Below, piece by piece: positions 1 through 64,000 of a DNA stretch of 64,000 nt (position 1 is its first letter; each line of letters begins with the position of its first letter). The DNA comes from Halonotius aquaticus (GTDB lineage: Archaea; Halobacteriota; Halobacteria; Halobacteriales; Haloferacaceae), in contig NZ_QKNY01000009.1 in the NCBI RefSeq assembly GCF_003605575.1, positions 124,001 through 188,000 on the forward strand, in the 5' to 3' direction. The notes below the pieces were generated by a model. The model searched no databases. It was given only the letters and a program-made list of their open reading frames with translations, and was not told the DNA's origin. The translations under genes and the position numbers were made by a program.

Positions 1-436
1 GGAAGGTGAGCGCGACACCAACGCCGAGCAGTTGGCCCGGCCGTCCGGGGATCGTCCGCTGGATCGCCGCCCTCGTCTCACGGATCGGCGTGGTATGGAT
101 GTAGGCCGCGCTCACAAACAGGATCGGGACGATCCGCGCGATCGAACGCAGCGAGACGAGCGCGGGATCGAGCCGAAGCCACGGCGGGCCGAGCGTCACG
201 GCAGCAAGCACCGGGCCGAGCGCCAGGATGAGGAGTACGACCCAGTAAGCCCGCAGCACCGCCCGAACCGCCAGCTGGGCAAGTCGGAGTGATCCGAGTC
301 CGACGACGAACAGCCCGATCAGTTGCGGCGCGGTCGACGCTGTGAACGCCACAAGTGCAAACGCAAACTGAACGGCCAGCTTCGTCCGTGGATCGAGCCG
401 GTGGACGAGCGTCGATCCGGGCGTGTAGGTGAGCAT
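1..436 (-). CDS. bioN: ECF biotin transporter transmembrane subunit BioN (partial)
   Basis: This is the third gene of the bioY-bioM-bioN run. It starts at an ATG 3 bases beyond the bioM stop and runs off the left edge, leaving about 145 residues. The translation opens MLTYTPGSTLVHRLDPRTKL, the usual amphipathic start of ECF T components (the Leu/His-Arg-Leu-Asp-Pro-Arg-Thr-Lys stretch), followed by hydrophobic segments such as FAFALVAFTA and VVLLILALGPVLAAV. In the family this subunit couples the ATPase to the substrate-binding S component BioY in the cytoplasmic membrane. The coupling motif near the C terminus lies outside the window. The assignment rests on this start motif and on the neighbours. 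Confidence 0.85.
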   Translation of the reverse strand, partial: MLTYTPGSTLVHRLDPRTKLAVQFAFALVAFTASTAPQLIGLFVVGLGSLRLAQLAVRAVLRAYWVVLLILALGPVLAAVTLGPPWLRLDPALVSLRSIARIVPILFVSAAYIHTTPIRETRAAIQRTIPGRPGQLLGVGVALTF

Positions 437-439
437 CGC

Positions 440-1141
440 TTAGGGTGGCGGTCGCACGTCAATCTCTGGGAGGCGATCACGGGCGGCGTCCGGCGGGAGG
501 TCGAAGCGAACCGAGCCCGCATGGAGCCCGATCACGCGATCAGCGCGGTCAAGGAGGTCACGGAGCTCATGGCTGACGACGATGATGCTCATGCCCGCAG
601 CATGCCGGTCGTCAAGATGTTCCAACACCGACCGCTGGGCCGGCCAATCGAGGCCGGTAAACGGCTCATCAAGCACGAGATGATCCGGCTCCATCGCCAC
701 CGCGGCGGCGATGGCGACCCGTGCCTGCTCGCCGCCCGATAAGGAATCGATGCGTTCGTCGTGGCGGCCCTCTAGATTCACCGCCGCGAGCGCGTCGTCA
801 ACGCGGCGGTCGATCTCGTCGTGATCGAGTCCAAGGTTTTCGGGGCCGAAAGCCACGTCCGCGCCGATCGTCGCGCCGACGAATCCGTCCCGGGGCGACT
901 GAAACACCATGCCGACGCTGGTGCGGGCGGCCACCGGCTGGTCGGCCGCAGGTGTTCCGTTGACTCGAACCGTCCCGGCGTCCGGTTCGAGCAGGGCGTT
1001 GAAATGCCGGACGAGCGTCGTTTTGCCGCTGCCGTTCGGGCCCGCGAGAACGACCCACTCGCCGTCATCGATCGTCAGCGACACGTCGTCGACGGCGGTC
1101 GTCTCGCCGAAGGTGTGTGTCAGGCCGTCGACGGTGATCAT
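440..1141 (-). CDS. bioM: ECF biotin transporter ATPase BioM
   Basis: A 233-residue ABC ATPase. The Walker A motif GPNGSGKTT is at residues 34-42, the signature LSGGEQARVAIA lies near residue 137, and Walker B is HLVLDEPF followed by the D-loop region; the switch histidine is in VVSHELRD. It energises biotin uptake with BioY (S component) and BioN (T component). The start overlaps the end of bioY by 4 bases and bioN follows after 3 bases, so the three are almost certainly one transcript. ECF ATPases for cobalt and nickel are similar; the biotin assignment comes from the adjacent BioY. Confidence 0.9.
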   Translation of the reverse strand: MITVDGLTHTFGETTAVDDVSLTIDDGEWVVLAGPNGSGKTTLVRHFNALLEPDAGTVRVNGTPAADQPVAARTSVGMVFQSPRDGFVGATIGADVAFGPENLGLDHDEIDRRVDDALAAVNLEGRHDERIDSLSGGEQARVAIAAAVAMEPDHLVLDEPFTGLDWPAQRSVLEHLDDRHAAGMSIIVVSHELRDLLDRADRVIGLHAGSVRFDLPPDAARDRLPEIDVRPPP

Positions 1142-1725
1142 CGTCGGTCGGCGAAGAGTTCCGTCCCACCGGCAACGATCCCGGTCGTGATCGCCGTTTT
1201 GAGCAGATCACCGACAGCGAACAGCGCCATGAACGACGCCGCCCGGGTGAGTGTCCAGCCGTTGACGCTTGCAAGCCACGGCAACCCGATCAGATAGATG
1301 ACAACGAGGCCGGCAAGCAACGCGATTGCTGTCGGGATCGCCGAGAGTGACCCGATCGGGGTCGGCGTCAGCGACCGGTGGGCGACAGCACCGATGACAA
1401 CAGCGGCGACCGCAAAGCCGACCAGGAAGCCACCGGTCGGGCCAAACACGTAGCCAAGGCCGGCAGCCGCATTCGAGTACACCGGTGCGCCGGCCAGCCC
1501 GACGAGCACATAGAGGCTGATCGAGAACCCACCCCACACCGGGCCCAACAGGAGCCCGGCGAAGAAGATCCCAAACGGCTGGAAGGAGAATGGGACGCCG
1601 CCGGGCAGATCGATCGAAAACTGTGCGAGCACCGCGGTCAGGGCGGCGAGCATGACGGCCACGCTCAACTGCCTGACCGTCTCGGCATCAACAAGGTCTA
1701 TCGACGCGGTCTCTTCGCGTGCCAT
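1138..1725 (-). CDS. bioY: Biotin transporter substrate-binding subunit BioY
   Basis: A 195-residue protein with six predicted membrane segments. It shows BioY landmarks: GGVPFSFQPFGIFFAGLLLGP and the GLAGAPVY...G..YVFGPTGGFLVGF stretch that contributes to biotin binding. It is the first gene of bioYMN and is read leftwards. The ATG lies 15 bases from an inverted repeat that matches the BirA operator pattern, so biotin-responsive repression is likely. A purine-rich leader is absent; the AT-rich centre of the repeat lies 24-36 bases before the ATG, suggesting a leaderless transcript. I expect high-affinity biotin import. Confidence 0.92.
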   Translation of the reverse strand: MAREETASIDLVDAETVRQLSVAVMLAALTAVLAQFSIDLPGGVPFSFQPFGIFFAGLLLGPVWGGFSISLYVLVGLAGAPVYSNAAAGLGYVFGPTGGFLVGFAVAAVVIGAVAHRSLTPTPIGSLSAIPTAIALLAGLVVIYLIGLPWLASVNGWTLTRAASFMALFAVGDLLKTAITTGIVAGGTELFADRR

Positions 1726-1739
1726 GTTGCATCCGGTGC

Positions 1740-1769
1740 CGTCAACCTGATTTAATCTATTGGTTTACG
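1740..1769 (-). promoter_or_regulatory. BirA-type biotin operator over the bioY promoter
   Basis: The sequence reads CGTCAACC, a 14-base spacer, then GGTTTACG. The arms are inverted with one mismatch in eight. This matches the known BirA pattern (GTAAACC-N14/15-GGTTTAC). The AT-rich spacer sits where the bioY TATA element should be, so a bound BirA would block TBP/TFB. Confidence 0.7.
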
Positions 1770-1796
1770 GACGGGAGCTACACCACAGAGACAAGG

Positions 1797-1804
1797 TTTT
1801 ATAT
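1797..1804 (+). promoter_or_regulatory. TATA element of the Cmi4-like gene
   Basis: TTTTATAT lies 24-31 bases before the ATG at 1828, the spacing of a leaderless haloarchaeal promoter. It is 28 bases beyond the BirA-like operator, so the two divergent promoters are distinct. Confidence 0.6.
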
Positions 1805-1827
1805 CCGCATCTGCTGGGCTTCGATCC

Positions 1828-2427
1828 ATGGACGAAAAGACGGAAGAGCTCCGGGACATCTTCATGGAGACCACCGACTCGGAGACCGTCACCGAAACCC
1901 AATCGGAGTCGCCGGGGTCGCTGACCGACGACGCGGCGGATGTTGGCGATCGACTCCGGACGCTCATCGAGCGAATGCGCGACCAGTACGACTTCGAGAC
2001 ATCGCTGGAGACCGACGACCTGATCACGGTGCTGCGTGGCTTCCACGACGACGAAGACGACAAGTCGATCGCGGCGACGCTGGACTGTGAGCCGGCGACC
2101 GTGCGACAAGCCCGGCTCGACCTCCATCTGGTTCGAGACGCCGAGCGAGAGGCCCCCTTCGAATTCGACCAGCTGCGCCGACTGCTGGCGGAGGACGTGT
2201 CGCTGGAAGAACGCGCTGAACAGCTTGCTGTCTCCGTCGAGACTGCCCGCCAATACAGCGAAGTGGCGGCTGCCGACCGGCGATCAACACGAGCCAACAG
2301 CCGCTTCCGCGATGAGTTTGCCGAACTGCTGACCGACGCTGATCTCACGAATCGCCTCGCCGCCGATGCCCACGAAGACGGGCTGCAGGAGGCCACTGAG
2401 GATATGGAAACTGACGTCTCGTTCTGA
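1828..2427 (+). CDS. Conditioned-medium-induced protein 4-like regulator (Cmi4)
   Basis: A 199-residue acidic protein beginning MDEKTEELRDIFMETTDSET. I recognise it as the haloarchaeal family annotated as conditioned medium-induced protein 4. Two stretches look like helix-turn-helix units: DKSIAATLDCEPATVRQARLDL near residues 78-97 and SLEERAEQLAVSVETARQYS near residues 126-145. A DNA-binding role is therefore plausible but unproven. It is divergent from bioY and has its own TATA element. No catalytic motif or membrane segment is seen. Confidence 0.7.
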   Translation: MDEKTEELRDIFMETTDSETVTETQSESPGSLTDDAADVGDRLRTLIERMRDQYDFETSLETDDLITVLRGFHDDEDDKSIAATLDCEPATVRQARLDLHLVRDAEREAPFEFDQLRRLLAEDVSLEERAEQLAVSVETARQYSEVAAADRRSTRANSRFRDEFAELLTDADLTNRLAADAHEDGLQEATEDMETDVSF

Positions 2428-2497
2428 GCTACACCGTTTATCGGAACGTCGCTTGCGCCCCGAGAGTTCAAATATCAAGCCGCGGCAACCCGAAGCT

Positions 2498-3151
2498 GTG
2501 CCGACGTTCAGCGAACTGAGTCGGGCGGCATACTGTCCCCGCCAACTCTACTACGCCCGCAAACACGACGATGAGGGGCCGCCAGCGTCGGTCGAGAACA
2601 CACAACAGCTCGCCTTTCGCTACCGCGAGCTTCGGGAGGCCGACAACGAGACATTGGCGGCGTTGCCGATCGAGCGGTCGCCGGCGGCCTACCGTGAGGC
2701 CCTTGAGTCGCTATCGACGCGACCGATATGGGAGGATCTCTGTGAGCCCGTTGAGACCGACTACTACGTCGAAGGGAAGGACTGTGCTGGGCTGCTCCAC
2801 AAGATCCTTGGCGGCGAGCTACCGACGCCGACGCTGATCTCGCCGGGCAACCCACCTGAAAACGGTGTCTGGAAGCCCCAAACTGTTCGGGCGGTTGCCG
2901 CCGCGAAAGCCCTCGCCTGGGAGCGAAACGAGGAGATCCCACGGACGCTCATCGAATATCCGGCTGTTGGCGTTGTCCGAGAAGTGCCGCTGACAACGCG
3001 GCGCACAGCGACCTACCGGCGGGTGTTGCGAACAGTCCGCGCGATGGATGGGCCACCGCCACGCGTCAACGACAGCAGATGTGACTCCTGTGAGTACCGG
3101 ACAGAGTGTGGCGTATCGACCCGGTCGCTAAAATCGCTACTCGGATTATAA
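2498..3151 (+). CDS. Cas4/RecB-like Fe-S protein, nuclease motif apparently degenerate
   Basis: The GTG at 2498 gives a 217-residue protein starting VPTFSELSRAAYCPRQLYY. The first cysteine is C13 in AAYCPRQLYY. A C-terminal group, C195, C198 and C204 (CDSCEYRTEC), completes the four-cysteine pattern of Cas4/AddB-type Fe-S nucleases. An upstream in-frame start at 2366 would overlap the preceding gene and add basic, unsupported sequence. In the centre, where Cas4 has a metal-binding D and E-x-K pair, I read GKDCAGLLHKIL and TLISPG, so the E and K seem to be lost. No cas genes or repeats are nearby. It probably descends from a nuclease; activity is doubtful. Confidence 0.7.
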   Translation: MPTFSELSRAAYCPRQLYYARKHDDEGPPASVENTQQLAFRYRELREADNETLAALPIERSPAAYREALESLSTRPIWEDLCEPVETDYYVEGKDCAGLLHKILGGELPTPTLISPGNPPENGVWKPQTVRAVAAAKALAWERNEEIPRTLIEYPAVGVVREVPLTTRRTATYRRVLRTVRAMDGPPPRVNDSRCDSCEYRTECGVSTRSLKSLLGL

Positions 3152-3157
3152 CGACGA

Positions 3158-3799
3158 TCAGTGCTCAGCGAGCCACACCTCGATCTCGTCAGCCAGCGGG
3201 CCGCGGCGGTGGATCTCGGCGGTGGCAACGTTGACCACGGTGCTCTCGCCGCCCGGCGTCTCACCGGTGTCGATGACCGCACCGACGGCGTCGGTGATCG
3301 ACGCGGCGAGGGCGTCGACGTGGCGAACGCTCGGCGTGCCGCTTTCGTTCGCGCTGGTGGCGGTGATCGGGCCAGCGCGGCGGGCTAACTCACGGGCAAC
3401 AGCGTTGTCTGGGATGCGGATGCCGACGGTCGCTCGGCCGTCGACCAGTACGTCCGGAAACACGCCATCGCGATCAAGCAGGACGGTCACCGGGCCTGGA
3501 AGAAAGCGGTCAATGAACGCTGTCTCGCGGTCGGTCGGTGTGACATACTGGGTGAGCATGTCGCGGTCGGCAACACCAACCGACAGCGGCTTCGATCGGG
3601 GGCGACCCTTGATCTCGAAGAGCCGCGCAACCGCATCGGCGTCGGTTGCGTCGACGCCGAGCCCGTAGACTGTCTCGGTTGGGTAGACGACAGCCGCGCC
3701 CTGCTGGATCGCTGTGGCGGCCGCCACAAGCGCGTCGTCGACAGCGGGGGCGAACGTGTCAGCGTCGGGGGCTGGCTCGGAGCGATCAGCAGGGGCCAT
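3158..3799 (-). CDS. Threonylcarbamoyl-AMP synthase (TsaC/Sua5 family)
   Basis: A 213-residue YrdC-domain protein. Family landmarks are GAAVVYPTETVYGLG, the KGRPRSKPLSV nucleotide-binding stretch, FLPGPVTVLL, VGIRIP and the TSANESGTPS motif. It makes the threonylcarbamoyl-AMP used for t6A at position 37 of ANN-decoding tRNAs. The ATG at 3799 is preferred because TTTTTTCAA lies 23-31 bases upstream; a further upstream in-frame start would include this promoter. It is the short, TsaC-like form without a separate Sua5 domain. It converges on the Cas4-like gene with a 6-base gap. Confidence 0.88.
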   Translation of the reverse strand: MAPADRSEPAPDADTFAPAVDDALVAAATAIQQGAAVVYPTETVYGLGVDATDADAVARLFEIKGRPRSKPLSVGVADRDMLTQYVTPTDRETAFIDRFLPGPVTVLLDRDGVFPDVLVDGRATVGIRIPDNAVARELARRAGPITATSANESGTPSVRHVDALAASITDAVGAVIDTGETPGGESTVVNVATAEIHRRGPLADEIEVWLAEH

Positions 3800-3894
3800 A
3801 CCGCAGGGTCGCCGGGCGGTTGAAAAAAGGGTGCTGATCGATCCCACCGACGCGTTCCAAACCGTTTATACTGGCTCCTCGAAAACAACGGGGC

Positions 3895-4269
3895 ATGCCA
3901 CGAGAGCAGAAGCAGGTTCGTGATCTCCAAGAAGGCAGCTACGTGATGATGGATGACGCGCCGTGTAAGATCAACCACTACAGCACGGCCAAACCGGGCA
4001 AACACGGGAGTGCGAAGGCCCGCGTCGAAGGCAAAGGCGTCTTCGATGAGAAAAAGCGGAGCTTCAGCCAGCCGGTCGACGCGAAGGTTTGGGTGCCGAT
4101 CATCGAGCGGAAACAGGGTCAGGTCGTCTCGGTGACCGGCGATGACGCCCAAGTGATGGATCTCGACACCTACGAGACGTTCACGATGCGGATTCCGGAA
4201 GACGAATCCTTCGAGAGCGACCAGGATATCGAATACCTCGAATACGAGGGCCAGCGAAAGGTCGTGTGA
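3895..4269 (+). CDS. Translation factor aIF5A
   Basis: A 124-residue two-domain protein. The hypusination loop is KPGKHGSAK and the modified lysine should be K36. The C-terminal OB domain starts near [16 protein letters not shown]. aIF5A helps ribosomes through difficult peptide-bond steps and depends on deoxyhypusine or hypusine at this lysine. TTTATA at 3865-3870 precedes the ATG by 25-30 bases, indicating a leaderless mRNA. The stop codon overlaps the start of the agmatinase-family gene, which links factor and modification enzyme. Confidence 0.95.
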
Positions 4270-5090
4270 TGTTTCCGGGCGCGACCGCCGACCGCGAAGC
4301 TGCTTCCTATGTGGTCGTCGGCGCGCCGCTGGATGCGACGACCACGTTCCAACCGGGCACCCGATTTGGGCCCGACGAAATCCGGCGATTTGCTCGTTCC
4401 TTCGACGATTACGACCACCAGACAGCCCAGCACTTCACTGAGCTTGGCATCCACGACGCCGGCGACGTGCGTGCATGGGACGATGTAGCGGAGTACGTTG
4501 ACTACCTCGGCGGCCAACTCCGCGATATCGTCTGGGACGACGCCATCCCACTCGTTCTCGGTGGCGAACACACGGTGACCGTCCCGGCTGTCGAGGCGGT
4601 CGATCCTGATGTCTTCGTCTGTCTTGATGCTCATCTCGATCTCCGTGAGGCGTACGATGGCACCGCATGGAGTCACGCTTGTGTGACGAACCACGCCCTT
4701 GACACGGCCGAGGAGGCGATCATCATCGGTGCACGCACCGGGTCAGAAGCCGAGTGGGAACGCGCTGCGGAATCCGATGTCACTGTCGTCGAACCCGACG
4801 CTGTCGACGACTGGCTGGCAGATCCACCAACGTTCGACGACAAGGCAGTGTATCTGAGCGTCGACATCGACGCCGCGGATCCGGGCTTCGCGCCGGGAAC
4901 GGGGACGATGGAACCCGGCGGGCTGACACCCCGGCAGCTACAGGGGCTTGTTAGCGCGGTCGCGCCGGCTGCGGCGGGCTTCGACGTCGTCGAGGTCAAC
5001 GACCGCGATGATGGGCAGGCCGCTACGCTGGCGGGCAAACTGCTCCGAACGTTTGTGTATCAGCACGCGGCGGCAAAGGCGACATCGTGA
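4269..5090 (+). CDS. Agmatinase-family enzyme (SpeB-like), probably in aIF5A modification
   Basis: A 273-residue ureohydrolase. Metal-binding motifs are GGEHTVTVP near residue 100, CLDAHLDLREAY near 120 and SVDIDAADPGFAPGTG near 197. Classical agmatinase gives putrescine and urea. In Haloferax the aIF5A-linked homologue has been proposed to remove the guanidino group from agmatine already attached to aIF5A, and the one-base overlap with aIF5A here fits that role. The ATG at 4269 shares its A with the aIF5A stop; a GTG at 4266 is an alternative. A hairpin about 70 bases downstream may mark the transcript end. Confidence 0.88.
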   Translation: MFPGATADREAASYVVVGAPLDATTTFQPGTRFGPDEIRRFARSFDDYDHQTAQHFTELGIHDAGDVRAWDDVAEYVDYLGGQLRDIVWDDAIPLVLGGEHTVTVPAVEAVDPDVFVCLDAHLDLREAYDGTAWSHACVTNHALDTAEEAIIIGARTGSEAEWERAAESDVTVVEPDAVDDWLADPPTFDDKAVYLSVDIDAADPGFAPGTGTMEPGGLTPRQLQGLVSAVAPAAAGFDVVEVNDRDDGQAATLAGKLLRTFVYQHAAAKATS

Positions 5091-5162
5091 GATCGATCGT
5101 AGACGAACAGTACGGCAGCCACGATAGAACGGATCGATAGCGGTCATCCGTCTGTGGGCGAT

Positions 5163-5179
5163 AGTCGGAGAATCCGACT
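5163..5179. terminator. Hairpin followed by T run
   Basis: AGTCGGA-GAA-TCCGACT is a perfect 7-bp stem with a 3-base loop, followed by GCTTTTG. It could terminate the aIF5A/agmatinase transcript. It also lies directly upstream of the presumed TATA region of the small gene at 5214, so an operator role is possible. Confidence 0.4.
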
Positions 5180-5213
5180 GCTTTTGCTGTGGGCGACGCA
5201 ACATTGACTCACA

Positions 5214-5342
5214 ATGTTACCGAGAGGGACACTCGCTGGGGCAGGGCCATTTGAGATCGCGGTTTTTCTTGCAACCGTGACCGCCGTTGCCGGTGTCGTT
5301 GCCTACGTGTTGTGGCGGCGTGGCGTCATCCCTGTTGAGTGA
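5214..5342 (+). CDS. Single-span membrane microprotein
   Basis: A 42-residue frame from ATG to TGA. It has a short polar start (MLPRGTLAGAGPFE), one hydrophobic helix (IAVFLATVTAVAGVVAYVLW) and a basic stop-transfer RR followed by GVIPVE. The hydrophobic helix with flanking charges is unlikely by chance. The TATA region would be CTTTTGCTG at about 5181-5189, which is only fair. It lies alone between the agmatinase-family gene and the convergent phosphatase. No family recognised and no function suggested. Confidence 0.5.
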   Translation: MLPRGTLAGAGPFEIAVFLATVTAVAGVVAYVLWRRGVIPVE

Positions 5343-5512
5343 TCTCCACGCGAAAGCCTCCCGTTTGGGTGTCCAATGACACAATAGCACATGGGTCGAT
5401 GAAAAACAGCACAGAGCCCTGCGAGTAGTCGATGAGATGAGCGACGAGTACGACGGCAGCCGGGTCGACGATTTGGAAAAACGGGTGCAGTGCGAACCAA
5501 AGCGTACTGCTG

Positions 5513-6205
5513 TTATTGTGGGGTGCTAACGGAGGGACTAATGAACTTCTCGGCCGGTCGCGCTTCGTGGGTTTCCTCGGCGGCGACAGTGATGAGTTCA
5601 TCATTCCGCCAATCGTAGGCCGTTAGCTGATTGCCGTACACACAGCCGGTATCAAGTCCGACCGCATGCTCGCGGACGATCGGTGCCGAAAGTACCGTGT
5701 GGCCGAAAAAGACGCGTTCGGGGCCGTCGTATCGGTCGAACCAAAACGGCGGCTGGTAGCTGGCATCGGGTACCATCGATCGAACAGTCTGGAGGTCGTC
5801 GACCGTGTGATCGGCTCGTGGTTTGCGAGGGTCGACGCCGGCGTGGGTAATCAGTGTCTCCGGCAGCGAGATGACCGCCGGTCGGTCAGCGATCCAATCG
5901 AGGTCAGCCGCGGTGAGCGCAGCGACGGTCTTCTCGCCACGAAGGAGTTTCTCCTCGTTGTTGCCGCGAACCGTCAGCATGTTTGGTGCCGATCGAACGA
6001 GATCGACAACCCCCTTTGTGTCGGGGCCTTTGCGAACCAGATCGCCAACAAAGATGAGTAGATCCGAGTCGGTGAGCGACAGCCGATCACAGAGTGTTTC
6101 GACGGCCTCGCGGCACCCATGTGGATCGCCGACGATGTAGATACCATCCCACGCAGCCGGGTCGACGTGTGTGTGTTGGACATCGAACGCGACGGAACGA
6201 GCCAT
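5513..6205 (-). CDS. PPP-family metallophosphoesterase
   Basis: A 230-residue phosphoesterase of the PPP/ApaH type. Motifs in order: GDPHG, GDLVRKGP, GNNEE (the usual GNHE with Asn in place of His), THAGVDP and FFGHT. These form the two-metal site. Substrates could be phosphoprotein or dinucleoside polyphosphate; the sequence does not decide. The ATG at 6205 is chosen because TTTACA lies 25-31 bases upstream; an in-frame start at 6238 would place that box inside the gene. A perfect palindrome at 6257-6270 sits just upstream of the box. It is divergent from the polyphosphate kinase gene. Confidence 0.85.
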   Translation of the reverse strand: MARSVAFDVQHTHVDPAAWDGIYIVGDPHGCREAVETLCDRLSLTDSDLLIFVGDLVRKGPDTKGVVDLVRSAPNMLTVRGNNEEKLLRGEKTVAALTAADLDWIADRPAVISLPETLITHAGVDPRKPRADHTVDDLQTVRSMVPDASYQPPFWFDRYDGPERVFFGHTVLSAPIVREHAVGLDTGCVYGNQLTAYDWRNDELITVAAEETHEARPAEKFISPSVSTPQ

Positions 6206-6256
6206 AGGGCTAGTGAAACCACACTCGCATGTAAACACTGGTAAGAGTCCTCTACA

Positions 6257-6270
6257 GCACTATATAGTGC
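6257..6270. promoter_or_regulatory. 14-bp perfect palindrome upstream of the phosphatase promoter
   Basis: GCACTATATAGTGC is its own reverse complement. It lies 52-65 bases before the phosphatase ATG, just outside the TATA-like box. The core CTATATAG recurs at 11258-11265 and in split form at 12622-12636, each near a phosphate-related gene, so it may be a shared operator. Confidence 0.45.
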
Positions 6271-6437
6271 ACTGTGACCGACGGCGAGGGCAACGAAGCG
6301 GGCCATCGGCGTTGTGACCCGGATAGTTCAGGTGGAGTCCGCCTGCCGGCGACCGGCTGTCCGACCACCGATCCGCAGTCGAAGCCACCCGACCGAGTGT
6401 ATATATCGCTATTGAAACCATGTATTCTATATATTGA

Positions 6438-6457
6438 AACGCCATAATTCGGGCGTT
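6438..6457. repeat. Inverted repeat in the ppk upstream region
   Basis: AACGCC, an 8-base spacer (ATAATTCG), then GGCGTT. It lies in an AT-rich stretch with TATATA runs at 6400-6435 and two copies of ATTGAAAC. It is about 40-55 bases before the presumed leaderless start of the upstream ORF at 6494, a position suited to an operator. Confidence 0.35.
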
Positions 6458-6493
6458 CCAAAGGGTTAAAACACCAAAATTCGAAATTCACCT

Positions 6494-6628
6494 GTGCCAG
6501 TGACACGACGACAGTTGCGCCGGCGTGGAGCGGTGGGGACGTTGCGACATGCGTTACACAGAGCAGCCGGGCATCGCAGACGGCGGCCCCGCGATGGTCG
6601 ACCGGCGATCAGTGGTGAGGTGTCATGA
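6494..6628 (+). CDS. Possible basic leader ORF coupled to ppk
   Basis: A GTG-started frame of 44 residues. Its TGA overlaps the ppk ATG (ATGA). A TTAAAAC box about 23-29 bases before the GTG would fit a leaderless start. The product begins VPVTRRQLRRRGAVGTLRH and is rich in arginine, with almost no acidic residues, which is unusual among haloarchaeal proteins. It could be a leader peptide that couples translation to ppk. It could also be non-coding leader sequence, as GC-rich DNA often gives Arg-rich chance frames. GAGGTG at 6617-6622 just before the ppk ATG is a possible ribosome-binding site. Confidence 0.3.
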   Translation: MPVTRRQLRRRGAVGTLRHALHRAAGHRRRRPRDGRPAISGEVS

Positions 6629-9183
6629 CCGACGAGTCAACACAAGCGGGCGATGAGATGAGTCCCGACGACGCGACCGCCGACAACGCCAGCAACGAAG
6701 CAGCGGCCACGGCCGCGGCGACAGCACCCGACGAGCCAACGGAGGCGGCGGCCGCAGTCGAGGCAGACCTGTCGTCACATGAGTACTATCTGAACCGCGA
6801 ACTCTCGGAACTCGCCTTTCAGGAACGGGTGCTGCATGAGGCCGAAGACGACCGCAACCCCCCGCTGGAGCGACTCCGGTTTCTCGCTTACGTCACCAAA
6901 AACATCGACGAGTTCTTTATGAAACGCGTCGGCGGGCTGAAACAACAGATCGAGGCCGGCGTCACCGAGCCAACAGTCGATGGGCGAACGCCAGCCGAAC
7001 AGTGGGCGGAGGTGCTTGCGACCGTCCGGCCGCTCTTTGACCGCCAAACGCGAGCGTGGGAAACCGAGATCGAACCAGCACTCGCCGAGGCAGGTGTGCG
7101 GGTTCGCGACTACGACAGCCTCCCAGCGGAGACGCAGGCATCGCTTCGCGAGGAGTTCCGCGAAACGGTGTTGCCGACGCTGACGCCGCTCACATTCGAT
7201 CCGGCCCATCCGTTTCCGTTTATCTCGAATCTCTCGCTGTCGCTTGCGGTGTTGACCCGGCGCAACGACGAGGCCGAACCGCAGTTCACGCGAATCAAGG
7301 TACCGGAAAACCACTCACGGCTGATCGAACTCGACAGCCCGGACGACACCCACGAGTATGTGCTGTTGGAGGACGTGATGGAGGCCAACCTTGACCTCCT
7401 GTTGCCGAACGTCGAGATCATCGATGTGTCGACGTTCCGACTGACACGAAACGCCGAGGTCGGCCGCAACGAAGAGGTCGCCGAGGATCTGATCGAGGTG
7501 ATCGAGGATGTCGTCGAAAAACGACGGTTCGCGAACGTCGTCCGGCTTGAGGTGACCGACGATATCCCGGCACGAAGCCTCGAACTGCTGACCGAGCAGT
7601 TGGATATCGATCCCGAGGAGATCTACTACCGGAGCGGGCCGATCGATTACGAGGATTTCTTCGCCCTCGTCGACATCGACCGCCCGGATCTCAAGCTACC
7701 GGCGTGGTCACCACAGCCCCACCCACGGCTCGGCACCGACGAACCGATGAACACGGCCGACAACGCGACGGCAATCTTTGCGGCGATCAAAGACGACGAC
7801 ATTCTCGTCCACCACCCCTATCATTCCTTCGAGGACACCGTACAGCGCTTCCTTGAGACAGCCGCCAGCGACCCAGATGTCCTAGCGATCAAGGTCGCCA
7901 TCTATCGAACCGCCAGTGACTCGAAGGTGATCCAAAGCCTGATCGAAGCCGCCGAAAACGGCAAGGAGGTCGCGGTGATGGTCGAATTGAAAGCCCGATT
8001 CGACGAGCAGAACAACTTAGAGTGGGTGCGTCGCCTCGAAGAGGAAGGGATCCACGTCGCCTACGGCAGTCTCGGGCTCAAAACCCATACCAAAACCGCT
8101 CTCGTCGTTCGGGAGGAACCTGACGGCGTCCGCACCTACTCACACATCGGCACCGGCAACTACAACTCCGAGACCGCCAAGGGGTATGTCGATCTCGGGA
8201 TGATGACCGCCGATCCGGAGATCGGCCACGACCTCGTGAAGCTGTTTAATTTCTTTACCGGGCCAACACTCGACGAGGAGTTCAAAAAGCTGCTGGTCGC
8301 ACCGGTGACGATGCGAACGGAGTTCACCGAGCTGATTCGCCGAGAACGAGCGTTAGCCGAGGCCGGCGAGGGCGGTCGGATCGTCGCTAAGGTCAACGGG
8401 CTAGAGGATCCGGATATCGTCGCCGAACTCTATCGGGCAGGGATGGCCGGCGTCGACATCGACCTGATCGTTCGGGATATCTGCCGGCTGCGACCGGGGA
8501 TCGAGGGGATCAGCGAGACGATCACCGTCCACTCGGTTGTCGGGCGGTTTCTCGAACACTCCCGGATCTTCTATTTCGGCAACGGTGACGACCCCGAGTG
8601 GTATCTCGGCAGTGCTGACTGGATGACGCGCAACCTTGACAACCGGGTCGAAGCGATCGCGCCGGTGACCGACGACCGGCTTCGCGGGCAACTCCAGTTC
8701 ATTCTCGAAACGATGTTGTCGGACAATCGCCGGCGATGGCTGCTACAGGCCGACGGCAGCTACCAGCAGGTTACACCGGACGAGGACGAGGCGGTACGGG
8801 ATACCCAGTCGCTGTTGATGGAGCAAGCCTACCGGACAGCAACCCAGGACGGCGAGTCCGACGCCGACACCGAGCGATTCATGATCGAACACGGGCCCGG
8901 TCGTGTTGGCCATATCATCGATATGCGACCGGCGACCGGCGACGCCGGCACCCGCTGGTCGGTGCGGCCTGGCCTCCCCGGCACGAAGCTGTGTTCGCGT
9001 GGAGATCGCCGCAAACACGACACGCGAGTCCCGTTTTCGGAGTTTGCTGCAGCACACGACATCGAGCGACCGCTGTTTGATGCCGAAGCTCCGGATGCGG
9101 TCTGTGCGTACTGTTGGGCGGCCGCGGCCGATCACACAGCGCAGCCAGCCGGCAGCGACGACACACCCGATCCGGCTCAATAG
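6625..9183 (+). CDS. ppk1: Polyphosphate kinase 1
   Basis: An 852-residue Ppk1. After an acidic/Ala-rich N-terminal extension of about 50 residues, the N domain starts at YYLNRELSELAFQERVL. The catalytic core includes IYRTASDSKVIQSLIEAAENGKEV and GLKTHTKTALV, where H488 matches the autophosphorylated histidine. It makes polyphosphate reversibly from ATP. The last 110 or so residues lie beyond the usual end (near MEQAYRTAT) and contain TKLCSRGD and AVCAYCWAA, which may bind metal. Translation may rely on GAGGTG next to the ATG and on coupling to the short ORF upstream. The divergent phosphatase and the nearby pst operon point to phosphate storage. Confidence 0.93.
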   Translation: MTDESTQAGDEMSPDDATADNASNEAAATAAATAPDEPTEAAAAVEADLSSHEYYLNRELSELAFQERVLHEAEDDRNPPLERLRFLAYVTKNIDEFFMKRVGGLKQQIEAGVTEPTVDGRTPAEQWAEVLATVRPLFDRQTRAWETEIEPALAEAGVRVRDYDSLPAETQASLREEFRETVLPTLTPLTFDPAHPFPFISNLSLSLAVLTRRNDEAEPQFTRIKVPENHSRLIELDSPDDTHEYVLLEDVMEANLDLLLPNVEIIDVSTFRLTRNAEVGRNEEVAEDLIEVIEDVVEKRRFANVVRLEVTDDIPARSLELLTEQLDIDPEEIYYRSGPIDYEDFFALVDIDRPDLKLPAWSPQPHPRLGTDEPMNTADNATAIFAAIKDDDILVHHPYHSFEDTVQRFLETAASDPDVLAIKVAIYRTASDSKVIQSLIEAAENGKEVAVMVELKARFDEQNNLEWVRRLEEEGIHVAYGSLGLKTHTKTALVVREEPDGVRTYSHIGTGNYNSETAKGYVDLGMMTADPEIGHDLVKLFNFFTGPTLDEEFKKLLVAPVTMRTEFTELIRRERALAEAGEGGRIVAKVNGLEDPDIVAELYRAGMAGVDIDLIVRDICRLRPGIEGISETITVHSVVGRFLEHSRIFYFGNGDDPEWYLGSADWMTRNLDNRVEAIAPVTDDRLRGQLQFILETMLSDNRRRWLLQADGSYQQVTPDEDEAVRDTQSLLMEQAYRTATQDGESDADTERFMIEHGPGRVGHIIDMRPATGDAGTRWSVRPGLPGTKLCSRGDRRKHDTRVPFSEFAAAHDIERPLFDAEAPDAVCAYCWAAAADHTAQPAGSDDTPDPAQ

Positions 9184-9245
9184 TTCAGCGAGGCCTATAG
9201 AGCCCTCATAGTCGATTTTACACGGGTGTCGAGCCAGATATAGGT

Positions 9246-9506
9246 ATGAGCGCACAGACCGCTGAACGACACGAACAGTGCACAGTTATCGCTGAGTACA
9301 ACGCCTACGGTGCGATGACGGTGCAGTCCTCCCGCGGAAAGACGTATCAGATCGTCGGTGCCGCAAGCCAGCGGGTTGCCCAGCAGTTGGCCGCGCTGAC
9401 CCACAACGACGAAACAACCGTCTCGCTTCGGCAGGCTCCCGGCCGCGGCAACACATGGCATGCGGTCGCTGTCGGCACAGCATCACCGCCTGAACCGCCT
9501 CGGTAG
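9246..9506 (+). CDS. Conserved-looking small haloarchaeal protein
   Basis: An 86-residue protein (MSAQTAERHEQCTVIAEYNA...). No membrane segment or signal is seen. The middle, YGAMTVQSSRGKTYQIVGAA, suggests a small beta-rich fold. GATTTTACA at about 9213-9221 is 25-33 bases before the ATG, giving promoter support. A 35-residue zinc-ribbon protein follows after 4 bases, so they probably share a transcript. I do not recognise a function. Confidence 0.7.
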   Translation: MSAQTAERHEQCTVIAEYNAYGAMTVQSSRGKTYQIVGAASQRVAQQLAALTHNDETTVSLRQAPGRGNTWHAVAVGTASPPEPPR

Positions 9507-9510
9507 TCCA

Positions 9511-9618
9511 ATGACAGGATTCGAGACGCCAACCTCGAAGCTGTGTCGCTGTCACGCCTGCGGACGACTGTACGATAGCTCGGTAAACGGGAGCTGTCCG
9601 GCCTGTGGCGACGACTGA
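9511..9618 (+). CDS. Zinc-ribbon microprotein
   Basis: A 35-residue frame, ATG to TGA, starting 4 bases after the previous stop. It carries two CxxC knuckles, CHAC and CPAC, about 19 residues apart, plus an extra preceding cysteine (LCRCHACGRLYD). This spacing suits one zinc ribbon. Haloarchaea have many such small zinc-finger proteins, often with regulatory effects. The frame ends GDD with the acidic bias of its neighbours. It is short, but the paired knuckles make chance unlikely. Confidence 0.65.
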   Translation: MTGFETPTSKLCRCHACGRLYDSSVNGSCPACGDD

Positions 9619-9699
9619 CGCTCCGCGCCAAGCCCTATAGACGCCTAAATATACCCCATACCTACGCTTATCGGTTCGCGTGCCGTTCACTGAGTTGCC

Positions 9700-10779
9700 A
9701 TGTCCAAGGGGCGATCCCCCGCTGATCGGCCGACGCCACAGCTCCCGACTGCATTCAACGACCTCGACATCGGCATCGCCGTCCACGAGCCGAGGACAGG
9801 ACGAATCGTCGACGCCAACGACGCATTGGAACGGCTGTACGGCTATACGACACCCGAGCTGCAAACAAGAGCGATCACCACGTTCAGTGCCAACACCTAC
9901 GGCGACGGCCAACAGGCAATCACCCGCCGTCTCCGCGCAACCGCCGAGGGGTGCCCACAGACGTTCGAATGGCGGATCAAACGGAGCGATGGCCAACTTC
10001 GCTGGGTCGAGATCACGTTCACTCACTACCCACACAACGGCATCCCATACGTTCTCGCAGAGGTAACCGACATCACCGACTACAAACACAACGACCGGCG
10101 GGTGAGTCTGCTGCAGCGCGTGCTTCGGCACAATCTCCGCAATGAGATCAGCGTTGTTGAGGGGTTTGCCGACCAGCTAACCGATCCAGCCCCCACACCG
10201 ACGATCGACACCTGCGCCGAGAAGATCACCACATCGGCACGAAAGCTCGCCAGGGTCGCCGAATCGATGAAACAGATCGAGGCGACGATTACGAGCGAGG
10301 CCGCCACCCGATCGCGGCGATCGGTCAAGGCAGCCGTCGGCGATATCGCCGACGATGTCCGAGCGGCGTACCCGGCGGCAACGATCAATGTGATCGAAAC
10401 AACGCCGTTGTGGATTGAAATCGACGAGGCATTTGGGTATGCGATCAGACACGCCCTCGAAAACGGTGTCGAACACGCCGAGTGTGCCGCGCCGACCGTT
10501 CGCGTCGAGATCGACGAATCACCAAACACCGGGCGAGTTGAGATCCGCATCGATGACGAGAATCCGCCGATCCCGCCGATGGAGCTCTGTGCGCTCGACG
10601 ATCACCAAGCGACGACACCGACCTGCCATGGCTCCGGCTGTGGGCTGTTCGTGATGAAGTGGTGTCTCGAATCCCTTGGCGGCGAGTTGCGGATCGAACC
10701 GGCGAGTGATCGTGGCAACTCGGTGTACGTCTATCTCCCACCACAATCGCCACCCGAGGGCGACGCGACCTACTCGTAG
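9700..10779 (+). CDS. PAS-domain sensor histidine kinase
   Basis: A 359-residue soluble kinase. A PAS domain spans about residues 18-128 (DLDIGIAVHEPRTGRIVDAN to LAEVTDITDYK). The H-box is RVLRHNLRNE with H144. The ATPase has N-box HALENGVEHA, a D-box near IRIDDENPPIP and G-box GSGCGLFVMKW. There is no membrane segment and no receiver domain, so it senses an internal signal and phosphorylates an unknown partner. It stops next to the convergent ArsC-like gene with no gap. TAAATATACC at about 9646-9655 is a possible but distant TATA element. Confidence 0.88.
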   Translation: MSKGRSPADRPTPQLPTAFNDLDIGIAVHEPRTGRIVDANDALERLYGYTTPELQTRAITTFSANTYGDGQQAITRRLRATAEGCPQTFEWRIKRSDGQLRWVEITFTHYPHNGIPYVLAEVTDITDYKHNDRRVSLLQRVLRHNLRNEISVVEGFADQLTDPAPTPTIDTCAEKITTSARKLARVAESMKQIEATITSEAATRSRRSVKAAVGDIADDVRAAYPAATINVIETTPLWIEIDEAFGYAIRHALENGVEHAECAAPTVRVEIDESPNTGRVEIRIDDENPPIPPMELCALDDHQATTPTCHGSGCGLFVMKWCLESLGGELRIEPASDRGNSVYVYLPPQSPPEGDATYS

Positions 10780-11214
10780 CTACTGGTCGTCGACAAATTC
10801 ATCGAAAAGGTTGCTGACGCGCTCTTCGATCTCATCGCGGATCGCCCGAACGGCGTCGAGATCCTGTCCGTCGGGATCGTCGAGTGCCCAGTCACGTACC
10901 TCGACGCTGTCGGCATCGAGTTCAAGCGTCGAACAGCCCATCGTGGCGACAACATCACAGGCGTTCAGCGTCTCGGTCGAAACCTCCCGCGGCGTCCGGT
11001 CGGAGAGGTCGATCCCGAGTTCGTCCATCACGGTGACAACCTCCTCGTGGACGTGATCGGCCGGGTGTGTGCCGCCGGTGACGATCTGGACGCGGTCATC
11101 AAGGTCGCGGCGTTCGACCTCGCGCTCGGCGAAGGCCGTTGACATCTGGCTGCGGCCGGCGTTTTGGACACAGACGAACCCGAACTGGAACGTCTCAGCA
11201 GCAGTTTCGGACAT
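10780..11214 (-). CDS. Low-molecular-weight phosphatase / arsenate reductase-like (ArsC)
   Basis: A 144-residue protein with the CX5R loop CVQNAGRSQ (C15 to R21), TGGTHPADHVHEEVVTVM and an acidic C-terminal helix. VATMGC supplies one of the extra cysteines used in thioredoxin-linked ArsC relay chemistry; the other expected cysteine is not obvious. The family either reduces arsenate or removes phosphate from tyrosine. Lying among phosphate uptake genes, it may handle the arsenate that enters with phosphate. A CTATATAG palindrome lies 43-52 bases upstream of the ATG. Confidence 0.8.
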   Translation of the reverse strand: MSETAAETFQFGFVCVQNAGRSQMSTAFAEREVERRDLDDRVQIVTGGTHPADHVHEEVVTVMDELGIDLSDRTPREVSTETLNACDVVATMGCSTLELDADSVEVRDWALDDPDGQDLDAVRAIRDEIEERVSNLFDEFVDDQ

Positions 11215-11256
11215 ACCCGTCTGTGGAGGCCAGCCAGTATGAAGATTGATATGTGA

Positions 11257-11266
11257 ACTATATAGT
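11257..11266. promoter_or_regulatory. ACTATATAGT palindrome between arsC-like and phoU-like genes
   Basis: A 10-bp perfect palindrome 43-52 bases before the arsC-like start and immediately after the upstream AbrB-PhoU gene. It shares the ACTATATAGT core of the site at 6257-6270. A role in promoter control is inference. Confidence 0.35.
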
Positions 11267-11275
11267 GGTCAGTAG

Positions 11276-12280
11276 TTACGGCGACGGGGCGGCTTTCTGG
11301 AGGGCGGTTTCGGCGATGTTGCCGCCGTAGTCGGCGGTTCGGGACACCGAATCGACGATGAGGCCGACCAGTTGTGCGTGGGCGGGATCAAGCTCCCGCA
11401 GCAACTCGTCGATCCCGCGGGCGGTTTGGTCGATCTCACGCACCTGCTCGCGCACGTCGTTTGCCAGCCGGGTCGCTTCCTCGCTGTCATCGGTGAACAG
11501 CGCGTCCATGCCGCCGTCGATGACCGAAACAACCTCCTCGTGGAGCTCTTCGATGGCGACGACGACATCCTCGGGTACCTCTTGGTCGATCTCTAAGGTT
11601 AGGTGAGCAATCTTCGTTGCGTGGTCGCCGATGCGTTCCAGTTGGCGGGCACTCGAATGGTAGTCGAAACAGACCTCCCGCGGGAGGCCAAGTTCCTCGC
11701 TGGCTTTCGGGGTTCGGAGCGTCGCCCGGAAGATACGGGAGACGACCATCCAGAGGCGATCAACGTCGTCGTCGCGTTGGATCACGTCGTGGGCGAGATC
11801 GCGGTCGAGATCACGGAGGGCAAGCAGCGCGTCTTCCAGCATTGAGGCGGCGATCAGACGCATCCGGGTGACAGCGTTGTGGATCGATAGCTCCGAGGAG
11901 TCCAACAGGTCGCGGATGACGATCTCGTCTTTTGTCTCCTCTAACACCTCAAGGCCGACGAGGCTCTGGGTTGCCTCGCGGATCATCCCGCGTTGGTCGT
12001 TGGTGATCCGACCGCTTTCGAGGATGATCACGTCGAAGCCGCTGACGTACATCGTCATCACCGCCCGGATCAACTCCGTGCCTTCGAGATTGGTGATGTC
12101 CAACGTGCCCTCGGTTTGGTCGTCGCCGCCCACCGGCGTCATGAACAGCGAGTCACCCTCGGGGTAAAACTCGACGGTGCTGCCCGCGCTCACGTCGTTG
12201 TCGTTCGCCCACGTTTTTGGGATCGAGACTGTGTACGTCGAGCCGCCGGTCACCTGGACTTTCCGCGTCTCCATATTCAT
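11276..12280 (-). CDS. AbrB-PhoU fusion, phosphate-signalling regulator
   Basis: A 334-residue protein. The N-terminal 50 residues (METRKVQVTGGSTYTVSIPKTWA) form an AbrB/SpoVT swapped-hairpin DNA-binding domain. The rest holds two PhoU-type helical bundles with repeats such as LIAASMLEDALLAL and ERIGDHATKIAHL. In haloarchaea such fusions are annotated as phosphate uptake regulators. TTTATTA at about 12303-12309 is 23-29 bases before the first ATG. It is divergent from pstS and could control it through the AT-rich palindromes between them. Confidence 0.88.
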   Translation of the reverse strand: MNMETRKVQVTGGSTYTVSIPKTWANDNDVSAGSTVEFYPEGDSLFMTPVGGDDQTEGTLDITNLEGTELIRAVMTMYVSGFDVIILESGRITNDQRGMIREATQSLVGLEVLEETKDEIVIRDLLDSSELSIHNAVTRMRLIAASMLEDALLALRDLDRDLAHDVIQRDDDVDRLWMVVSRIFRATLRTPKASEELGLPREVCFDYHSSARQLERIGDHATKIAHLTLEIDQEVPEDVVVAIEELHEEVVSVIDGGMDALFTDDSEEATRLANDVREQVREIDQTARGIDELLRELDPAHAQLVGLIVDSVSRTADYGGNIAETALQKAAPSP

Positions 12281-12597
12281 GTCATAGTGTGTGGAACTAG
12301 CTAATAAATCCGTTCATATATTTATATCTATGCCGCACAACATACTCCTAAAATCGCCGTCTCAGTCGCGTTTCTCGTCGATATAGTCTCTACATCACCT
12401 AATAGCTACAAGTGATAAACAGTACCGCATATAGATTATATACTGATAACAACCGATCCAGATATCGGCGTCACACGAACAGTGACCCCACCACAGAACG
12501 AAAAGCGGAGACCATACTGACTCTCTTTTGCGAGCTCACGGCGCAGCGCAAACACTAGCTGGTGGAACCCCCAGCGATGAGCACCGATACCGGCGAT

Positions 12598-12609
12598 ATA
12601 CATATGTAT
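12598..12609. repeat. ATACATATGTAT palindrome upstream of pstS
   Basis: A 12-bp perfect palindrome centred about 100 bases before the pstS ATG, with near-symmetric CGGC/GCCG flanks. It may be a regulator site. Confidence 0.4.
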
Positions 12610-12621
12610 GCCGCGAATGAG

Positions 12622-12636
12622 TATATAGACTATATA
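12622..12636. promoter_or_regulatory. TATATAG-A-CTATATA inverted repeat upstream of pstS
   Basis: Perfect 7-bp arms around a single central A, 67-81 bases before the pstS ATG and about 36 bases upstream of its TATA element. The arms share the CTATA core with the sites at 6257-6270 and 11257-11266. It is a candidate phosphate-responsive operator. Confidence 0.5.
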
Positions 12637-12671
12637 ATAGAAAGTAGTAATGCATAGGTCTATTAGCACCC

Positions 12672-12680
12672 TTTTTATTA
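12672..12680 (+). promoter_or_regulatory. TATA element of pstS
   Basis: TTTTTATTA ends 22 bases before the ATG at 12703, the expected position for a leaderless start, and supports that start over one 18 bases further upstream. Confidence 0.65.
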
Positions 12681-12702
12681 TCGGTTGCACCACGGATATG
12701 TG

Positions 12703-13827
12703 ATGGCATCTAACCAGACGGGAGAGAAACGGCGAATTACACGGAGAGCAACACTCGCAGGAATCGCTGGTGCCGGGACGGTCGCTATTGCTGGCTGTTC
12801 CAGCAGCACCGGCAGCGGCAGCGGCGATGAAAGCGGTGGCGACACCGAAAGCGGCGATGGCAGCAGCGGATCCGCAACCACGAGTCCGCTCGAATCCGGT
12901 GGCTCCTCGACGGTGTATCCGATCGCCAACTCGGCCGCCTCCTACTGGAACGCCAACCGGCCAGCATCCGATTCGGAATACTGGCCGCACGGCGAATACG
13001 ACATTGACACCGACAAAAACCTCGCTGACTACTGGGCTGGCCTCTATGGTTTCGAGCCGGGCGACGACGGTGATTCACCATTCCAGTTTACCGTTGGCCT
13101 CTCACACTCCGGTACCGGTGTCGAGAAGGTTCGAGACGGGAAAAACGACATCGGCAACTCCTCAGGCAACGTTGAGGACGAGCTCCCGGATCGAGACTCA
13201 TACGAGAGCTTCGCCGACCACGTTGTCGGTGTCGACGGCCAGCCGCTCGTTGTCTCCCAAGAGCTCGCCGACGCCGGACTCGAACAGATCACCGGCGACC
13301 AGCTCAAAGATCTGTACAAAGGCCGGATCACCAACTGGCAGGAGATCAACAGCGACCTTCCAGACCGAGAGGTACAGGTGCTCGCTCGCGTGAAAGGCTC
13401 CGGTACGCGAACCTCCTTCGTCTCAAACGTCTTCGGCAACCCCGAGGAGGATACCACCGTCGCCAACCGCTACGGCCAAAACCAGCGCCTCGCCTCGGCG
13501 ATCGCCGAAGCGGACAACGCGATCAGCTACCTCGCGTTGGCGTTTATCGACACCGACGGACTCGCACCGGTCGCCTTAGAGTGGGAAGGGACGACCTACA
13601 GATACCAGGCCTCGGAGAACGGCCTAGATGCCACGGAGTACCCGCTGTCGCGTGACCTCCACATGTACACGTGGGAAGGAACCTCGAAGAAAGAGGCCGC
13701 TGTGCTCAACATGATTCTCTCTGACTTTGGGCAGGATACCTTCGTTGCGCCGAACAACTACTTCCGACTCAGCGAGTCGCGGCGTGAGGAAGAGCGCAAC
13801 AAGCTACCGGACCAGACACCCGTATAA
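12703..13827 (+). CDS. pstS: Phosphate-binding lipoprotein PstS
   Basis: A 374-residue substrate-binding protein. The N terminus has a Tat signal (KRRITRRATLAGIAG) ending in a lipobox, IAGCSSS, so it should be lipid-anchored outside the membrane. A Ser/Gly/Glu-rich linker follows. Phosphate-binding regions are recognisable in ESGGSSTVYPIANSAA, SHSGTGVEKVRDGKNDIGNSS and RVKGSGTRTSF. It captures phosphate for PstCAB, which follow in order. The divergent AbrB-PhoU gene and palindromes suggest control by phosphate status. Confidence 0.95.
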   Translation: MASNQTGEKRRITRRATLAGIAGAGTVAIAGCSSSTGSGSGDESGGDTESGDGSSGSATTSPLESGGSSTVYPIANSAASYWNANRPASDSEYWPHGEYDIDTDKNLADYWAGLYGFEPGDDGDSPFQFTVGLSHSGTGVEKVRDGKNDIGNSSGNVEDELPDRDSYESFADHVVGVDGQPLVVSQELADAGLEQITGDQLKDLYKGRITNWQEINSDLPDREVQVLARVKGSGTRTSFVSNVFGNPEEDTTVANRYGQNQRLASAIAEADNAISYLALAFIDTDGLAPVALEWEGTTYRYQASENGLDATEYPLSRDLHMYTWEGTSKKEAAVLNMILSDFGQDTFVAPNNYFRLSESRREEERNKLPDQTPV

Positions 13828-13911
13828 ATTCCCGGCCTCACAGCGTCGAGTCGCCTCCGACAATCGAAAAGACAAAACCACCTCACACCCGTTCATTCCG
13901 TTACCAACCGC

Positions 13912-15033
13912 ATGTTACACCAAGTCTGGGTTGACGTACAACACACACTGTTTGGAACCGATGAGGCTGAAGGATCACGGCTCGCGGTTGGCGCGTCGGC
14001 AGGCATGTTGTTGGCGACGATCGGTGCGTTCCTGTTTGCACCAGCCGTCGCTCTCCCTGTCTTAGCTGGCTTCGTTATCATCACCGCGATCGGCTGGATA
14101 ACACACCAGGGCGCGATCGCACGCTTGCTGACGCTGTTTGCGACCGTGCTGACCGTCCTCACCGTGTTTCTCATCACCGTCTTCTTGTTCGTAAGCGCGT
14201 TGCCGGCGTTCACCGAGCACGGAAGCGGCCTGCTGCTTGTCCCCGTTGAGAATGGGGAGCCACGCTGGTTCTTCTGGCTTGAAGCCGTGCTCCCGACCGG
14301 CGAAACGTTTTGGAACCCACTCAGCGGTGCCTACTCGCTGATTCCCGCGATATGGGCGACCGTGATTGTCACCTTCATCGCCGGTGCGGTCGCCATCCCG
14401 CTTGGGCTCTTCGGCGCGCTGTTTATCGCTGAGGTTGCCGACGATCGGCTCAGAGAGATCATCAAACCCGGCGTCGAGGTGTTGGCCGGAATCCCGTCGA
14501 TCGTCTACGGCTTCATCGGGTTTGCGGTGCTCAACAGCTTTATTCAGGATTCATTTCTCGATGACGGCGCGAGTTTCCTGATCGCCGGCATCGTCGTCGG
14601 GATCATGGCGCTGCCGACGATCGTTTCTGTCGGCGAGGACGCCCTCTCATCGGTGCCAGATGCGATGGGTGATGGGGCGGTTGCGATGGGCGCAACCGAA
14701 TGGCAAAAAATGAAAAGTATCTCGATCCCCGCGGCGTTTTCGGGTATCTCTGCGGCGGTCATTCTTGGCTTGGGCCGGGCGATCGGTGAGACGATGGCGG
14801 TCGCGGCGATCATGGCCGCCGGAGTCGACTTTGCGAACCCGCTGTTCGATGTCTTCGACGCAAGCGCGACACTGACGAGTCTGATCGCGGTCAACTACGG
14901 CAGTGCCTCAGAGAGCACACTCGATGTGTTGTTCGTCGCTGGGGTAATGCTGTTCGTGATCGTCGCCGGAATGAGCATCGTCTCACAGTATATTGAACGA
15001 CAGATGAAACAGAAACTCAAGGGCCAATCATGA
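13912..15033 (+). CDS. pstC: Phosphate ABC transporter permease PstC
   Basis: A 373-residue membrane protein with about eight hydrophobic segments. The permease domain begins near AIWATVIVTFIAGAVAIPLGLFGALF, and the cytoplasmic EAA-type loop is DALSSVPDAMGDGAVAMGATEWQ. GLGRAIGETMAVAAIM is typical of PstC. It overlaps pstA by 4 bases and follows pstS after 84 bases. Confidence 0.94.
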   Translation: MLHQVWVDVQHTLFGTDEAEGSRLAVGASAGMLLATIGAFLFAPAVALPVLAGFVIITAIGWITHQGAIARLLTLFATVLTVLTVFLITVFLFVSALPAFTEHGSGLLLVPVENGEPRWFFWLEAVLPTGETFWNPLSGAYSLIPAIWATVIVTFIAGAVAIPLGLFGALFIAEVADDRLREIIKPGVEVLAGIPSIVYGFIGFAVLNSFIQDSFLDDGASFLIAGIVVGIMALPTIVSVGEDALSSVPDAMGDGAVAMGATEWQKMKSISIPAAFSGISAAVILGLGRAIGETMAVAAIMAAGVDFANPLFDVFDASATLTSLIAVNYGSASESTLDVLFVAGVMLFVIVAGMSIVSQYIERQMKQKLKGQS

Positions 15034-17681
15034 GCGAGGCATACGCACACGATACCGCACTGGTCAGCGAGGGCTCAACCAGCTACGACCGCTTTGTTGA
15101 CGGGGCGATCGCACTCAGCATCGTCGCCTTCGCAACAACTCTGGTGGCACTCGTCGAACTCGTCCCGCTGGGAACAGCCGGGACGGCACTCGGCAACTAC
15201 TTTCTGACACTCTTTGCGGCCGTGAGTGGTGGGGTCGGCCTGACGGCCGGCGCGTCGTGGGCAAACGTTGTCTCGGTCACCTCACAGCGCGTCCGCGGCG
15301 TCGCCGGCGGGTTGCTCGTCACAACCGGGCTCCTGACAGCGGTGGCGTATTTAACCACGGTTACGCTGGCAACCCTCCTTGGGTTCGTACTCATCAGCCA
15401 AGCGCTCATTATCAGCGCGGCTGGCATCAGCTCACGACTGGACATTATCGATACCGAGCCCGATGCCAGTGCTGGCTTACTCGCCGGCGGGGCGTTCGCC
15501 GTTATCGGGGCCGCGATCGGCGGCGCCCTCGGCGGGACAATAGTCGGCTTTGACTCGATCGCATGGCTGGTGTTTCCGGTTGTCGTCGGTGCCGGGCTCG
15601 CAACGCTCACCATCGTCCCGCGTGAGGATCTTGGCTCAACGATCCCGGTTGGGCTCGTCGTTGGCACACTCGGCATCGTCGTGGCGACGGCGGCCATCGG
15701 GATCGGCTGGCAGTGGAACCCAGAAACGCTCGACGGCGGGTTTACCGGCGGCGTGGTCATCCCGATTTTCGCCGCGTTTGGGGCGCTCATCTCCGCGTGG
15801 GCAGCGGCCAAATGCCGAGCCGGATTTGGCGCGCCGGGGCGAGAGTACGGCGCGTTTCTGATCATCAATCTCAACGCCCTGCTGATGGTCGTAACGATGG
15901 TGTCGATCGTGTTGTTCGTGCTTACGCGTGGGGCTACCTACGCGACGCGCGGCCTGACAGCGAGTGCCCTTACCGTGTTGGTACTGCTGGTGCCGCTGTT
16001 GGCGCTTGCTACGGAGTTTGCTCGCAGCCGGGTCGGCGGCGGCGAGTGGAACCGGACGGTTCGGCTGGTGACCCAGATCGCCCCGCTTGCGACCCTCGGA
16101 GCGGTGGCGGCGGTGATCACCACCGTGCTCATCACCGGCAATCCGATCGAATACGGGTTCAACTACCAGATCCTCCAAAATCGGAATCTCATCCCGAGAG
16201 AGACCGCGATCACGATCACCCCGAACCCTGAGGTCGGTGCGGTGATTCTCGCGGTCGTGGCGTCGATCATGTGGATCGCGCTGTTCAGAAACTATGGATC
16301 GCTTCGCAACGTCGGTGCTGCGTTCCCCCGCGCCGAGTCAGCCCGACAGCTCGTTCCGGTCGCGGTCGCAGGGATGGCCGTGCTCATCGGGGGCGTCCTC
16401 CTTGTCGGGCCGACACCGGCTGGCATCCCGCTGGGATCGGTCGTCGGCGTCGGCGTTGTCGCGGCCGGCACGCTTGCGGCACTCGGCCTCGCCGCGTTGC
16501 CTGTTGCCGGTGTGGCGACCAGCAGCGGATCGATCGCCGATCGAACGCAGGCCAGTGCGCCGCTGTTTACACTGGGTGTCTTCGGTGGGCTTGCCGTGTT
16601 GACAGCGGCACTCCTCCTCCAGCCGGTCACCGGGCAGACACCTGGTATCGCCGGGGTTGATATCGTCGCGGTCGGCGCGTTGTGTGCGACCCTCGCATGT
16701 GGGCTTGCGGCCGGCGTGAGTGCGTACGCGCGGCGTACCACAGCCGAGACGCTCCAGGATCGACTGCTCGGGGAAGAAACGATCCTCGGGCTCACCGGGG
16801 CAGCAGGCTTTATCGCCCTGCTTGGCCTGCATGTCCTCGCCACCGGTTCCGGGTTCACGGTGCTTGGCGTTTCGGTGACAACCGAGGGGACGCTCTCGTG
16901 GCCGATGATCCTCCAGCCATACATCCCGCTGGGAGCGGAACCCGGTGGGATTATGCCGGCCGTCGTCGGCACCGTCTGGCTTGTGATCGGCGCGACGCTG
17001 TTTGCCGTCCCGCTGGGGATCGGTGCGGCGGTGTTCCTTACGGAGTACGCCGAACAGGGTCGGTTCACCGCGGTTGTCGAGATCGCCACGAATGCCCTGT
17101 GGAGTACGCCAAGTATTGTCTTCGGGCTGTTTGGGGCCGCGTTCATCATCCCCCGTCTCGGCGGGAATGAGTCGCTACTGGCCGGGATGTTGGTGTTAGG
17201 ATTTATGTTGTTGCCGTTGGTGTTGATCACTAGCCGAGAATCAATCAAGGCTGTACCCGACGAGTATCGTGACGCGAGTGCGGCCCTCGGTGTCTCCCAA
17301 TGGGAAACAATCAAAAGCGTCGTCCTGCCAGCAGCGATGCCAGGGGTGATCACCGGCGGGATCCTCGGGATCGGCCGGATCGCTGGCGAAACCGCGCCGC
17401 TGATCCTCGTGTTGGGCTCGACGCTGAACGCCACCGAATCGGTGAACGTGCTGCAAGGATTCCAGTTTGTGGCCGAACCACCGTTTATCGTCAACGATCA
17501 GTTGCTCGCCGCATCGGCGTCGCTGCCAACGCAGGTTTGGGCCGTGATCGCCGCCGGGGTGTCGGGCTCACCACAGATGGGCTGGGCCTCGGCAGCGGTT
17601 CTCCTCTCGGTTGTCCTCACATTCTATGCCATCGGTATTACCGCACGAACCTACTTCAGGAGGAAGCTAAACTATGAGTGA
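15030..17681 (+). CDS. pstA: Phosphate ABC transporter permease PstA with large N-terminal membrane domain
   Basis: An 883-residue protein, about three times the classical PstA length. The C-terminal 310 or so residues are the permease, from about [14 protein letters not shown] through [20 protein letters not shown] (EAA loop) to [15 protein letters not shown]. The preceding 570 residues form roughly a dozen hydrophobic helices in paired blocks (for example [20 protein letters not shown] and [21 protein letters not shown]). One stretch, [20 protein letters not shown], looks like an external loop. The frame is continuous with no sign of fusion error. The extra domain has no function I recognise. 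It overlaps pstC by 4 bases and pstB by 8. Confidence 0.9.
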
Positions 17682-18576
17682 AACAGACATGACTCCGGAC
17701 ACTGGGAGCACAGCAACAACAACGACAGCCGGCGAAAGCGAAGAGGAAGCACGCGCGGCGTGGACAGACTATCACGCGGCTGGTGAGACAAAGCTCTCAG
17801 TGGAAGATATCAACGTGTGGTACGGCGATGATCACGCGCTGAAGAACGTGTCGATGGATATCCCCGAGGAGTCGGTGACGGCACTGATCGGCCCCTCCGG
17901 CTGTGGGAAATCAACGTTCCTCCGCTGTCTGAACCGGATGAACGACCGGATCAAGGCCGCCCGCGTCGAGGGCTCCGTCGAGGTCGATGGCACCGAGATC
18001 TACCATCCGGACGCCAACCTTGTCGAGTTACGCAAGCGGATCGGGATGGTCTTTCAGTCACCAAACCCGTTCCCGAAGTCGATTCGTGAAAACATCTCCT
18101 ATGGACCACGAAAACACGGGGAGATCGAGAAGGGGCTGCTCGCCCGGCTGTTCGGCCGCGACGACACCGCAGCCGAAAATGAGCTTGTCGAACGGGCGCT
18201 CAAACAGGCTGCCCTGTGGGATGAGGTCAGCGACCGCCTCGACGACAACGCCCTTGGGCTCTCGGGTGGGCAACAACAGCGACTCTGTATCGCCCGCTGT
18301 CTGGCGGTCGACCCCGACGTGATCCTGATGGATGAGCCGGCCTCCGCGCTTGATCCGATCGCTACCTCGAAGATCGAGGATCTCGTCGAGGAACTCGCCA
18401 AAGACTACACCGTCGTCATCGTCACCCACAACATGCAGCAGGCCGCCCGCATCTCCGATCAGACCGCGGTCTTCCTCACCGGCGGGGAGCTCATCGAATA
18501 CGACGACACCGAGAAGATCTTCGAAAACCCCGAGAGCCAACGCGTCGAGGACTATATCACCGGCAAGTTTGGATAA
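17674..18576 (+). CDS. pstB: Phosphate ABC transporter ATPase PstB
   Basis: A 300-residue ATPase. Walker A is GPSGCGKST, the Q-loop is [13 protein letters not shown] (typical of PstB), the signature is [13 protein letters not shown] and Walker B is VILMDEPAS. The switch histidine is in [16 protein letters not shown]. About 40 acidic residues precede the conserved start, a common haloarchaeal extension. It powers phosphate import with PstCA. The ATG overlaps the end of pstA; phoU follows after 6 bases. Confidence 0.96.
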
Positions 18577-18582
18577 CCCGCG

Positions 18583-19263
18583 ATGTCGCGGAACCAGTAC
18601 GACGAACGGCTCACCACCCTTCGCACCGACGTTGTCCTGCTGGCCGAAACCGTACTGGAGCGATACGAGGACGCCGTTGATGCGATGACAGCCGGCGACA
18701 CCCGGCGAGCCGACCAGATTATCCGACAGGACGACGAGATCAACAGTCGGTATCTTGCACTTGAACAGGAGTGTACAACGCTGATCGCCCGTCGACAACC
18801 CGTTGCCAGCGAGCTCCGATTGGTGACCGCCTCATTCAAGATCCTCACTGACCTCGAACGCATCGCCGACCTCGCGGTGAATCTCGCTGGCCGAACAGCG
18901 TATGGTACCACCGAACTTCACGACGCGACCGATATCCGAACGCTCGGGATGACGGCCGGCGAGATGGTTGCCACAGCCGTCGAGGCCTACGAAACCGAAA
19001 CCAGCGACGCCTGCCGGTCGGTCGCCGCAACTGACGAGGAGCTAGATGCGGATTGTGAGACAGCCAACAGACAACTCATTCGAGAGCTCATCGCTGAACG
19101 GGCGGCTGACGGCCACGACGAGCGAGAACTGGCGGCCACAGTCGATCGGACAACACGGGCACTGCTCACCGTCCGCGATATCGAGCGCGTCGGCGACCAC
19201 GCGGTCAACATCGCCGCCCGGACGCTGTATATGATCGACAGCGATGCCGAACTGCTGTACTGA
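18583..19263 (+). CDS. phoU: Phosphate-signalling protein PhoU (first copy)
   Basis: A 226-residue all-helical protein made of two three-helix repeats. Each has the metal-binding E/DxxxD type signature: ERIADLAVNLAGRT and ERVGDHAVNIAAR. PhoU links PstB activity to regulation and limits phosphate uptake. It starts 6 bases after pstB. A close paralogue follows 44 bases downstream; the two align along their length (for example FKILTDLERIADLA in both regions). Confidence 0.93.
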   Translation: MSRNQYDERLTTLRTDVVLLAETVLERYEDAVDAMTAGDTRRADQIIRQDDEINSRYLALEQECTTLIARRQPVASELRLVTASFKILTDLERIADLAVNLAGRTAYGTTELHDATDIRTLGMTAGEMVATAVEAYETETSDACRSVAATDEELDADCETANRQLIRELIAERAADGHDERELAATVDRTTRALLTVRDIERVGDHAVNIAARTLYMIDSDAELLY

Positions 19264-19307
19264 AATCGAGAGAAAATCCTTTCCCGTCAGCACCCGCCCT
19301 TGCTGGT

Positions 19308-19979
19308 ATGCCACGCAACGAGTATCAATCACAACTCGCGGAACTCCGTGAGGATGTGGTCGCGATGAGCGAAACCGTCGCTGATCGACTGGAGATGGGG
19401 CTGACCGCGCTGGAAACAAACGATAAAGAGCTCGCCCGGACGGTGATCGAGGGCGACGACGAGATCAATCAACTGTACCTAGATCTCGAAAAGCAGTGTA
19501 CGGATCTGATCGCCCTCCAACAGCCGGTTGCGGGCGATCTCCGATTTATCGCCGCCTCGTTTAAGATCATCACCGACCTCGAACGCATCGCTGATCTCGC
19601 AACCAATCTCGGAGAGTACGCTGAAGCCGCCGATGACGACGTCTTCCCCAGTGTCGACATTCAGGGGCTCGGCGAGGTGACACTGGAGATGTTGGCGGAC
19701 TCAATGGCCGCCTACGCCGACGAGGATCGGGAGCTCTGTTATGCGGTCAACGACCGTGATGACGAGCTTGACACGGAGTGTGAGATCGCCAGCGACACCG
19801 TCGTCCGCGAGCTAATCGAAGGCGAAGAGATGGCCGACGAGGAGATCGAGACGTTCATGGAAGATGTCTCCCGGCTCCTGTTGACGATCCGAGATCTCGA
19901 ACGTATCGGCGACCACACCGTCAACATCGCCGCCCGCGCGCTGTATATGATCGACAACAACGATGAGTTGATTTACTGA
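19308..19979 (+). CDS. phoU: Phosphate-signalling protein PhoU (second copy)
   Basis: A 223-residue paralogue of the preceding PhoU, with ERIADLATNLGEYA and ERIGDHTVNIAARALYMID. It is more acidic and lacks the AbrB domain of the divergent regulator, so the locus has three PhoU-type proteins in all. The 44-base gap includes only a weak AT-rich stretch, so readthrough from pstB-phoU is likely. It converges on the MATE gene. Confidence 0.93.
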   Translation: MPRNEYQSQLAELREDVVAMSETVADRLEMGLTALETNDKELARTVIEGDDEINQLYLDLEKQCTDLIALQQPVAGDLRFIAASFKIITDLERIADLATNLGEYAEAADDDVFPSVDIQGLGEVTLEMLADSMAAYADEDRELCYAVNDRDDELDTECEIASDTVVRELIEGEEMADEEIETFMEDVSRLLLTIRDLERIGDHTVNIAARALYMIDNNDELIY

Positions 19980-20026
19980 TCGCTGTCTCAACCTGTTACT
20001 ACCCGACGACGCGACAGCCCAATTTC

Positions 20027-21544
20027 TCAGTCGGTCTCAGAAGCCGTTTCTGACGGCGATGTCGACGCTGTCGCTGTTGCGGACGCATCCGCCCCACTGT
20101 CGTCGACAACGCGACCCGTCCACGTGCCACGCAGGAAGTACGCGCCAACCGCCGCCGCCATCAGTACATTCGAGGCCGCTTCACCGTACCAGATGCCACT
20201 CGCCCCCCAGCCAAGCGGCACCGCCAAGACGTAGGCGATCAGCGACCGGAGCACGATGTAGCCGAGGAACGCAAACAGGAGTGCCAGCCGGGTACGACCG
20301 CTGCCGCGGAAGCCGCCCTGAATCACATAGAAGACGCCAAGGAAGACGTAGGTGGCACCGACAACCCGGAGATACTCCGCCCCAACAGCGATCACCGTCG
20401 CCGAGCCGGTGCCCGTCACGAAGATGTCGATAACAGCGCCGGCAAAGACGTAGACCACCACGCTGAGAACCGCGAAGGCGACGACAACGAGACCAAGCGC
20501 GGCCCGGACGCCGTCGATCGCACGGTCGCGCTGATTCGCCCCGAGGTTCTGGCCGACGACCGTTTCGACACCACGAGCCAAGCCGAGGGCTGGCAGGACG
20601 ACCATTGATGTGACCCGTGTCCCGATCCCGTAGGCGGCGACGGCCTCAACGCTCGTGATCGCCACCAGCGCGGTGAGGATCGTCACACTGAGGGCCTTCG
20701 TGCTGACCTCAAGGCTGGCCGGGACGCCGATCCGAAACAGCTTCCCGATGGTCTCACGCTCCGGGAGAAAATCAGTACGGACGAGTTCGATGCCGACCCG
20801 CCCGGAGAGCAGCAGCCAGATCCCGATAACCGCGCCGATCCCGCGGGTGAGAATCGTGGCGATAGCCGCCCCCTGGACGCCAAAGCCGGTGAAGCCGGTC
20901 AGCCCAAACAGCGTCGCCTCCAGCGATTCGAGGCCAACCCACGCAAACAGGACATTGTCCTGAAAGCCGAGGATGAAAAACGGGTCGGCGATGACGTTGA
21001 GCCCGACGCCGAGGGCCATCAGATACAGCGGCGTGCGGGTATCGCCCCACCCTTGCAGCAGCGATTGGAAGACGAAGAAGCTGAAGACAAACGGGATGCC
21101 GAGAAACATCGTTCGGGTGTAGTCGACGGCCATCGCGTACTCGGTTGTCCCCGGCACCGCCCCGACCAACCCCAAGAGCGTGGGTGCCAGGAGGTAGCCA
21201 AGTACCGAGAAGAGGATCGAGACAGCGACGACAAGCGAGATCGTCTGGCCGGCGACATGGCCGACGCGGTCGGTGTTGCCCGCACCCTTGTTTTGGGCGA
21301 CCAACACCGTCCCCGCGATCGAAAAGCCAAGCGAGAGGCTAATTACCAGAAAGACGATCGCCCACGAAAACGACAGCGCCGACACCGCCGGCTGGCCGAG
21401 ACGACCGACCCAGAAGGTATCCGCGAGGTTGTAGCCGACCTGGAGGAGGTTCGTGAGCACGATCGGCAACGACAGGATGACCAGCGGCTTCAGCAGCGCG
21501 CCGTCGGTGACATTGACAGCCCGATCGCGTCCCGACTGACTCAT
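20027..21544 (-). CDS. MATE-family multidrug/organic-cation exporter
   Basis: A 505-residue membrane protein with twelve predicted helices in two halves. Early family features are LPIVLTNLLQVGYNLADTFWVGRLG and, in the second half, GVPASLEVSTKALSV and GLARGVETVVGQNLGA. MATE proteins export drugs or metabolites using ion gradients. The substrate is unknown. The C-terminal 30 residues are Asp/Ser/Thr/Ala-rich and cytoplasmic. GGGTGATC directly before the ATG matches the anti-Shine-Dalgarno region well, though the one-base spacing is short. Confidence 0.92.
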   Translation of the reverse strand: MSQSGRDRAVNVTDGALLKPLVILSLPIVLTNLLQVGYNLADTFWVGRLGQPAVSALSFSWAIVFLVISLSLGFSIAGTVLVAQNKGAGNTDRVGHVAGQTISLVVAVSILFSVLGYLLAPTLLGLVGAVPGTTEYAMAVDYTRTMFLGIPFVFSFFVFQSLLQGWGDTRTPLYLMALGVGLNVIADPFFILGFQDNVLFAWVGLESLEATLFGLTGFTGFGVQGAAIATILTRGIGAVIGIWLLLSGRVGIELVRTDFLPERETIGKLFRIGVPASLEVSTKALSVTILTALVAITSVEAVAAYGIGTRVTSMVVLPALGLARGVETVVGQNLGANQRDRAIDGVRAALGLVVVAFAVLSVVVYVFAGAVIDIFVTGTGSATVIAVGAEYLRVVGATYVFLGVFYVIQGGFRGSGRTRLALLFAFLGYIVLRSLIAYVLAVPLGWGASGIWYGEAASNVLMAAAVGAYFLRGTWTGRVVDDSGADASATATASTSPSETASETD

Positions 21545-21747
21545 CGATCACCCGTCTGTGTCTGCCCAGCGGCGACGCTATCCGAGGGGGGAGATAGAAG
21601 CGATACTCCCAACGCAGCCGACCAGGGTGGCCACACATGGCTATCGGTGGGAGGGGCTCGCGGCGAACGCACCATACCCACAGTTAGGGCGGTAGACGGT
21701 TACCGGTTCCGCTCGGTCGGTGGGCGGCTCTCGCGGCGGTAACGAAG

Positions 21748-21993
21748 TTAGTTGTAGTGCTCTTTGAGATACGCGGAGATATCGCCGCTGTCGGCGATGT
21801 AGCCGTCTGGAAGTTCGTCGTCGACGAGGGCAGGAATGCCGCGTTGACCGGTCGCCGCTTCCAGCTCGTTGCGGTCATCCTTATCATCCGGGACGACGAT
21901 CTCCTCGTAGTCGACGGACAGCACATCCAGGACGCGGCGGACACGTTTCGAGTACGGACAGTCTGGCCGATCGTAGAGGGTGAACTCTGCCAT
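21748..21993 (-). CDS. Glutaredoxin-like thiol protein
   Basis: An 81-residue thioredoxin-fold protein starting MAEFTLYDRPDCPYSKRVRR, with redox motif CPYS (C12). The cis-proline region is RGIPALVDD, followed by YIADSGDISAYLKEHY. The second cysteine of a dithiol CxxC is replaced by serine, so a monothiol mechanism or Fe-S carrier role is possible. The start at 21993 is preferred because GTATAAGATT lies about 23-31 bases upstream; a longer in-frame form would cover it. Confidence 0.85.
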   Translation of the reverse strand: MAEFTLYDRPDCPYSKRVRRVLDVLSVDYEEIVVPDDKDDRNELEAATGQRGIPALVDDELPDGYIADSGDISAYLKEHYN

Positions 21994-22129
21994 GATCTGT
22001 GATTCGGCTGAATGAATCTTATACGTACCCCGGCTGTGTATCGAACTCGCATAACCGGGATGGGACAGCTGCGTGACATCTGTCTGACTGGTATTCATAT
22101 GCATGCGTTTGCAGAACTACACCGAACAA

Positions 22130-22225
22130 TGCCAAGTCACACACCCGATCAGTCACCGGAGTCAGTCACCGAGGCTGACGAGCACATAAAGGCCGTTATT
22201 GACCAAGCCTGGGACGCGCTGTGAG
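22130..22225 (+). CDS. Possible 31-residue acidic microprotein
   Basis: ATG to TGA. The product begins MPSHTPDQSPESVTEADEHI and ends KAVIDQAWDAL, which looks like a plausible amphipathic helix. An ATG 33 bases upstream in frame would lengthen it. Promoter support is weak (a CATATGCAT stretch near the right distance). Without homologues this stays uncertain. Confidence 0.3.
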
Positions 22226-22268
22226 TGGGCTGCTGGGCGACAGTCGATGTCAGTGTGGTGGGTAGCTG

Positions 22269-22295
22269 TCGGCTACGCGAGCGGTAAGTAGCCGA
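22269..22295. repeat. 8-bp stem, 11-base loop hairpin
   Basis: TCGGCTAC, an 11-base loop, then GTAGCCGA. It has no T run, so it is not an obvious terminator. It could be part of a small RNA between the microprotein and the zinc-ribbon gene. Confidence 0.35.
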
Positions 22296-22408
22296 GTCAC
22301 AAGCAATCTCGCTGTGGCAAAACAAGCGATACGGGCGTTCAGAACCGTGATACTAGCTGAACAATCATCGCAAACAGGGTTATAGCCGTTGAACGCCTAT
22401 CCTCCATT

Positions 22409-22594
22409 ATGAACCAAGCGCCCTCTACGAAGCAAGCGACGGTCGAACAGAAGACCGTCTTATTCTGTCACGGCTGTGAGTATCACGCCCCACCGACCGG
22501 CCGCTGGATTGTCCACGAGAAAACCGACTGTGACGTATATGAATGTCCGCGCTGTGGCGAAACCCTCACCATCCGCGATCGGATGGAACGCTAA
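22409..22594 (+). CDS. Zinc-ribbon small protein
   Basis: A 61-residue protein with two CxxC motifs, CHGC and CPRC, separated by a beta-rich stretch (RWIVHEKTDCDVYE). It is one of the small zinc-finger proteins common in haloarchaea. GGTTATAGCC about 23-32 bases upstream supports a leaderless start. Its stop overlaps the stop of the convergent thioesterase gene by 4 bases. No membrane segment is present; DNA, RNA or protein binding is possible. Confidence 0.8.
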   Translation: MNQAPSTKQATVEQKTVLFCHGCEYHAPPTGRWIVHEKTDCDVYECPRCGETLTIRDRMER

Positions 22595-23034
22595 TTAGCG
22601 TCGGCCCACTCGCGGGCATCCTGTCGTAACTCCTTGTCGCGGGCTGATTCGACCTGTAACTCCGGCACCGTCGTCGGTGAGCCATCATCGCCGATCGCCA
22701 CAAAGACAAATACACTTGTCGTGGTGAGCTCTCGCTGGCCGGTACAGGGATCCTCACGGAACGCTCGGAGTCGCACCTTGATGCTCGTCGTCCCGTGATC
22801 GAAGACGTAGGCCTCGACGACCGCGGTATCGCCCTCGGGGATCGGCCGCTCGAAGTTCATCTGGTTAATGCTGGCGGTGACACAGGTCTCACCGGCAAAC
22901 CGCATCGCCGACAGCGCGCCGGTTTGATCCATCCACTTCATCACGTTGCCACCGTGGGCCGTCTCGTAGTTGTTGGTGTGATTCGGCTGGATGCGGTGGC
23001 GGTTCTCAATGTAGGTATCCTCGATTGTTGGCAT
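22591..23034 (-). CDS. Hotdog-fold acyl-CoA thioesterase
   Basis: A 147-residue hotdog protein. NNYETAHGGNVMKWMDQTGALSAMRFA is the acyl-CoA thioesterase helix, with the conserved HGG and an acidic residue in the following helix. ASINQMNFERPI and GTTSIKVRLRAFRED complete the fold. It hydrolyses acyl-CoA esters; chain-length preference is not visible. The ATG at 23034 is preferred to a GTG two codons upstream. The C terminus has a charged tail (ESARDKELRQDAREW). Confidence 0.88.
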   Translation of the reverse strand: MPTIEDTYIENRHRIQPNHTNNYETAHGGNVMKWMDQTGALSAMRFAGETCVTASINQMNFERPIPEGDTAVVEAYVFDHGTTSIKVRLRAFREDPCTGQRELTTTSVFVFVAIGDDGSPTTVPELQVESARDKELRQDAREWADAN

Positions 23035-23219
23035 ACACACAATGGGGAGGCCGGACGGAAAAACAGTGGCTCCCCCGGAAACGCCGACGAGAGAACGGCG
23101 ACCGCCGACTGAACTCGTCAGAGTGTGTTCTGAGCGGGGTGATCCGATAAAACCTAACGCGGACAGCGAATATTTTACCTATGTTAACAATTATACGCGC
23201 CGCTACTGTTTAGTGTGAT

Positions 23220-24074
23220 ATGAGTCGAGCACCGTTGGAGACAAACCAAATACATCCGCTTGAGTCGTCGCCGGATTCACTGACGGTTCTGCATGTCGAC
23301 GATGAAAAACCGTTTCTTGAGCTTACCAGCGAGTATCTCAGCCACGAGCTTGAGGATACGACGGTCATCACCCGAACCGACCCCCGTGCAGCGATCACAT
23401 ATCTGGAGGACAATCATGTTGACTGTATCGTCAGCGATTATCAGATGGGGACGATAACCGGCGTCGAGTTCTACGAACACGTACGCACTAACGGGGCGAA
23501 TATCCCGTTTATTCTGTTTACCAGCCATGGCAGCGAGGCGATCGCCTCAGAGGCACTTGAAGCGGGCGTTGATTCATATCTCCAGAAATCACCCGATGCC
23601 GGGAATTTTAGTGTGCTGGCAAATCGGATTTCGATGCTCGTCGAGCAGTTTCATGCCAAACGACAAACACGAAAGCTCAAGCAAACCTACGAGGTGATCG
23701 CAAAGACATCAACAGACGCGTTTTGGATTCAGGATATGGCAAGCGGCAAAACGCTGTACTCCGAGGGCATCAAGTCGTTTGGCTACGCGCCGGGGATTCG
23801 GGACGATGGATTTGAGTGGTGGATCGAACGCATCCATCCCGACGACCGGGCTGACGCCAAGGCCGTGATCGAAAACAAGAGTACTGGCACAACAACAGAA
23901 CTCGAACCATCCGGGCATGAACAAACGCAGTTTTCGCATGCCTATCGGTGGCAGACGGAGTCCGGCGAGTACGTGTGCTGTGACTCGCGTGGGGCGATCG
24001 TTTTCGAAGACGGTGAGCCCGTAGAGATGACGGGATCGATGACAAAACGAGAGCAGTCCGGCTGTTGTCCCTGA
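23220..24074 (+). CDS. REC-PAS protein without an output or kinase domain
   Basis: A 284-residue protein. The receiver domain spans about residues 20-140 with the acidic pocket VDDEK, phosphoacceptor D73 in VSDYQM, TSHG and the K of LQKSP. A PAS domain follows (about 155-275, starting YEVIAKTSTDAFWIQDM). The frame then ends KREQSGCCP, where related haloarchaeal proteins usually continue into more PAS or kinase domains. No kinase is encoded downstream. It may act as a phosphate sink or adaptor. A CAATTATACG box about 26-35 bases upstream supports the start. Confidence 0.85.
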   Translation: MSRAPLETNQIHPLESSPDSLTVLHVDDEKPFLELTSEYLSHELEDTTVITRTDPRAAITYLEDNHVDCIVSDYQMGTITGVEFYEHVRTNGANIPFILFTSHGSEAIASEALEAGVDSYLQKSPDAGNFSVLANRISMLVEQFHAKRQTRKLKQTYEVIAKTSTDAFWIQDMASGKTLYSEGIKSFGYAPGIRDDGFEWWIERIHPDDRADAKAVIENKSTGTTTELEPSGHEQTQFSHAYRWQTESGEYVCCDSRGAIVFEDGEPVEMTGSMTKREQSGCCP

Positions 24075-24139
24075 GCGGGTAGCTAATACACAGGGGTATC
24101 ACGACTCGCTTCGATTACGCGGTCGCAATCGGAGACCCG

Positions 24140-24580
24140 TCAGTCGGCTGCGGCCTCTTCGAGCGGTTCGACATCGAGACAGCCGCAGGCGTCGAGTTCC
24201 GGATCGAAGCAGTCGGGACACTCGGATTTGCGGTCGATGATCGTATCCAACCGCTCGGCGACAGTGCCGTCGATGACGGGTTCGAGTTCGCGGGCCTCCC
24301 CACGGAAGTCCTCGACATCAAGTACATTGACGAGGAACCGTTCGATGATGCAGTACGTCTGGAGGGCATCACGCGCTTTGACGATCCCATCATCGGTCAG
24401 CGAGACACCTTTGTACTTCTCGTGTTCGGCGAGCCCGCGCGCTTCGAGTTTGCCGATCATCTCGTTTGCGCTGGCGGGACTTACGTCCAACATCTCAGCG
24501 ACGCGACCGGTGGCAGCCGGGCTGTTGTCGTCCTGTTGGATCAGATAGATCGCCTTGAGGTATTGGTCGGCCGTATTCAT
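24140..24580 (-). CDS. DtxR-family metal-dependent regulator
   Basis: A 146-residue regulator. MNTADQYLKAIYLIQQDD and GRVAEMLDVSPASANEMIGKLE form the DtxR winged helix. The dimerisation/metal domain includes ERFLVNVLDVEDF and LEPVIDGTVAERLD. A C-terminal cysteine cluster, CPDCFDPELDACGC, is an extra possible metal site. It should repress iron- or manganese-related genes when metal is present. A GGAGG lies 12 bases before the ATG and the ferritin-like gene ends 49 bases upstream, so the two are probably co-transcribed. Confidence 0.88.
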   Translation of the reverse strand: MNTADQYLKAIYLIQQDDNSPAATGRVAEMLDVSPASANEMIGKLEARGLAEHEKYKGVSLTDDGIVKARDALQTYCIIERFLVNVLDVEDFRGEARELEPVIDGTVAERLDTIIDRKSECPDCFDPELDACGCLDVEPLEEAAAD

Positions 24581-24629
24581 CGGTTGGCCTCCGGTGCGGT
24601 GAAGGAACTCACAACTGATTGCTGAAGGG

Positions 24630-25115
24630 TCATTCGCGTTGCTCCATAATGGTGGTGACTGTTTCGACGGCGTCGCGTTCGGCGTCTCGAAGCGTCCGCA
24701 GCACCGACAACAGGTGGGCTCGATCCACCGAGAACGCCGCATCGCTGGCTTCGATCGCATCGATCATATCGTCGTAGAACTTGTAGGCCGTCTCCTCGTT
24801 GCAGAGCTGATCATAAAGGACGCCATCGAAGTCCTCGGGTTTCGTCTGGCCGTAGCTCGCCTCCACGAGGGCGTCGATCTCATCGAAGGGGATACTGTCG
24901 GCCGCAAGGCTGTCGATGAGGCCATCAAGCCGGTCGCGGTGGGCCGCCGACTCCTCGGCGGCATCGGCCAACAGCGACTCCAGTTCGGCGTCGGGTTCCG
25001 GCAGCGACTCACGGTGGTTGTTCGCGCGAGCCTCAGTGACCTCCTCAAGGACGATCCCGATCTGCAGCAGCCGCGCAAGCTGTTGATCGGAGTCAACGCG
25101 CTGACTGAGACTCAT
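24630..25115 (-). CDS. Ferritin-like / rubrerythrin-like protein
   Basis: A 161-residue helical protein. Possible di-iron ligands are E and H in EEVTEARANNH, EESAAHRDRL and NEETAYKFYDDMIDAIE, spaced as in a four-helix ferritin-like bundle. Iron storage or peroxide detoxification is plausible. No C-terminal rubredoxin domain is present. It lies upstream of and likely in operon with the DtxR-type gene, and downstream of sufCBD, suggesting one iron-homeostasis block. The fold assignment is moderate. Confidence 0.65.
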   Translation of the reverse strand: MSLSQRVDSDQQLARLLQIGIVLEEVTEARANNHRESLPEPDAELESLLADAAEESAAHRDRLDGLIDSLAADSIPFDEIDALVEASYGQTKPEDFDGVLYDQLCNEETAYKFYDDMIDAIEASDAAFSVDRAHLLSVLRTLRDAERDAVETVTTIMEQRE

Positions 25116-25227
25116 TGGATATCGCTCCGTGCTGCCGACACTCGCATAACTATTGGTCTGGGATGTGCGAACTTACCGTTTTCCATTCGACAACCGCAGA
25201 CAAAAATCCGCGCCGCAACGACGGCCG

Positions 25228-26436
25228 TCAGTCGAGCCGGGCGATGATCAGCTCTGAGAGATCCTCGCGGAACTCCTCGACGTCGATCTCTTCGAGTACC
25301 GGCACGAAGAAGCCCTCAACGAGCATGTTGCGGGCCGTGTTGGGATCGATCGAGCGGGAGGTCATATACAGCAGATCCTCCTGGTCGACCTGTCCGACCG
25401 TCGCCGAGTGACTGGCCTCGGTGTCGTGGTTTTTGATGATCAGCTTGGGTGAAGCGTCAGCCTCCGAGTCATCAGACAGCATGAGCGTATTCTCACGCTG
25501 GTAGGAGCTCGTATTCCAGGCGTCTTGGCCAACGTCTTGGACACCCTCATACACCGACCGGGCCACGTCGTCGAGGACGCCGCGGGTGACGAGATCGGCG
25601 GTCGTGCTCTCGGCGTTGTGCCAGACACGGGCGTTGATATCGAGGTGCTGCTCCTTGTGGCCGAAGAACGCGCCGACAACCTTCGTCTCCGAACCCTCGC
25701 CGTCGAGAGCCGTTTCGACATCCGAACGGGTAAGCCGGGAGCCGATGTTGCCCTCGATCCAGTTGATCGTCGAGTAGGTGTCGGTCACACCGCGTTTGAG
25801 CGTGATGTGGTAGGTATCCTGATCGAGGTTCTGCAGGGAGCCGAACTGTACGTAGCTGTTCTCGCCGGCGCTGACCTCGACGATGTTGCTGAAGAACCGA
25901 TCGCCGTCGACCTCGTCGCCGGACTCGATGGATTCCAGAATCGTCGCTGACGACGACTGCTCGGTGACGACGAGCGTGTGGCTGAACAGCGATCGGGAGT
26001 TCATTTCCGCGCGGATGGTGATGTCCTCAACGTCGACGCCCTCCGGCACGTAGATGACCGTTCCCGTCGTAAACAGCGCAGTCGACAGCGCCGTCAGATA
26101 GTTGCGCTCGGGGTCGACAACGGAGCCGAAGTGCTCCTTGATGAGCTCCTCGTGCTCATCGAGGGCTTCCTCGAATGAGAGGACGGTCGCGCCCTCAACG
26201 CTCTCACGAACGGTCTCGTCGGACTGATCGCGCGGATCGACGAGTTCCTCGAAATCAAGCGATTCGAGATCAGTCCAGCGTCGACCCGGCGTGTGGATCA
26301 CGTCCGGCAAATCGAGGGAATCGAGGCTGTCGAGTGCCTCAAGCCGCTGTTCGAGCAGCCACTCGGGTTCGTCGCGGGCCGCCGAGATCTCTTCGACGGT
26401 CTCTGCGGAGATGGAGGCTGGTACCTGCACGCTCAT
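25228..26436 (-). CDS. sufD: Fe-S cluster assembly protein SufD
   Basis: A 402-residue member of the SufB/SufD family with the right-handed beta-helix core (TGTVIYVPEGVDVEDITIRAE, TVGQVDQEDLLYMTSRSID). It lacks the SufB cysteines and ends in a helical domain, EEIDVEEFREDLSELIIARLD. It forms the SufBC2D scaffold. It overlaps sufB by 4 bases, so it depends on the sufB transcript. Confidence 0.92.
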   Translation of the reverse strand: MSVQVPASISAETVEEISAARDEPEWLLEQRLEALDSLDSLDLPDVIHTPGRRWTDLESLDFEELVDPRDQSDETVRESVEGATVLSFEEALDEHEELIKEHFGSVVDPERNYLTALSTALFTTGTVIYVPEGVDVEDITIRAEMNSRSLFSHTLVVTEQSSSATILESIESGDEVDGDRFFSNIVEVSAGENSYVQFGSLQNLDQDTYHITLKRGVTDTYSTINWIEGNIGSRLTRSDVETALDGEGSETKVVGAFFGHKEQHLDINARVWHNAESTTADLVTRGVLDDVARSVYEGVQDVGQDAWNTSSYQRENTLMLSDDSEADASPKLIIKNHDTEASHSATVGQVDQEDLLYMTSRSIDPNTARNMLVEGFFVPVLEEIDVEEFREDLSELIIARLD

Positions 26437-27860
26437 CCGAGCGAGCCCTCCATTTCGAGTTCAACGAGGCGGTTGAGTTCAACCGCGTACTCGATCGGGA
26501 GTTCCTCCGTGATCGGCTCGATGAAGCCCGAGACGATCATCTGTTTGGCGTCGTCGTCGTCAAGCCCGCGCGACTGGAGGTAGAAGATGTCCTCGTCGCC
26601 GATCTTACCAACGGTCGCCTCGTGGGCGACGTCGACCTTCGACTCGTTGATCTCCATGTACGGCATCGTGTCGGAGGTCGACTCGTTGTCGAACATCAGC
26701 GCGTCACACTCGACGGCCGTCGAGGAGTTCTCCGCGCCGTCGGCGATGTGGACGAGCCCGCGGTAGTTGGTGCGGCCGCCATCCTTCGAGATCGACTTCG
26801 ACTCGATGGTCGATTTCGTCTCGGGGGCGTTGTGGTAGACCTTTGCGCCCGTGTCGATATCCTGGCCTTCGCCGGCAAAGGCGATGGTGATGTGGTTGTC
26901 CGACGCGCCGCGACCTTTGAGGATTGTCGAGGGGTACAGCATCGTCGCCTTCGAGCCCATCGACCCCGAGATCCACTCCATGCGCCCGCCCTTCTCGGCG
27001 ATGGCGCGTTTCGTGTTGAGGTTGTAGGTGCTTTTCGACCAGTTTTGGACGGTCGAATACTGGACGTGAGCGTCTTCTTTGACGAAGACCTCGACGCCGC
27101 CGGAGTGGAGGTTGAACGCGGAGTATTTCGGGGCCGAACAGCCCTCGATGTAGTGGACTTCGGAGTTCTCCTCGGCGATGATCAGGGTGTGCTCGAACTG
27201 CCCCATCCCTTCGGAGTTCATCCGGAAATACGCCTGAATCGGCATCTCGACGGTCGTGTCTTCCGGGACGTAGACGAAGGAGCCGCCCGACCAGATCGCG
27301 CCGTGGAGCGCGGCGAACTTGTTGTCGCTCGGCGGGACGGCCTTCGTCATGAAGTACTCTTTGACGAGGTCTTCGTGTTCCTGGACGGCCTTGTCCATGT
27401 CACAGAAGATGACGCCTTTCTCCTCCCACTGCTCCTGCATGTTCTGGTAGACGATCTCCGACTCGTATTGGGCACCGACGCCGGAGAGGGCGTTCTTCTC
27501 GGCCTCCGGGATGCCGAGTTTGTCGAAGGTGTCCTTGATGTCATCGGGGAGGTCGGTCCAGTCGTCGACACCGCCGCGAACGTCGATATCCGGGCGGATG
27601 TACGGGACGATCTCGTCGATGTCGATCTCGCTGAGATCCGGGGCCTCGGGCCAGTCGGTCGGCATCGGCATCTCCTGGAACTGCTTCAGGGCACGGAGTC
27701 GCCGCTGGAGCATCCAGTCGGGTTCGTCCTTGTCCTCGCTGATGACGCGGATCGTCTCATCATCGAGTCCTTTCTCGCTTTTGAAGGCGGAGGCTTCCTC
27801 CTTCTTGAACTCGAATCGGGATTCGGTGTTGGTTTCTTGAAGTTCTTCGTTTGAGCTCAT
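26433..27860 (-). CDS. sufB: Fe-S cluster assembly protein SufB
   Basis: A 475-residue scaffold. Typical features are the SSNEE...RFEFKKEEASAFKSEKGL start, VYVPEDTTVEMPIQAYFRMN, HYIEGCSAPKY with the conserved cysteine, and GRTNYRGLVHI. It assembles Fe-S clusters with SufD and the ATPase SufC. It has its own TATA element, CTATAAG, 23-29 bases before the ATG, although sufC ends only 51 bases upstream, so it may be expressed both from that promoter and by readthrough. Confidence 0.95.
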   Translation of the reverse strand: MSSNEELQETNTESRFEFKKEEASAFKSEKGLDDETIRVISEDKDEPDWMLQRRLRALKQFQEMPMPTDWPEAPDLSEIDIDEIVPYIRPDIDVRGGVDDWTDLPDDIKDTFDKLGIPEAEKNALSGVGAQYESEIVYQNMQEQWEEKGVIFCDMDKAVQEHEDLVKEYFMTKAVPPSDNKFAALHGAIWSGGSFVYVPEDTTVEMPIQAYFRMNSEGMGQFEHTLIIAEENSEVHYIEGCSAPKYSAFNLHSGGVEVFVKEDAHVQYSTVQNWSKSTYNLNTKRAIAEKGGRMEWISGSMGSKATMLYPSTILKGRGASDNHITIAFAGEGQDIDTGAKVYHNAPETKSTIESKSISKDGGRTNYRGLVHIADGAENSSTAVECDALMFDNESTSDTMPYMEINESKVDVAHEATVGKIGDEDIFYLQSRGLDDDDAKQMIVSGFIEPITEELPIEYAVELNRLVELEMEGSLG

Positions 27861-27882
27861 GTATTGTGGTTGTGTTTGGTTG

Positions 27883-27889
27883 CTTATAG
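27883..27889 (-). promoter_or_regulatory. TATA element of sufB
   Basis: CTATAAG on the minus strand lies 23-29 bases from the sufB ATG inside the short sufC-sufB gap, implying a separate start for sufB-sufD. Confidence 0.6.
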
Positions 27890-27911
27890 TGCTGTGCGTA
27901 ATCGGTTCTTG

Positions 27912-28835
27912 TTACGCGGCCTCGTAGACTTCGTCACGAACCCAGTCGTAGCCTTTGTCTTCGAGTTCTTCGGCCAACTCGGCCCCGCCGCTTTTGGCGA
28001 TCTCGCCGTCGAGCATGACGTGGACGTGATCGGGTTCAACGTAGTCAAGGATGCGCTGGTAGTGGGTGATCTGGAGGATGCCGGTGCCCTGCTCGTCGCG
28101 GAGGGCGTTGATCCCCTTGGCGACATCCTGAAGGCGGTCGATGTCGAGCCCGGAGTCGATCTCGTCAAGCACGGCGACAGCAGGCTCAAGGAGGGCAGCC
28201 TGGAGGACTTCGTTCTGTTTCTTCTCGCCGCCGGAGAAGCCGGCGTTGAGGTAGCGGTGCATGAACTTCTCGTCCATATCGAGCAGCTCCATCTTCTCCG
28301 AGAGGATCTGCTGGAACTCGGCGACGCTGACCTCGCCGTCGTCTTCGGGGCCTTCCATCGGGGACGTTTCGTAGCCCTCGTCGTCCTCGTCGTCGGCCTC
28401 GGCTTCTTCTTCGTCCTCGTCTTCGAACAGTTCCTCGCGTTCCTCGGCTTTGGCGTTGAGTGCCTGTCGGAGGAAGCTTGTCATGGTGACACCCTCGATC
28501 TCGGCGGGGTACTGGAAGCCGAGGAAGATGCCGAGGGCAGCTCGTTCGTTCGGTTCGAGCTCAAGGAGGTTCCACGAGAGATCCTCCTCGTCGATGTCGG
28601 CGTCGATATCTTCGACATCTTCGTCCTCAAGATGGAGGAGAATCTCGCCGTCGGTGACCTCATACGCTGGGTGGCCGGCGATAATCTTCGCCGTTGTCGA
28701 CTTCCCGGAGCCGTTGGGACCCATCAGGGCGTGGATCTCACCGGAGTTGACTTCGAGATCGACACCGCGGAGAATCGTTTCGCCGTCCTCTTCTGCGACT
28801 GCTGCGTGGAGATTGCTGATTTCAAGTGTTGCCAT
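27912..28835 (-). CDS. sufC: Fe-S cluster assembly ATPase SufC
   Basis: A 307-residue ABC ATPase. Walker A GPNGSGKST, signature FSGGEKKQNEVLQ and Walker B PAVAVLDEIDSGLD match SufC. It is longer than bacterial SufC because of an acidic insert of about 35 residues (EDEDEEEAEADDEDDEG) before the signature region. The insert probably reflects high-salt adaptation and may lie on the surface. It supplies energy to SufBD. Confidence 0.94.
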   Translation of the reverse strand: MATLEISNLHAAVAEEDGETILRGVDLEVNSGEIHALMGPNGSGKSTTAKIIAGHPAYEVTDGEILLHLEDEDVEDIDADIDEEDLSWNLLELEPNERAALGIFLGFQYPAEIEGVTMTSFLRQALNAKAEEREELFEDEDEEEAEADDEDDEGYETSPMEGPEDDGEVSVAEFQQILSEKMELLDMDEKFMHRYLNAGFSGGEKKQNEVLQAALLEPAVAVLDEIDSGLDIDRLQDVAKGINALRDEQGTGILQITHYQRILDYVEPDHVHVMLDGEIAKSGGAELAEELEDKGYDWVRDEVYEAA

Positions 28836-28965
28836 TGGTGGTTCGTTGCCTCGTATCCAAATGGTAGTGAGTTACGCCCATAATGGTTTCGCATTCACCC
28901 CCGTAATCGATACAAGAGCGAAAAGAAAAGTTTTCGATCAGCAAAACCACCGGAGAGGAAATCGG

Positions 28966-31900
28966 CTACCAGTATTGTTCGAGGCCGGTCTGTGTTTGGC
29001 CGGTTTTGATCTCATCCCACGACATATCGAGGGCTTCGATGACACGGGAGATCGGCCCCTTGAGCGTCTTCTCCAACATCGTTTCGAGGTCGATCTCGAA
29101 TTCGTCGGGGAGTTGGTCGGCATACTCGAAACAGATCACATCGGGATCGCGCTTGAACTCGCCGTAGAGGGGATCTTGCCGTGGATCAAGCCCCTGCTCG
29201 TCTTCCATCCGGCGGAAAAACGAGGAGTGAACATCCTTGAGGTAGAGCCGCTTGGGTTTCGAGCCGCGATCGAAGTTGGTGCCAAGGAGGAGATTGGCGT
29301 ACTGCGCACCCCGAACCTGTGCGGTCGGCGTTTCGTAGGCATCGAGTCGCTTGCCGATGCCGCCAGGGATGCCGATCTCTTCGACGCTTCGTTCGCCATT
29401 AAGGAACTCCTCGATAACCGTCGTCAGGTATGTTCGAACTTCCTCGCGGTCGGCTTCCATGTCGTCGCCGGTGACGATGGTTTCGATCACCTCTTTCTGG
29501 ACGCGCTTGGTGATCGGTGCGATATCCGAGCGTTTGTACTCGAAGCCGGTGATGTCGATGTCGTCGACATCCTTGCCCTCCTTCCAGATGATGTGGCCGG
29601 CGTACCGCTTCTTGCGACCGGCTTGGAAGAACCGTCGGTAGAGCTTTTCAAATTCGATCTGGAAGCGGTGCTCGTCGGCGTTGAGTTCGTTGCTTGCGAA
29701 ATCGTCGTAGCGGCTGTTGATGTACTCCTCGATCTCGAAGGATTGCTCGATAGCGTCCGACTTTTTTTCACTTCCATCCAACTCTAACATAACGCTATCC
29801 GTATCGCCGTATGCGACTTCGTAATCGAGTTCGCTGGCGACGGTTTCGGTGAAATCGATTACCTCACGGCCGGTCGCCGTGACAGCTGCCGCGCCCTCCT
29901 TGTCGTAGAGCCGGAACCGATCCCACCCCGTTACGCCATAAAGGCTATTCATAATAACCTTGACAGCTGCCTGTTGAGTGTCGTAAATGGCGTACTTGGA
30001 GCTATCTGGGTCGTGTTTATTCCGCAGTTCTTTCTTTTCCTCTCGTTCTGTTAACAGTTCATCAACCATCTCGCGCATGATGCCGTCCGGCTCTTTCCGG
30101 AACCGGGTGCCGTTGGGCGCACGGTAGGTCTCACCCTCGAAGTCCTCGTCGACCTTCGTTTCAGGGCCGGCGTTGATCGTCACCATACACATTGGGTACA
30201 AACTCTTTAGATCTAGTACACTGATGTTTTCGCGGACGCCAGTAATCGGATCGAAGACGGCTCCGCCCTCAAAATCCTCGGACTCCTGTTGTCCTTTTGT
30301 CGGTAATGCGAACTTTCCATACGCCTTGTGCAGCACGTACTGGTCGACGGCGTCGCCCGGTGTCGGCGCGTCTTCGATCTTACAGCCGACGAACTTGCGG
30401 ACTTCGTCCCAGAAATCAATCAGACCTTGCTTGCGGTCGATCTCGACACAGAGTTCCACGTCCCGGAGATTGTATTCGAGGAGGCGTTTCGGTTCCTCTT
30501 CCCAGAGATCGCCGATGTCGCCGGCGTATCGCTCCTTACCAACGCCGAGTTCGAGTTCGCCGACAGCGTCGAGGCGATAGGAGTCGAGTTCGGTGAACTG
30601 CGTGCGCTTGTAGCCGTAGAGGAGATCGAAAACGACCCGGCCCTTGATATCAGGGCCACCCCACCCGGATCGCCATACCTCATCGATCCGAGAAAGGCGG
30701 TCGACCGAGAGATTGTACTGACTCGCCGGACCAATCTCTTCCATCCGGTCGAGGAAGTACGGGACATCGAAATCCTCACAGTTATGAACGAGACAATCAT
30801 CCGCGAAGAAATTGTGCGTGGTCGTCTCGATGTCGTAGGTCGTCTCCGTCCCGACACGCTCCACGTCCTCAACTTTTACAAACACGTACTCCTGCCACTC
30901 GTCGAGAGTCGTTTCGTGTCGTTTGAGGCTGATCCCTCGGCGGTGTTTATCTCGACCGATCCGCCGGTCGTCGGTTCCGGTGTCGGCCTCAAAGAGCGCG
31001 TACGGGATGTTCTCGCTTCGGCCGCTCTTTCCGCCGTCCAGTGCTTTCAACGCGTCTCGCTTTTCGGAGTGAGAGAGGTGTGGAAGAACCCTGTCTCTGA
31101 GCCGCTGGATCTCACGCTCCGCGTCCGGTACTCGAACCACGTTCTCGCGCTGCTCTGCGTAGATGCCGAGTCGGCGAAATAACTTTGCGTACCATCGTCC
31201 GATAGACCGATTTTCGGCCGCAACGGTCACCGAAGACGAGACGTGCCCGTCTCCGTCGATAACGCCCGCCAAGAACCGTTCTATGTACGATTCCGGAAGT
31301 TCGAAAACCTTCGAGAGATCGACATCTCCCTCGTTTTTGTCGCCGAACGGAATCCCGAGCCCGTTGAACGCGTACATGCGGGTGTAGTCCAGTACGTTCT
31401 GCTTGTAGCAGCCCTTTCCGTCGGGTTCGAGACGCGTCTCACCGGGGAACTGTTGGTGTAACTCTTCGTGCGTGTTATAGAAACGGATGCCGTCATCGGA
31501 CGAGATCGTCCCGTCCGTGAGAACGAGGCCCGCAAGATACAGTTCGTGTTCCGTGAGTTCCCTGTCGAGGTCGTTCCGCGTGCGGCGGTACTCCCGCCCG
31601 CCATCAGGAAGCGCAACGTCGTACCGGTCAGCCGCGAGTTGACAGCGCTCTGGAGTCCATATATCTGTATCTGGGTGATATAACGTTCCCGTAGTGAGGC
31701 CGAACTCCGATGCGAGTTCCGAGACCGCACCGGACGGGAGTTCGGATTTGAACGATTTGATCGCCTCTGTACTCCCGAACCGCTGGCATTCGACCGGGAC
31801 GAGATCACTGAGGGTCGGAACACGCTCCGAGTCGATATTCAATTGTCGCGGTTTGAGGAGATAGTCCCCAACTTCGATCTCTCCCCCCTCCTTCCAGTCG

Positions 31901-33060
31901 ACTTGATCATCGTCACCAACCATCACACGATGATCCGCTGAACTGCGGAGATCAGTTCCGTCTGCAAGCCTGTATCTGAGAATCTCTTTCTCGCTTTCCC
32001 ATTTGTTCGTGACCTCCGCAGTCGTTGTCCGCTGGTCGTCGCTCCCCAACACCTTGTCGCCGACAGATACGTCCTCGATCCGTTCCTCAGTCCCGTCCGC
32101 TTTGAGAATTTGACTATCCGCCGGTAGACAGTTCCACCCGGTGAAGAGATCCGGATCGGTATCCTCGATGTAGTCGATAAACGCATCCAGCATCGCCGCC
32201 TCGGAGTCGTAGGTTCGGACATCGACCGCAATGTCGTCCTGATATGGGTCGTAATCGGGGAGATCGGTCGGTATCTCGCCGTCGCCGTCGGGCGCCTCGT
32301 AGAGCCATGCAATATACTCCTCATCGAAGGAGTCGTAGCTCGTGAGACAGACGATCGGCTCCTCGCCATCCTCGGGAAAGCCCCGGCGGTCGTCGACCTC
32401 GATGTCGAAGATGTTGACTCGGAGGTCGCTGTCGACATCGGCAGGGACAACCTCGGTGTGGGGGACTTGGATCGTGTCGCTTTCGAGCCGTCGCTCCGAG
32501 ACCTCGATCCCGCTGTTGATGCCCTTATCGATCAGAAATCGGTTCGGAAACAGAATGTCGGCCTCGTAGTGGTCAAACTCGTCGCGAACCTCGCCCACGT
32601 CACGCGGCGTGCGGCCGATGATCTTCGTCAGTTGCTCGCCGCGAATACTCTCGAAGGAGTCGCCGTCGGGGTCGGTCTCTCGGCTGTCGACGATGACATC
32701 GTACGCCTCCTCGGGCGGCGTGTCGAGTGAGTCAGTTGGGACGTAGAAGTAGGGCTCAAACCCGAGGACACGGACGTGTTCGTGAGTGCCGTCCTCGCGG
32801 CGGCCGAAGACGTGGATCACAGGGTGTTCCTCGCGGCCACCGCCCTCGATGGTGTAATCGACCTGTGTGACCATCAAGTCGACTGTCCCCGTTGAGTCAG
32901 GGAACTTCGCGTCCTCAACGTCGACGACCTCGCTGATCCGACCGCCGCCGTTGCCGGCGACGACCGCGGCCGCATCGGCGGGGTCAGTCGCGTCCGCAGC
33001 ATCCGTCTCGTCGTCGGCATCGTCGGCAGGGGAGAAAGACGAGAGATCCGACTGTGTCAT
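28966..33060 (-). CDS. polB: DNA polymerase B (family B replicative type) with intein
   Basis: A 1364-residue precursor: 914 residues of polymerase and a 450-residue intein (separate entry). Exonuclease motif I is NIFDIEVDD (D219, E221), motif II is split by the intein at GWN/C with EDFDVPY, and motif III is YNLRDVELC. Polymerase motifs A (LDLKSLYPMCM), B (KVIMNSLYGVTG) and C (YGDTDSVM) are uninterrupted. The C terminus QTGLEQYW matches a PIP box, so it should bind PCNA. After protein splicing it should be an active replicative polymerase with proofreading. A TATA element (33081-33090) lies upstream. sufC lies downstream on the same strand. Confidence 0.94.
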   Translation of the reverse strand: MTQSDLSSFSPADDADDETDAADATDPADAAAVVAGNGGGRISEVVDVEDAKFPDSTGTVDLMVTQVDYTIEGGGREEHPVIHVFGRREDGTHEHVRVLGFEPYFYVPTDSLDTPPEEAYDVIVDSRETDPDGDSFESIRGEQLTKIIGRTPRDVGEVRDEFDHYEADILFPNRFLIDKGINSGIEVSERRLESDTIQVPHTEVVPADVDSDLRVNIFDIEVDDRRGFPEDGEEPIVCLTSYDSFDEEYIAWLYEAPDGDGEIPTDLPDYDPYQDDIAVDVRTYDSEAAMLDAFIDYIEDTDPDLFTGWNCLPADSQILKADGTEERIEDVSVGDKVLGSDDQRTTTAEVTNKWESEKEILRYRLADGTDLRSSADHRVMVGDDDQVDWKEGGEIEVGDYLLKPRQLNIDSERVPTLSDLVPVECQRFGSTEAIKSFKSELPSGAVSELASEFGLTTGTLYHPDTDIWTPERCQLAADRYDVALPDGGREYRRTRNDLDRELTEHELYLAGLVLTDGTISSDDGIRFYNTHEELHQQFPGETRLEPDGKGCYKQNVLDYTRMYAFNGLGIPFGDKNEGDVDLSKVFELPESYIERFLAGVIDGDGHVSSSVTVAAENRSIGRWYAKLFRRLGIYAEQRENVVRVPDAEREIQRLRDRVLPHLSHSEKRDALKALDGGKSGRSENIPYALFEADTGTDDRRIGRDKHRRGISLKRHETTLDEWQEYVFVKVEDVERVGTETTYDIETTTHNFFADDCLVHNCEDFDVPYFLDRMEEIGPASQYNLSVDRLSRIDEVWRSGWGGPDIKGRVVFDLLYGYKRTQFTELDSYRLDAVGELELGVGKERYAGDIGDLWEEEPKRLLEYNLRDVELCVEIDRKQGLIDFWDEVRKFVGCKIEDAPTPGDAVDQYVLHKAYGKFALPTKGQQESEDFEGGAVFDPITGVRENISVLDLKSLYPMCMVTINAGPETKVDEDFEGETYRAPNGTRFRKEPDGIMREMVDELLTEREEKKELRNKHDPDSSKYAIYDTQQAAVKVIMNSLYGVTGWDRFRLYDKEGAAAVTATGREVIDFTETVASELDYEVAYGDTDSVMLELDGSEKKSDAIEQSFEIEEYINSRYDDFASNELNADEHRFQIEFEKLYRRFFQAGRKKRYAGHIIWKEGKDVDDIDITGFEYKRSDIAPITKRVQKEVIETIVTGDDMEADREEVRTYLTTVIEEFLNGERSVEEIGIPGGIGKRLDAYETPTAQVRGAQYANLLLGTNFDRGSKPKRLYLKDVHSSFFRRMEDEQGLDPRQDPLYGEFKRDPDVICFEYADQLPDEFEIDLETMLEKTLKGPISRVIEALDMSWDEIKTGQTQTGLEQYW
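30781..32130 (-). mobile_element. Intein with LAGLIDADG homing endonuclease in PolB
   Basis: Residues 311-760 of the precursor. The first residue is Cys (CLPADSQILK) and the last two are His-Asn before the extein Cys (LVHN/C), the normal chemistry for splicing. Block B is RSSADHRVMV. The endonuclease motifs are LAGLVLTDG and LAGVIDGDG, both with the catalytic aspartates. The terminal block is HNFFADDCLVHN. All required residues are present, so both splicing and homing may be intact. The insertion site is the exonuclease II motif, GWN/CEDFD. Confidence 0.93.
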
Positions 33061-33080
33061 AGCGAGTGGTTGCGTCGTTC

Positions 33081-33090
33081 AGATAAAAAG
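33081..33090 (-). promoter_or_regulatory. TATA element of polB
   Basis: CTTTTTATCT on the minus strand lies 21-30 bases from the polB ATG, fitting a leaderless transcript. Confidence 0.6.
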
Positions 33091-33201
33091 TCCCGGTGTT
33101 CGGTCGGTCAAGCCGTTACGAACGATCCCGCTCGGCGGAGCGCGGCAAACCTCGGGGCGATAACAAACTATTTACTATGTCACCGGTTACCAAAGGGCAG
33201 C

Positions 33202-33375
33202 ATGTCTACCCACGCGGACGACCGACAGGAGCACAGTGCGGCAGCGTCCGAACCGACCGGGGTCGCAACCGTCGAATCCTATGAGGTCGACGACGGGGTG
33301 GTGCTCTTCGATGCCGAGAACCCGCTTGCGTGGGTTGAAACCACCGAGGCGATTCCAGTCAGCGAAGCCCTGTAA
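33202..33375 (+). CDS. Small acidic haloarchaeal protein
   Basis: A 57-residue protein (MSTHADDRQEHSAAASEPTG...). It ends in VVLFDAENPLAWVETTEAIPVSEAL, a motif I associate with a conserved haloarchaeal family of unknown function. CTATTTACTATG about 23-34 bases upstream supports the start. It is divergent from polB. No membrane segment or metal site is seen. Confidence 0.7.
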   Translation: MSTHADDRQEHSAAASEPTGVATVESYEVDDGVVLFDAENPLAWVETTEAIPVSEAL

Positions 33376-33414
33376 AAGCCGAATCCTTTTGCTGGCGGCC
33401 CATTGACTCGGAGT

Positions 33415-33891
33415 ATGCCGTCTGAGCCACCGACAGAAACCGGTTCTAACGGTGAGCCAACCGATCCGGCGATCGGTGAACCGGAGGAGGTCGCCGACAA
33501 CGCGGCCGAATCGGATGGCGAAGACGATCGCTCCTATGAACAGCAGGTCGTGGACGAACTCGTCCCAGATATCAGCATCGGCGACGATGCCACTCCAGAC
33601 AGCCACGAGATCGACGCCGAACCCGACAACGATACTGAAGCGGACGCCGAAGACGGTCTCTCCGACGCCCTTGAGGAGATCGACGACGACCTGTTGAACG
33701 CGTTTATCAAGATCGTCGTCTCGATCAAAGCCGGGATCCTGCTGATCAGTATCGGGCTGTTAGTTATCGGCTTTCGAGAAATGCTGGCCCTCGGCGGCGG
33801 GCTCATCGCCGTCGGCTGTCTCGCCTTGGCCCGCGCAGCCTACCGGTACTGGAACCACAAACAGATGAGACAGCAGAGAGACGACGAGTGA
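33415..33891 (+). CDS. Acidic protein with two C-terminal membrane helices
   Basis: A 158-residue protein. The first 95 residues are acidic and probably disordered. Two hydrophobic helices follow (FIKIVVSIKAGILLISIGLLVIG and MLALGGGLIAVGCLALARAAY), then a basic tail (RYWNHKQMRQQRDDE). The ATG at 33415 is chosen over one four codons upstream because CCTTTTG-type AT-rich sequence lies about 25-33 bases before it. Function unknown; perhaps a membrane anchor. Confidence 0.7.
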   Translation: MPSEPPTETGSNGEPTDPAIGEPEEVADNAAESDGEDDRSYEQQVVDELVPDISIGDDATPDSHEIDAEPDNDTEADAEDGLSDALEEIDDDLLNAFIKIVVSIKAGILLISIGLLVIGFREMLALGGGLIAVGCLALARAAYRYWNHKQMRQQRDDE

Positions 33892-33951
33892 TACAAGGCA
33901 AACCAAAGCCGGACGTAACGGCTAACCGGCCGGACGGCGTTAGGGTAGCTA

Positions 33952-34449
33952 ATGCGAACGGTTCAGGATGACGACGGCGACCATTATCTAGTGGTCAAAC
34001 AGTCCGGCGACAGCAGCCTCGTCCGCGATCCGGAAACCGGAGCCGAACACTACGTTGCCAACAGCGATCTGACGCTCGTCGACGACGAGTCGCCGCTGTC
34101 GACCGCCGCCGGCGGGATCGACCCTGCAATCCGGCGACTAGTGACGGCGACCTACGATGACCAATCCTTGGGGCTTGTCATCGAGTTAGTCGATCGTGAG
34201 TCGATCTCGACGGTCGAACTGCTGGAAAGCTACGACCTCTGTGAGAGTGATCTCCACGGGCTACTCGCCGAATTCCGCGCAGCCGGCCTCGTCAAGGAAG
34301 CCGACAGCAACGGTCGCCGCGGCTATGCGGCGACAGAACTCGCCACACAGGCCGTCAACAAACTCCGCGAGGGGGACGCTACCGAGACCGATTCCAGTGG
34401 CGATGCCGACGCCGAAGTCAGCGACACAGCGTCGACGACACCAGAGTAG
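33952..34449 (+). CDS. Winged-helix-like protein next to rad50
   Basis: A 165-residue protein. The N-terminal 60 residues (HYLVVKQSGDSSLVRDPETG) look like a small beta domain. The middle (ISTVELLESYDLCESDLHGLLAEFRAAGLVKEADSNGRRGY) reads as a winged helix. The acidic tail is low complexity. It converges on rad50 with a 1-base gap. It may be a transcription factor; targets are unknown. Confidence 0.7.
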   Translation: MRTVQDDDGDHYLVVKQSGDSSLVRDPETGAEHYVANSDLTLVDDESPLSTAAGGIDPAIRRLVTATYDDQSLGLVIELVDRESISTVELLESYDLCESDLHGLLAEFRAAGLVKEADSNGRRGYAATELATQAVNKLREGDATETDSSGDADAEVSDTASTTPE

Positions 34450-34450
34450 G

Positions 34451-37156
34451 TCAGTCGTCGGCGACCCCACCGAGCAGTTCGAGATCCGGGTCGGCGGCGC
34501 GGGTCGCCGTCGAGCGATTTGTCGTTGGATCTTTTTCGACCGTGATGAGTTCGTCGGCCGCGCCGACAAGTTCGTCGTCGTGGCTGACGATCAGAATCTG
34601 CCGGACGCCGAAGCCGCGCATCTCCTCGACAAGGTCGACCAGTCGGCCGACGTGACCGGCATCGAGGAAGACGGTTGGCTCATCGAGGATGAGCGGCGGG
34701 GTTGGAGCCGCACCCTCGATTCCCTCAGCAAGCAGGCGGTAGATGGCACACCGGAGACTGAGGTTGAACAGCGCGCGCTCGCCGCCCGACAGCTGGCCGG
34801 GTTCCAGCGGTTGGCCGTCCTTCTGATAGACCGTGAGATCGTACTCGTTGTCCAGCTCGATGCGTGCGTAGGCGTCGTTGCCGTAGACGAGATCAAACGT
34901 CTCGTTGAGCATGCGTTCGAGGCTCTCGACGTTGCGGCGGCGGAGTTCAGCCCGGAGGTCGCCGTACATCGCCTCGATGTCCTCGGTTTCGTTGTGGACT
35001 GATTCGAGGCGGTCGACTCGTTCGGCTATTTTGTCGCGCTTCTCGCGCAGATTTTCGAGTTCATCAAGATCACCAGTAACATCACCGATAGCAGTCTGGA
35101 GTTCATCGCGTCGCTTTCTCAGATCAGCGAGTTTCTCGTCGAACTGTTCGATGTGTTCTTCAGCGTTTGTTTTGCGCTCACGTGCGGTCTCCACTCGCTC
35201 GTCATCGAACTGATCCCGGAGCTCGTCACGTTGTCCGCGCTTATCAGCCAACCACTCTCGGCGGTCATCGTTACGGTCAGCGAGCGATTCTCGCTTTTCA
35301 GTCAGTTGTTCGATTTGGCCGTCGAGTTCCTCAATCCGCTCGCGCGTAGATTCGAGACTGTCGAGGCGGTCGAGTGCGTCGCTGACGGTCTCCCGCTCAT
35401 TGGTCTTACTCTTAATTGTCTCACGGAGTTCGTCCGCGTCTGCGTCCTCAGCGTCGGCCGCCTCACGTTTCTCGACTGCTTCATCGCGTTTCTCCTCAGC
35501 AGTCTTTTGCTCCTCGTCCGCTTGTTCTCGTTTGTTTGTTGCTTCCTTGCGGTAACTTTCGATCTGGTCAGTGAGTCGCTCGCGTTCATTCTCTATTTCG
35601 GAAATGCGGGTTTCGATTTCGACCAGTTGCTCGGCAGTGTTGAGCCGCTCGTCAAGTGATTCCTGTTCGGCTTCCAGTTCCTCGATCTGGGCTTCCAGGT
35701 CCTCAACCCGCTCGCGTTTCTCGTCGAGGTCGTCGACGTGGGGTGCATTCTCGACTGGCTGGCCACAGGTCGGGCAGTTACCCTCAGCGAGAAGGCCCTC
35801 TGCCTCCGCGACGGCATCGCGGGCAGCTTCGAGTCGTGTTCGCGTTTCGGTGAGCTCATCACGGATTTCTTGACGTTCCGTCTTGAGTTCTTTTTTATGT
35901 GTCTCAGCGTTGCCGATTTCGATATTGGCATCAAATTCCTCAAATCGCTTGGTTAATTCCTCACGTTCTTGCTCAATGTCGTCACGCTTGTCCTCGGCCT
36001 CCTCTGCATTTGCTTTTTTTCTGTCGGCTTCAGCTTCGAGATCAGCGGCACGATCTTCAGCCTCGTTAGCCTGCGTTTCGAGGTCATCAGCTTTGTTACG
36101 AAGATTTTCGGCTCTGTTCTCGCACCCGCTCACCTCAACCTCAAGGTCTCTGATTTCCTCGCCGAGGGTTTCGTAGCGATCCGTGAGCGTCTCGCGGCGG
36201 TCAGCGATGGCCTCGGCGGTCGCTTCAGTAAGTTCGGTCTCGGCAAGCTGGTCGTCGAGTTCGGTTTCGAGTTCGTCGCGTTGCTCGATGGCCTCGCGCC
36301 GTTGGTCGCCAAGCTCATCGCGTTCGGACTCCGTTTCGTTGATTTCAGTTTCGAGATCATCGATTTCGTCTTCTAATTCCTCAATCTTGGCCTGCTGCTC
36401 CTCGTACTCTGTCAGCACCGATTCAGCCTCCGACAATGCGTCACTGGCTCGTTCGCGTTGCTCCTCGTAGTGATCGATTTGCTCCCGGATATCCTCACGT
36501 TCCGTTTCAAGCTTGTTGAGTTCGGCGTGGAGATCCTGTTTCTCTTTCTCATCAATCTGCTCGTCGAGGGTCTCCAGCGAACCGTGGGCGTTCTCCAGCA
36601 GTTTTTCCACCGCCAACCTGGCCTCGCCGGCCCGATCCCGATAGGTCTCTAAGACGCCCAACTGCAGGAGGTCGTCGATCATGTCCTGCCGCTGGCTCGG
36701 GCTGGCGTTGATGAGCTTGTTCACCTCGCCTTGCCGGACGTACGCGCAGTTGACAAACGCCTCGGCGTCCATTCGCAACAGGTCAGTGACGAACTCACGG
36801 ACTGCTCGCGCGCCGTCTCGGGAAATCGAGTCACCGCTCCCGTCGTCGCCTTCCAGCACGCATTTCCGGGTCGACACGCGGTCGCCGCTGCGACGGAGTT
36901 GGCGTTCGATATGGTAGTCGACGCCATCATGAGTAAACCAGAGTTCGACGGCGGCCTCCTTCTCGCTGTTGCTGATCACGTCGTCCAGCGTGCCGGGCAG
37001 GGCTTTCGAGCCGTAAAGGGCGAAGAAGCAGGCCTCCAGCAGCGAGGACTTGCCGCTGCCGTTGAGCCCATGAATCACAGTCACACCATCGGTCAGCGAC
37101 ACGTCGGCGTCGCCGTAGGGCTTGAAGTTCGAAAGGCGGAGCCGGCTGAACCTCAT
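34451..37156 (-). CDS. rad50: DNA double-strand break repair ATPase Rad50
   Basis: A 901-residue SMC-like protein. Walker A is GLNGSGKSS near residue 33. Two long coiled-coil arms are rich in Glu/Arg/Lys. They flank the zinc hook CPTCGQP near residue 457. The C-terminal signature [14 protein letters not shown] and Walker B PLILDEPT complete the ATPase head. It works with Mre11 on double-strand ends. The start overlaps the mre11 end by 4 bases, so the two are one operon. Confidence 0.96.
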
Positions 37157-38514
37157 AGGAAATCCTCCATTGTCGAGAGTTCGCCCTCGGCGGTGTCGCT
37201 GTCCGTCGCCTCATCGGCGGCATCGGTATTTGCTGGGTCGGCAGCGTCGCCATCGATATCGTCTTGCGTATTGGCGACTTCATCGGCGTCGGCAACACCA
37301 TCAGCACTCGGCTCGTCGTGCTCGCTGTCGGCGGAATCGTCGGAACCGTCGCTGTCGTCGCTTTCGGGCGGTGCCAACGCGGCAGGATCGTTCTCGATCT
37401 GCTCTTTGAGCCGGGTTTTCACCCTCTCTCGAAGGTTGCTGTCGGCGATATCGGGCGACCGAACCGCGTCGTCGATATCGAGGGCGGCTGCCGACAGGCC
37501 CAACTCCTCGATCCGCTCGTCGACAGCGGCATCGGGATCGGCGAAACTCACCGAGAGTTCTGTTTCGGTTTCGATCTCGCGGCGGTCGGTGACCCGGGCG
37601 ATCAACGCACCGTTGTCGAGGGCACCGGATTCGATCCCGCCGGGCGTGACAGCCTCGCCGTCGCCGACGATTTCGACGATAACGACGGCATCGGTGAGGT
37701 CGTGCTGGCCGATCTTCTCGCGGACACGCTCCGCACCCTCGCCGGGTTCGAGGTCGACCGTCACAAAGACGAACTCACGGGTCGGCAGCGACTTTCTTCG
37801 GATGTCAACGCCCGCAGGGCCAGGGTCGTCGGCGTCGAACTGGACGATGTTGTACCCGCGCTCGGCTGTCTCGCTCGCGCTCGCGCGCTCTGTCGATCCA
37901 CAGTAGGTCACCCACACGTCGTCGACGCGTTCAATTCCGGGGGCGTGGTTGTCGCCGAGCAGGACAGCGTCGAAATCGACGGTCGACTCATCAAGGACGG
38001 TTTCAGTCTCCCAATTCGCGTGCGCGAATGGGGTGAAGAGGCCGTGGCCGACGAGGACGTGGTGGGTTGGCTCAGTGTCGAGATCGCTGTCAGCAGGTCG
38101 GGTGAAATCGTAGTCGAGATCGTCACGGCGGGATTCGGGGACGTGATCGAGGCCATAGAAAGCGGTAGAGTCGATGGCGATCGGATCGTCGCCGAGCCGG
38201 GTGGCAAGCCCGAGCCGTTCGAACAGATCGAGCCACTGGCCGCCGCGGGTCGACTCGTGGTTACCGACGACCGCGAGAAACGGAATATCGGCGGCGTTGA
38301 GTTCGCGGAGGGCCGACAGCGTCCCCATCAGCTCCGGAAGATCCGGTCGGCGGTCGTGGAACAGATCGCCAGCGTGGACGACGGCATCGACATCCATCTC
38401 GACGGCATCGTCGATGACGGTCTCGAAGGCCGACAGGAAGTCCGCCCGCCGCTCCGGCGAGTGGTACTGTTGGTAGCCGATATGGGTGTCGCCAGTGTGT
38501 AGCACCCGTGTCAT
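37153..38514 (-). CDS. mre11: DNA double-strand break repair nuclease Mre11
   Basis: A 453-residue nuclease. Metal motifs are [25 protein letters not shown] and LVGHGLF. About 90 acidic residues form a long C-terminal tail ending in STMEDFL, which vaguely resembles a PIP box without the glutamine. The ATG at 38514 is preferred because GATATACC (38538-38545) lies 24-31 bases upstream; a longer frame would begin inside it. It processes broken ends with Rad50. Confidence 0.95.
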
Positions 38515-38537
38515 TGCCACCCTGTTATTGCCGGGGT

Positions 38538-38545
38538 GGTATATC
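38538..38545 (-). promoter_or_regulatory. TATA element of mre11-rad50
   Basis: GATATACC on the minus strand, 24-31 bases from the chosen mre11 ATG. Confidence 0.6.
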
Positions 38546-38717
38546 GGTTCCGCGAGCATGGGATGGGAACTATCGACGCGCGAGCGGAGCCTGGGATGGG
38601 TCGATGTAGACGCTGCTCAGCAGCGCTAGACGAATGGTGAAGGGAACCACGACGAGTAGCAACGAAAACAACGGAAATAAACGCAGACAAAGAATCCCTT
38701 CGACAGCAGACCGGCCG

Positions 38718-38978
38718 TTAGATCGTCAGGCTGTAGATCCGTTTGCGAGCATCAGAGAAGGAAAACCGGGAGTCGACGACGCCGGCGTCCTCCAAGCGGT
38801 TGAGTGCGTACCGAACTGTTCGCGGCGGCAACAGCGTCTCGTCGGCAAGTTCGCTTTGTGTCAGCGTATCGTTGTAATCAAGCACCTTCGCGACAAGTTT
38901 CGCACTCGGCGGCAGGTCGCGGACAGCGTCCCATCCATCGGCTGGTTCATCCGTCGAAACGGTCTCGTGTGTACTCAT
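38718..38978 (-). CDS. Small winged-helix transcription regulator (MarR-like)
   Basis: An 86-residue protein with one winged helix: [51 protein letters not shown] is the complete helix-turn-helix-wing order. A short acidic N terminus precedes it. A TATTATCATAC-like box about 25-35 bases upstream supports a leaderless start. It is divergent from the proteasome-activating nucleotidase gene, which could be one of its targets. Confidence 0.85.
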
Positions 38979-39101
38979 GCTGAAAGGTACTCCTCAATGC
39001 TGTATGATAATACTTGCTATAATTCGATATTATCCATGAACATTATCGCAGCGAACAGGACAGCGACCCGAAGCCTCTTATTCCCGACAGCCGTACAAAA
39101 A

Positions 39102-40319
39102 ATGATGAGCGACACCGCGGACGACGTCGAATTTCCCTACGATGAGACGGCGTCCAGACAGGAAAAGATCGAAGCGCTACAGGAGCGACTCGGCGTGATC
39201 GAATCTCAAAACGAGGAGATGCGAGACAAGCTCCTCGATGCCAACGCCGAGAACAACAAGTACAAACAGAAGTTAGAGCGTCTGACACACGAAAATAAGA
39301 AACTCAAGCAGTCGCCGCTGTTTGTCGCCACCGTCCAAGAGATCACCCCCGACGGCGTCGTGATCAAACAGCACGGCAACAACCAAGAGGCGCTCACGGA
39401 GGTCACCGACGAACTCCGAGAAGAGCTCGAACCCGATTCGCGCGTCGCGGTTAACAACTCACTGTCGATCGTCAAACGACTCGATGATGAGACAGATGTG
39501 CGCGCACGCGTCATGCAGGTCGACCACAGCCCCGACGTGACCTACGCCGACATCGGCGGCCTCGACGAGCAGATGCAGGAGGTCAGAGAGACCGTCGAGA
39601 TGCCGCTTGATCGGCCGGAGATGTTCGACGAGGTTGGGATCAACCCGCCGTCAGGCGTCCTACTCCACGGACCACCGGGCACCGGCAAAACGATGTTGGC
39701 AAAAGCCGTCGCCAACCAGACCGACGCCTCCTTCATCAAGATGGCCGGCTCCGAACTCGTCCACAAGTTCATCGGCGAGGGCGCGAAACTCGTCCGAGAT
39801 CTCTTTGAGGTCGCCCGCGAAAACGAGCCCGCCGTCATCTTCATTGACGAGATCGACGCCATCGCTTCGAAACGGACGGATTCGAAGACCTCCGGGGACG
39901 CCGAGGTCCAACGGACGATGATGCAGCTGCTCTCGGAGATGGATGGCTTCGACGAGCGCGGCGAGGTGCGGCTGATCGCGGCGACCAACCGCTTCGATAT
40001 GCTGGATGAGGCGATTCTCCGCCCTGGGCGGTTCGATCGGCTCATCGAGGTGCCAAAACCCAACAACGAGGGTCGGGAACTCATCTTCCAGATCCACACC
40101 CGCGATATGAACGTCGCCGACGATGTCGACTTCGCCGAGCTTGCTGAACTCGCCGACGACGCCTCTGGGGCAGATATCAAGGCCGTCTGTACTGAGGCCG
40201 GCATGTTCGCTATCCGCGATGATCGCACCGAGATCACCCGCGAGGACTTCGTGAATGCGTGGGAGAAGATCCAGCTCGAATCGACCGAGGATACCGGTAG
40301 CTCGCTGGCATTCGCCTAA
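39102..40319 (+). CDS. pan: Proteasome-activating nucleotidase PAN
   Basis: A 405-residue AAA ATPase. An N-terminal coiled coil ([26 protein letters not shown]), an OB domain and the AAA core follow. Walker A is GPPGTGKT near residue 190, Walker B is VIFIDEID, the second region of homology is [18 protein letters not shown]. It unfolds proteins for the 20S proteasome. The last three residues are Ala-Phe-Ala, not the classical hydrophobic-Tyr-X gate-opening motif. Adjacent ATGs at 39102 and 39105 are both possible starts; CTTATT lies 20-25 bases before the first. Confidence 0.94.
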
Positions 40320-40389
40320 TCGACGCAGGCTGATCGCTGTTTTCCCGCTAGTCCGAACCACTCAACACCCCGCCGACCCAGCCATCGGT

Positions 40390-41073
40390 ATGGGAAGCAG
40401 CCTCGATTCAACCGAAGCACAGACGCTGGAGGTTATCGACCGTCTGTATGACACCTATCCCGATCTCGAGATCTCGCTGAACTTTTCGAGCCGACTTGAG
40501 CTACTGATTGCGGTGATCCTCTCGGCGCAGTGTACCGACGAACGCGTCAATACAGTCACTGCCGATCTCTTCGAGAAATACGACGGCCCGGCCGACTACG
40601 CAAACGCCGACCAAGAGGAACTCGCCGAGGATCTCAACTCGGTGACCTACTACAACAACAAGGCGAGCTACATCCGCTCGGCCTGTGAGGACATCATCGA
40701 GCAACACGACGGCGAGGTACCGGATACGATGGACGAACTCACCGAGTTGGCGGGCGTCGGCCGAAAGACGGCCAACGTTGTCCTTCAGCACGGCCACGAA
40801 ATCGTCGAAGGCGTCGTCGTCGACACCCACGTCCAACGGCTCTCACGTCGACTCGGCATCACAGAAGAAGAACGGCCCGAGGCGATCGAAACAGAGTTGA
40901 TGGAACTTGTGCCTGAAGATGATTGGCAGTGGTACACCCACCTGCTGATCAGCCACGGCCGGGAGACCTGCACTGCGATCAACCCCGATTGTGAGGAGTG
41001 TGTCTTAGAGGATATCTGTCCGTCATCAAAAGTTGACAACGACGTTGATCTGGCATCCAATGAGGCGTGGTAG
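40390..41073 (+). CDS. nth: Endonuclease III (DNA glycosylase/AP lyase)
   Basis: A 227-residue base-excision repair enzyme. The helix-hairpin-helix LAGVGRKTANVV holds the catalytic lysine, and VVDTHVQRL holds the conserved aspartate. The 4Fe-4S loop is CTAINPDCEECVLEDIC. It removes oxidised pyrimidines. The ATG at 40390 is preferred; a longer frame would extend into pan. The C-terminal tail is acidic. Confidence 0.93.
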   Translation: MGSSLDSTEAQTLEVIDRLYDTYPDLEISLNFSSRLELLIAVILSAQCTDERVNTVTADLFEKYDGPADYANADQEELAEDLNSVTYYNNKASYIRSACEDIIEQHDGEVPDTMDELTELAGVGRKTANVVLQHGHEIVEGVVVDTHVQRLSRRLGITEEERPEAIETELMELVPEDDWQWYTHLLISHGRETCTAINPDCEECVLEDICPSSKVDNDVDLASNEAW

Positions 41074-41098
41074 CTGAACCACCGAAACAGCTACACCC

Positions 41099-41116
41099 AT
41101 AAATTCATTATAAATT
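41099..41116 (+). promoter_or_regulatory. Direct repeat at the vapB start
   Basis: ATAAATT occurs twice with starts 11 bases apart, immediately before the ATG at 41120. The spacing puts both copies on one DNA face. Autoregulation by the antitoxin is a reasonable guess. Confidence 0.35.
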
Positions 41117-41119
41117 TGT

Positions 41120-41317
41120 ATGAGTCGGACATCCATCCCTGTCGACGCAACAACGAAAGAGCGATTGGACGATCTGAAACGTGACGACGAGACATGGGAT
41201 GAGTTCCTCCACCGAGTCACAACGACCGAGGAGCCAATCGAAGCCGGTGCGTGGTCGGATGAGGAAGCTGATCGAGCCAAGGAGTCGATTCGAAACGCCC
41301 GGGAGAACTGGGGATGA
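41120..41317 (+). CDS. VapB-like antitoxin
   Basis: A 65-residue acidic protein (MSRTSIPVDATTKERLDDLK...WDEFLHRV) with a short ribbon-helix-helix-like N terminus. The C-terminal half, WSDEEADRAKESIRNARENW, would wrap the toxin. It overlaps the PIN toxin gene by 4 bases. The partner gene is the main evidence. Confidence 0.75.
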   Translation: MSRTSIPVDATTKERLDDLKRDDETWDEFLHRVTTTEEPIEAGAWSDEEADRAKESIRNARENWG

Positions 41318-41709
41318 CGTTCCTCGATAGCTCAACGATCATCGAATATCTCCGTGGTAACAAGGCAGTCATCGAGTACCTTGATGACCGACAGCCGTGG
41401 TGGACATCAACAATCTGTGTTTTCGAGGTGCTGAACGGGCCGGCAGGCACGCCAGGGTTCGATCCGATCGAAGAACGCCAACGGTTCGGCGGCGTTGAAG
41501 CCATCGAGTTCAACGAGGAATTGGCCTTGGAAGCAACGCGGTTACAGAATGCTGCGATCAGTGACGGAAGTGAACTCTCCCAGCGGGACGCGATGATCGT
41601 AGCGACTGCGCGATCAACCGGCGACGAGTACGTTGTTGCCGACAGCGATTTTGAAACGGAGCCGATTGAGTCTGTGTTGGAAGTGACAAACCTCCAAACG
41701 AGTGGCTAA
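41314..41709 (+). CDS. VapC-like PIN-domain toxin
   Basis: A 131-residue PIN-domain ribonuclease. The acidic active-site set is visible: D5 in TFLDSST, E in FEVLNG, D in QRDAMIVATA and D in VADSDFE. Such toxins cleave tRNA or rRNA and are held inactive by VapB. It follows vapB with a 4-base overlap. Confidence 0.85.
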   Translation: MTFLDSSTIIEYLRGNKAVIEYLDDRQPWWTSTICVFEVLNGPAGTPGFDPIEERQRFGGVEAIEFNEELALEATRLQNAAISDGSELSQRDAMIVATARSTGDEYVVADSDFETEPIESVLEVTNLQTSG

Positions 41710-41762
41710 TCTGACGTGTCCGCCAACTACGAAGGCTTCAAACAGACTGAGAAAGCGTTGTC

Positions 41763-42245
41763 TCACAGCCAATACCGCAACAGATATCGATACAGCCCAA
41801 CGCCCCACGCGAGAAACCAGAAGATCACGTAGCCGAAGACGCCGATTCGGAGTCGACCACGCCACGCGCTCATATTCTCATGGAGATCATTGAGACTGAC
41901 GTCCTGGTCGGGGTTCCGGTAGAGATCAGCCTCGCGTTTCGCCTGAAAGATCCGAACGATCCCGGTCAGCGCGAAGACCAACATCGCATACGCCTGCAAC
42001 CCGAGGACGGCGTGTAACGCTGAAAGCCCACCCAACTGATCCAACAGCCGGGGCATCATCCACGTGACCATCGGCACCGTCGTCAGCGTCAGGCCGACGG
42101 CGATGAACTTGAGATGATAGGTGAGTACGTCCCAGGTGACCGTCTCGCTGTCGAGCATGATCCAGGCCCCGTACAGAAAGAAGGGGAGACTCGCCGTCAC
42201 CGACAGGGCGGTCAGCGTTGCGATCGTCACATCGGCAACCATCAT
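41763..42245 (-). CDS. Four-helix membrane protein near the cytochrome bc operon
   Basis: A 160-residue protein with about four hydrophobic helices (LTALSVTASLPFFLYGAW, FIAVGLTLTTVPMVTWMM, AVLGLQAYAMLVFALTGIV, IGVFGYVIFWFLAWGVGLY). An aromatic/charged loop, RNPDQDVSLNDLHENM, lies between the last two. A TTATACCG box about 20-27 bases upstream supports a start at either adjacent ATG. Divergent from the operon starting at 42333, it may have a role in the same respiratory complex. Function unknown. Confidence 0.72.
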   Translation of the reverse strand: MMVADVTIATLTALSVTASLPFFLYGAWIMLDSETVTWDVLTYHLKFIAVGLTLTTVPMVTWMMPRLLDQLGGLSALHAVLGLQAYAMLVFALTGIVRIFQAKREADLYRNPDQDVSLNDLHENMSAWRGRLRIGVFGYVIFWFLAWGVGLYRYLLRYWL

Positions 42246-42332
42246 CGGAGCTATGGGCTACGGCGGTATAATGGGCCCGGACGCGGTCGGGAGTCGGAAA
42301 GTGCTTTACGCCGGCCAGCCCTACCCTGCGGT

Positions 42333-43217
42333 ATGGATTCCTCAGCCGACGGCGACGACACAACGCCGACGAGCGAGGAGCCCGGCGGCGACACACCGGC
42401 GGGAACAGCAGCCGACACCGAGGAGACAGCCGACAACGAGAAAGCAGAAACAGACACAGCGGACGCAGCCGAAACCGACGACGAGTTGGACGAACTCCGC
42501 GCAACGGTTGAGGAAAAGTACGATTTCGACGACTTTGGGCCGGCAGAGATGGCCCAGATGAGCGGCGACGAGTGGGAAGCCGCCTTCGACCCCGAGACAT
42601 GGATCACCGGCGAGCGGTTGCTTGATCGGGTCGAAGCCGATCTCAAATCAAAGATCGCCGCCAGAGAGATTTTCGCGGTTGTCGAACGCGACGACAACCA
42701 GCTTGTAGTCTACGCCGATACAGGCTACGCCGTGGTGTCGGCCGACGGCACCGTCGAAGGTGAGGGTGGCGTCCGACGCGACGTCGAACCCGTGGTCGCA
42801 ATGTGTTCGATGGAGGAGTATGAGGTCTCTGCGCCACCGGCCGACTATGAGTTGCCGTCAGCCGACGAGGTGCCCGAACAGACCGGCGAGTTCGGCAATC
42901 TGATGATACAGCTGATCGCCGGCGGGCAGGTTATCGGTGGCGTCGCCCTACTTGGGGCGTTCATTCTCCGGCTCGTCGAAACGGTCGTCGCGCCGGTCGT
43001 CGGCGGACTGTTCCTGATCGTCGGCATCGGGCTGTTTGCCCTCGTCGCCAACGCGCGGCTCTCCGATCGGTTCCGCGCCGAGCAGTACCGCAGCCGACTG
43101 CGGGCCGTCGAAGCCGGCGGCATTGATCGGCCGGAAATCGAGGGCAACGAGGGGCCGGCTGACGACGAGCGTGAGCCACCCCAGCAGGCCGACAACCACG
43201 AGACAGAGGCTTCGTGA
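42333..43217 (+). CDS. Acidic two-span membrane protein, first gene of cytochrome bc operon
   Basis: A 294-residue protein. The first 55 residues are acidic and likely disordered. A globular part (REIFAVVERDDNQLVVYADTGYAVVSADG) precedes two membrane helices (LIQLIAGGQVIGGVALLGAFILRLVE, VGGLFLIVGIGLFALV). A basic C-terminal stretch follows. The ATG at 42333 is chosen because GCTTTACG lies 24-31 bases upstream. No heme or Fe-S motif is seen. Its place before halocyanin and cytochrome b suggests an accessory subunit. Confidence 0.75.
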   Translation: MDSSADGDDTTPTSEEPGGDTPAGTAADTEETADNEKAETDTADAAETDDELDELRATVEEKYDFDDFGPAEMAQMSGDEWEAAFDPETWITGERLLDRVEADLKSKIAAREIFAVVERDDNQLVVYADTGYAVVSADGTVEGEGGVRRDVEPVVAMCSMEEYEVSAPPADYELPSADEVPEQTGEFGNLMIQLIAGGQVIGGVALLGAFILRLVETVVAPVVGGLFLIVGIGLFALVANARLSDRFRAEQYRSRLRAVEAGGIDRPEIEGNEGPADDEREPPQQADNHETEAS

Positions 43218-43279
43218 TCGGTCGGATTCGAGGGTCGTAGCGGTGGGTTTAAGCACGCTGCGTGTCCATTATTTGGTGT

Positions 43280-43930
43280 ATGAAACGGCGGGAATTACTC
43301 AGGACAGCGGGCGGGGCGACCGCCGCCGCCACGGCCGCCACCGCGAGCAGCGGGGTGGCTGCGGCTCAAGAGGTACAACCCGACTTGAGCCACATCTCGG
43401 ACTCAGATGGCGGCTATGAGGATCACCGCGGCGAAAGCGAGGTCACCATCGAAGTCGGTGCCAGCGGCAACGGTGGCAATCTCGCCTTTAGCCCTGCGGG
43501 GATTTGGATCGATCCCGGAACAACGGTCATCTGGGAATGGACCGGTGAAGGCGGCGGCCACAACGTGCAGACCGTCGGTGGGCCAGCCGATCTCGCAAGC
43601 GAGACGGTTAGCGAGGCCGGCTTCACCTACGAGTTCACCTTTACCGAGGAACACACGGGCATCACGAACTACGAGTGTGTGCCCCACTCCTCGCTTGGGA
43701 TGCTCGGGTCGGTCGCCGTCGGCGAAGACGTCCCGACCGTTGAGGTCGGCGGCGGCGGTGGCGGTGGCTGGCCGACCGAACTCGACGCCTTCGCCCACGA
43801 CGTTGGCGTCCCGATCCAGAAACACTACGTCGGCATCGTCAGCTTTCTCGGCATCGCGGTGAGCCTCGTGTTCACCTTCTATGTGCTGAAATACGGCGAG
43901 TCGCCGAACACAGGACAGGGTGGTGTCTAA
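43280..43930 (+). CDS. Halocyanin-type blue copper protein with C-terminal anchor
   Basis: A 216-residue protein. The Tat signal is KRRELLRTAGGATAAATAA. The copper site uses H in GGGHNV and C, H, M in ECVPHSSLGM. A glycine-rich linker leads to a C-terminal helix (VSFLGIAVSLVFTFYVL) that anchors it. It should shuttle electrons outside the membrane between cytochrome b and a terminal oxidase. It overlaps the next gene by 1 base. Confidence 0.92.
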   Translation: MKRRELLRTAGGATAAATAATASSGVAAAQEVQPDLSHISDSDGGYEDHRGESEVTIEVGASGNGGNLAFSPAGIWIDPGTTVIWEWTGEGGGHNVQTVGGPADLASETVSEAGFTYEFTFTEEHTGITNYECVPHSSLGMLGSVAVGEDVPTVEVGGGGGGGWPTELDAFAHDVGVPIQKHYVGIVSFLGIAVSLVFTFYVLKYGESPNTGQGGV

Positions 43931-44322
43931 TGTCGTCATCTGGATCCACGTACGGTGATATCCACCGGTATGAGCCCGCCAGAGAGTCGACGGCGGCAGC
44001 GATCGCCATTGTCGTGCTGACGGTGATCGAGGTCGTCTTCGTGTTCATGTTCGTCTTCGCGCTCGTCTCCGGGTGGGCGGGCACGGAGTTCGGCAACATG
44101 TTCGTCGGCGCGATATTGGGGTTGATCCTCCTTGATCTGGCCTTCATCCTCGCGTTGTATCGCAAGGAGTTCCTCCCGGACGTGATGATCGTCAAGAAGC
44201 GTCGCCGGAAGTGGGAAGACCTCTACATCGACAGCGACGATGTCGACGGGGTCTCGCTGACCGACGGCGAGCAGGTCTGGGATACGCTGAAACGAGCGGT
44301 CTACCCCTACTACAAACGATAA
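43930..44322 (+). CDS. Small membrane subunit of the cytochrome bc operon
   Basis: A 130-residue protein with two hydrophobic segments (AIAIVVLTVIEVVFVFMFVFALVSG and FVGAILGLILLDLAFILALY) and a basic then acidic C-terminal cytoplasmic part (IVKKRRRKWEDLYIDSDD). No cofactor motif. It lies between halocyanin and cytochrome b with a 1-base and a 3-base junction, so it is probably a structural subunit. Confidence 0.8.
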   Translation: MSSSGSTYGDIHRYEPARESTAAAIAIVVLTVIEVVFVFMFVFALVSGWAGTEFGNMFVGAILGLILLDLAFILALYRKEFLPDVMIVKKRRRKWEDLYIDSDDVDGVSLTDGEQVWDTLKRAVYPYYKR

Positions 44323-44325
44323 CCA

Positions 44326-45120
44326 ATGAGCTTAGAGAAACAAGACGACTTCGACCACCGCACGTGGCTCAAGCGCAAAGACCTGACGCCGATCGAGACG
44401 GTCTTTCTGACCGCGCTGATCTACATCGACAAGCGACTCCGCATCGTCGATTACCTTGAGCTACTGGAGGATGCCTACTACAAGGTTAACCTCCAGATGC
44501 CAAAGAGCCACACCGAACAGTACGATCTGGACAACAAGTTCTGGTACTGGTACCCCTTGTACTCCTTAGGGTTCTTCTCAGTACTGGCCTACATCGTCGC
44601 CGCGGTCTCGGGAGCGTTACTTGGATTCTACTACTCCCCGTCGGCGGCCGGCGATCCGACGGTCGCCTACCAGTCGGTGAAAATGATCATGCAGGATGTG
44701 CAGTTCGGCTACGCCCTGCGGAGCATCCACCGATGGGCCGCCCAGATCATGATGGCAGCAGTCTTCCTGCACATGCTGCGAGTATACTTCACCGGCTCCT
44801 ACAAGGAACCGCGTGAGCTGAACTGGCTGCTCGGCATCATCCTGATCAGCCTCTCGATGGTCTTCGGCTACACCGGCTACCTCCTGCCGTGGAACCAACT
44901 GGCCTTCTGGGCCGGCCAGATCGGCGTTGAGATGGCACTGGCGACCCCGATCGTCGGCGAGTGGGGCGCGCAGTTGCTGTTCGGTGGCTTCACGCTGGGA
45001 CAGGCAACGCTTGTGAGAATGTACATCCTGCACGTGTTCATCCTGCCGTTCGTGGTGACCGCACTGATCGCGCTCCACGTCGGCATCGTCTGGGTGCAGG
45101 GCATCGCAGAACCACACTAA
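44326..45120 (+). CDS. petB: Cytochrome b6 (N-terminal cytochrome b part)
   Basis: A 264-residue membrane protein. Two His pairs for the b hemes are visible: HRWAAQIMMAAVFLH and HVFILPFVVTALIALH. The Qo-side helix contains GYTGYLLPWNQLAFWAG. It is the split b6 form, with subunit IV encoded next. It takes electrons from menaquinol or a related quinol. Confidence 0.95.
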   Translation: MSLEKQDDFDHRTWLKRKDLTPIETVFLTALIYIDKRLRIVDYLELLEDAYYKVNLQMPKSHTEQYDLDNKFWYWYPLYSLGFFSVLAYIVAAVSGALLGFYYSPSAAGDPTVAYQSVKMIMQDVQFGYALRSIHRWAAQIMMAAVFLHMLRVYFTGSYKEPRELNWLLGIILISLSMVFGYTGYLLPWNQLAFWAGQIGVEMALATPIVGEWGAQLLFGGFTLGQATLVRMYILHVFILPFVVTALIALHVGIVWVQGIAEPH

Positions 45121-45124
45121 GACA

Positions 45125-45913
45125 ATGAGCGACACAGACGACACCAACGAGACGCGCACTGACGGCGGCGAGCCGGCCACCGACGGCGGTGAGACCGGCA
45201 TCGTCGCTCCAGACGACGAAACGCCAACCTGGCAGGAACGAAAGACACGCAAATCCGGGCTCTCACAGCTCACCTACGAGTACTTTGAACGGGCTCGGCG
45301 TGAGGATCAAGAGCTTCGCGAGGAATCCGACTACGTCGAACGCGACGTGCTGGGCTTCCCGACGTGGCCACACGAGATCATCCGGAATGGGGCGATCTCG
45401 CTGTTTTTCGTCGGGATGATCCTGCTGATCTCGGCGGCGTTGCCACCGAGCCTTGAGCTGCCGGCCAATCCGAGTTCGACGCCGAGTATTATCCTGCCAG
45501 ACTGGTATCTCTACTGGTCGTTCGGCCTGCTGAAGCTCAACCCGCTGAACCCCGGACTGGCCGTCCTCGACGGCTCAAAGCTAATCTCCGATCAGCTCTA
45601 CGGCGTGCTGGCAAACGTCGTCGTTGTCGGCGCGGTCGCCTTCCTGCCGTTCCTCAACAAGGGAAGTGCCCGACGGCCGGTCGAACAGCCGTTTTGGGCC
45701 GCGATCGGTGCCGGCGGCGCGTTCTTTGCGATCACGATCGCCGCCATCGCCGTCCAGAACCTGATCCCACTGCCGCTGGCACTCCAGCTTAACATTGCGT
45801 TCATCGGACCGGTCGTCCTCGGTGTGATGACCTACGCGCTGCTGAAGACGCTGCGAGAGGGCTACATGTACGGCCTCAATCGGCGGTACTACATGCTGCG
45901 ACCGCCGAAATAA
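45125..45913 (+). CDS. petD: Cytochrome b subunit IV (PetD-like)
   Basis: A 262-residue protein with an acidic N-terminal extension of about 75 residues and three or four membrane helices. The Qo-site tetrapeptide is PDWY (LPDWYLYWSFGLLKLNP) rather than PEWY. It completes the cytochrome b fold with the preceding gene, 4 bases upstream. Confidence 0.92.
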   Translation: MSDTDDTNETRTDGGEPATDGGETGIVAPDDETPTWQERKTRKSGLSQLTYEYFERARREDQELREESDYVERDVLGFPTWPHEIIRNGAISLFFVGMILLISAALPPSLELPANPSSTPSIILPDWYLYWSFGLLKLNPLNPGLAVLDGSKLISDQLYGVLANVVVVGAVAFLPFLNKGSARRPVEQPFWAAIGAGGAFFAITIAAIAVQNLIPLPLALQLNIAFIGPVVLGVMTYALLKTLREGYMYGLNRRYYMLRPPK

Positions 45914-45949
45914 CGCCGGATAGATATAGCTCGCCGACCTTTGTTTTGT

Positions 45950-46327
45950 ATGGACGATTCATCCCCCAACAGCGACGAGCCATCGCCAACGGGGTCAGCT
46001 GATACGACGACTGGTCGACGGGACGTCGTCGTCCCGATCCGGCTGTATAAGACGATCACCGTATTTTCGACGCTGATCGCTACCGCGTGTATTCTGGGTG
46101 GCTTCATCTTTATCGACGCAGCGACTTTACAGGTGAGCGTGTTGCGACGGCTCCTGTTGCGCGGACTTGCGAGCATCGGCCTTGGCGTCGATCAGGAGCT
46201 CTTCACCGGCGTGTTGGCGATCATCGGGTTGAGCCTCATGGCGGCCGGAACCGGCGTGTTCGTCCTCAGCAGCCGGTTTCGGGCTACTGGAATGGGAAAC
46301 GCTCAAGAGGATTCCGACGAGAAATAA
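45950..46327 (+). CDS. Small two-span membrane protein
   Basis: A 125-residue protein with an acidic start (MDDSSPNSDEPSPTGSAD), then VPIRLYKTITVFSTLIATACILGGFIFI and a second helix, GVLAIIGLSLMAAGTGVFVLSS. It ends with a charged tail. The gene ends 3 bases before the next, indicating operon membership. Confidence 0.75.
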   Translation: MDDSSPNSDEPSPTGSADTTTGRRDVVVPIRLYKTITVFSTLIATACILGGFIFIDAATLQVSVLRRLLLRGLASIGLGVDQELFTGVLAIIGLSLMAAGTGVFVLSSRFRATGMGNAQEDSDEK

Positions 46328-46330
46328 GGT

Positions 46331-46606
46331 ATGGCCGACGAGTTCATCAAAGGGTTCGGCATTCTGACCGGGGCTGGACTGCTCTGGATGACGCTGGCGG
46401 GCTGGTATCAGACGCCATCGTTCTTTATGACCAACCAGCTGATCGCGCCGCCACCGGAGCCGGGGAATGTGTTTGATGCGATCTCGATCTTCCTGATCGA
46501 CGTGTTCCTCTGGACGGCTCTGCTGGGGGCGTTTGCGTTTTGGATCCTGATCCCGGCGGGCAAGGAGCTTGCGGCGGCGATCGAAGAGCGCGGCGAGTCG
46601 AGCTGA
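46331..46606 (+). CDS. Small membrane protein, last gene of the cytochrome bc operon
   Basis: A 91-residue protein with hydrophobic segments FGILTGAGLLWMTLAGWY and ISIFLIDVFLWTALLGAFAFWIL. A short Pro-rich external loop, APPPEPGNVF, separates them. Its position at the end of the operon suggests an accessory subunit of the complex. Confidence 0.75.
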   Translation: MADEFIKGFGILTGAGLLWMTLAGWYQTPSFFMTNQLIAPPPEPGNVFDAISIFLIDVFLWTALLGAFAFWILIPAGKELAAAIEERGESS

Positions 46607-46693
46607 AATCGGGTTGAAAGAAGGCGACACCTTTAATCACAGACAGATCGTGTCCGCCGAGAGCGGTGCTGAGAACGTTTACGTCGAAACCCG

Positions 46694-46951
46694 TTAGTCG
46701 TCAGTGTCCCTCTCGTCAGTGGTCAGCTGCCGCGTCCATCCATTCCGTCGTATTTTCGCCCGTTTGCGGTGGAGCGAAACAGGATCAGACTCTGTCTCCG
46801 TCTCTTGGTTGAGCCTATCAGAGGGATCACTCGTCGTACCGATGAGCACACGCTCAAGGAAGTCGTTGTACGACTCATCTGCACGCCGGCAGCGGTCGAG
46901 AATCCGCTTCACGCGGGTGCTCACACGGATCTGTGTATGAGAGGTCGACAT
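46694..46951 (-). CDS. Orphan ribbon-helix-helix antitoxin-like protein
   Basis: An 85-residue protein. QIRVSTRVKRILDRCRRADESYNDFLERVL resembles a ribbon-helix-helix or VapB-type N terminus and is similar in plan to the antitoxin at 41120. The C-terminal part is charged. No toxin gene is adjacent; the neighbours are the cytochrome operon and a glycosyltransferase. CCTATTA about 22-28 bases upstream supports the start. Confidence 0.65.
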   Translation of the reverse strand: MSTSHTQIRVSTRVKRILDRCRRADESYNDFLERVLIGTTSDPSDRLNQETETESDPVSLHRKRAKIRRNGWTRQLTTDERDTDD

Positions 46952-46998
46952 ATGAAGCAATTACATTAGTAATAGGTCTTAATTGTTGGGGAAATTAC

Positions 46999-47015
46999 AC
47001 CCCTGTTAGAGGGGT
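46999..47015. repeat. Short hairpin ACCCCT/AGGGGT
   Basis: Perfect 6-bp stem with a GTTAG loop upstream of the orphan antitoxin-like gene. A local operator is possible. Confidence 0.35.
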
Positions 47016-47236
47016 CACCGATCGGTAGTTCCATATTGATGGAAGCTTGCAGGGCGGTAGCGCGGTAGATCCGTTCTGACGGCGGATGACCAGCAGGGTA
47101 GCATAGACGAGCGCGCGATCAGGGCGACGACTACACCGAAGCCGGACATTCCGTCGTCAGTGCATCCGTCATCACCACCATTGGAGGAGGAATGTGTTAC
47201 CGACGACTTTGAAAAAATACCATGCAGTCGAACTAT

Positions 47237-47248
47237 CGGCTATAGCCG
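47237..47248. repeat. CGGCTATAGCCG palindrome
   Basis: A 12-bp perfect palindrome about 80 bases before the first glycosyltransferase ATG, possibly an operator for the glycan locus. Confidence 0.35.
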
Positions 47249-47324
47249 GGGGTCATAGGATAAAACACAAAATATTAAACTACTTTACTCCACATACAAT
47301 TAGTAGGATTCGAATAGATTTTGT

Positions 47325-48566
47325 ATGTTTTCTGATAAAACTGCTGGCTCGGAACAATCGCCAGAAATTGAGAGGAATGATACCTGTTCTAATAATAAAA
47401 ATGTAGGACACAACCAATCGACACTGGTGGGTGCCGATAGCGACACTCAACCAATAATTAGTTTTGTGTTGCCGACGATGAATGAAGCGGCTGGTATCGA
47501 GGAATGTATTGATCGCGCGACGCGCGCCCTTGAGCAGCTCGGAGTTACTGGCGAGATTATTATTAGCGATGATTCGACGGACGAAACACCCGAAATCGCA
47601 CGGTCAATGGGCGCAATCGTCGTTAAGCCAGACTCGTCAGGATACGGCTATGCCTATCGGTACGCGTTCGAGGCCGCCCGCGGGGAGTTGATCGTCATGG
47701 GCGATGCCGATACGACCTATAATTTTGAGGAGTTGCCAACATTACTCGACCGGCTGACAGAAACAAATGCTGATATCGTTCTCGGGAGTCGACTCGCAGG
47801 AGAAATCAAGGACGGCGCAATGCCTCCGCTACATAAGTATATCGGGAATCCACTGCTGACGTGGTTCCTGAATGCGTTTTACGATGCCGGCGTGAGCGAT
47901 GCCCACAGCGGCTTTCGGGTGGTGACACGAGAGGCACTGGAAACGATGGAGTTGGAGTCAGACGGCATGGAGTTCGCCAGCGAGATGATCATGGATGCCG
48001 CCAGTAAGGGCCTCACCATCGAGGAGGTGCCGATTACCTATCACGAACGAGAGGGTGAGGCAACGCTTGAGAGCTTTACCGACGGCTGGCGACACGTGAA
48101 GTTCATGCTGGTGAACGCGCCGGGCTATCTGTTTTCGCTCCCGGGGATCGTGTTAGGAGTGATCGGCGTCTTGATCATGGGACTGGGATACACGGGAACC
48201 AGCATTGCCGGACAACCCTTCGGGATTCATTCGCTTATTGCGGGGAGCTTGCTGACGCTACTCAGCTACCAGATCGGAAGCTTGGGACTACTCTCGGAGA
48301 TCTCGAGCGATCCGATCCAGGCGTCACGAGATCCAATAACCAAGTGGATACGACAGCACTTCACGCTCGAACGTGGGATCCTCGTCGGGATCGGCCTGGT
48401 CGGGATCGGCTCGGCGATGGTTAGCCTATTCGTGTGGCGATGGGTGCAAAGTGGATTCGTCGAGTTACCGCCGCTTCGTGGGGACATCGTCGCGTTCACA
48501 CTGATCGTCGTCGGAATCCAGACGATCTTCGGATCGTTCTTTATGAGTATTCTTTCGAACGGATAG
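47325..48566 (+). CDS. Membrane-anchored family 2 glycosyltransferase (DPM-like)
   Basis: A 413-residue protein. After a polar N-terminal stretch of about 40 residues, the GT-A domain starts at ISFVLPTMNEAAGIEE, with nucleotide-binding DDSTDETPE and the metal motif MGDADTTY. The C terminus has about four hydrophobic helices (PGIVLGVIGVLIMGLGY and others). Such enzymes load sugars on dolichyl phosphate. The gene is likely to feed the lipid-linked pathway of this island. Confidence 0.88.
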   Translation: MFSDKTAGSEQSPEIERNDTCSNNKNVGHNQSTLVGADSDTQPIISFVLPTMNEAAGIEECIDRATRALEQLGVTGEIIISDDSTDETPEIARSMGAIVVKPDSSGYGYAYRYAFEAARGELIVMGDADTTYNFEELPTLLDRLTETNADIVLGSRLAGEIKDGAMPPLHKYIGNPLLTWFLNAFYDAGVSDAHSGFRVVTREALETMELESDGMEFASEMIMDAASKGLTIEEVPITYHEREGEATLESFTDGWRHVKFMLVNAPGYLFSLPGIVLGVIGVLIMGLGYTGTSIAGQPFGIHSLIAGSLLTLLSYQIGSLGLLSEISSDPIQASRDPITKWIRQHFTLERGILVGIGLVGIGSAMVSLFVWRWVQSGFVELPPLRGDIVAFTLIVVGIQTIFGSFFMSILSNG

Positions 48567-49469
48567 CTAGCTGTATTTTCGAGAGAGCGTATCGCTAAGT
48601 CGTGTAATCAACCTCTCTGGGAGTCGGTTATGACGCTTACCGAGTTGTAGTCCAGCGAACTTGGCAGCACTGTAAAGGAAAGCATAGGGAAGCCAGTGAG
48701 GATAACCAGTAGCCAAGAGATACTGTATCTCACGCGTTTGATAGCAAATCATCTCTCGAAGTGGGTGATCACCTGTCGCAAAATCGCGTTGAGAAAGACT
48801 CGCTCCCGAGTCGAAATATCGTTTGAAAATATCGTTCAGTCCCTCCTTGTGGGAGTGACGAACACGAGAGGAGGCTTGATATCGGAGCTTCCAGCCTGCC
48901 TGCAACACATGCCACGCCCAGAGTTGATCCTCGCTCATGATACAGTCGGTCGGAAACGAGTGTTCATCCCATGCTGACCGCCGGATGGCTGAACTCACAT
49001 TGGAGAAGAAAACCTCGTTTCGCGTCGGGAGTCGCCCAGCGTCAACCGACCGTGTTTCCGAACTCTCGGGATAAAATTCGGTGAGAAAGTGTTGTTTCAT
49101 TGGTGTTGCTGTCGGTCGGGGGAGTTGCCGACTGTATACACCCGCGATATCCGAATCCTCTCGAAGCGGTGTGAGCAGCTCCGTGAGCCAGTCGTCAAGC
49201 GGCGTTGCGTCCTGCGTCAAGAACACGATGAACTCACCGGACGTCTTCCGAACACCCAGATTCCGAGTTCCACCGTGATCGAATTCCGCAGGGGGAATCG
49301 TCAGCAGTCGGGCGGGAAACTCCTCCACAATATCCAGCGTCTCGTCTGTCGATCCGGAATCGATAACGAGGACATCGTACTCTCCGGGCTGGGCGTAAAC
49401 AGCCCCCAGTACTTCCCGAAAAAGCGGCCCGGCGTTCTTCGTGGGGATAACAATCGATACGTCGGACAT
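48567..49469 (-). CDS. Family 2 glycosyltransferase, rhamnosyltransferase-like
   Basis: A 300-residue GT-A enzyme. SIVIPTKNAGPLF, DSGSTDETLDI, the FDHGGTRNLGV motif typical of rhamnosyltransferase-like enzymes and FLTQDATP are visible. No membrane helix. The ATG at 49469 is used; a TTG two codons upstream is unlikely. It begins 2 bases after the sulfatase-like stop, so the two share a transcript. Confidence 0.85.
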   Translation of the reverse strand: MSDVSIVIPTKNAGPLFREVLGAVYAQPGEYDVLVIDSGSTDETLDIVEEFPARLLTIPPAEFDHGGTRNLGVRKTSGEFIVFLTQDATPLDDWLTELLTPLREDSDIAGVYSRQLPRPTATPMKQHFLTEFYPESSETRSVDAGRLPTRNEVFFSNVSSAIRRSAWDEHSFPTDCIMSEDQLWAWHVLQAGWKLRYQASSRVRHSHKEGLNDIFKRYFDSGASLSQRDFATGDHPLREMICYQTREIQYLLATGYPHWLPYAFLYSAAKFAGLQLGKRHNRLPERLITRLSDTLSRKYS

Positions 49470-49471
49470 AC

Positions 49472-50830
49472 TCAACGATACCCTAGATCAGCGAGCCGCT
49501 GTTCGACATCGTCGTCAAGCGAGACAGACGGTGATGCGATATCGATTTCGCGGAGTCGATCATAGACAGCGGTGCGAAGCGGATCAACTTCCGGAGGCTC
49601 GTCGGCAGGATCGATTCGAGTCTCAGTGGTCGCTGTATCCACTGAAGGAACGGAATACGCGCGCTCAACATCGCGGATGTGATCTACCGCAAATCGATAC
49701 GACTGTCCACGGGCACCGACGATAACGTCGTCGCCGCGTTTGTGCTCGGCGAGCACGTAGTCTCGGGGGTCATCTACTCCGGGGACTCGGCCATCATCCG
49801 TACGGGGAGGAAGCGAGAGGGCGTGATGAACGATGCTCGGGAGGTCAACGAGGCTGACCAACTGATCGTGTGCGGCGGAGAGGGATGGTGGGAGATTGCT
49901 GGCAACGAGGGGAACGTGTAGGAGTTCGTCGTAGAGTCGTTCGGGTTTAGCGTACGCGTCGTGTTCCCCGAACAACTCACCGTGGTCGGAGGTAACGATC
50001 ACAACAGTCTCCTCAGCGAAACCGGTTTCGTCCAGCACGTCCAGAACACGGTTGATCTGATCGTCAGTGAACGCGATGGCGGCATCATACAACCGTTCGA
50101 GGAGTGTAAGATCAGCATCCGAAAGCTCCGACGGGGAGCTGACGAACGTCGAATAGAGGGCTGCGACATCATCCGCTGAAACGGTAGGCGGGACATCAAA
50201 CGCGTCCCGATATTGGGCCGGTGGATAGCATGGGTGATGCACATCCATGTAGTGACCCCAACAGAAGAACGGCGAATCGGTTTGGCGGATCCACCCGATC
50301 ACGTCATCGGTGACGACATCAGCAGCGACGTACGGACGCGATTTTCCGGCGAGGAGTTCGTACCCTTTCCGCAGGGCAGTGGTAAAATGGAGGTAGTCGT
50401 CAAAGCGTTGGAGGAAGGGCGTTGGGGATTCGATACCACGCGGGAACAGCCGTGTGGCGATCCCCATCAGCGGGTTTTGATAATCGACGAACTCGTCGAA
50501 GCCGGTATCGTAGTTGAACGAGGCGGAGAGAAACGGATTCGAGGTGAAACTGCCGGTCGCAAAGCCGGCGTCGGAAAGCGTCGCAGCGAGGAACGGCCGC
50601 CGGTCGTCCAGCGGCTCAAAACCACCCATCGAAAGTGGATACGTCCCGGTGAGAATGCCGGGAAAGGAGGGTGTCGTTCCCGGGCCGGTCGCAAACGCCG
50701 CCGAAAACCGAGTCCCGCCGGGACTGTCGGCGAGCCGATCAAGGGAGGTGAGCGCGTCCCGTGCGCGCGAGCTGAGAAACCGCTCAGCACGGAGCGAATC
50801 AACGGTGAGAAGAACGACGTTCTGCGGCAT
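49472..50830 (-). CDS. Sulfatase/alkaline-phosphatase-superfamily enzyme
   Basis: A 452-residue protein. The metal site opens with VVLLTVDSLRAERF (D11) and ends with TSDHGELFGEH. The nucleophile region is GTTPSFPGILTG, where S55 occupies the position of the catalytic Cys/Ser but the arginine of CxPxR is absent. It may be a phosphoglycan or phosphoglycerol transferase rather than a true sulfatase. No signal peptide is evident. It is upstream of a rhamnosyltransferase-like gene in the same operon. Confidence 0.78.
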   Translation of the reverse strand: MPQNVVLLTVDSLRAERFLSSRARDALTSLDRLADSPGGTRFSAAFATGPGTTPSFPGILTGTYPLSMGGFEPLDDRRPFLAATLSDAGFATGSFTSNPFLSASFNYDTGFDEFVDYQNPLMGIATRLFPRGIESPTPFLQRFDDYLHFTTALRKGYELLAGKSRPYVAADVVTDDVIGWIRQTDSPFFCWGHYMDVHHPCYPPAQYRDAFDVPPTVSADDVAALYSTFVSSPSELSDADLTLLERLYDAAIAFTDDQINRVLDVLDETGFAEETVVIVTSDHGELFGEHDAYAKPERLYDELLHVPLVASNLPPSLSAAHDQLVSLVDLPSIVHHALSLPPRTDDGRVPGVDDPRDYVLAEHKRGDDVIVGARGQSYRFAVDHIRDVERAYSVPSVDTATTETRIDPADEPPEVDPLRTAVYDRLREIDIASPSVSLDDDVEQRLADLGYR

Positions 50831-50894
50831 GTTCAGTATCCCGGTCGGTCAAACAAAATAGCTTACGAACGGTGGGTGTCGGTATGCTGTAATG

Positions 50895-51893
50895 TTAGCC
50901 CAAAAGGCCTGAGAGATCAGTAATCGAATACACGGGATGGCCGAACACGTGGTGTCGATACCGACGGTTGTTCGAAAGCCACGCGGCGAACCGTCCTCGA
51001 CGAGATAGCGAGGGGTTATGGATCGCAGCGCGCTGGCAAATATACTCGCAGTACGTATCGACAGTTGTCATGACGGATTCTTTCTGCAAGTACATCTCTT
51101 CAGGTGGGATCGCAGCTAGCCGCGCTTGCAACTGTTCCCACGCGTGGCAACGCCTGCTGTACTCGTCGAACCCACGGTTCCACTCACGACGGACTTTTGC
51201 GAGCGGTGAGGAGACGACACCGCCGAGGTGTTGATCGTCGTGTTGCCGATAGTACGCCATCGGCTGGGGGAAATCATACACGTTCGTCGTAGCGAGTGCG
51301 ACTACCGCGAGAAAATAATCGTACTGCCAGCAATCCGGGATGGGTAGGAGATGCTCTCGGAGGTCGGCTCGAAACATGATCGATGCACCCTGTATGAAAT
51401 TGCGTCGAACAGTCTCGGAAAACGCCGCTTGTTGGTCACGACATGCTTCTCCTTCATGGGGTCGATACCGCGTCTCCCATAATCGAGTGCCTTTCTCCGC
51501 ATCCGCGATAGTATTCGCCTCATTATCAAAAAGATGCGAATCGTGAGTAACAAACCCGACATCGGTCGATTCGATCATCTCGGCTTGACGTGACAGTTTT
51601 GCTTCACACCAGAGATCATCCTGGTCAGCAATAGCGATAACATCACCCGTACAGTGGTTGATCGCTTGCTGGAAGTTTTTCGTGACACCCAAGTTCCGTT
51701 CGTTGTGGATAATCTCGAATAGATTGGGATAGCGGTCGGCGTAAGTGTCCAGTATCTCCAGAGTTGTGTCGGTCGATCCATCATCACAGACCACTATTTC
51801 ATCAGGCCGGCGCGTTTGAGAGAGAATCGTCTCTAACTGGGGCGAAAGATACTGGGCACCGTTAAATGTACACAGTGCGACCGATACGTCCAT
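50895..51893 (-). CDS. Family 2 glycosyltransferase
   Basis: A 332-residue enzyme. It starts MDVSVALCTFNGAQYL, with CDDGSTDTTLEIL, ADQDDLW and NFIQGASIMFR. It resembles the AT-rich glycosyltransferase at 54869 in these motifs. The ATG at 51893 is preferred over one six codons upstream. It is likely to add one sugar to the surface glycan. Confidence 0.87.
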   Translation of the reverse strand: MDVSVALCTFNGAQYLSPQLETILSQTRRPDEIVVCDDGSTDTTLEILDTYADRYPNLFEIIHNERNLGVTKNFQQAINHCTGDVIAIADQDDLWCEAKLSRQAEMIESTDVGFVTHDSHLFDNEANTIADAEKGTRLWETRYRPHEGEACRDQQAAFSETVRRNFIQGASIMFRADLREHLLPIPDCWQYDYFLAVVALATTNVYDFPQPMAYYRQHDDQHLGGVVSSPLAKVRREWNRGFDEYSRRCHAWEQLQARLAAIPPEEMYLQKESVMTTVDTYCEYICQRAAIHNPSLSRRGRFAAWLSNNRRYRHHVFGHPVYSITDLSGLLG

Positions 51894-51984
51894 TATCGGA
51901 ATCACAGCCACCGGTTGTAAAAAGCATTCGCGCTATGAAAACGAAAGGACGACGTGCCGAATCTATGTAGAAAATCGAAAGCGG

Positions 51985-53796
51985 TTACGCAGCCCCACTG
52001 TTCGAGGATTCCAGTTGAGTAGCGTAGAGATCAGCATAGACACCATCAGTGTGCAACAGTTCCTCTTGAGAACCTGATTCAACGATGCGACCATCCTCCA
52101 TAGCGTAGATACAGTCCGCACCGGTGACAGTCGAAAGGCGGTGAGCAACAACGAGGATGGCGTAATCACGCTCCATCGACTCTATCGCATTATGTACTTG
52201 CTCCTCAATATTCGAATCAAGATCGCTCGTCGCCTCATCAAGCACGAGGAAATCAGCGTCTTTCAGGAGTGCGCGGGCGATGGCGATCCGCTGGCGTTGT
52301 CCACCGGAAAGTCGAACGCCGTCGTCCCCGAGCTCAGTATCGTAGCCGTTCGGAAGATCCTCGAGAAACTCGGTTACCTGCGCGATTTCACAGACATGTT
52401 CGATCTCCTCAGTCGTTGCATCTCGATCCCCAACAGTCACGTTCCGACGCAAAGTGTCGTTGAATATATGTGGTTGTTGACGGACGAGCGAAACGCGCTC
52501 ACGCCAGGCATCGATTGGGATTGCCGACAATGGCTGATCATCAACCAAAATTTGGCCATCATCAGGTTCGTATAGCCGAGCGAGTAGGGAGACGATCGTT
52601 GATTTTCCTGCACCTGAAGCCCCAACAAAGGCGACGAAATCACCGCGTTCAACAGCAAACGAAACTGAATCGAGCACATTCTCAGTCCCTTCATATGAAA
52701 ACGAGACATCGTCGAACTGGAGTGTGGTAACCGACGACGGAAGAGAGCCATCGGCGTCAGCGGGTTCCTGTGTCTCCGCGAGATCATCAAGGAGCCGCTG
52801 GGTTCGAACGAGATGTGGTAATTCACCGTCGAGTTGATACAGGAGGTTATTGAGACTACTGATCCGTGGTGCAAGCCGAAACATTGCGAAAAGAAATACA
52901 CCTAATTGTGGAATAGAGAGTGATGCGATCGTGAGTGCAAAATAAATCAGTAGGAACACCGTAACCGCCGTGAGGAACTGGTAAAAATTATTGATCGCTG
53001 CCTCGTTTCGGCTGAGCGTTATTGAAATAGCTGTGCTCTCCTCAACAGCAGTCGTAAATTCGTCGTAGAGTTCCTCAGTCAGTCCGAATAATCGAACATC
53101 ACGAATCCCTTGAATGCCACTTTGGGCCGTCTGATGAATACGTTCGTTAGCCGCAGCGACTTTCGATCCAAGCGAGTAGCCGGACGGAATAACATACCGT
53201 ACCAGTAGCGTAACGAGACCAAGGGAAACAGCAGCGAGAACTGTAAGGAGTGGTGCGATATAGAGCGCGATGATAATATACATCAGACTGAGGAGCCCGG
53301 TTTCCACGATCGCAACGATGCGTTCTATCACCGTTCCAGCCTGATTGGCCTGTGTGACGACAGCATTGAGGAGCTCATCCGAGCCTTTCGTATCGAAGTA
53401 TTCGATTCGAGCATCAAGTGCGTACGCAAACAAGGTCGTTTTTAAATATGCCACGTAGCGTGTGTGAAGAATCGTTCTGAGCCACGAAACACCAAAGCTT
53501 GAGCTATACCGGACAAACATGACACCGGTCACACCGGCAATGACGAATTCAAGCGTAAACGGGAGTCCAAGCGATCGATACGTAGTTACGAAAACAGCGA
53601 GTAAGCCACCAACCGAATCGGGATCAACATTCCCCTGTGCCAGACGAATGATCGGTAACAAAAAACTCAACCCGATCCCTTCGAGAAGCGCGGTGATGAT
53701 ACTTGCACCAATAATACCGAGTGTGAATAGGGGCCGGTAGGTAACAACCCTCCAGAGGGACGCAGACTTACTACGAAGAGAGAGACGTTCAGCCAT
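51985..53796 (-). CDS. ABC exporter, fused permease-ATPase (glycan/lipid flippase type)
   Basis: A 603-residue half-transporter. Six membrane helices precede an ATPase with Walker A GASGAGKST, signature LSGGQRQRIAIA, Walker B FLVLDEATSDLD and VVAHRLSTV. It resembles MsbA/PglK-type exporters, so it may flip lipid-linked oligosaccharide. The ATG at 53796 is preferred because GATATAGC lies about 23-30 bases upstream; a longer frame would start inside the promoter. Confidence 0.88.
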   Translation of the reverse strand: MAERLSLRSKSASLWRVVTYRPLFTLGIIGASIITALLEGIGLSFLLPIIRLAQGNVDPDSVGGLLAVFVTTYRSLGLPFTLEFVIAGVTGVMFVRYSSSFGVSWLRTILHTRYVAYLKTTLFAYALDARIEYFDTKGSDELLNAVVTQANQAGTVIERIVAIVETGLLSLMYIIIALYIAPLLTVLAAVSLGLVTLLVRYVIPSGYSLGSKVAAANERIHQTAQSGIQGIRDVRLFGLTEELYDEFTTAVEESTAISITLSRNEAAINNFYQFLTAVTVFLLIYFALTIASLSIPQLGVFLFAMFRLAPRISSLNNLLYQLDGELPHLVRTQRLLDDLAETQEPADADGSLPSSVTTLQFDDVSFSYEGTENVLDSVSFAVERGDFVAFVGASGAGKSTIVSLLARLYEPDDGQILVDDQPLSAIPIDAWRERVSLVRQQPHIFNDTLRRNVTVGDRDATTEEIEHVCEIAQVTEFLEDLPNGYDTELGDDGVRLSGGQRQRIAIARALLKDADFLVLDEATSDLDSNIEEQVHNAIESMERDYAILVVAHRLSTVTGADCIYAMEDGRIVESGSQEELLHTDGVYADLYATQLESSNSGAA

Positions 53797-53956
53797 AGTG
53801 CCTGTGTTGGTTCTGTTGATATAGCTGTTAAAGGGTATGGAATCTGTTCTGTGCACTACGTAACGAGTTCGTTTTCAAGCACTGTCGGTTCTCCGCAAAA
53901 GAGGTAATCAACCCGATAACAGTTTTATATTGGTACTGCTTCAATACTGGTAGCAT

Positions 53957-54892
53957 ATGTCGGATCCTGTATTTTCGGTCGTATCAGTCTATAATGACAA
54001 AGAATTATTGGAAGAATGGTTGTTAGACAGCCTCGAATATCAATCAACGTGTGAATTTGAGACAGTCACAGTAGATAATACAAAAGAACAGTTTGACACA
54101 GCACCTGCTGCACTAAATTATGGGGCTAACAGCGCAGATGGAGAATACATAGTTTTTGTTCATCAGGATGTTCGTTTACTTACAGAAAGATGGTTTGAAA
54201 AAGCAAAAGAATATCTTGATGACTTACCTGATTGTGGTATAGCTGGTGTTGCTGGAAAAGATGAGAACGGAAAGCATAAGAACGTAATATATCACGGGAA
54301 ATCGCCAGGGGAATCACAGTATAGTCTACCCCCTAAATTGACAGATCCATATAAACAACCGAAAATTTCTGAACACTGGTCTGAAATAAACAGAGATGAA
54401 ATTCTACAAATATTACCTGAAAAAGATCTGGTTCATCCGATTGGTAATCTAATTAACTCCCCAGAAACTGCCCAGACTTTGGATGAACTATTGGTGATAA
54501 TACCTTCATCTGTTTTTGAACAAGAACAATTTGATTCAAGACTGTGTGATGGGTGGCACCTATATGCACTAGAGTATTGTCTACGGATTAAATATTGTAC
54601 AGAATTTGAAGTGTATGCTCTTCCACTACCAGTTTGGCACTATTCTACCGGCCCTTTGGACAAAGAATTTTATAGAATATTAATGAAAATAACAGAAACC
54701 TACCAGAACTGTACTAATATTTCTCAAATACATGCTACAACTGGTGACTGGCCAATGGATCCCCAATTAATAGAGATAAATAGACGACGCTCAATACTTT
54801 CATTTATTCAGTACGGTATAAAAAACCCAATTCACACTTATAAATATATAAAGAACAAATTCCAGAACTCAATACCAGCGGTTGATAAATAA
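53957..54892 (+). CDS. StrF-like GT-A glycosyltransferase, AT-rich
   Basis: A 311-residue protein. FSVVSVYNDKELLEEWLLDSL and FVHQDVRLL resemble the StrF-type glycosyltransferase fold. The usual family 2 DxD is replaced by HQD. Codon use is AT-rich and lysine-rich, unlike its GC-rich neighbours, suggesting transfer. A TTTTATATTGG box lies about 17-26 bases before the ATG. It overlaps the convergent gene by 24 bases. Confidence 0.75.
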   Translation: MSDPVFSVVSVYNDKELLEEWLLDSLEYQSTCEFETVTVDNTKEQFDTAPAALNYGANSADGEYIVFVHQDVRLLTERWFEKAKEYLDDLPDCGIAGVAGKDENGKHKNVIYHGKSPGESQYSLPPKLTDPYKQPKISEHWSEINRDEILQILPEKDLVHPIGNLINSPETAQTLDELLVIIPSSVFEQEQFDSRLCDGWHLYALEYCLRIKYCTEFEVYALPLPVWHYSTGPLDKEFYRILMKITETYQNCTNISQIHATTGDWPMDPQLIEINRRRSILSFIQYGIKNPIHTYKYIKNKFQNSIPAVDK

Positions 54893-55888
54893 ATCAAAAA
54901 CATCCTGCGTCACATCAGTTATATTTCCGAATTCATGATATAATCCGGTTTTGAACAAGACTATCTGAGCAAGAACCGATTTATTGATTGGTTGTGTTCT
55001 AACTTGGGTTCTATATGAATAATAATTTTTTCTGCGGATTAGCTTATTTTTAATAGGATAAGGATCAACACAGAACCTATTTTTATTAAGTTCATCAAAC
55101 CTTTTAACGAACTCATTCATTTGATTTTCCCACTCTTTTGTGTGTTGGACTGTTTTATCAATGGGTGTTCGTGTTATATCGTATATTGATTTTATGAATT
55201 GGTGGAAATAACTGTCATTAGGTACAACTGTTGAAGTATCTGTATTCGGATGTCGCCGCCATTTTATTAGTGATTCATCAATTATCTCTACAGGCCCAAA
55301 ACAGTGAGAAACAATTGCGATCCAATAATCATATGGAACCTTCCTCGGCACAGGTAATACTGTTTCAAGAAGTGACTTCCGAAACATCATACTTGCACCT
55401 TGAATAAAATTTGACTGTGCAAGACGTTGGGTAAGTTTCTGATGAGATGTTATCGAGGATGGTTCAACGTTCTGAAGATCCCACAAATATTTGTTCATTG
55501 ATTCTAAATCTTGGTCGTGAAATTCTGAATTGTGATAACATAATAATGCACGCCTATTTGATTCAAGCCGTCTCTCTTGTTTTTCTATTTTCGTTTTTTT
55601 CCAATAATCATCTTGGTCACACACCGCAATAAAGTCACCAGAACAATTGCGAAAAGCACGCTCAAAGTTCTTGAATGCACCAACATTGTCGCTGTTTTCG
55701 TATATATTAAAAATGTCGGGATATTCTTTCTGATATTCTTTTGCAATCAACACTGTTCCATCCGTACTATTATCATCACAAACAACTATTTCATCAGGTA
55801 GTCTTGTTTGATCAAGTAAAGAATCAATTAATGTCCTGAGATATCGACCACCGTTATATGTAGGTAATGCAATAGAAATTTCAGTCAT
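54869..55888 (-). CDS. Family 2 glycosyltransferase, AT-rich
   Basis: A 339-residue GT-A enzyme. MTEISIALPTYNGGRYL, CDDNSTDGTVLIA, CDQDDYW and NFIQGASMMFRKSL are clear family motifs and resemble those of the glycosyltransferase at 50895. It is AT-rich and probably recent in this locus. It converges on the StrF-like gene with a 24-base overlap. Confidence 0.86.
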   Translation of the reverse strand: MTEISIALPTYNGGRYLRTLIDSLLDQTRLPDEIVVCDDNSTDGTVLIAKEYQKEYPDIFNIYENSDNVGAFKNFERAFRNCSGDFIAVCDQDDYWKKTKIEKQERRLESNRRALLCYHNSEFHDQDLESMNKYLWDLQNVEPSSITSHQKLTQRLAQSNFIQGASMMFRKSLLETVLPVPRKVPYDYWIAIVSHCFGPVEIIDESLIKWRRHPNTDTSTVVPNDSYFHQFIKSIYDITRTPIDKTVQHTKEWENQMNEFVKRFDELNKNRFCVDPYPIKNKLIRRKNYYSYRTQVRTQPINKSVLAQIVLFKTGLYHEFGNITDVTQDVFDLFINRWY

Positions 55889-55976
55889 TATTTAATTTTG
55901 GCTTTCAATCCTTATCGTAAACTAATTTCACTACAATGAAAACATTGTCATGAGGGATATATTACTTTTTCTTTCA

Positions 55977-58223
55977 CTAATTTGGATTATTCATAGGAAC
56001 GATTCGAATCTCACTGACGTTCATCGTTCGCCACGTTGACCTGTGTTCGGACTGAATCATACTCACCTTTACTGATTCAATCTGGCCCTCTGCCTCAGGG
56101 ACGTATGTCTGATACACGACCGTTCCATTGCCGTAGTAGGTATCATCGTATCGCCAAGACTGATCGATCCTCCCTGTACTTATTTTGGTTCGAGAGCTCT
56201 CGTTGTACTCCAGTGCAAAACGTGGATAGACACCGGGACTCATCTCCGCGGTCATAGACACAAAGACACCGTCAGTTCCAGTTGGGAGAGATGTATGAGA
56301 GTTCTGGACGAACATCTCACGATTATGTGGCGTTTTCGGGCGGTAAGTAAGGCTTAGCGAACCGTCAGCTGTGAACGAATACGGGCTGAGAGGATCACCA
56401 ACAACCGTTTGATTCCATCCTTCCCGGGTTTCCATTGGGACACCAGATCCGTCGGTTGGATCAGGAAGATCTGTTCGGTCAATCCGATAGATGCTTGTTC
56501 CAGTGTCACTGTGATAGACACGTTCGCCGAAGTACTCGTACTTCTCATACTGAGGCGACTGACCACCATCAGACCCTTTCCACAAATCATCCCACACAAG
56601 ACCTGCTTCAAAGATCCCTATAGTTGATGACGGATGAACGACAACATACGAAATGTTGTATTTTCGAATATCAGCTGCTGTCTGCGTATAATTCGAAGAC
56701 CACAAAATAACAGACCCAGCTCTATCTCGATCAGTATCAGGATTTGTGTGCCCGTAGTGCCCGGTAAGAGTTGTAGTATTTGAGAATGAAAGAAGATATG
56801 ATGAATCAACTGCGCCCGCGGTAACGACAGCGTTGTCATTTACATTCTGATCAAGCCATTCGTATGCCTCGAAATCAGAGTTCGATGGGAACTCTACATG
56901 TGTTGGAGTCTTTTCAGCTTGTCCAACTTCATACCCTGTGACACCAATATAACTACCAGTTATTAAGATGAATATAACGAATGTTATTTTTGTAGCCGAC
57001 GCAAGAGGAATACTGAAGCGATCTGTTTTGAATATCGGATAGAGAACCCCTACAGAGAGCCCTGCGAGTATCATAAGGCCAAGCAGATAGAAAACGTAGT
57101 ACCGCCAGACAGGGCCATACGTGAGAAGGGTTGATATCCGATATCCATACAAGAAGACCGCACCGAGACCGGTTATCGCCAGTGCATAGGAAAGCCCTTC
57201 AAGCAGTTCGCTATACAAATCGATCCGACGATCGCGCAGATATCTATACGTGAGACCAACAGCGGCAAATCCGCTTACAGCCAGAGCAAAATAAATAATT
57301 TTGGTATATCCGCTTAGCAACGAACCATTAGTTACCGGATATGCAGTAGCAAGTATGATCTGAGTTGAATCAAGATTATTCAGTGGAGAATTGAAAATAT
57401 TCGTTCCATACTCGGCGTAGCTATCGATCCACCACTCAGCTGTCAGTACGAAAAACACGGCGACCGAGAGGAACGTCGGATATACGATCTCGAGGACGAG
57501 CGTGAATTTTTGATCGATCCGTTGGCCCCAGTTATCGAACGTCTGGTTCGGATACGCTCGGCCACCCGTCCACGGGAAGAGAAGGTAAGCAACCCCGTAG
57601 AGTGCCCACACGAACGCGAAGAAGCTCAGTACGAAAAAGTGCGACCAAAACACGAGTGCAACGCTGGCACCGAACAGAAGACCGGATTTGAGCGTTCGTG
57701 TCCGCAGCACGCGGAAATATAGGTAGCTCGCAAGCAGTGCCATGAGAACGGCAGTGATCATGTGCCCTTGATCAGGAAGCATCAGCGGATAGGCAGCAAG
57801 CGTTCCCGCTGTCACTCCAGCCACTAGGTTCCCGAGATAGCGGACAAACAGAAAGACAGCAACCGGGATAAGCGACCAGATAAGGAGCGTCATGACCGGC
57901 CAGAGATCTTCAAGAGGAATCCCGGTTCCGAGATGGACAATAGCAATAATCGTCTCGAACAGCGAGGAATAGTTCATCAGAATACCGCCGCGCCACCGTG
58001 GGTCATAATGAACGAGTTGGGGCGCGTTTTCTATGAACAGTTGCGCGATACGCATGTGATAACCGGTGTCGTTGAACTCGAAGACCGCCATCGCCATCGG
58101 ATACCGAGCGACGGCACCAAGTAGATACAGCAGGGCAGAAATACCGATTAGAGAGGTGGGAAGCCGAGCGCTAAGAGCCGTTCTAGCATCCGAAGCGCGC
58201 TGTTTGAGCGAACCAAAACCCAT
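55977..58223 (-). CDS. Large GT-C-like membrane glycosyltransferase
   Basis: A 748-residue protein. The first 480 residues contain about twelve hydrophobic helices, with FNDTGYHMRIAQLF early, where GT-C enzymes carry a catalytic Asp in the first external loop. The remainder is an extracellular domain (WLDQNVNDNAVVTAGAVDSS). It lacks the WWDYG motif of AglB/STT3, so it is probably not the oligosaccharyltransferase itself. The ATG at 58223 is used; GATATATATCC is 18-28 bases upstream. Confidence 0.7.
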   Translation of the reverse strand: MGFGSLKQRASDARTALSARLPTSLIGISALLYLLGAVARYPMAMAVFEFNDTGYHMRIAQLFIENAPQLVHYDPRWRGGILMNYSSLFETIIAIVHLGTGIPLEDLWPVMTLLIWSLIPVAVFLFVRYLGNLVAGVTAGTLAAYPLMLPDQGHMITAVLMALLASYLYFRVLRTRTLKSGLLFGASVALVFWSHFFVLSFFAFVWALYGVAYLLFPWTGGRAYPNQTFDNWGQRIDQKFTLVLEIVYPTFLSVAVFFVLTAEWWIDSYAEYGTNIFNSPLNNLDSTQIILATAYPVTNGSLLSGYTKIIYFALAVSGFAAVGLTYRYLRDRRIDLYSELLEGLSYALAITGLGAVFLYGYRISTLLTYGPVWRYYVFYLLGLMILAGLSVGVLYPIFKTDRFSIPLASATKITFVIFILITGSYIGVTGYEVGQAEKTPTHVEFPSNSDFEAYEWLDQNVNDNAVVTAGAVDSSYLLSFSNTTTLTGHYGHTNPDTDRDRAGSVILWSSNYTQTAADIRKYNISYVVVHPSSTIGIFEAGLVWDDLWKGSDGGQSPQYEKYEYFGERVYHSDTGTSIYRIDRTDLPDPTDGSGVPMETREGWNQTVVGDPLSPYSFTADGSLSLTYRPKTPHNREMFVQNSHTSLPTGTDGVFVSMTAEMSPGVYPRFALEYNESSRTKISTGRIDQSWRYDDTYYGNGTVVYQTYVPEAEGQIESVKVSMIQSEHRSTWRTMNVSEIRIVPMNNPN

Positions 58224-58352
58224 ACACACTCCTTACCAGTCGGATATATATCCATTCTGGTTTCATATAGCCAGCGAGAATCAGATCACGCACGATCATC
58301 TGCAGTGAGCGATATAGTTAGTATTTTATCAGCGTAGTGTTTTGTCGGGGCT

Positions 58353-59117
58353 ATGCATACGGTGGCTGTCATGCCAGTTTACAACGGTGCGGAGACGGTT
58401 CGGGATGTCGTTGACCGTATCCCGTGGGACACCGTTGATGAGCTCTACATGGTTGATGACGGGAGCACGGACGATAGCTGGGACGTATTGACGACGCTTG
58501 CATCGGAGTACGACGAAATCAGCGTCCTGCAACACGATGAAAACCAAGGATACGGTGGGGGGCAAAAAACGCTCTACGACGAGGTTCTCGAACAAGGTGG
58601 CGACATCGCCGTCATGATTCACCAAGACGAACATTACGCTCCTGAGGAAATACCGGATCTCGTCGAACCGATCGAAGAGAACCACGGTACCGAAATCGTG
58701 TTCGCACCGCGGCATGGGATGGTTTCAGGTGGGTATCCGCTGCATCGATATCTCGGAAACCGGATCTTGACGACGTTTCAGAACGTGACGCTCGGAACGG
58801 ATCTCTATGAGTTCCATACCGGGTTTCGGGCATACTCCGCAACGGCGCTCAAAGAGATCGACTACCACAACTGCACGAATCAGTTCCACTTTGATACAGA
58901 TATCGTCGGTGAAATCCAGCGTGCCGGACTGTATGATACGCTCAAAGAAGTACCGACGGACTGTTATTACGATGATAATGCAAGTGCGAACCCGTGGATC
59001 TTCTCATATACGTTCAACTGTGCAAAAAGCGCGGTGAAATACCGACTGTCCACCAGAAAGGCACAAACTGCAGAAATCAAAGACAAAAACGTCTCAAGCA
59101 CACCAGCTGACGATTAG
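58353..59117 (+). CDS. Family 2 glycosyltransferase (DPM1-like)
   Basis: A 254-residue GT-A enzyme. VAVMPVYNGAETV, MVDDGSTDDSWDV, QGYGGGQKTLYDE and IHQDEHYAP (His-Gln-Asp in place of DxD) are visible. No membrane helix is present. GTATTTTATC about 24-33 bases upstream supports the start. It converges on the small SMR-like gene with a 5-base gap. Confidence 0.85.
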   Translation: MHTVAVMPVYNGAETVRDVVDRIPWDTVDELYMVDDGSTDDSWDVLTTLASEYDEISVLQHDENQGYGGGQKTLYDEVLEQGGDIAVMIHQDEHYAPEEIPDLVEPIEENHGTEIVFAPRHGMVSGGYPLHRYLGNRILTTFQNVTLGTDLYEFHTGFRAYSATALKEIDYHNCTNQFHFDTDIVGEIQRAGLYDTLKEVPTDCYYDDNASANPWIFSYTFNCAKSAVKYRLSTRKAQTAEIKDKNVSSTPADD

Positions 59118-59122
59118 TCCGT

Positions 59123-59500
59123 TTAGGAGTTTGTGACGATGATGACGATCGAGACGAGCGAGAGCCCAAACCCGAGTAGCAGCATCCGATTGTAGCTAGT
59201 TCCAAAGAAGAGAACATCACCGACTGCAGTAAAGAGGGCCCAAAGCAACAGAGCGACCGCGGTGACGATTCCAACTTCTAATTCGCTTAACGGTGCAAAC
59301 AGAAGCAGTCGTCCGATAAACGCTGCACCGATCGAAAAGAGAACCAACGGCATCATAAAGAACTCAATGAGGAACTCAATCTGAGTTAGTTTGGCTACGG
59401 AGAGATCCCCGATCTCATTGGTGATTACCTTCATTGTGATATTTCCAGCTGCACCAAACGCACTCGATAGGGCTACTAGTCCCCAGAGGCTCAATCGCAT
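59123..59500 (-). CDS. Small four-helix EamA/SMR-like membrane protein
   Basis: A 125-residue protein with four hydrophobic segments (LWGLVALSSAFGAAGNITM, FFMMPLVLFSIGAAFIGRLLLFA, VGIVTAVALLLWALFTAVG and LLGFGLSLVSIVIIVT). GNITMKV early in helix 1 resembles SMR/EamA proteins. In this setting a flippase for lipid-linked sugars is plausible, as in ArnE/F-type pairs, but only one subunit is present. Confidence 0.6.
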   Translation of the reverse strand: MRLSLWGLVALSSAFGAAGNITMKVITNEIGDLSVAKLTQIEFLIEFFMMPLVLFSIGAAFIGRLLLFAPLSELEVGIVTAVALLLWALFTAVGDVLFFGTSYNRMLLLGFGLSLVSIVIIVTNS

Positions 59501-59709
59501 ACTTCGGTGTTTTCGGTGAGTGATTTATTACTTCCTACTCACCAACGAAGATGGCCTACCAAATTCGGGATCATAATTTCCTTTATCGATCTTATTTAAC
59601 CTATTTTATTTGAAACAATATTAATTCAAATAAGTTCTTGCATTAGTAGCCGTCAAGCAATTATAATTAACACCACGTTATTTAAATACGAGAAAATAAA
59701 CAACGCAAC

Positions 59710-61029
59710 ATGGAAGCTGATATTGAAGCATTGATATTAACTTTTGTCATTGGTACTGTTTTATGGTCTTTTCTAATTACATTGTATCGTAAAAATAGAA
59801 TTTCCACACGTCATATTATTGTACTGCTCGCACTCATAGGGATAATATTAAGAATTATATTTGCTGCTGAGACACCGATTGGAATGAATTCTGACGAACC
59901 CGCACATTATAATTATATTTCTTATATATCAACAAACTATTCGCTCCCAGTGTTTGAAATTGTTGAACCAGAAACAATGGAGTATGAATATTACCAACCC
60001 CCAGTATATTATTTGCTTCTCACACCTATCCATTGGATTGCAAACAAGGCAGGCGTAGAGACAAATAATATATATTTAATGCTCAGAGCAGCTAATATTT
60101 TAATATGGCTGTTAACATTCATCCTATCAGTTAAAACATTTAAAAGATTAGGATGGTTCGAAAAACAACAGATACCGGCCTTTGGCAGTTTAGCAATTAT
60201 ATCACTTCTCCCACATTATATTAGTATTTCATCAGGTATTAATAACAGTAATTTACCGATCCTATTTATAACTTGTGTTTCATATTATTTGGCTCATGAT
60301 AAAATAAGGAATCGACAGTGGGCTATCATCGGATTATTAGTCGGGCTGACTGTATTAACAAAAATGTCAGGGGGAGTTGTTGGGATATTTGTAGCTGCTT
60401 ACATTATATACGGTTATTATATTAACCAACAAACCTTACGTGATACCGTATTAGCTTCATTGACATCTGGCGGAATAGCTATTGGATTATGGTCGATCCG
60501 AGCTGCTCGAAATATTCACTATCACAATGAAGCTATTCTAGTGGAGATGGGATCACGCCTATGGGAAAATCCACCTCGCATGCTCAGTGATACAGTTATT
60601 CTGTTTCTTACAGAATTAACCGATACGTTTTGGGCGTCCTCCGGGCCAGTTCTGCAATTTAGACTTTCTGGAATTGCGATAGGTGGTGTATTATGGACAT
60701 TCGCAATTATTGGGCATATTGATTCAATTATCAGCCAAAATGAACTATTTTCTGGAAAAATATCTCAACAATGGTTTATTAGTGGCGTATTTATGTTGAT
60801 TGCTAATCTACTTGCAATCTTTCGAATGGCCGATCAAGTCGGAAACGTACAAGGGCGGTTTTTATTCCCATCACTACTCTTTGTTGGAATAATAACAGCA
60901 GTTGGGTTACGTGAATTTGGTTTACAGACAAAGATCATGCCCATCCATTTTGTTGGTGGCATGACCCTTTATGCAATTTTGTTTACTGTTCATCGATTTA
61001 CTCAAAGTTCTGTCGGAATTTTCTTCTAA
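59710..61029 (+). CDS. GT-C-like membrane glycosyltransferase, AT-rich
   Basis: A 439-residue protein with about ten membrane helices. NSDEPAHYNYI carries the Asp-Glu pair typical of GT-C/ArnT-like enzymes in the first loop, and QGRFLFPSLL is a common late motif. It would transfer sugar from a lipid carrier on the outer face. It is AT-rich. TTATTTAAATA is about 20-32 bases upstream of the ATG. Confidence 0.72.
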   Translation: MEADIEALILTFVIGTVLWSFLITLYRKNRISTRHIIVLLALIGIILRIIFAAETPIGMNSDEPAHYNYISYISTNYSLPVFEIVEPETMEYEYYQPPVYYLLLTPIHWIANKAGVETNNIYLMLRAANILIWLLTFILSVKTFKRLGWFEKQQIPAFGSLAIISLLPHYISISSGINNSNLPILFITCVSYYLAHDKIRNRQWAIIGLLVGLTVLTKMSGGVVGIFVAAYIIYGYYINQQTLRDTVLASLTSGGIAIGLWSIRAARNIHYHNEAILVEMGSRLWENPPRMLSDTVILFLTELTDTFWASSGPVLQFRLSGIAIGGVLWTFAIIGHIDSIISQNELFSGKISQQWFISGVFMLIANLLAIFRMADQVGNVQGRFLFPSLLFVGIITAVGLREFGLQTKIMPIHFVGGMTLYAILFTVHRFTQSSVGIFF

Positions 61030-61391
61030 TGTTCCCAACTAATTTACATCCATCTTTGATTATTATTTCTGTCGACTCAGCAAGTGAATTTTCACTTATC
61101 ATTTGATTTTACAAATTGCTGTATTTAGAAAGTTGCTCTTCAAATTTAACCAATGATTTCATGTCGTTATTTGAGTACGAAAACGTACGTGCTTTGGTAT
61201 ATGCTACTAGACATTAATATTTAAAAACAAATAGATAGTACCGAGAACATTAAAATGATAGAATGAATAGTGGCTAGAATAAATATAATTACTATCTATT
61301 TCGCTCTATCTGAACCAATTAACTATTATGTAGCAACAATCGCAAGCACAGGAAAGAAAGAATTAAACTACCACCTGAAAATAAAGTCAAC
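61030..61391. other. AT-rich intergenic region
   Basis: About 360 bases with no coding frame I can support. It carries the presumed promoter of the epimerase (GAATTAAACTA about 22-32 bases before 61392). It sits at the switch from AT-rich to GC-rich coding. Confidence 0.5.
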
Positions 61392-62354
61392 ATGAAAACG
61401 GCCATCACTGGCGGAGCAGGGTTTTTAGGCTCTAACATCGTTGACTATTTTGTTACACAAGATTCTGATGTCGTTGTTTTCGACGACTTCAGCGACGGAA
61501 CACGCGAGAACCTCGCAGCGTCGATCGATGAGATCGAGATTCGAGACGTAGACCTTCGTGATCGTGAGCCGACAATCAACGCGTTTTCCGATATCGATGT
61601 CGTCGTCCATCTCGCCGCGAAGATCGGCGGGATCGGCTACTTCCACCACGTCCCGGCGGATATCATCGCTATGAACGATGCGATGAATCGGAACGTGCTC
61701 GATGCGGCGGTCGAACACGATCTCGATCGCGTGTGCTACGCCTCATCGTCGATGGTCTATGAAAACGCGACTGACTTCCCCGTTACCGAAACCCAGATCG
61801 GGGAGATTCCCCCGCCGGATAGTGCATACGGCTACCAGAAACTCTCCGGGGAGTACTACTGTCACGCCTATCACGACCAGTACGACGTGGAGTACAGTAT
61901 TTTCCGGCCGTTTAATGCAGTCGGCCCGCGCGAGCCGCCGGGCGACGAGGTCGGACAAGCACACGTCATCCCGGATTTCGTAAAGAAAATCAGGGATGAA
62001 AAACAGCACCCACTGGACATCCTCGGTTCGGGTGAACAGGTTCGCTCGTTTACGAACGTCAAAGACATCGCCGCCGGGGTTTACAAGTGCGCCTACGACG
62101 ACGCTGCAGCTAACGAGGACTTCAATCTCGGCTCGGCAGAGGGCGTCACAATGCTTGAGTTAGCCCAACAGATCTGGAACTACTGCGGTCGTGAGGAGGA
62201 GTTCGCAGTCAACCGCCAAGACGCGTTTGACCACGACGTTCAAAAACGGATTCCCGACTCATCGAAAGCAGCAAACGTACTCGATTGGGAACCGGAAATA
62301 TCCCTCGAAGAATCGCTCGATGAGTACATTACGTGGTATCAGGAGACACTCTAA
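61392..62354 (+). CDS. NAD-dependent sugar epimerase/dehydratase (extended SDR)
   Basis: A 320-residue SDR. The NAD motif is GGAGFLGSN. The catalytic set is SSSMVYE plus YGYQK. FRPFNAVGPRE and RSFTNVKDIA are typical of NDP-sugar epimerases and dehydratases. Substrate cannot be fixed from sequence alone. It overlaps the nucleotide-sugar dehydrogenase gene by one base. Confidence 0.88.
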   Translation: MKTAITGGAGFLGSNIVDYFVTQDSDVVVFDDFSDGTRENLAASIDEIEIRDVDLRDREPTINAFSDIDVVVHLAAKIGGIGYFHHVPADIIAMNDAMNRNVLDAAVEHDLDRVCYASSSMVYENATDFPVTETQIGEIPPPDSAYGYQKLSGEYYCHAYHDQYDVEYSIFRPFNAVGPREPPGDEVGQAHVIPDFVKKIRDEKQHPLDILGSGEQVRSFTNVKDIAAGVYKCAYDDAAANEDFNLGSAEGVTMLELAQQIWNYCGREEEFAVNRQDAFDHDVQKRIPDSSKAANVLDWEPEISLEESLDEYITWYQETL

Positions 62355-63637
62355 TGGGTGACGTAGGCCAGGGCGTTGCGATTATCGGTGCCGGTCGTAT
62401 CGGTGTTCCATGGGGTGCCGTGCTAGCAGCAACGCAGGATGTCGAGGTAACGTGTATCGATATCGATGAAGACAGAGTAGCGACTCTAAATAGCGGTACT
62501 GCACCCTTTTCTGAACCACAGCTCGACGAATACCTCGCGACAGCCGTTGAAAGTGGGACACTCGCCGCGACAACGGATCCGTCAGCAGTAACCGATCATC
62601 AGTACGTTGCGTTCGCCGTTAACGCACCACGAAACGGGATGTCCGAGTTCCTTGAAACAGTCCGAGAGTACGGCCCCTACCTGCGTGATGATCATACCGT
62701 CGTTAACCGGGTGACGCTGCCGGTAGACATGATCGGTCGAATGCGTGAGACCATTGCGAAACACGCCGAGGGTGATCCAACGTTCGCCGCGTTTCCCGAA
62801 CGACTCGCAGAAGGGAAAGCGATCGAAGAAATCAAATCGCTGCCAAAAATTGTCGGTGTAGATGACGAGCAGGGGCGGGAGAGTATGCACGAGTTGTTAC
62901 GGTCGTTTGATGCGGACATCAAGTTCACCGATCCAGAGACGGCGATGTTCGTTAAACTCATCGACAATTCCTACCGAGACGCGCTCTTTGCCATCGCAAA
63001 CCAAATCGCATACACCGCTGATCAACTGGATTTGGATGCGCACAAAGCCATCTCACTGGCTAATTACGAATATCCCCGGAACGATATCCCGACCCCTGGG
63101 CCTGTTGGTGGAAAGTGTCTTCCCAAAGATCCGCATTTCCTCACCGATGAGCGGGTTTGCGATCAGCCGACGACACCCGATCTGTTCAATGCCACCCGAC
63201 GAACAAATGCGCATCTATCCTCCTATACTGTAACCCAAGTTGTCAGACGGCAACCCTCCAAGGTCGCAATGCTAGGGCTCTCGTACAAGCGAGGGGTCGG
63301 AGACACGTATAACTCACCGGCAAAAGACATCGCAGACAGTCTCGAGGCGCAGGGGCTCCCGGTCGTAGCATATGAGCCCCATGTCGATGGGTACGACGAC
63401 CTATCAGGTACGCTCGATGGGGCAGATGTTGTAATCCTGGCAGTCAATCACGGGGAGTTCGAGGGGCTTGAACCACAAATTAACGATCTAACGGCTGAAA
63501 ACGCAACCGTCTATGATCTCTGGGGCGCGCTTGATCGTGATAAACTCACACGAACCTACGATGGGTTCGGGATCGCAGGCGATCAAAACGAGACTACGAG
63601 CCGCGCTGGCCACAAAAATACTCCTGTCAAAGAATGA
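62354..63637 (+). CDS. NDP-sugar 6-dehydrogenase (UDP-glucose/GDP-mannose type)
   Basis: A 427-residue protein. The Rossmann start is VAIIGAGRIGVPWG. The motif FPERLAEGKAIEEI, active-site GGKCLPKDP with the catalytic Cys, and a C-terminal second Rossmann-like domain (SKVAMLGLSYKRGVGDTYNSP) match UDP-Glc/ManNAc dehydrogenases. It makes uronic or mannosaminuronic acid for the glycan. It starts on the epimerase stop and overlaps the next glycosyltransferase by 4 bases. Confidence 0.9.
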   Translation: MGDVGQGVAIIGAGRIGVPWGAVLAATQDVEVTCIDIDEDRVATLNSGTAPFSEPQLDEYLATAVESGTLAATTDPSAVTDHQYVAFAVNAPRNGMSEFLETVREYGPYLRDDHTVVNRVTLPVDMIGRMRETIAKHAEGDPTFAAFPERLAEGKAIEEIKSLPKIVGVDDEQGRESMHELLRSFDADIKFTDPETAMFVKLIDNSYRDALFAIANQIAYTADQLDLDAHKAISLANYEYPRNDIPTPGPVGGKCLPKDPHFLTDERVCDQPTTPDLFNATRRTNAHLSSYTVTQVVRRQPSKVAMLGLSYKRGVGDTYNSPAKDIADSLEAQGLPVVAYEPHVDGYDDLSGTLDGADVVILAVNHGEFEGLEPQINDLTAENATVYDLWGALDRDKLTRTYDGFGIAGDQNETTSRAGHKNTPVKE

Positions 63638-64000
63638 GCCTCCACGTTGACCTCATTGTTCCAGCCTACAACGAGGGCGGAAACCTCGAACAGATGGTCA
63701 AGCGGACAACAGATGTTCTCCGTGACCGGGCTGATGGATGGACGTTTGGCATCCTACTCGTCGTCAGCGATGGCTCGACCGATGGTACCCAGGAACTGGC
63801 AGCTGATCTCGACGACCGGTATCCCGAAGTGTCACAGTTAGTTCGGACGGAGAACTTCGGCTTCGGGAACGCGATTCGGGATGGGCTTGCTCATGCAGAC
63901 GGTGATGTCCTTATTCCGTTTATGGCCGATCTATCGGATGACCCTGCCGATATTCCAAAGATGATTGAACAGATCAACGCAGGGCACGATGTCGTCTACG
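63634..64000 (+). CDS. Family 2 glycosyltransferase (partial)
   Basis: The ATG at 63634 overlaps the preceding stop by 4 bases and the frame is open to the edge, giving about 122 residues. VDLIVPAYNEGGNLEQMV and VVSDGSTDGTQEL are the GT-A start. MADLSDDPADIP supplies the DxD-type motif. It is DPM-like. The end, and any membrane helices, lie outside the window. Confidence 0.82.
   Translation, partial: MSLHVDLIVPAYNEGGNLEQMVKRTTDVLRDRADGWTFGILLVVSDGSTDGTQELAADLDDRYPEVSQLVRTENFGFGNAIRDGLAHADGDVLIPFMADLSDDPADIPKMIEQINAGHDVVY

Follow-up and report, generated by a model that had tools for sequence, protein, structure and literature searches.

An intein in exonuclease motif II of the family B DNA polymerase of Halonotius aquaticus, with evidence for spread by homing and co-conversion of the splicing nucleophile

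The polB gene of Halonotius aquaticus, in the analysed window of 64,000 nucleotides, carries an intein that is positioned by alignment within exonuclease (exo) motif II of the polymerase. We consider it highly probable that this element, a full-length class 1 LAGLIDADG intein, circulates in the haloarchaeal class and has spread by homing accompanied by co-conversion of its flanks. It represents a known, though uncommon, class rather than a new kind of element. The host gene, the intein and its endonuclease motifs are located as follows.

28966..33060, minus strand: precursor of PolB (family B DNA polymerase), 1364 aa with exteins of 310 and 604 aa, from the open reading frame and its translation
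30781..32130, minus strand: intein of 450 aa, class 1 with LAGLIDADG endonuclease, from translation, Pfam and same-site homologues
31504..31539, minus strand: first LAGLIDADG dodecapeptide YLAGLVLTDGTI with catalytic Asp206, which like Gly207 is invariant across the 17 sequences compared
31240..31275, minus strand: second LAGLIDADG dodecapeptide FLAGVIDGDGHV with catalytic Asp294, which like Gly295 is invariant across the 17 sequences compared

The host was recognised by the Pfam domains DNA_pol_B (162 bits) and DNA_pol_B_exo1 (69 bits), and Pfam, the alignment described below and motifs A-C together give both exonuclease and polymerase domains with motifs that are whole once spliced. Bases 30781-32130 of the minus strand, coordinates which the preliminary description had placed correctly to the base, form an in-frame insert of 450 codons with no stop (CLPADSQ...DDCLVHN) that starts with CLPADSQILKADGTEE and ends with TTYDIETTTHNFFADDCLVHN, with the extein residues FTGWN before it and CEDFDVPYF after it. 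Polymerase motifs A (DLKSLYP), B (IMNSLYG) and C (YGDTDS) are all uninterrupted and free of inteins, in agreement with that description. The spliced region TGWN-CEDFD aligns to TGWN-VESFD of the phage T4/RB69-type polymerase gp43 (PDB 1clq). Because the insertion point falls in this alignment between gp43 residues 217 and 218, five residues ahead of Asp222, the intein does split exo motif II, which bears out the proofreading-domain location given earlier. Asp222 of gp43 is a known metal ligand of the exonuclease. Proofreading would depend on splicing, and the unspliced precursor would presumably be unable to proofread. By sequence, the exonuclease region is far closer to T4/RB69 gp43 (E=5e-27) than to the Thermococcales PolB structures (best E=2e-13).

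The intein matches the Pfam family Intein_splicing over residues 9-450 (52.9 bits, cut-off 35.8), and both LAGLIDADG_3 and Hom_end exceed their Pfam cut-offs. Full-length homologues at the exo II site are 60-89% identical to it, and across 17 homologues the N-terminal CLP, block-B His67, Asp206, Asp294 and the terminal CLVHN are invariant. The sequence features of a class 1 intein are found: an invariant Cys at position 1, the block-B His within SSADHRVM, and a C-terminal His-Asn followed by Cys in the invariant LVHN|C; likewise, two dodecapeptides each with a catalytic Asp are present, as expected of a LAGLIDADG endonuclease. The earlier view that the splice junctions and both LAGLIDADG motifs look functional is thus sustained by intact blocks and conserved catalytic residues, and the intein is predicted to be active in both splicing and cleavage. 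A chance open frame is ruled out by the 450 open codons, the presence of all intein blocks and the occurrence at one conserved site across many families. An AlphaFold model of the intein built from 17 sequences (mean pLDDT 51, pTM 0.33) was judged unusable.

An intein occupies the exo II site in 24 of the 391 haloarchaeal genomes, and these 24 belong to many families; 20 copies are full-length and open, counting the present one, another lies in a severely damaged polB (G038) and three are of Haloquadratum walsbyi type. Carriers include Halorubrum rubrum, Hrr. alkaliphilum, Halorubrum sp. Hd13, Halobellus captivus ZY8, Halorientalis, Natrialba hulunbeirensis, Natrarchaeobius, Saliphagus, Natronomonas aquatica, Haloarchaeobius, Halorutilus salinus and H. 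walsbyi J07HQW2. The comparison of relatives for empty sites, which the preliminary description had proposed, gave an empty site in the sister species (G231, the sole same-genus species in the sample) and in 365 other genomes. Fixation of a degenerate endonuclease throughout the relatives, named there as evidence against the reading, is not the pattern found: 366 of the 391 genomes are empty, and the endonuclease is intact in most carriers and decayed in the three H. walsbyi-type copies. The H. walsbyi intein shares the insertion point (GWN|CDDFD), the Cys at +1 and homologous splicing ends, but its endonuclease is decayed in three genomes and inteins are also present at motifs B and C, whereas H. 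aquaticus has an intact endonuclease and no intein at motifs A, B or C; the PolB of H. walsbyi was reported as filled at all three then-known sites (PMC3024317). Two of the H. walsbyi-type genomes (G316 and G313; among L082, L027-L029 and L087) show frame shifts within short simple repeats midway through the intein. The sole PolB found in G038, a single-contig Halorubrum-group genome (C1:2936897-2941516; L025, L083, L088, L089), carries the same intein and has several frameshifts and stops in intein and exteins, a partial duplication within the intein and no motif B region, being either a misassembly or a truly broken gene.

Four PolB intein sites are seen in these haloarchaeal data, namely motif A (DLK|C), motif B (IMN|C), motif C (YGD|S) and exo II. 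Four haloarchaeal alleles, polB-a to polB-d, have been published, with polB-d in 6 of 118 genomes (Soucy et al. 2014, PMC4071816). Since the other three sites lie at motifs A-C, the exo II intein would by elimination be polB-d, which it resembles as a rare fourth site (24/391 here). The published Archaeoglobus profundus member of polB-d was unconfirmed, as PolBs of the Archaeoglobus family have a contiguous exo II region. Outside Halobacteria, the phylum-wide search returned only inteins of topoisomerase/reverse-gyrase type (L085-L086), and the viral contigs searched yielded neither a confirmed relative nor a GWNC scar. Four viral GWN|C[LF]P matches were rejected as inteins of unrelated phage proteins; these head-morphogenesis-like and ATPase-like proteins (IMG/VR L214, L215, L216, L217) hold inteins at a GWN|C tripeptide context. 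A viral PolB on IMGVR_UViG_3300003314_000001 (L213, 4019-4042) has the empty site GWNFEDFD, so polymerases of viruses might act as alternative targets or as carriers. Elsewhere in the H. aquaticus genome, outside the window, inteins occur in RfcS (replication factor C small subunit) and the PolD large subunit (L001; L002/L004; C13, C10) at sites where the host +1 residue is Thr or Cys. In kind, the PolB intein is an ordinary haloarchaeal replication-gene intein.

The residue that follows the intein separates filled from empty alleles.

30778..30780, minus strand: +1 Cys codon (TGT) of the C-extein, where the empty sister allele has Phe (TTC), from comparison of filled and empty alleles

Cys occupies +1 in 24 of 24 filled alleles and in 0 of 366 empty ones with no exception, in counts from the 391 sampled genomes of the class that include related and hence not independent genomes. 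The empty-site pattern GWNC[ED]DFD matched none of the 391 genomes and GWNF[ED]DFD matched 304, the same-genus G231 among them. The remaining 63 genomes (neither carrier nor GWNF match) were read one by one; one was without a polB match and the other 62 empty alleles have F (48), V (8), A (3), L (1), Y (1) or S (1) at +1, so that Phe is the native residue in 352 of 366. The GWN/CEDFD junction of the preliminary description therefore describes the invaded gene correctly, but the native, uninvaded site is GWN/FEDFD. The single Ser allele (L150, genome G382; GWNSNDFD) comes from the same genus as the invaded G217 (L026). At the motif A site (L009, L013, L014, L024), filled alleles start DLK|CFS and empty ones read DLKS.

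Because Phe cannot serve as the C-extein nucleophile, an intein inserted at the native Phe codon of this replication gene would be unable to splice, and the Cys codon would have to arrive with the intein. As Cys stands at +1 in all filled alleles and in no empty one, the intein appears to carry its own splicing nucleophile into the host by co-conversion. The principle is already known from the MCM-d intein of Haloferacales (PMC10643990), where filled alleles have the +1 nucleophile (Ser), empty ones mostly lack it (Pro), a viable Pro allele was not obtained and +1 co-conversion is required. MCM-d differs in host protein and intein, and the PolB exo II site differs in its native Phe and in a dichotomy without exception; the extension of the principle to this PolB allele is what is added here.

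The flanks of the intein bear a second trace of the same process.

32131..32170, minus strand: upstream presumed co-conversion tract, ~40 bp, including the GWN codons, with informative sites like those of intein-bearing Halorubrum-group alleles
30700..30780, minus strand: downstream presumed co-conversion tract, ~81 bp, on the same basis, with three sister-like sites (+9, +28, +46)

In the far exteins the H. aquaticus gene is 0.87 identical in nucleotides to the empty sister and 0.72-0.75 to the Halorubrum-group carriers, while near the intein the order is reversed: identity is 0.69 to the sister vs 0.85 to the carriers over the last 15 upstream codons, 0.78 vs 0.90 over the first 15 downstream codons and 0.49 vs 0.73 over the following 15. 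With informative sites defined as those at which the sister and the intein-bearing Halorubrum-group alleles differ, and the +1 codon left out, 25 of 33 sites within -60..+90 bp are donor-like compared with 49 of 227 elsewhere (p=1.7e-9). The donor-like stretch extends from about -40 to +81 bp and includes four sister-like sites, so it may either be mosaic or have diverged since. The window of -60..+90 bp was picked on the H. aquaticus allele. When five further carriers were each compared over this window with the nearest empty relative, four had the footprint (uncorrected p: L008, 7e-7; L009, 3e-6; L010, 0.01; L007, 0.02) and one, L011, had none (p=0.74, uncorrected). Break repair is the probable cause of these flank mosaics.

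From these observations we propose the following course. The precursor would splice by the standard route through Cys1, block-B His67, His449-Asn450 and Cys+1 to give GWN-CEDFD, and the endonuclease would cut empty GWN|F[ED]DFD alleles, by which the intein spreads. A viable invasion would need the +1 codon to be swapped as well, Phe being unable to act as nucleophile, and during repair the Cys codon and some 40-90 bp of flanking sequence would be copied across; the mosaic is observed, and the repair mechanism deduced from it. The H. aquaticus copy probably entered after the split from the sister species and is a member of an intein lineage shared with the Halorubrum group; transfer may have run from that group to the H. 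aquaticus lineage, the other way, or into both from a third source. The spliced polymerase would retain a Phe-to-Cys change adjoining the conserved Asn of exo motif II.

The timing was examined from trees and synonymous divergence. In the far-extein tree H. aquaticus groups with the empty sister G231 (100/100) and the carriers are scattered among empty Halorubrum, while in the intein tree it groups with five Halorubrum-group inteins (100/99); its own genus and Halorubrum together require at least 5 changes of state (gains or losses). Nucleotide identity to the Halorubrum-group copies is 0.87-0.88 in the intein, where the far exteins reach only the values given above. Since the intein dS to the nearest copies (L007-L009) is 0.44-0.56, lower than the extein dS between H. 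aquaticus and its sister (0.65), the invasion would postdate the split of the sister species. Past homing of the exo II intein is thus well supported by the sequence comparisons, and ongoing homing is a possibility. The suggestion of recent homing holds in the sense of an arrival after that split, but with dS ~0.44 to its closest sampled relative the intein does not appear to be a brand-new arrival from any sampled donor.

That distance also agrees with a reading in which homing has stopped, the intein is now vertical in its own species and the endonuclease domain is retained merely for splicing, for which the absence of very recent transfer speaks and which we regard as possible but doubtful. 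The dN/dS of the endonuclease region is 0.10-0.11, similar to the splicing regions, and points to purifying selection. Part of this could come from selection for splicing if splicing needs the endonuclease domain, because splicing of the Haloferax volcanii PolB-c intein is reportedly sensitive to endonuclease-domain mutations, according to the title of a reference cited in PMC10643990. PolB-c is likewise a LAGLIDADG intein in polB, with experimentally active homing (PMC3024317), but it is inserted in the C-terminal polymerase part and not in the exonuclease domain. Against a halt in homing stand the two catalytic Asp residues conserved in all full-length copies, the repeated gains or losses noted above and the H. 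walsbyi copies, whose decayed endonucleases beside an intact C-terminal splicing block suggest that an active endonuclease is not demanded for splicing at this site.

Vertical inheritance, with the intein present in the common ancestor of Halonotius and Halorubrum and lost by the sister species and most Halorubrum, finds some agreement in pairs concordant in both trees (L015/L017, L012/L013) and is already disfavoured; we rate it very unlikely. The intein dS to Halorubrum is about half that of the exteins (0.93-1.46) and lies below the own-sister extein value, the flank mosaics oppose it, and the trace GWN|CEDFD expected of precise loss was found in 0 of 366 empty alleles, so that loss would need replacement by empty alleles. 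Recruitment of the intein to switch PolB proofreading or replication post-translationally is the least credible reading, since its position in an active-site motif, which should leave the unspliced protein without a proper exonuclease site, is outweighed by the patchy distribution, the empty sister species and repeated gain, by the lack of a growth defect after removal of the Hfx. volcanii PolB intein (PMC7776575) and a reported 7% fitness cost of carrying it (PMC10643990), and no result of this analysis favours regulation.

Spread by homing with co-conversion makes the exo II intein a clean natural case of a target that lacks the splicing residue, in which homing and flank copying must be coupled, and the flank mosaics provide a natural estimate of the repair-tract length, some 40-90 bp per side. 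The Cys-vs-Phe codon offers a near one-base marker across the class that distinguishes never-invaded from precisely cured alleles, and because the Cys scar is absent from the empty alleles, precise deletion of the intein seems to be rare and any loss may proceed through replacement by an empty allele. It is improbable, in our estimate, that each invasion, by fixing the change from Phe to Cys next to the conserved exo II Asn, measurably alters proofreading; if it does, carriage and loss of the intein would affect the mutation rate.
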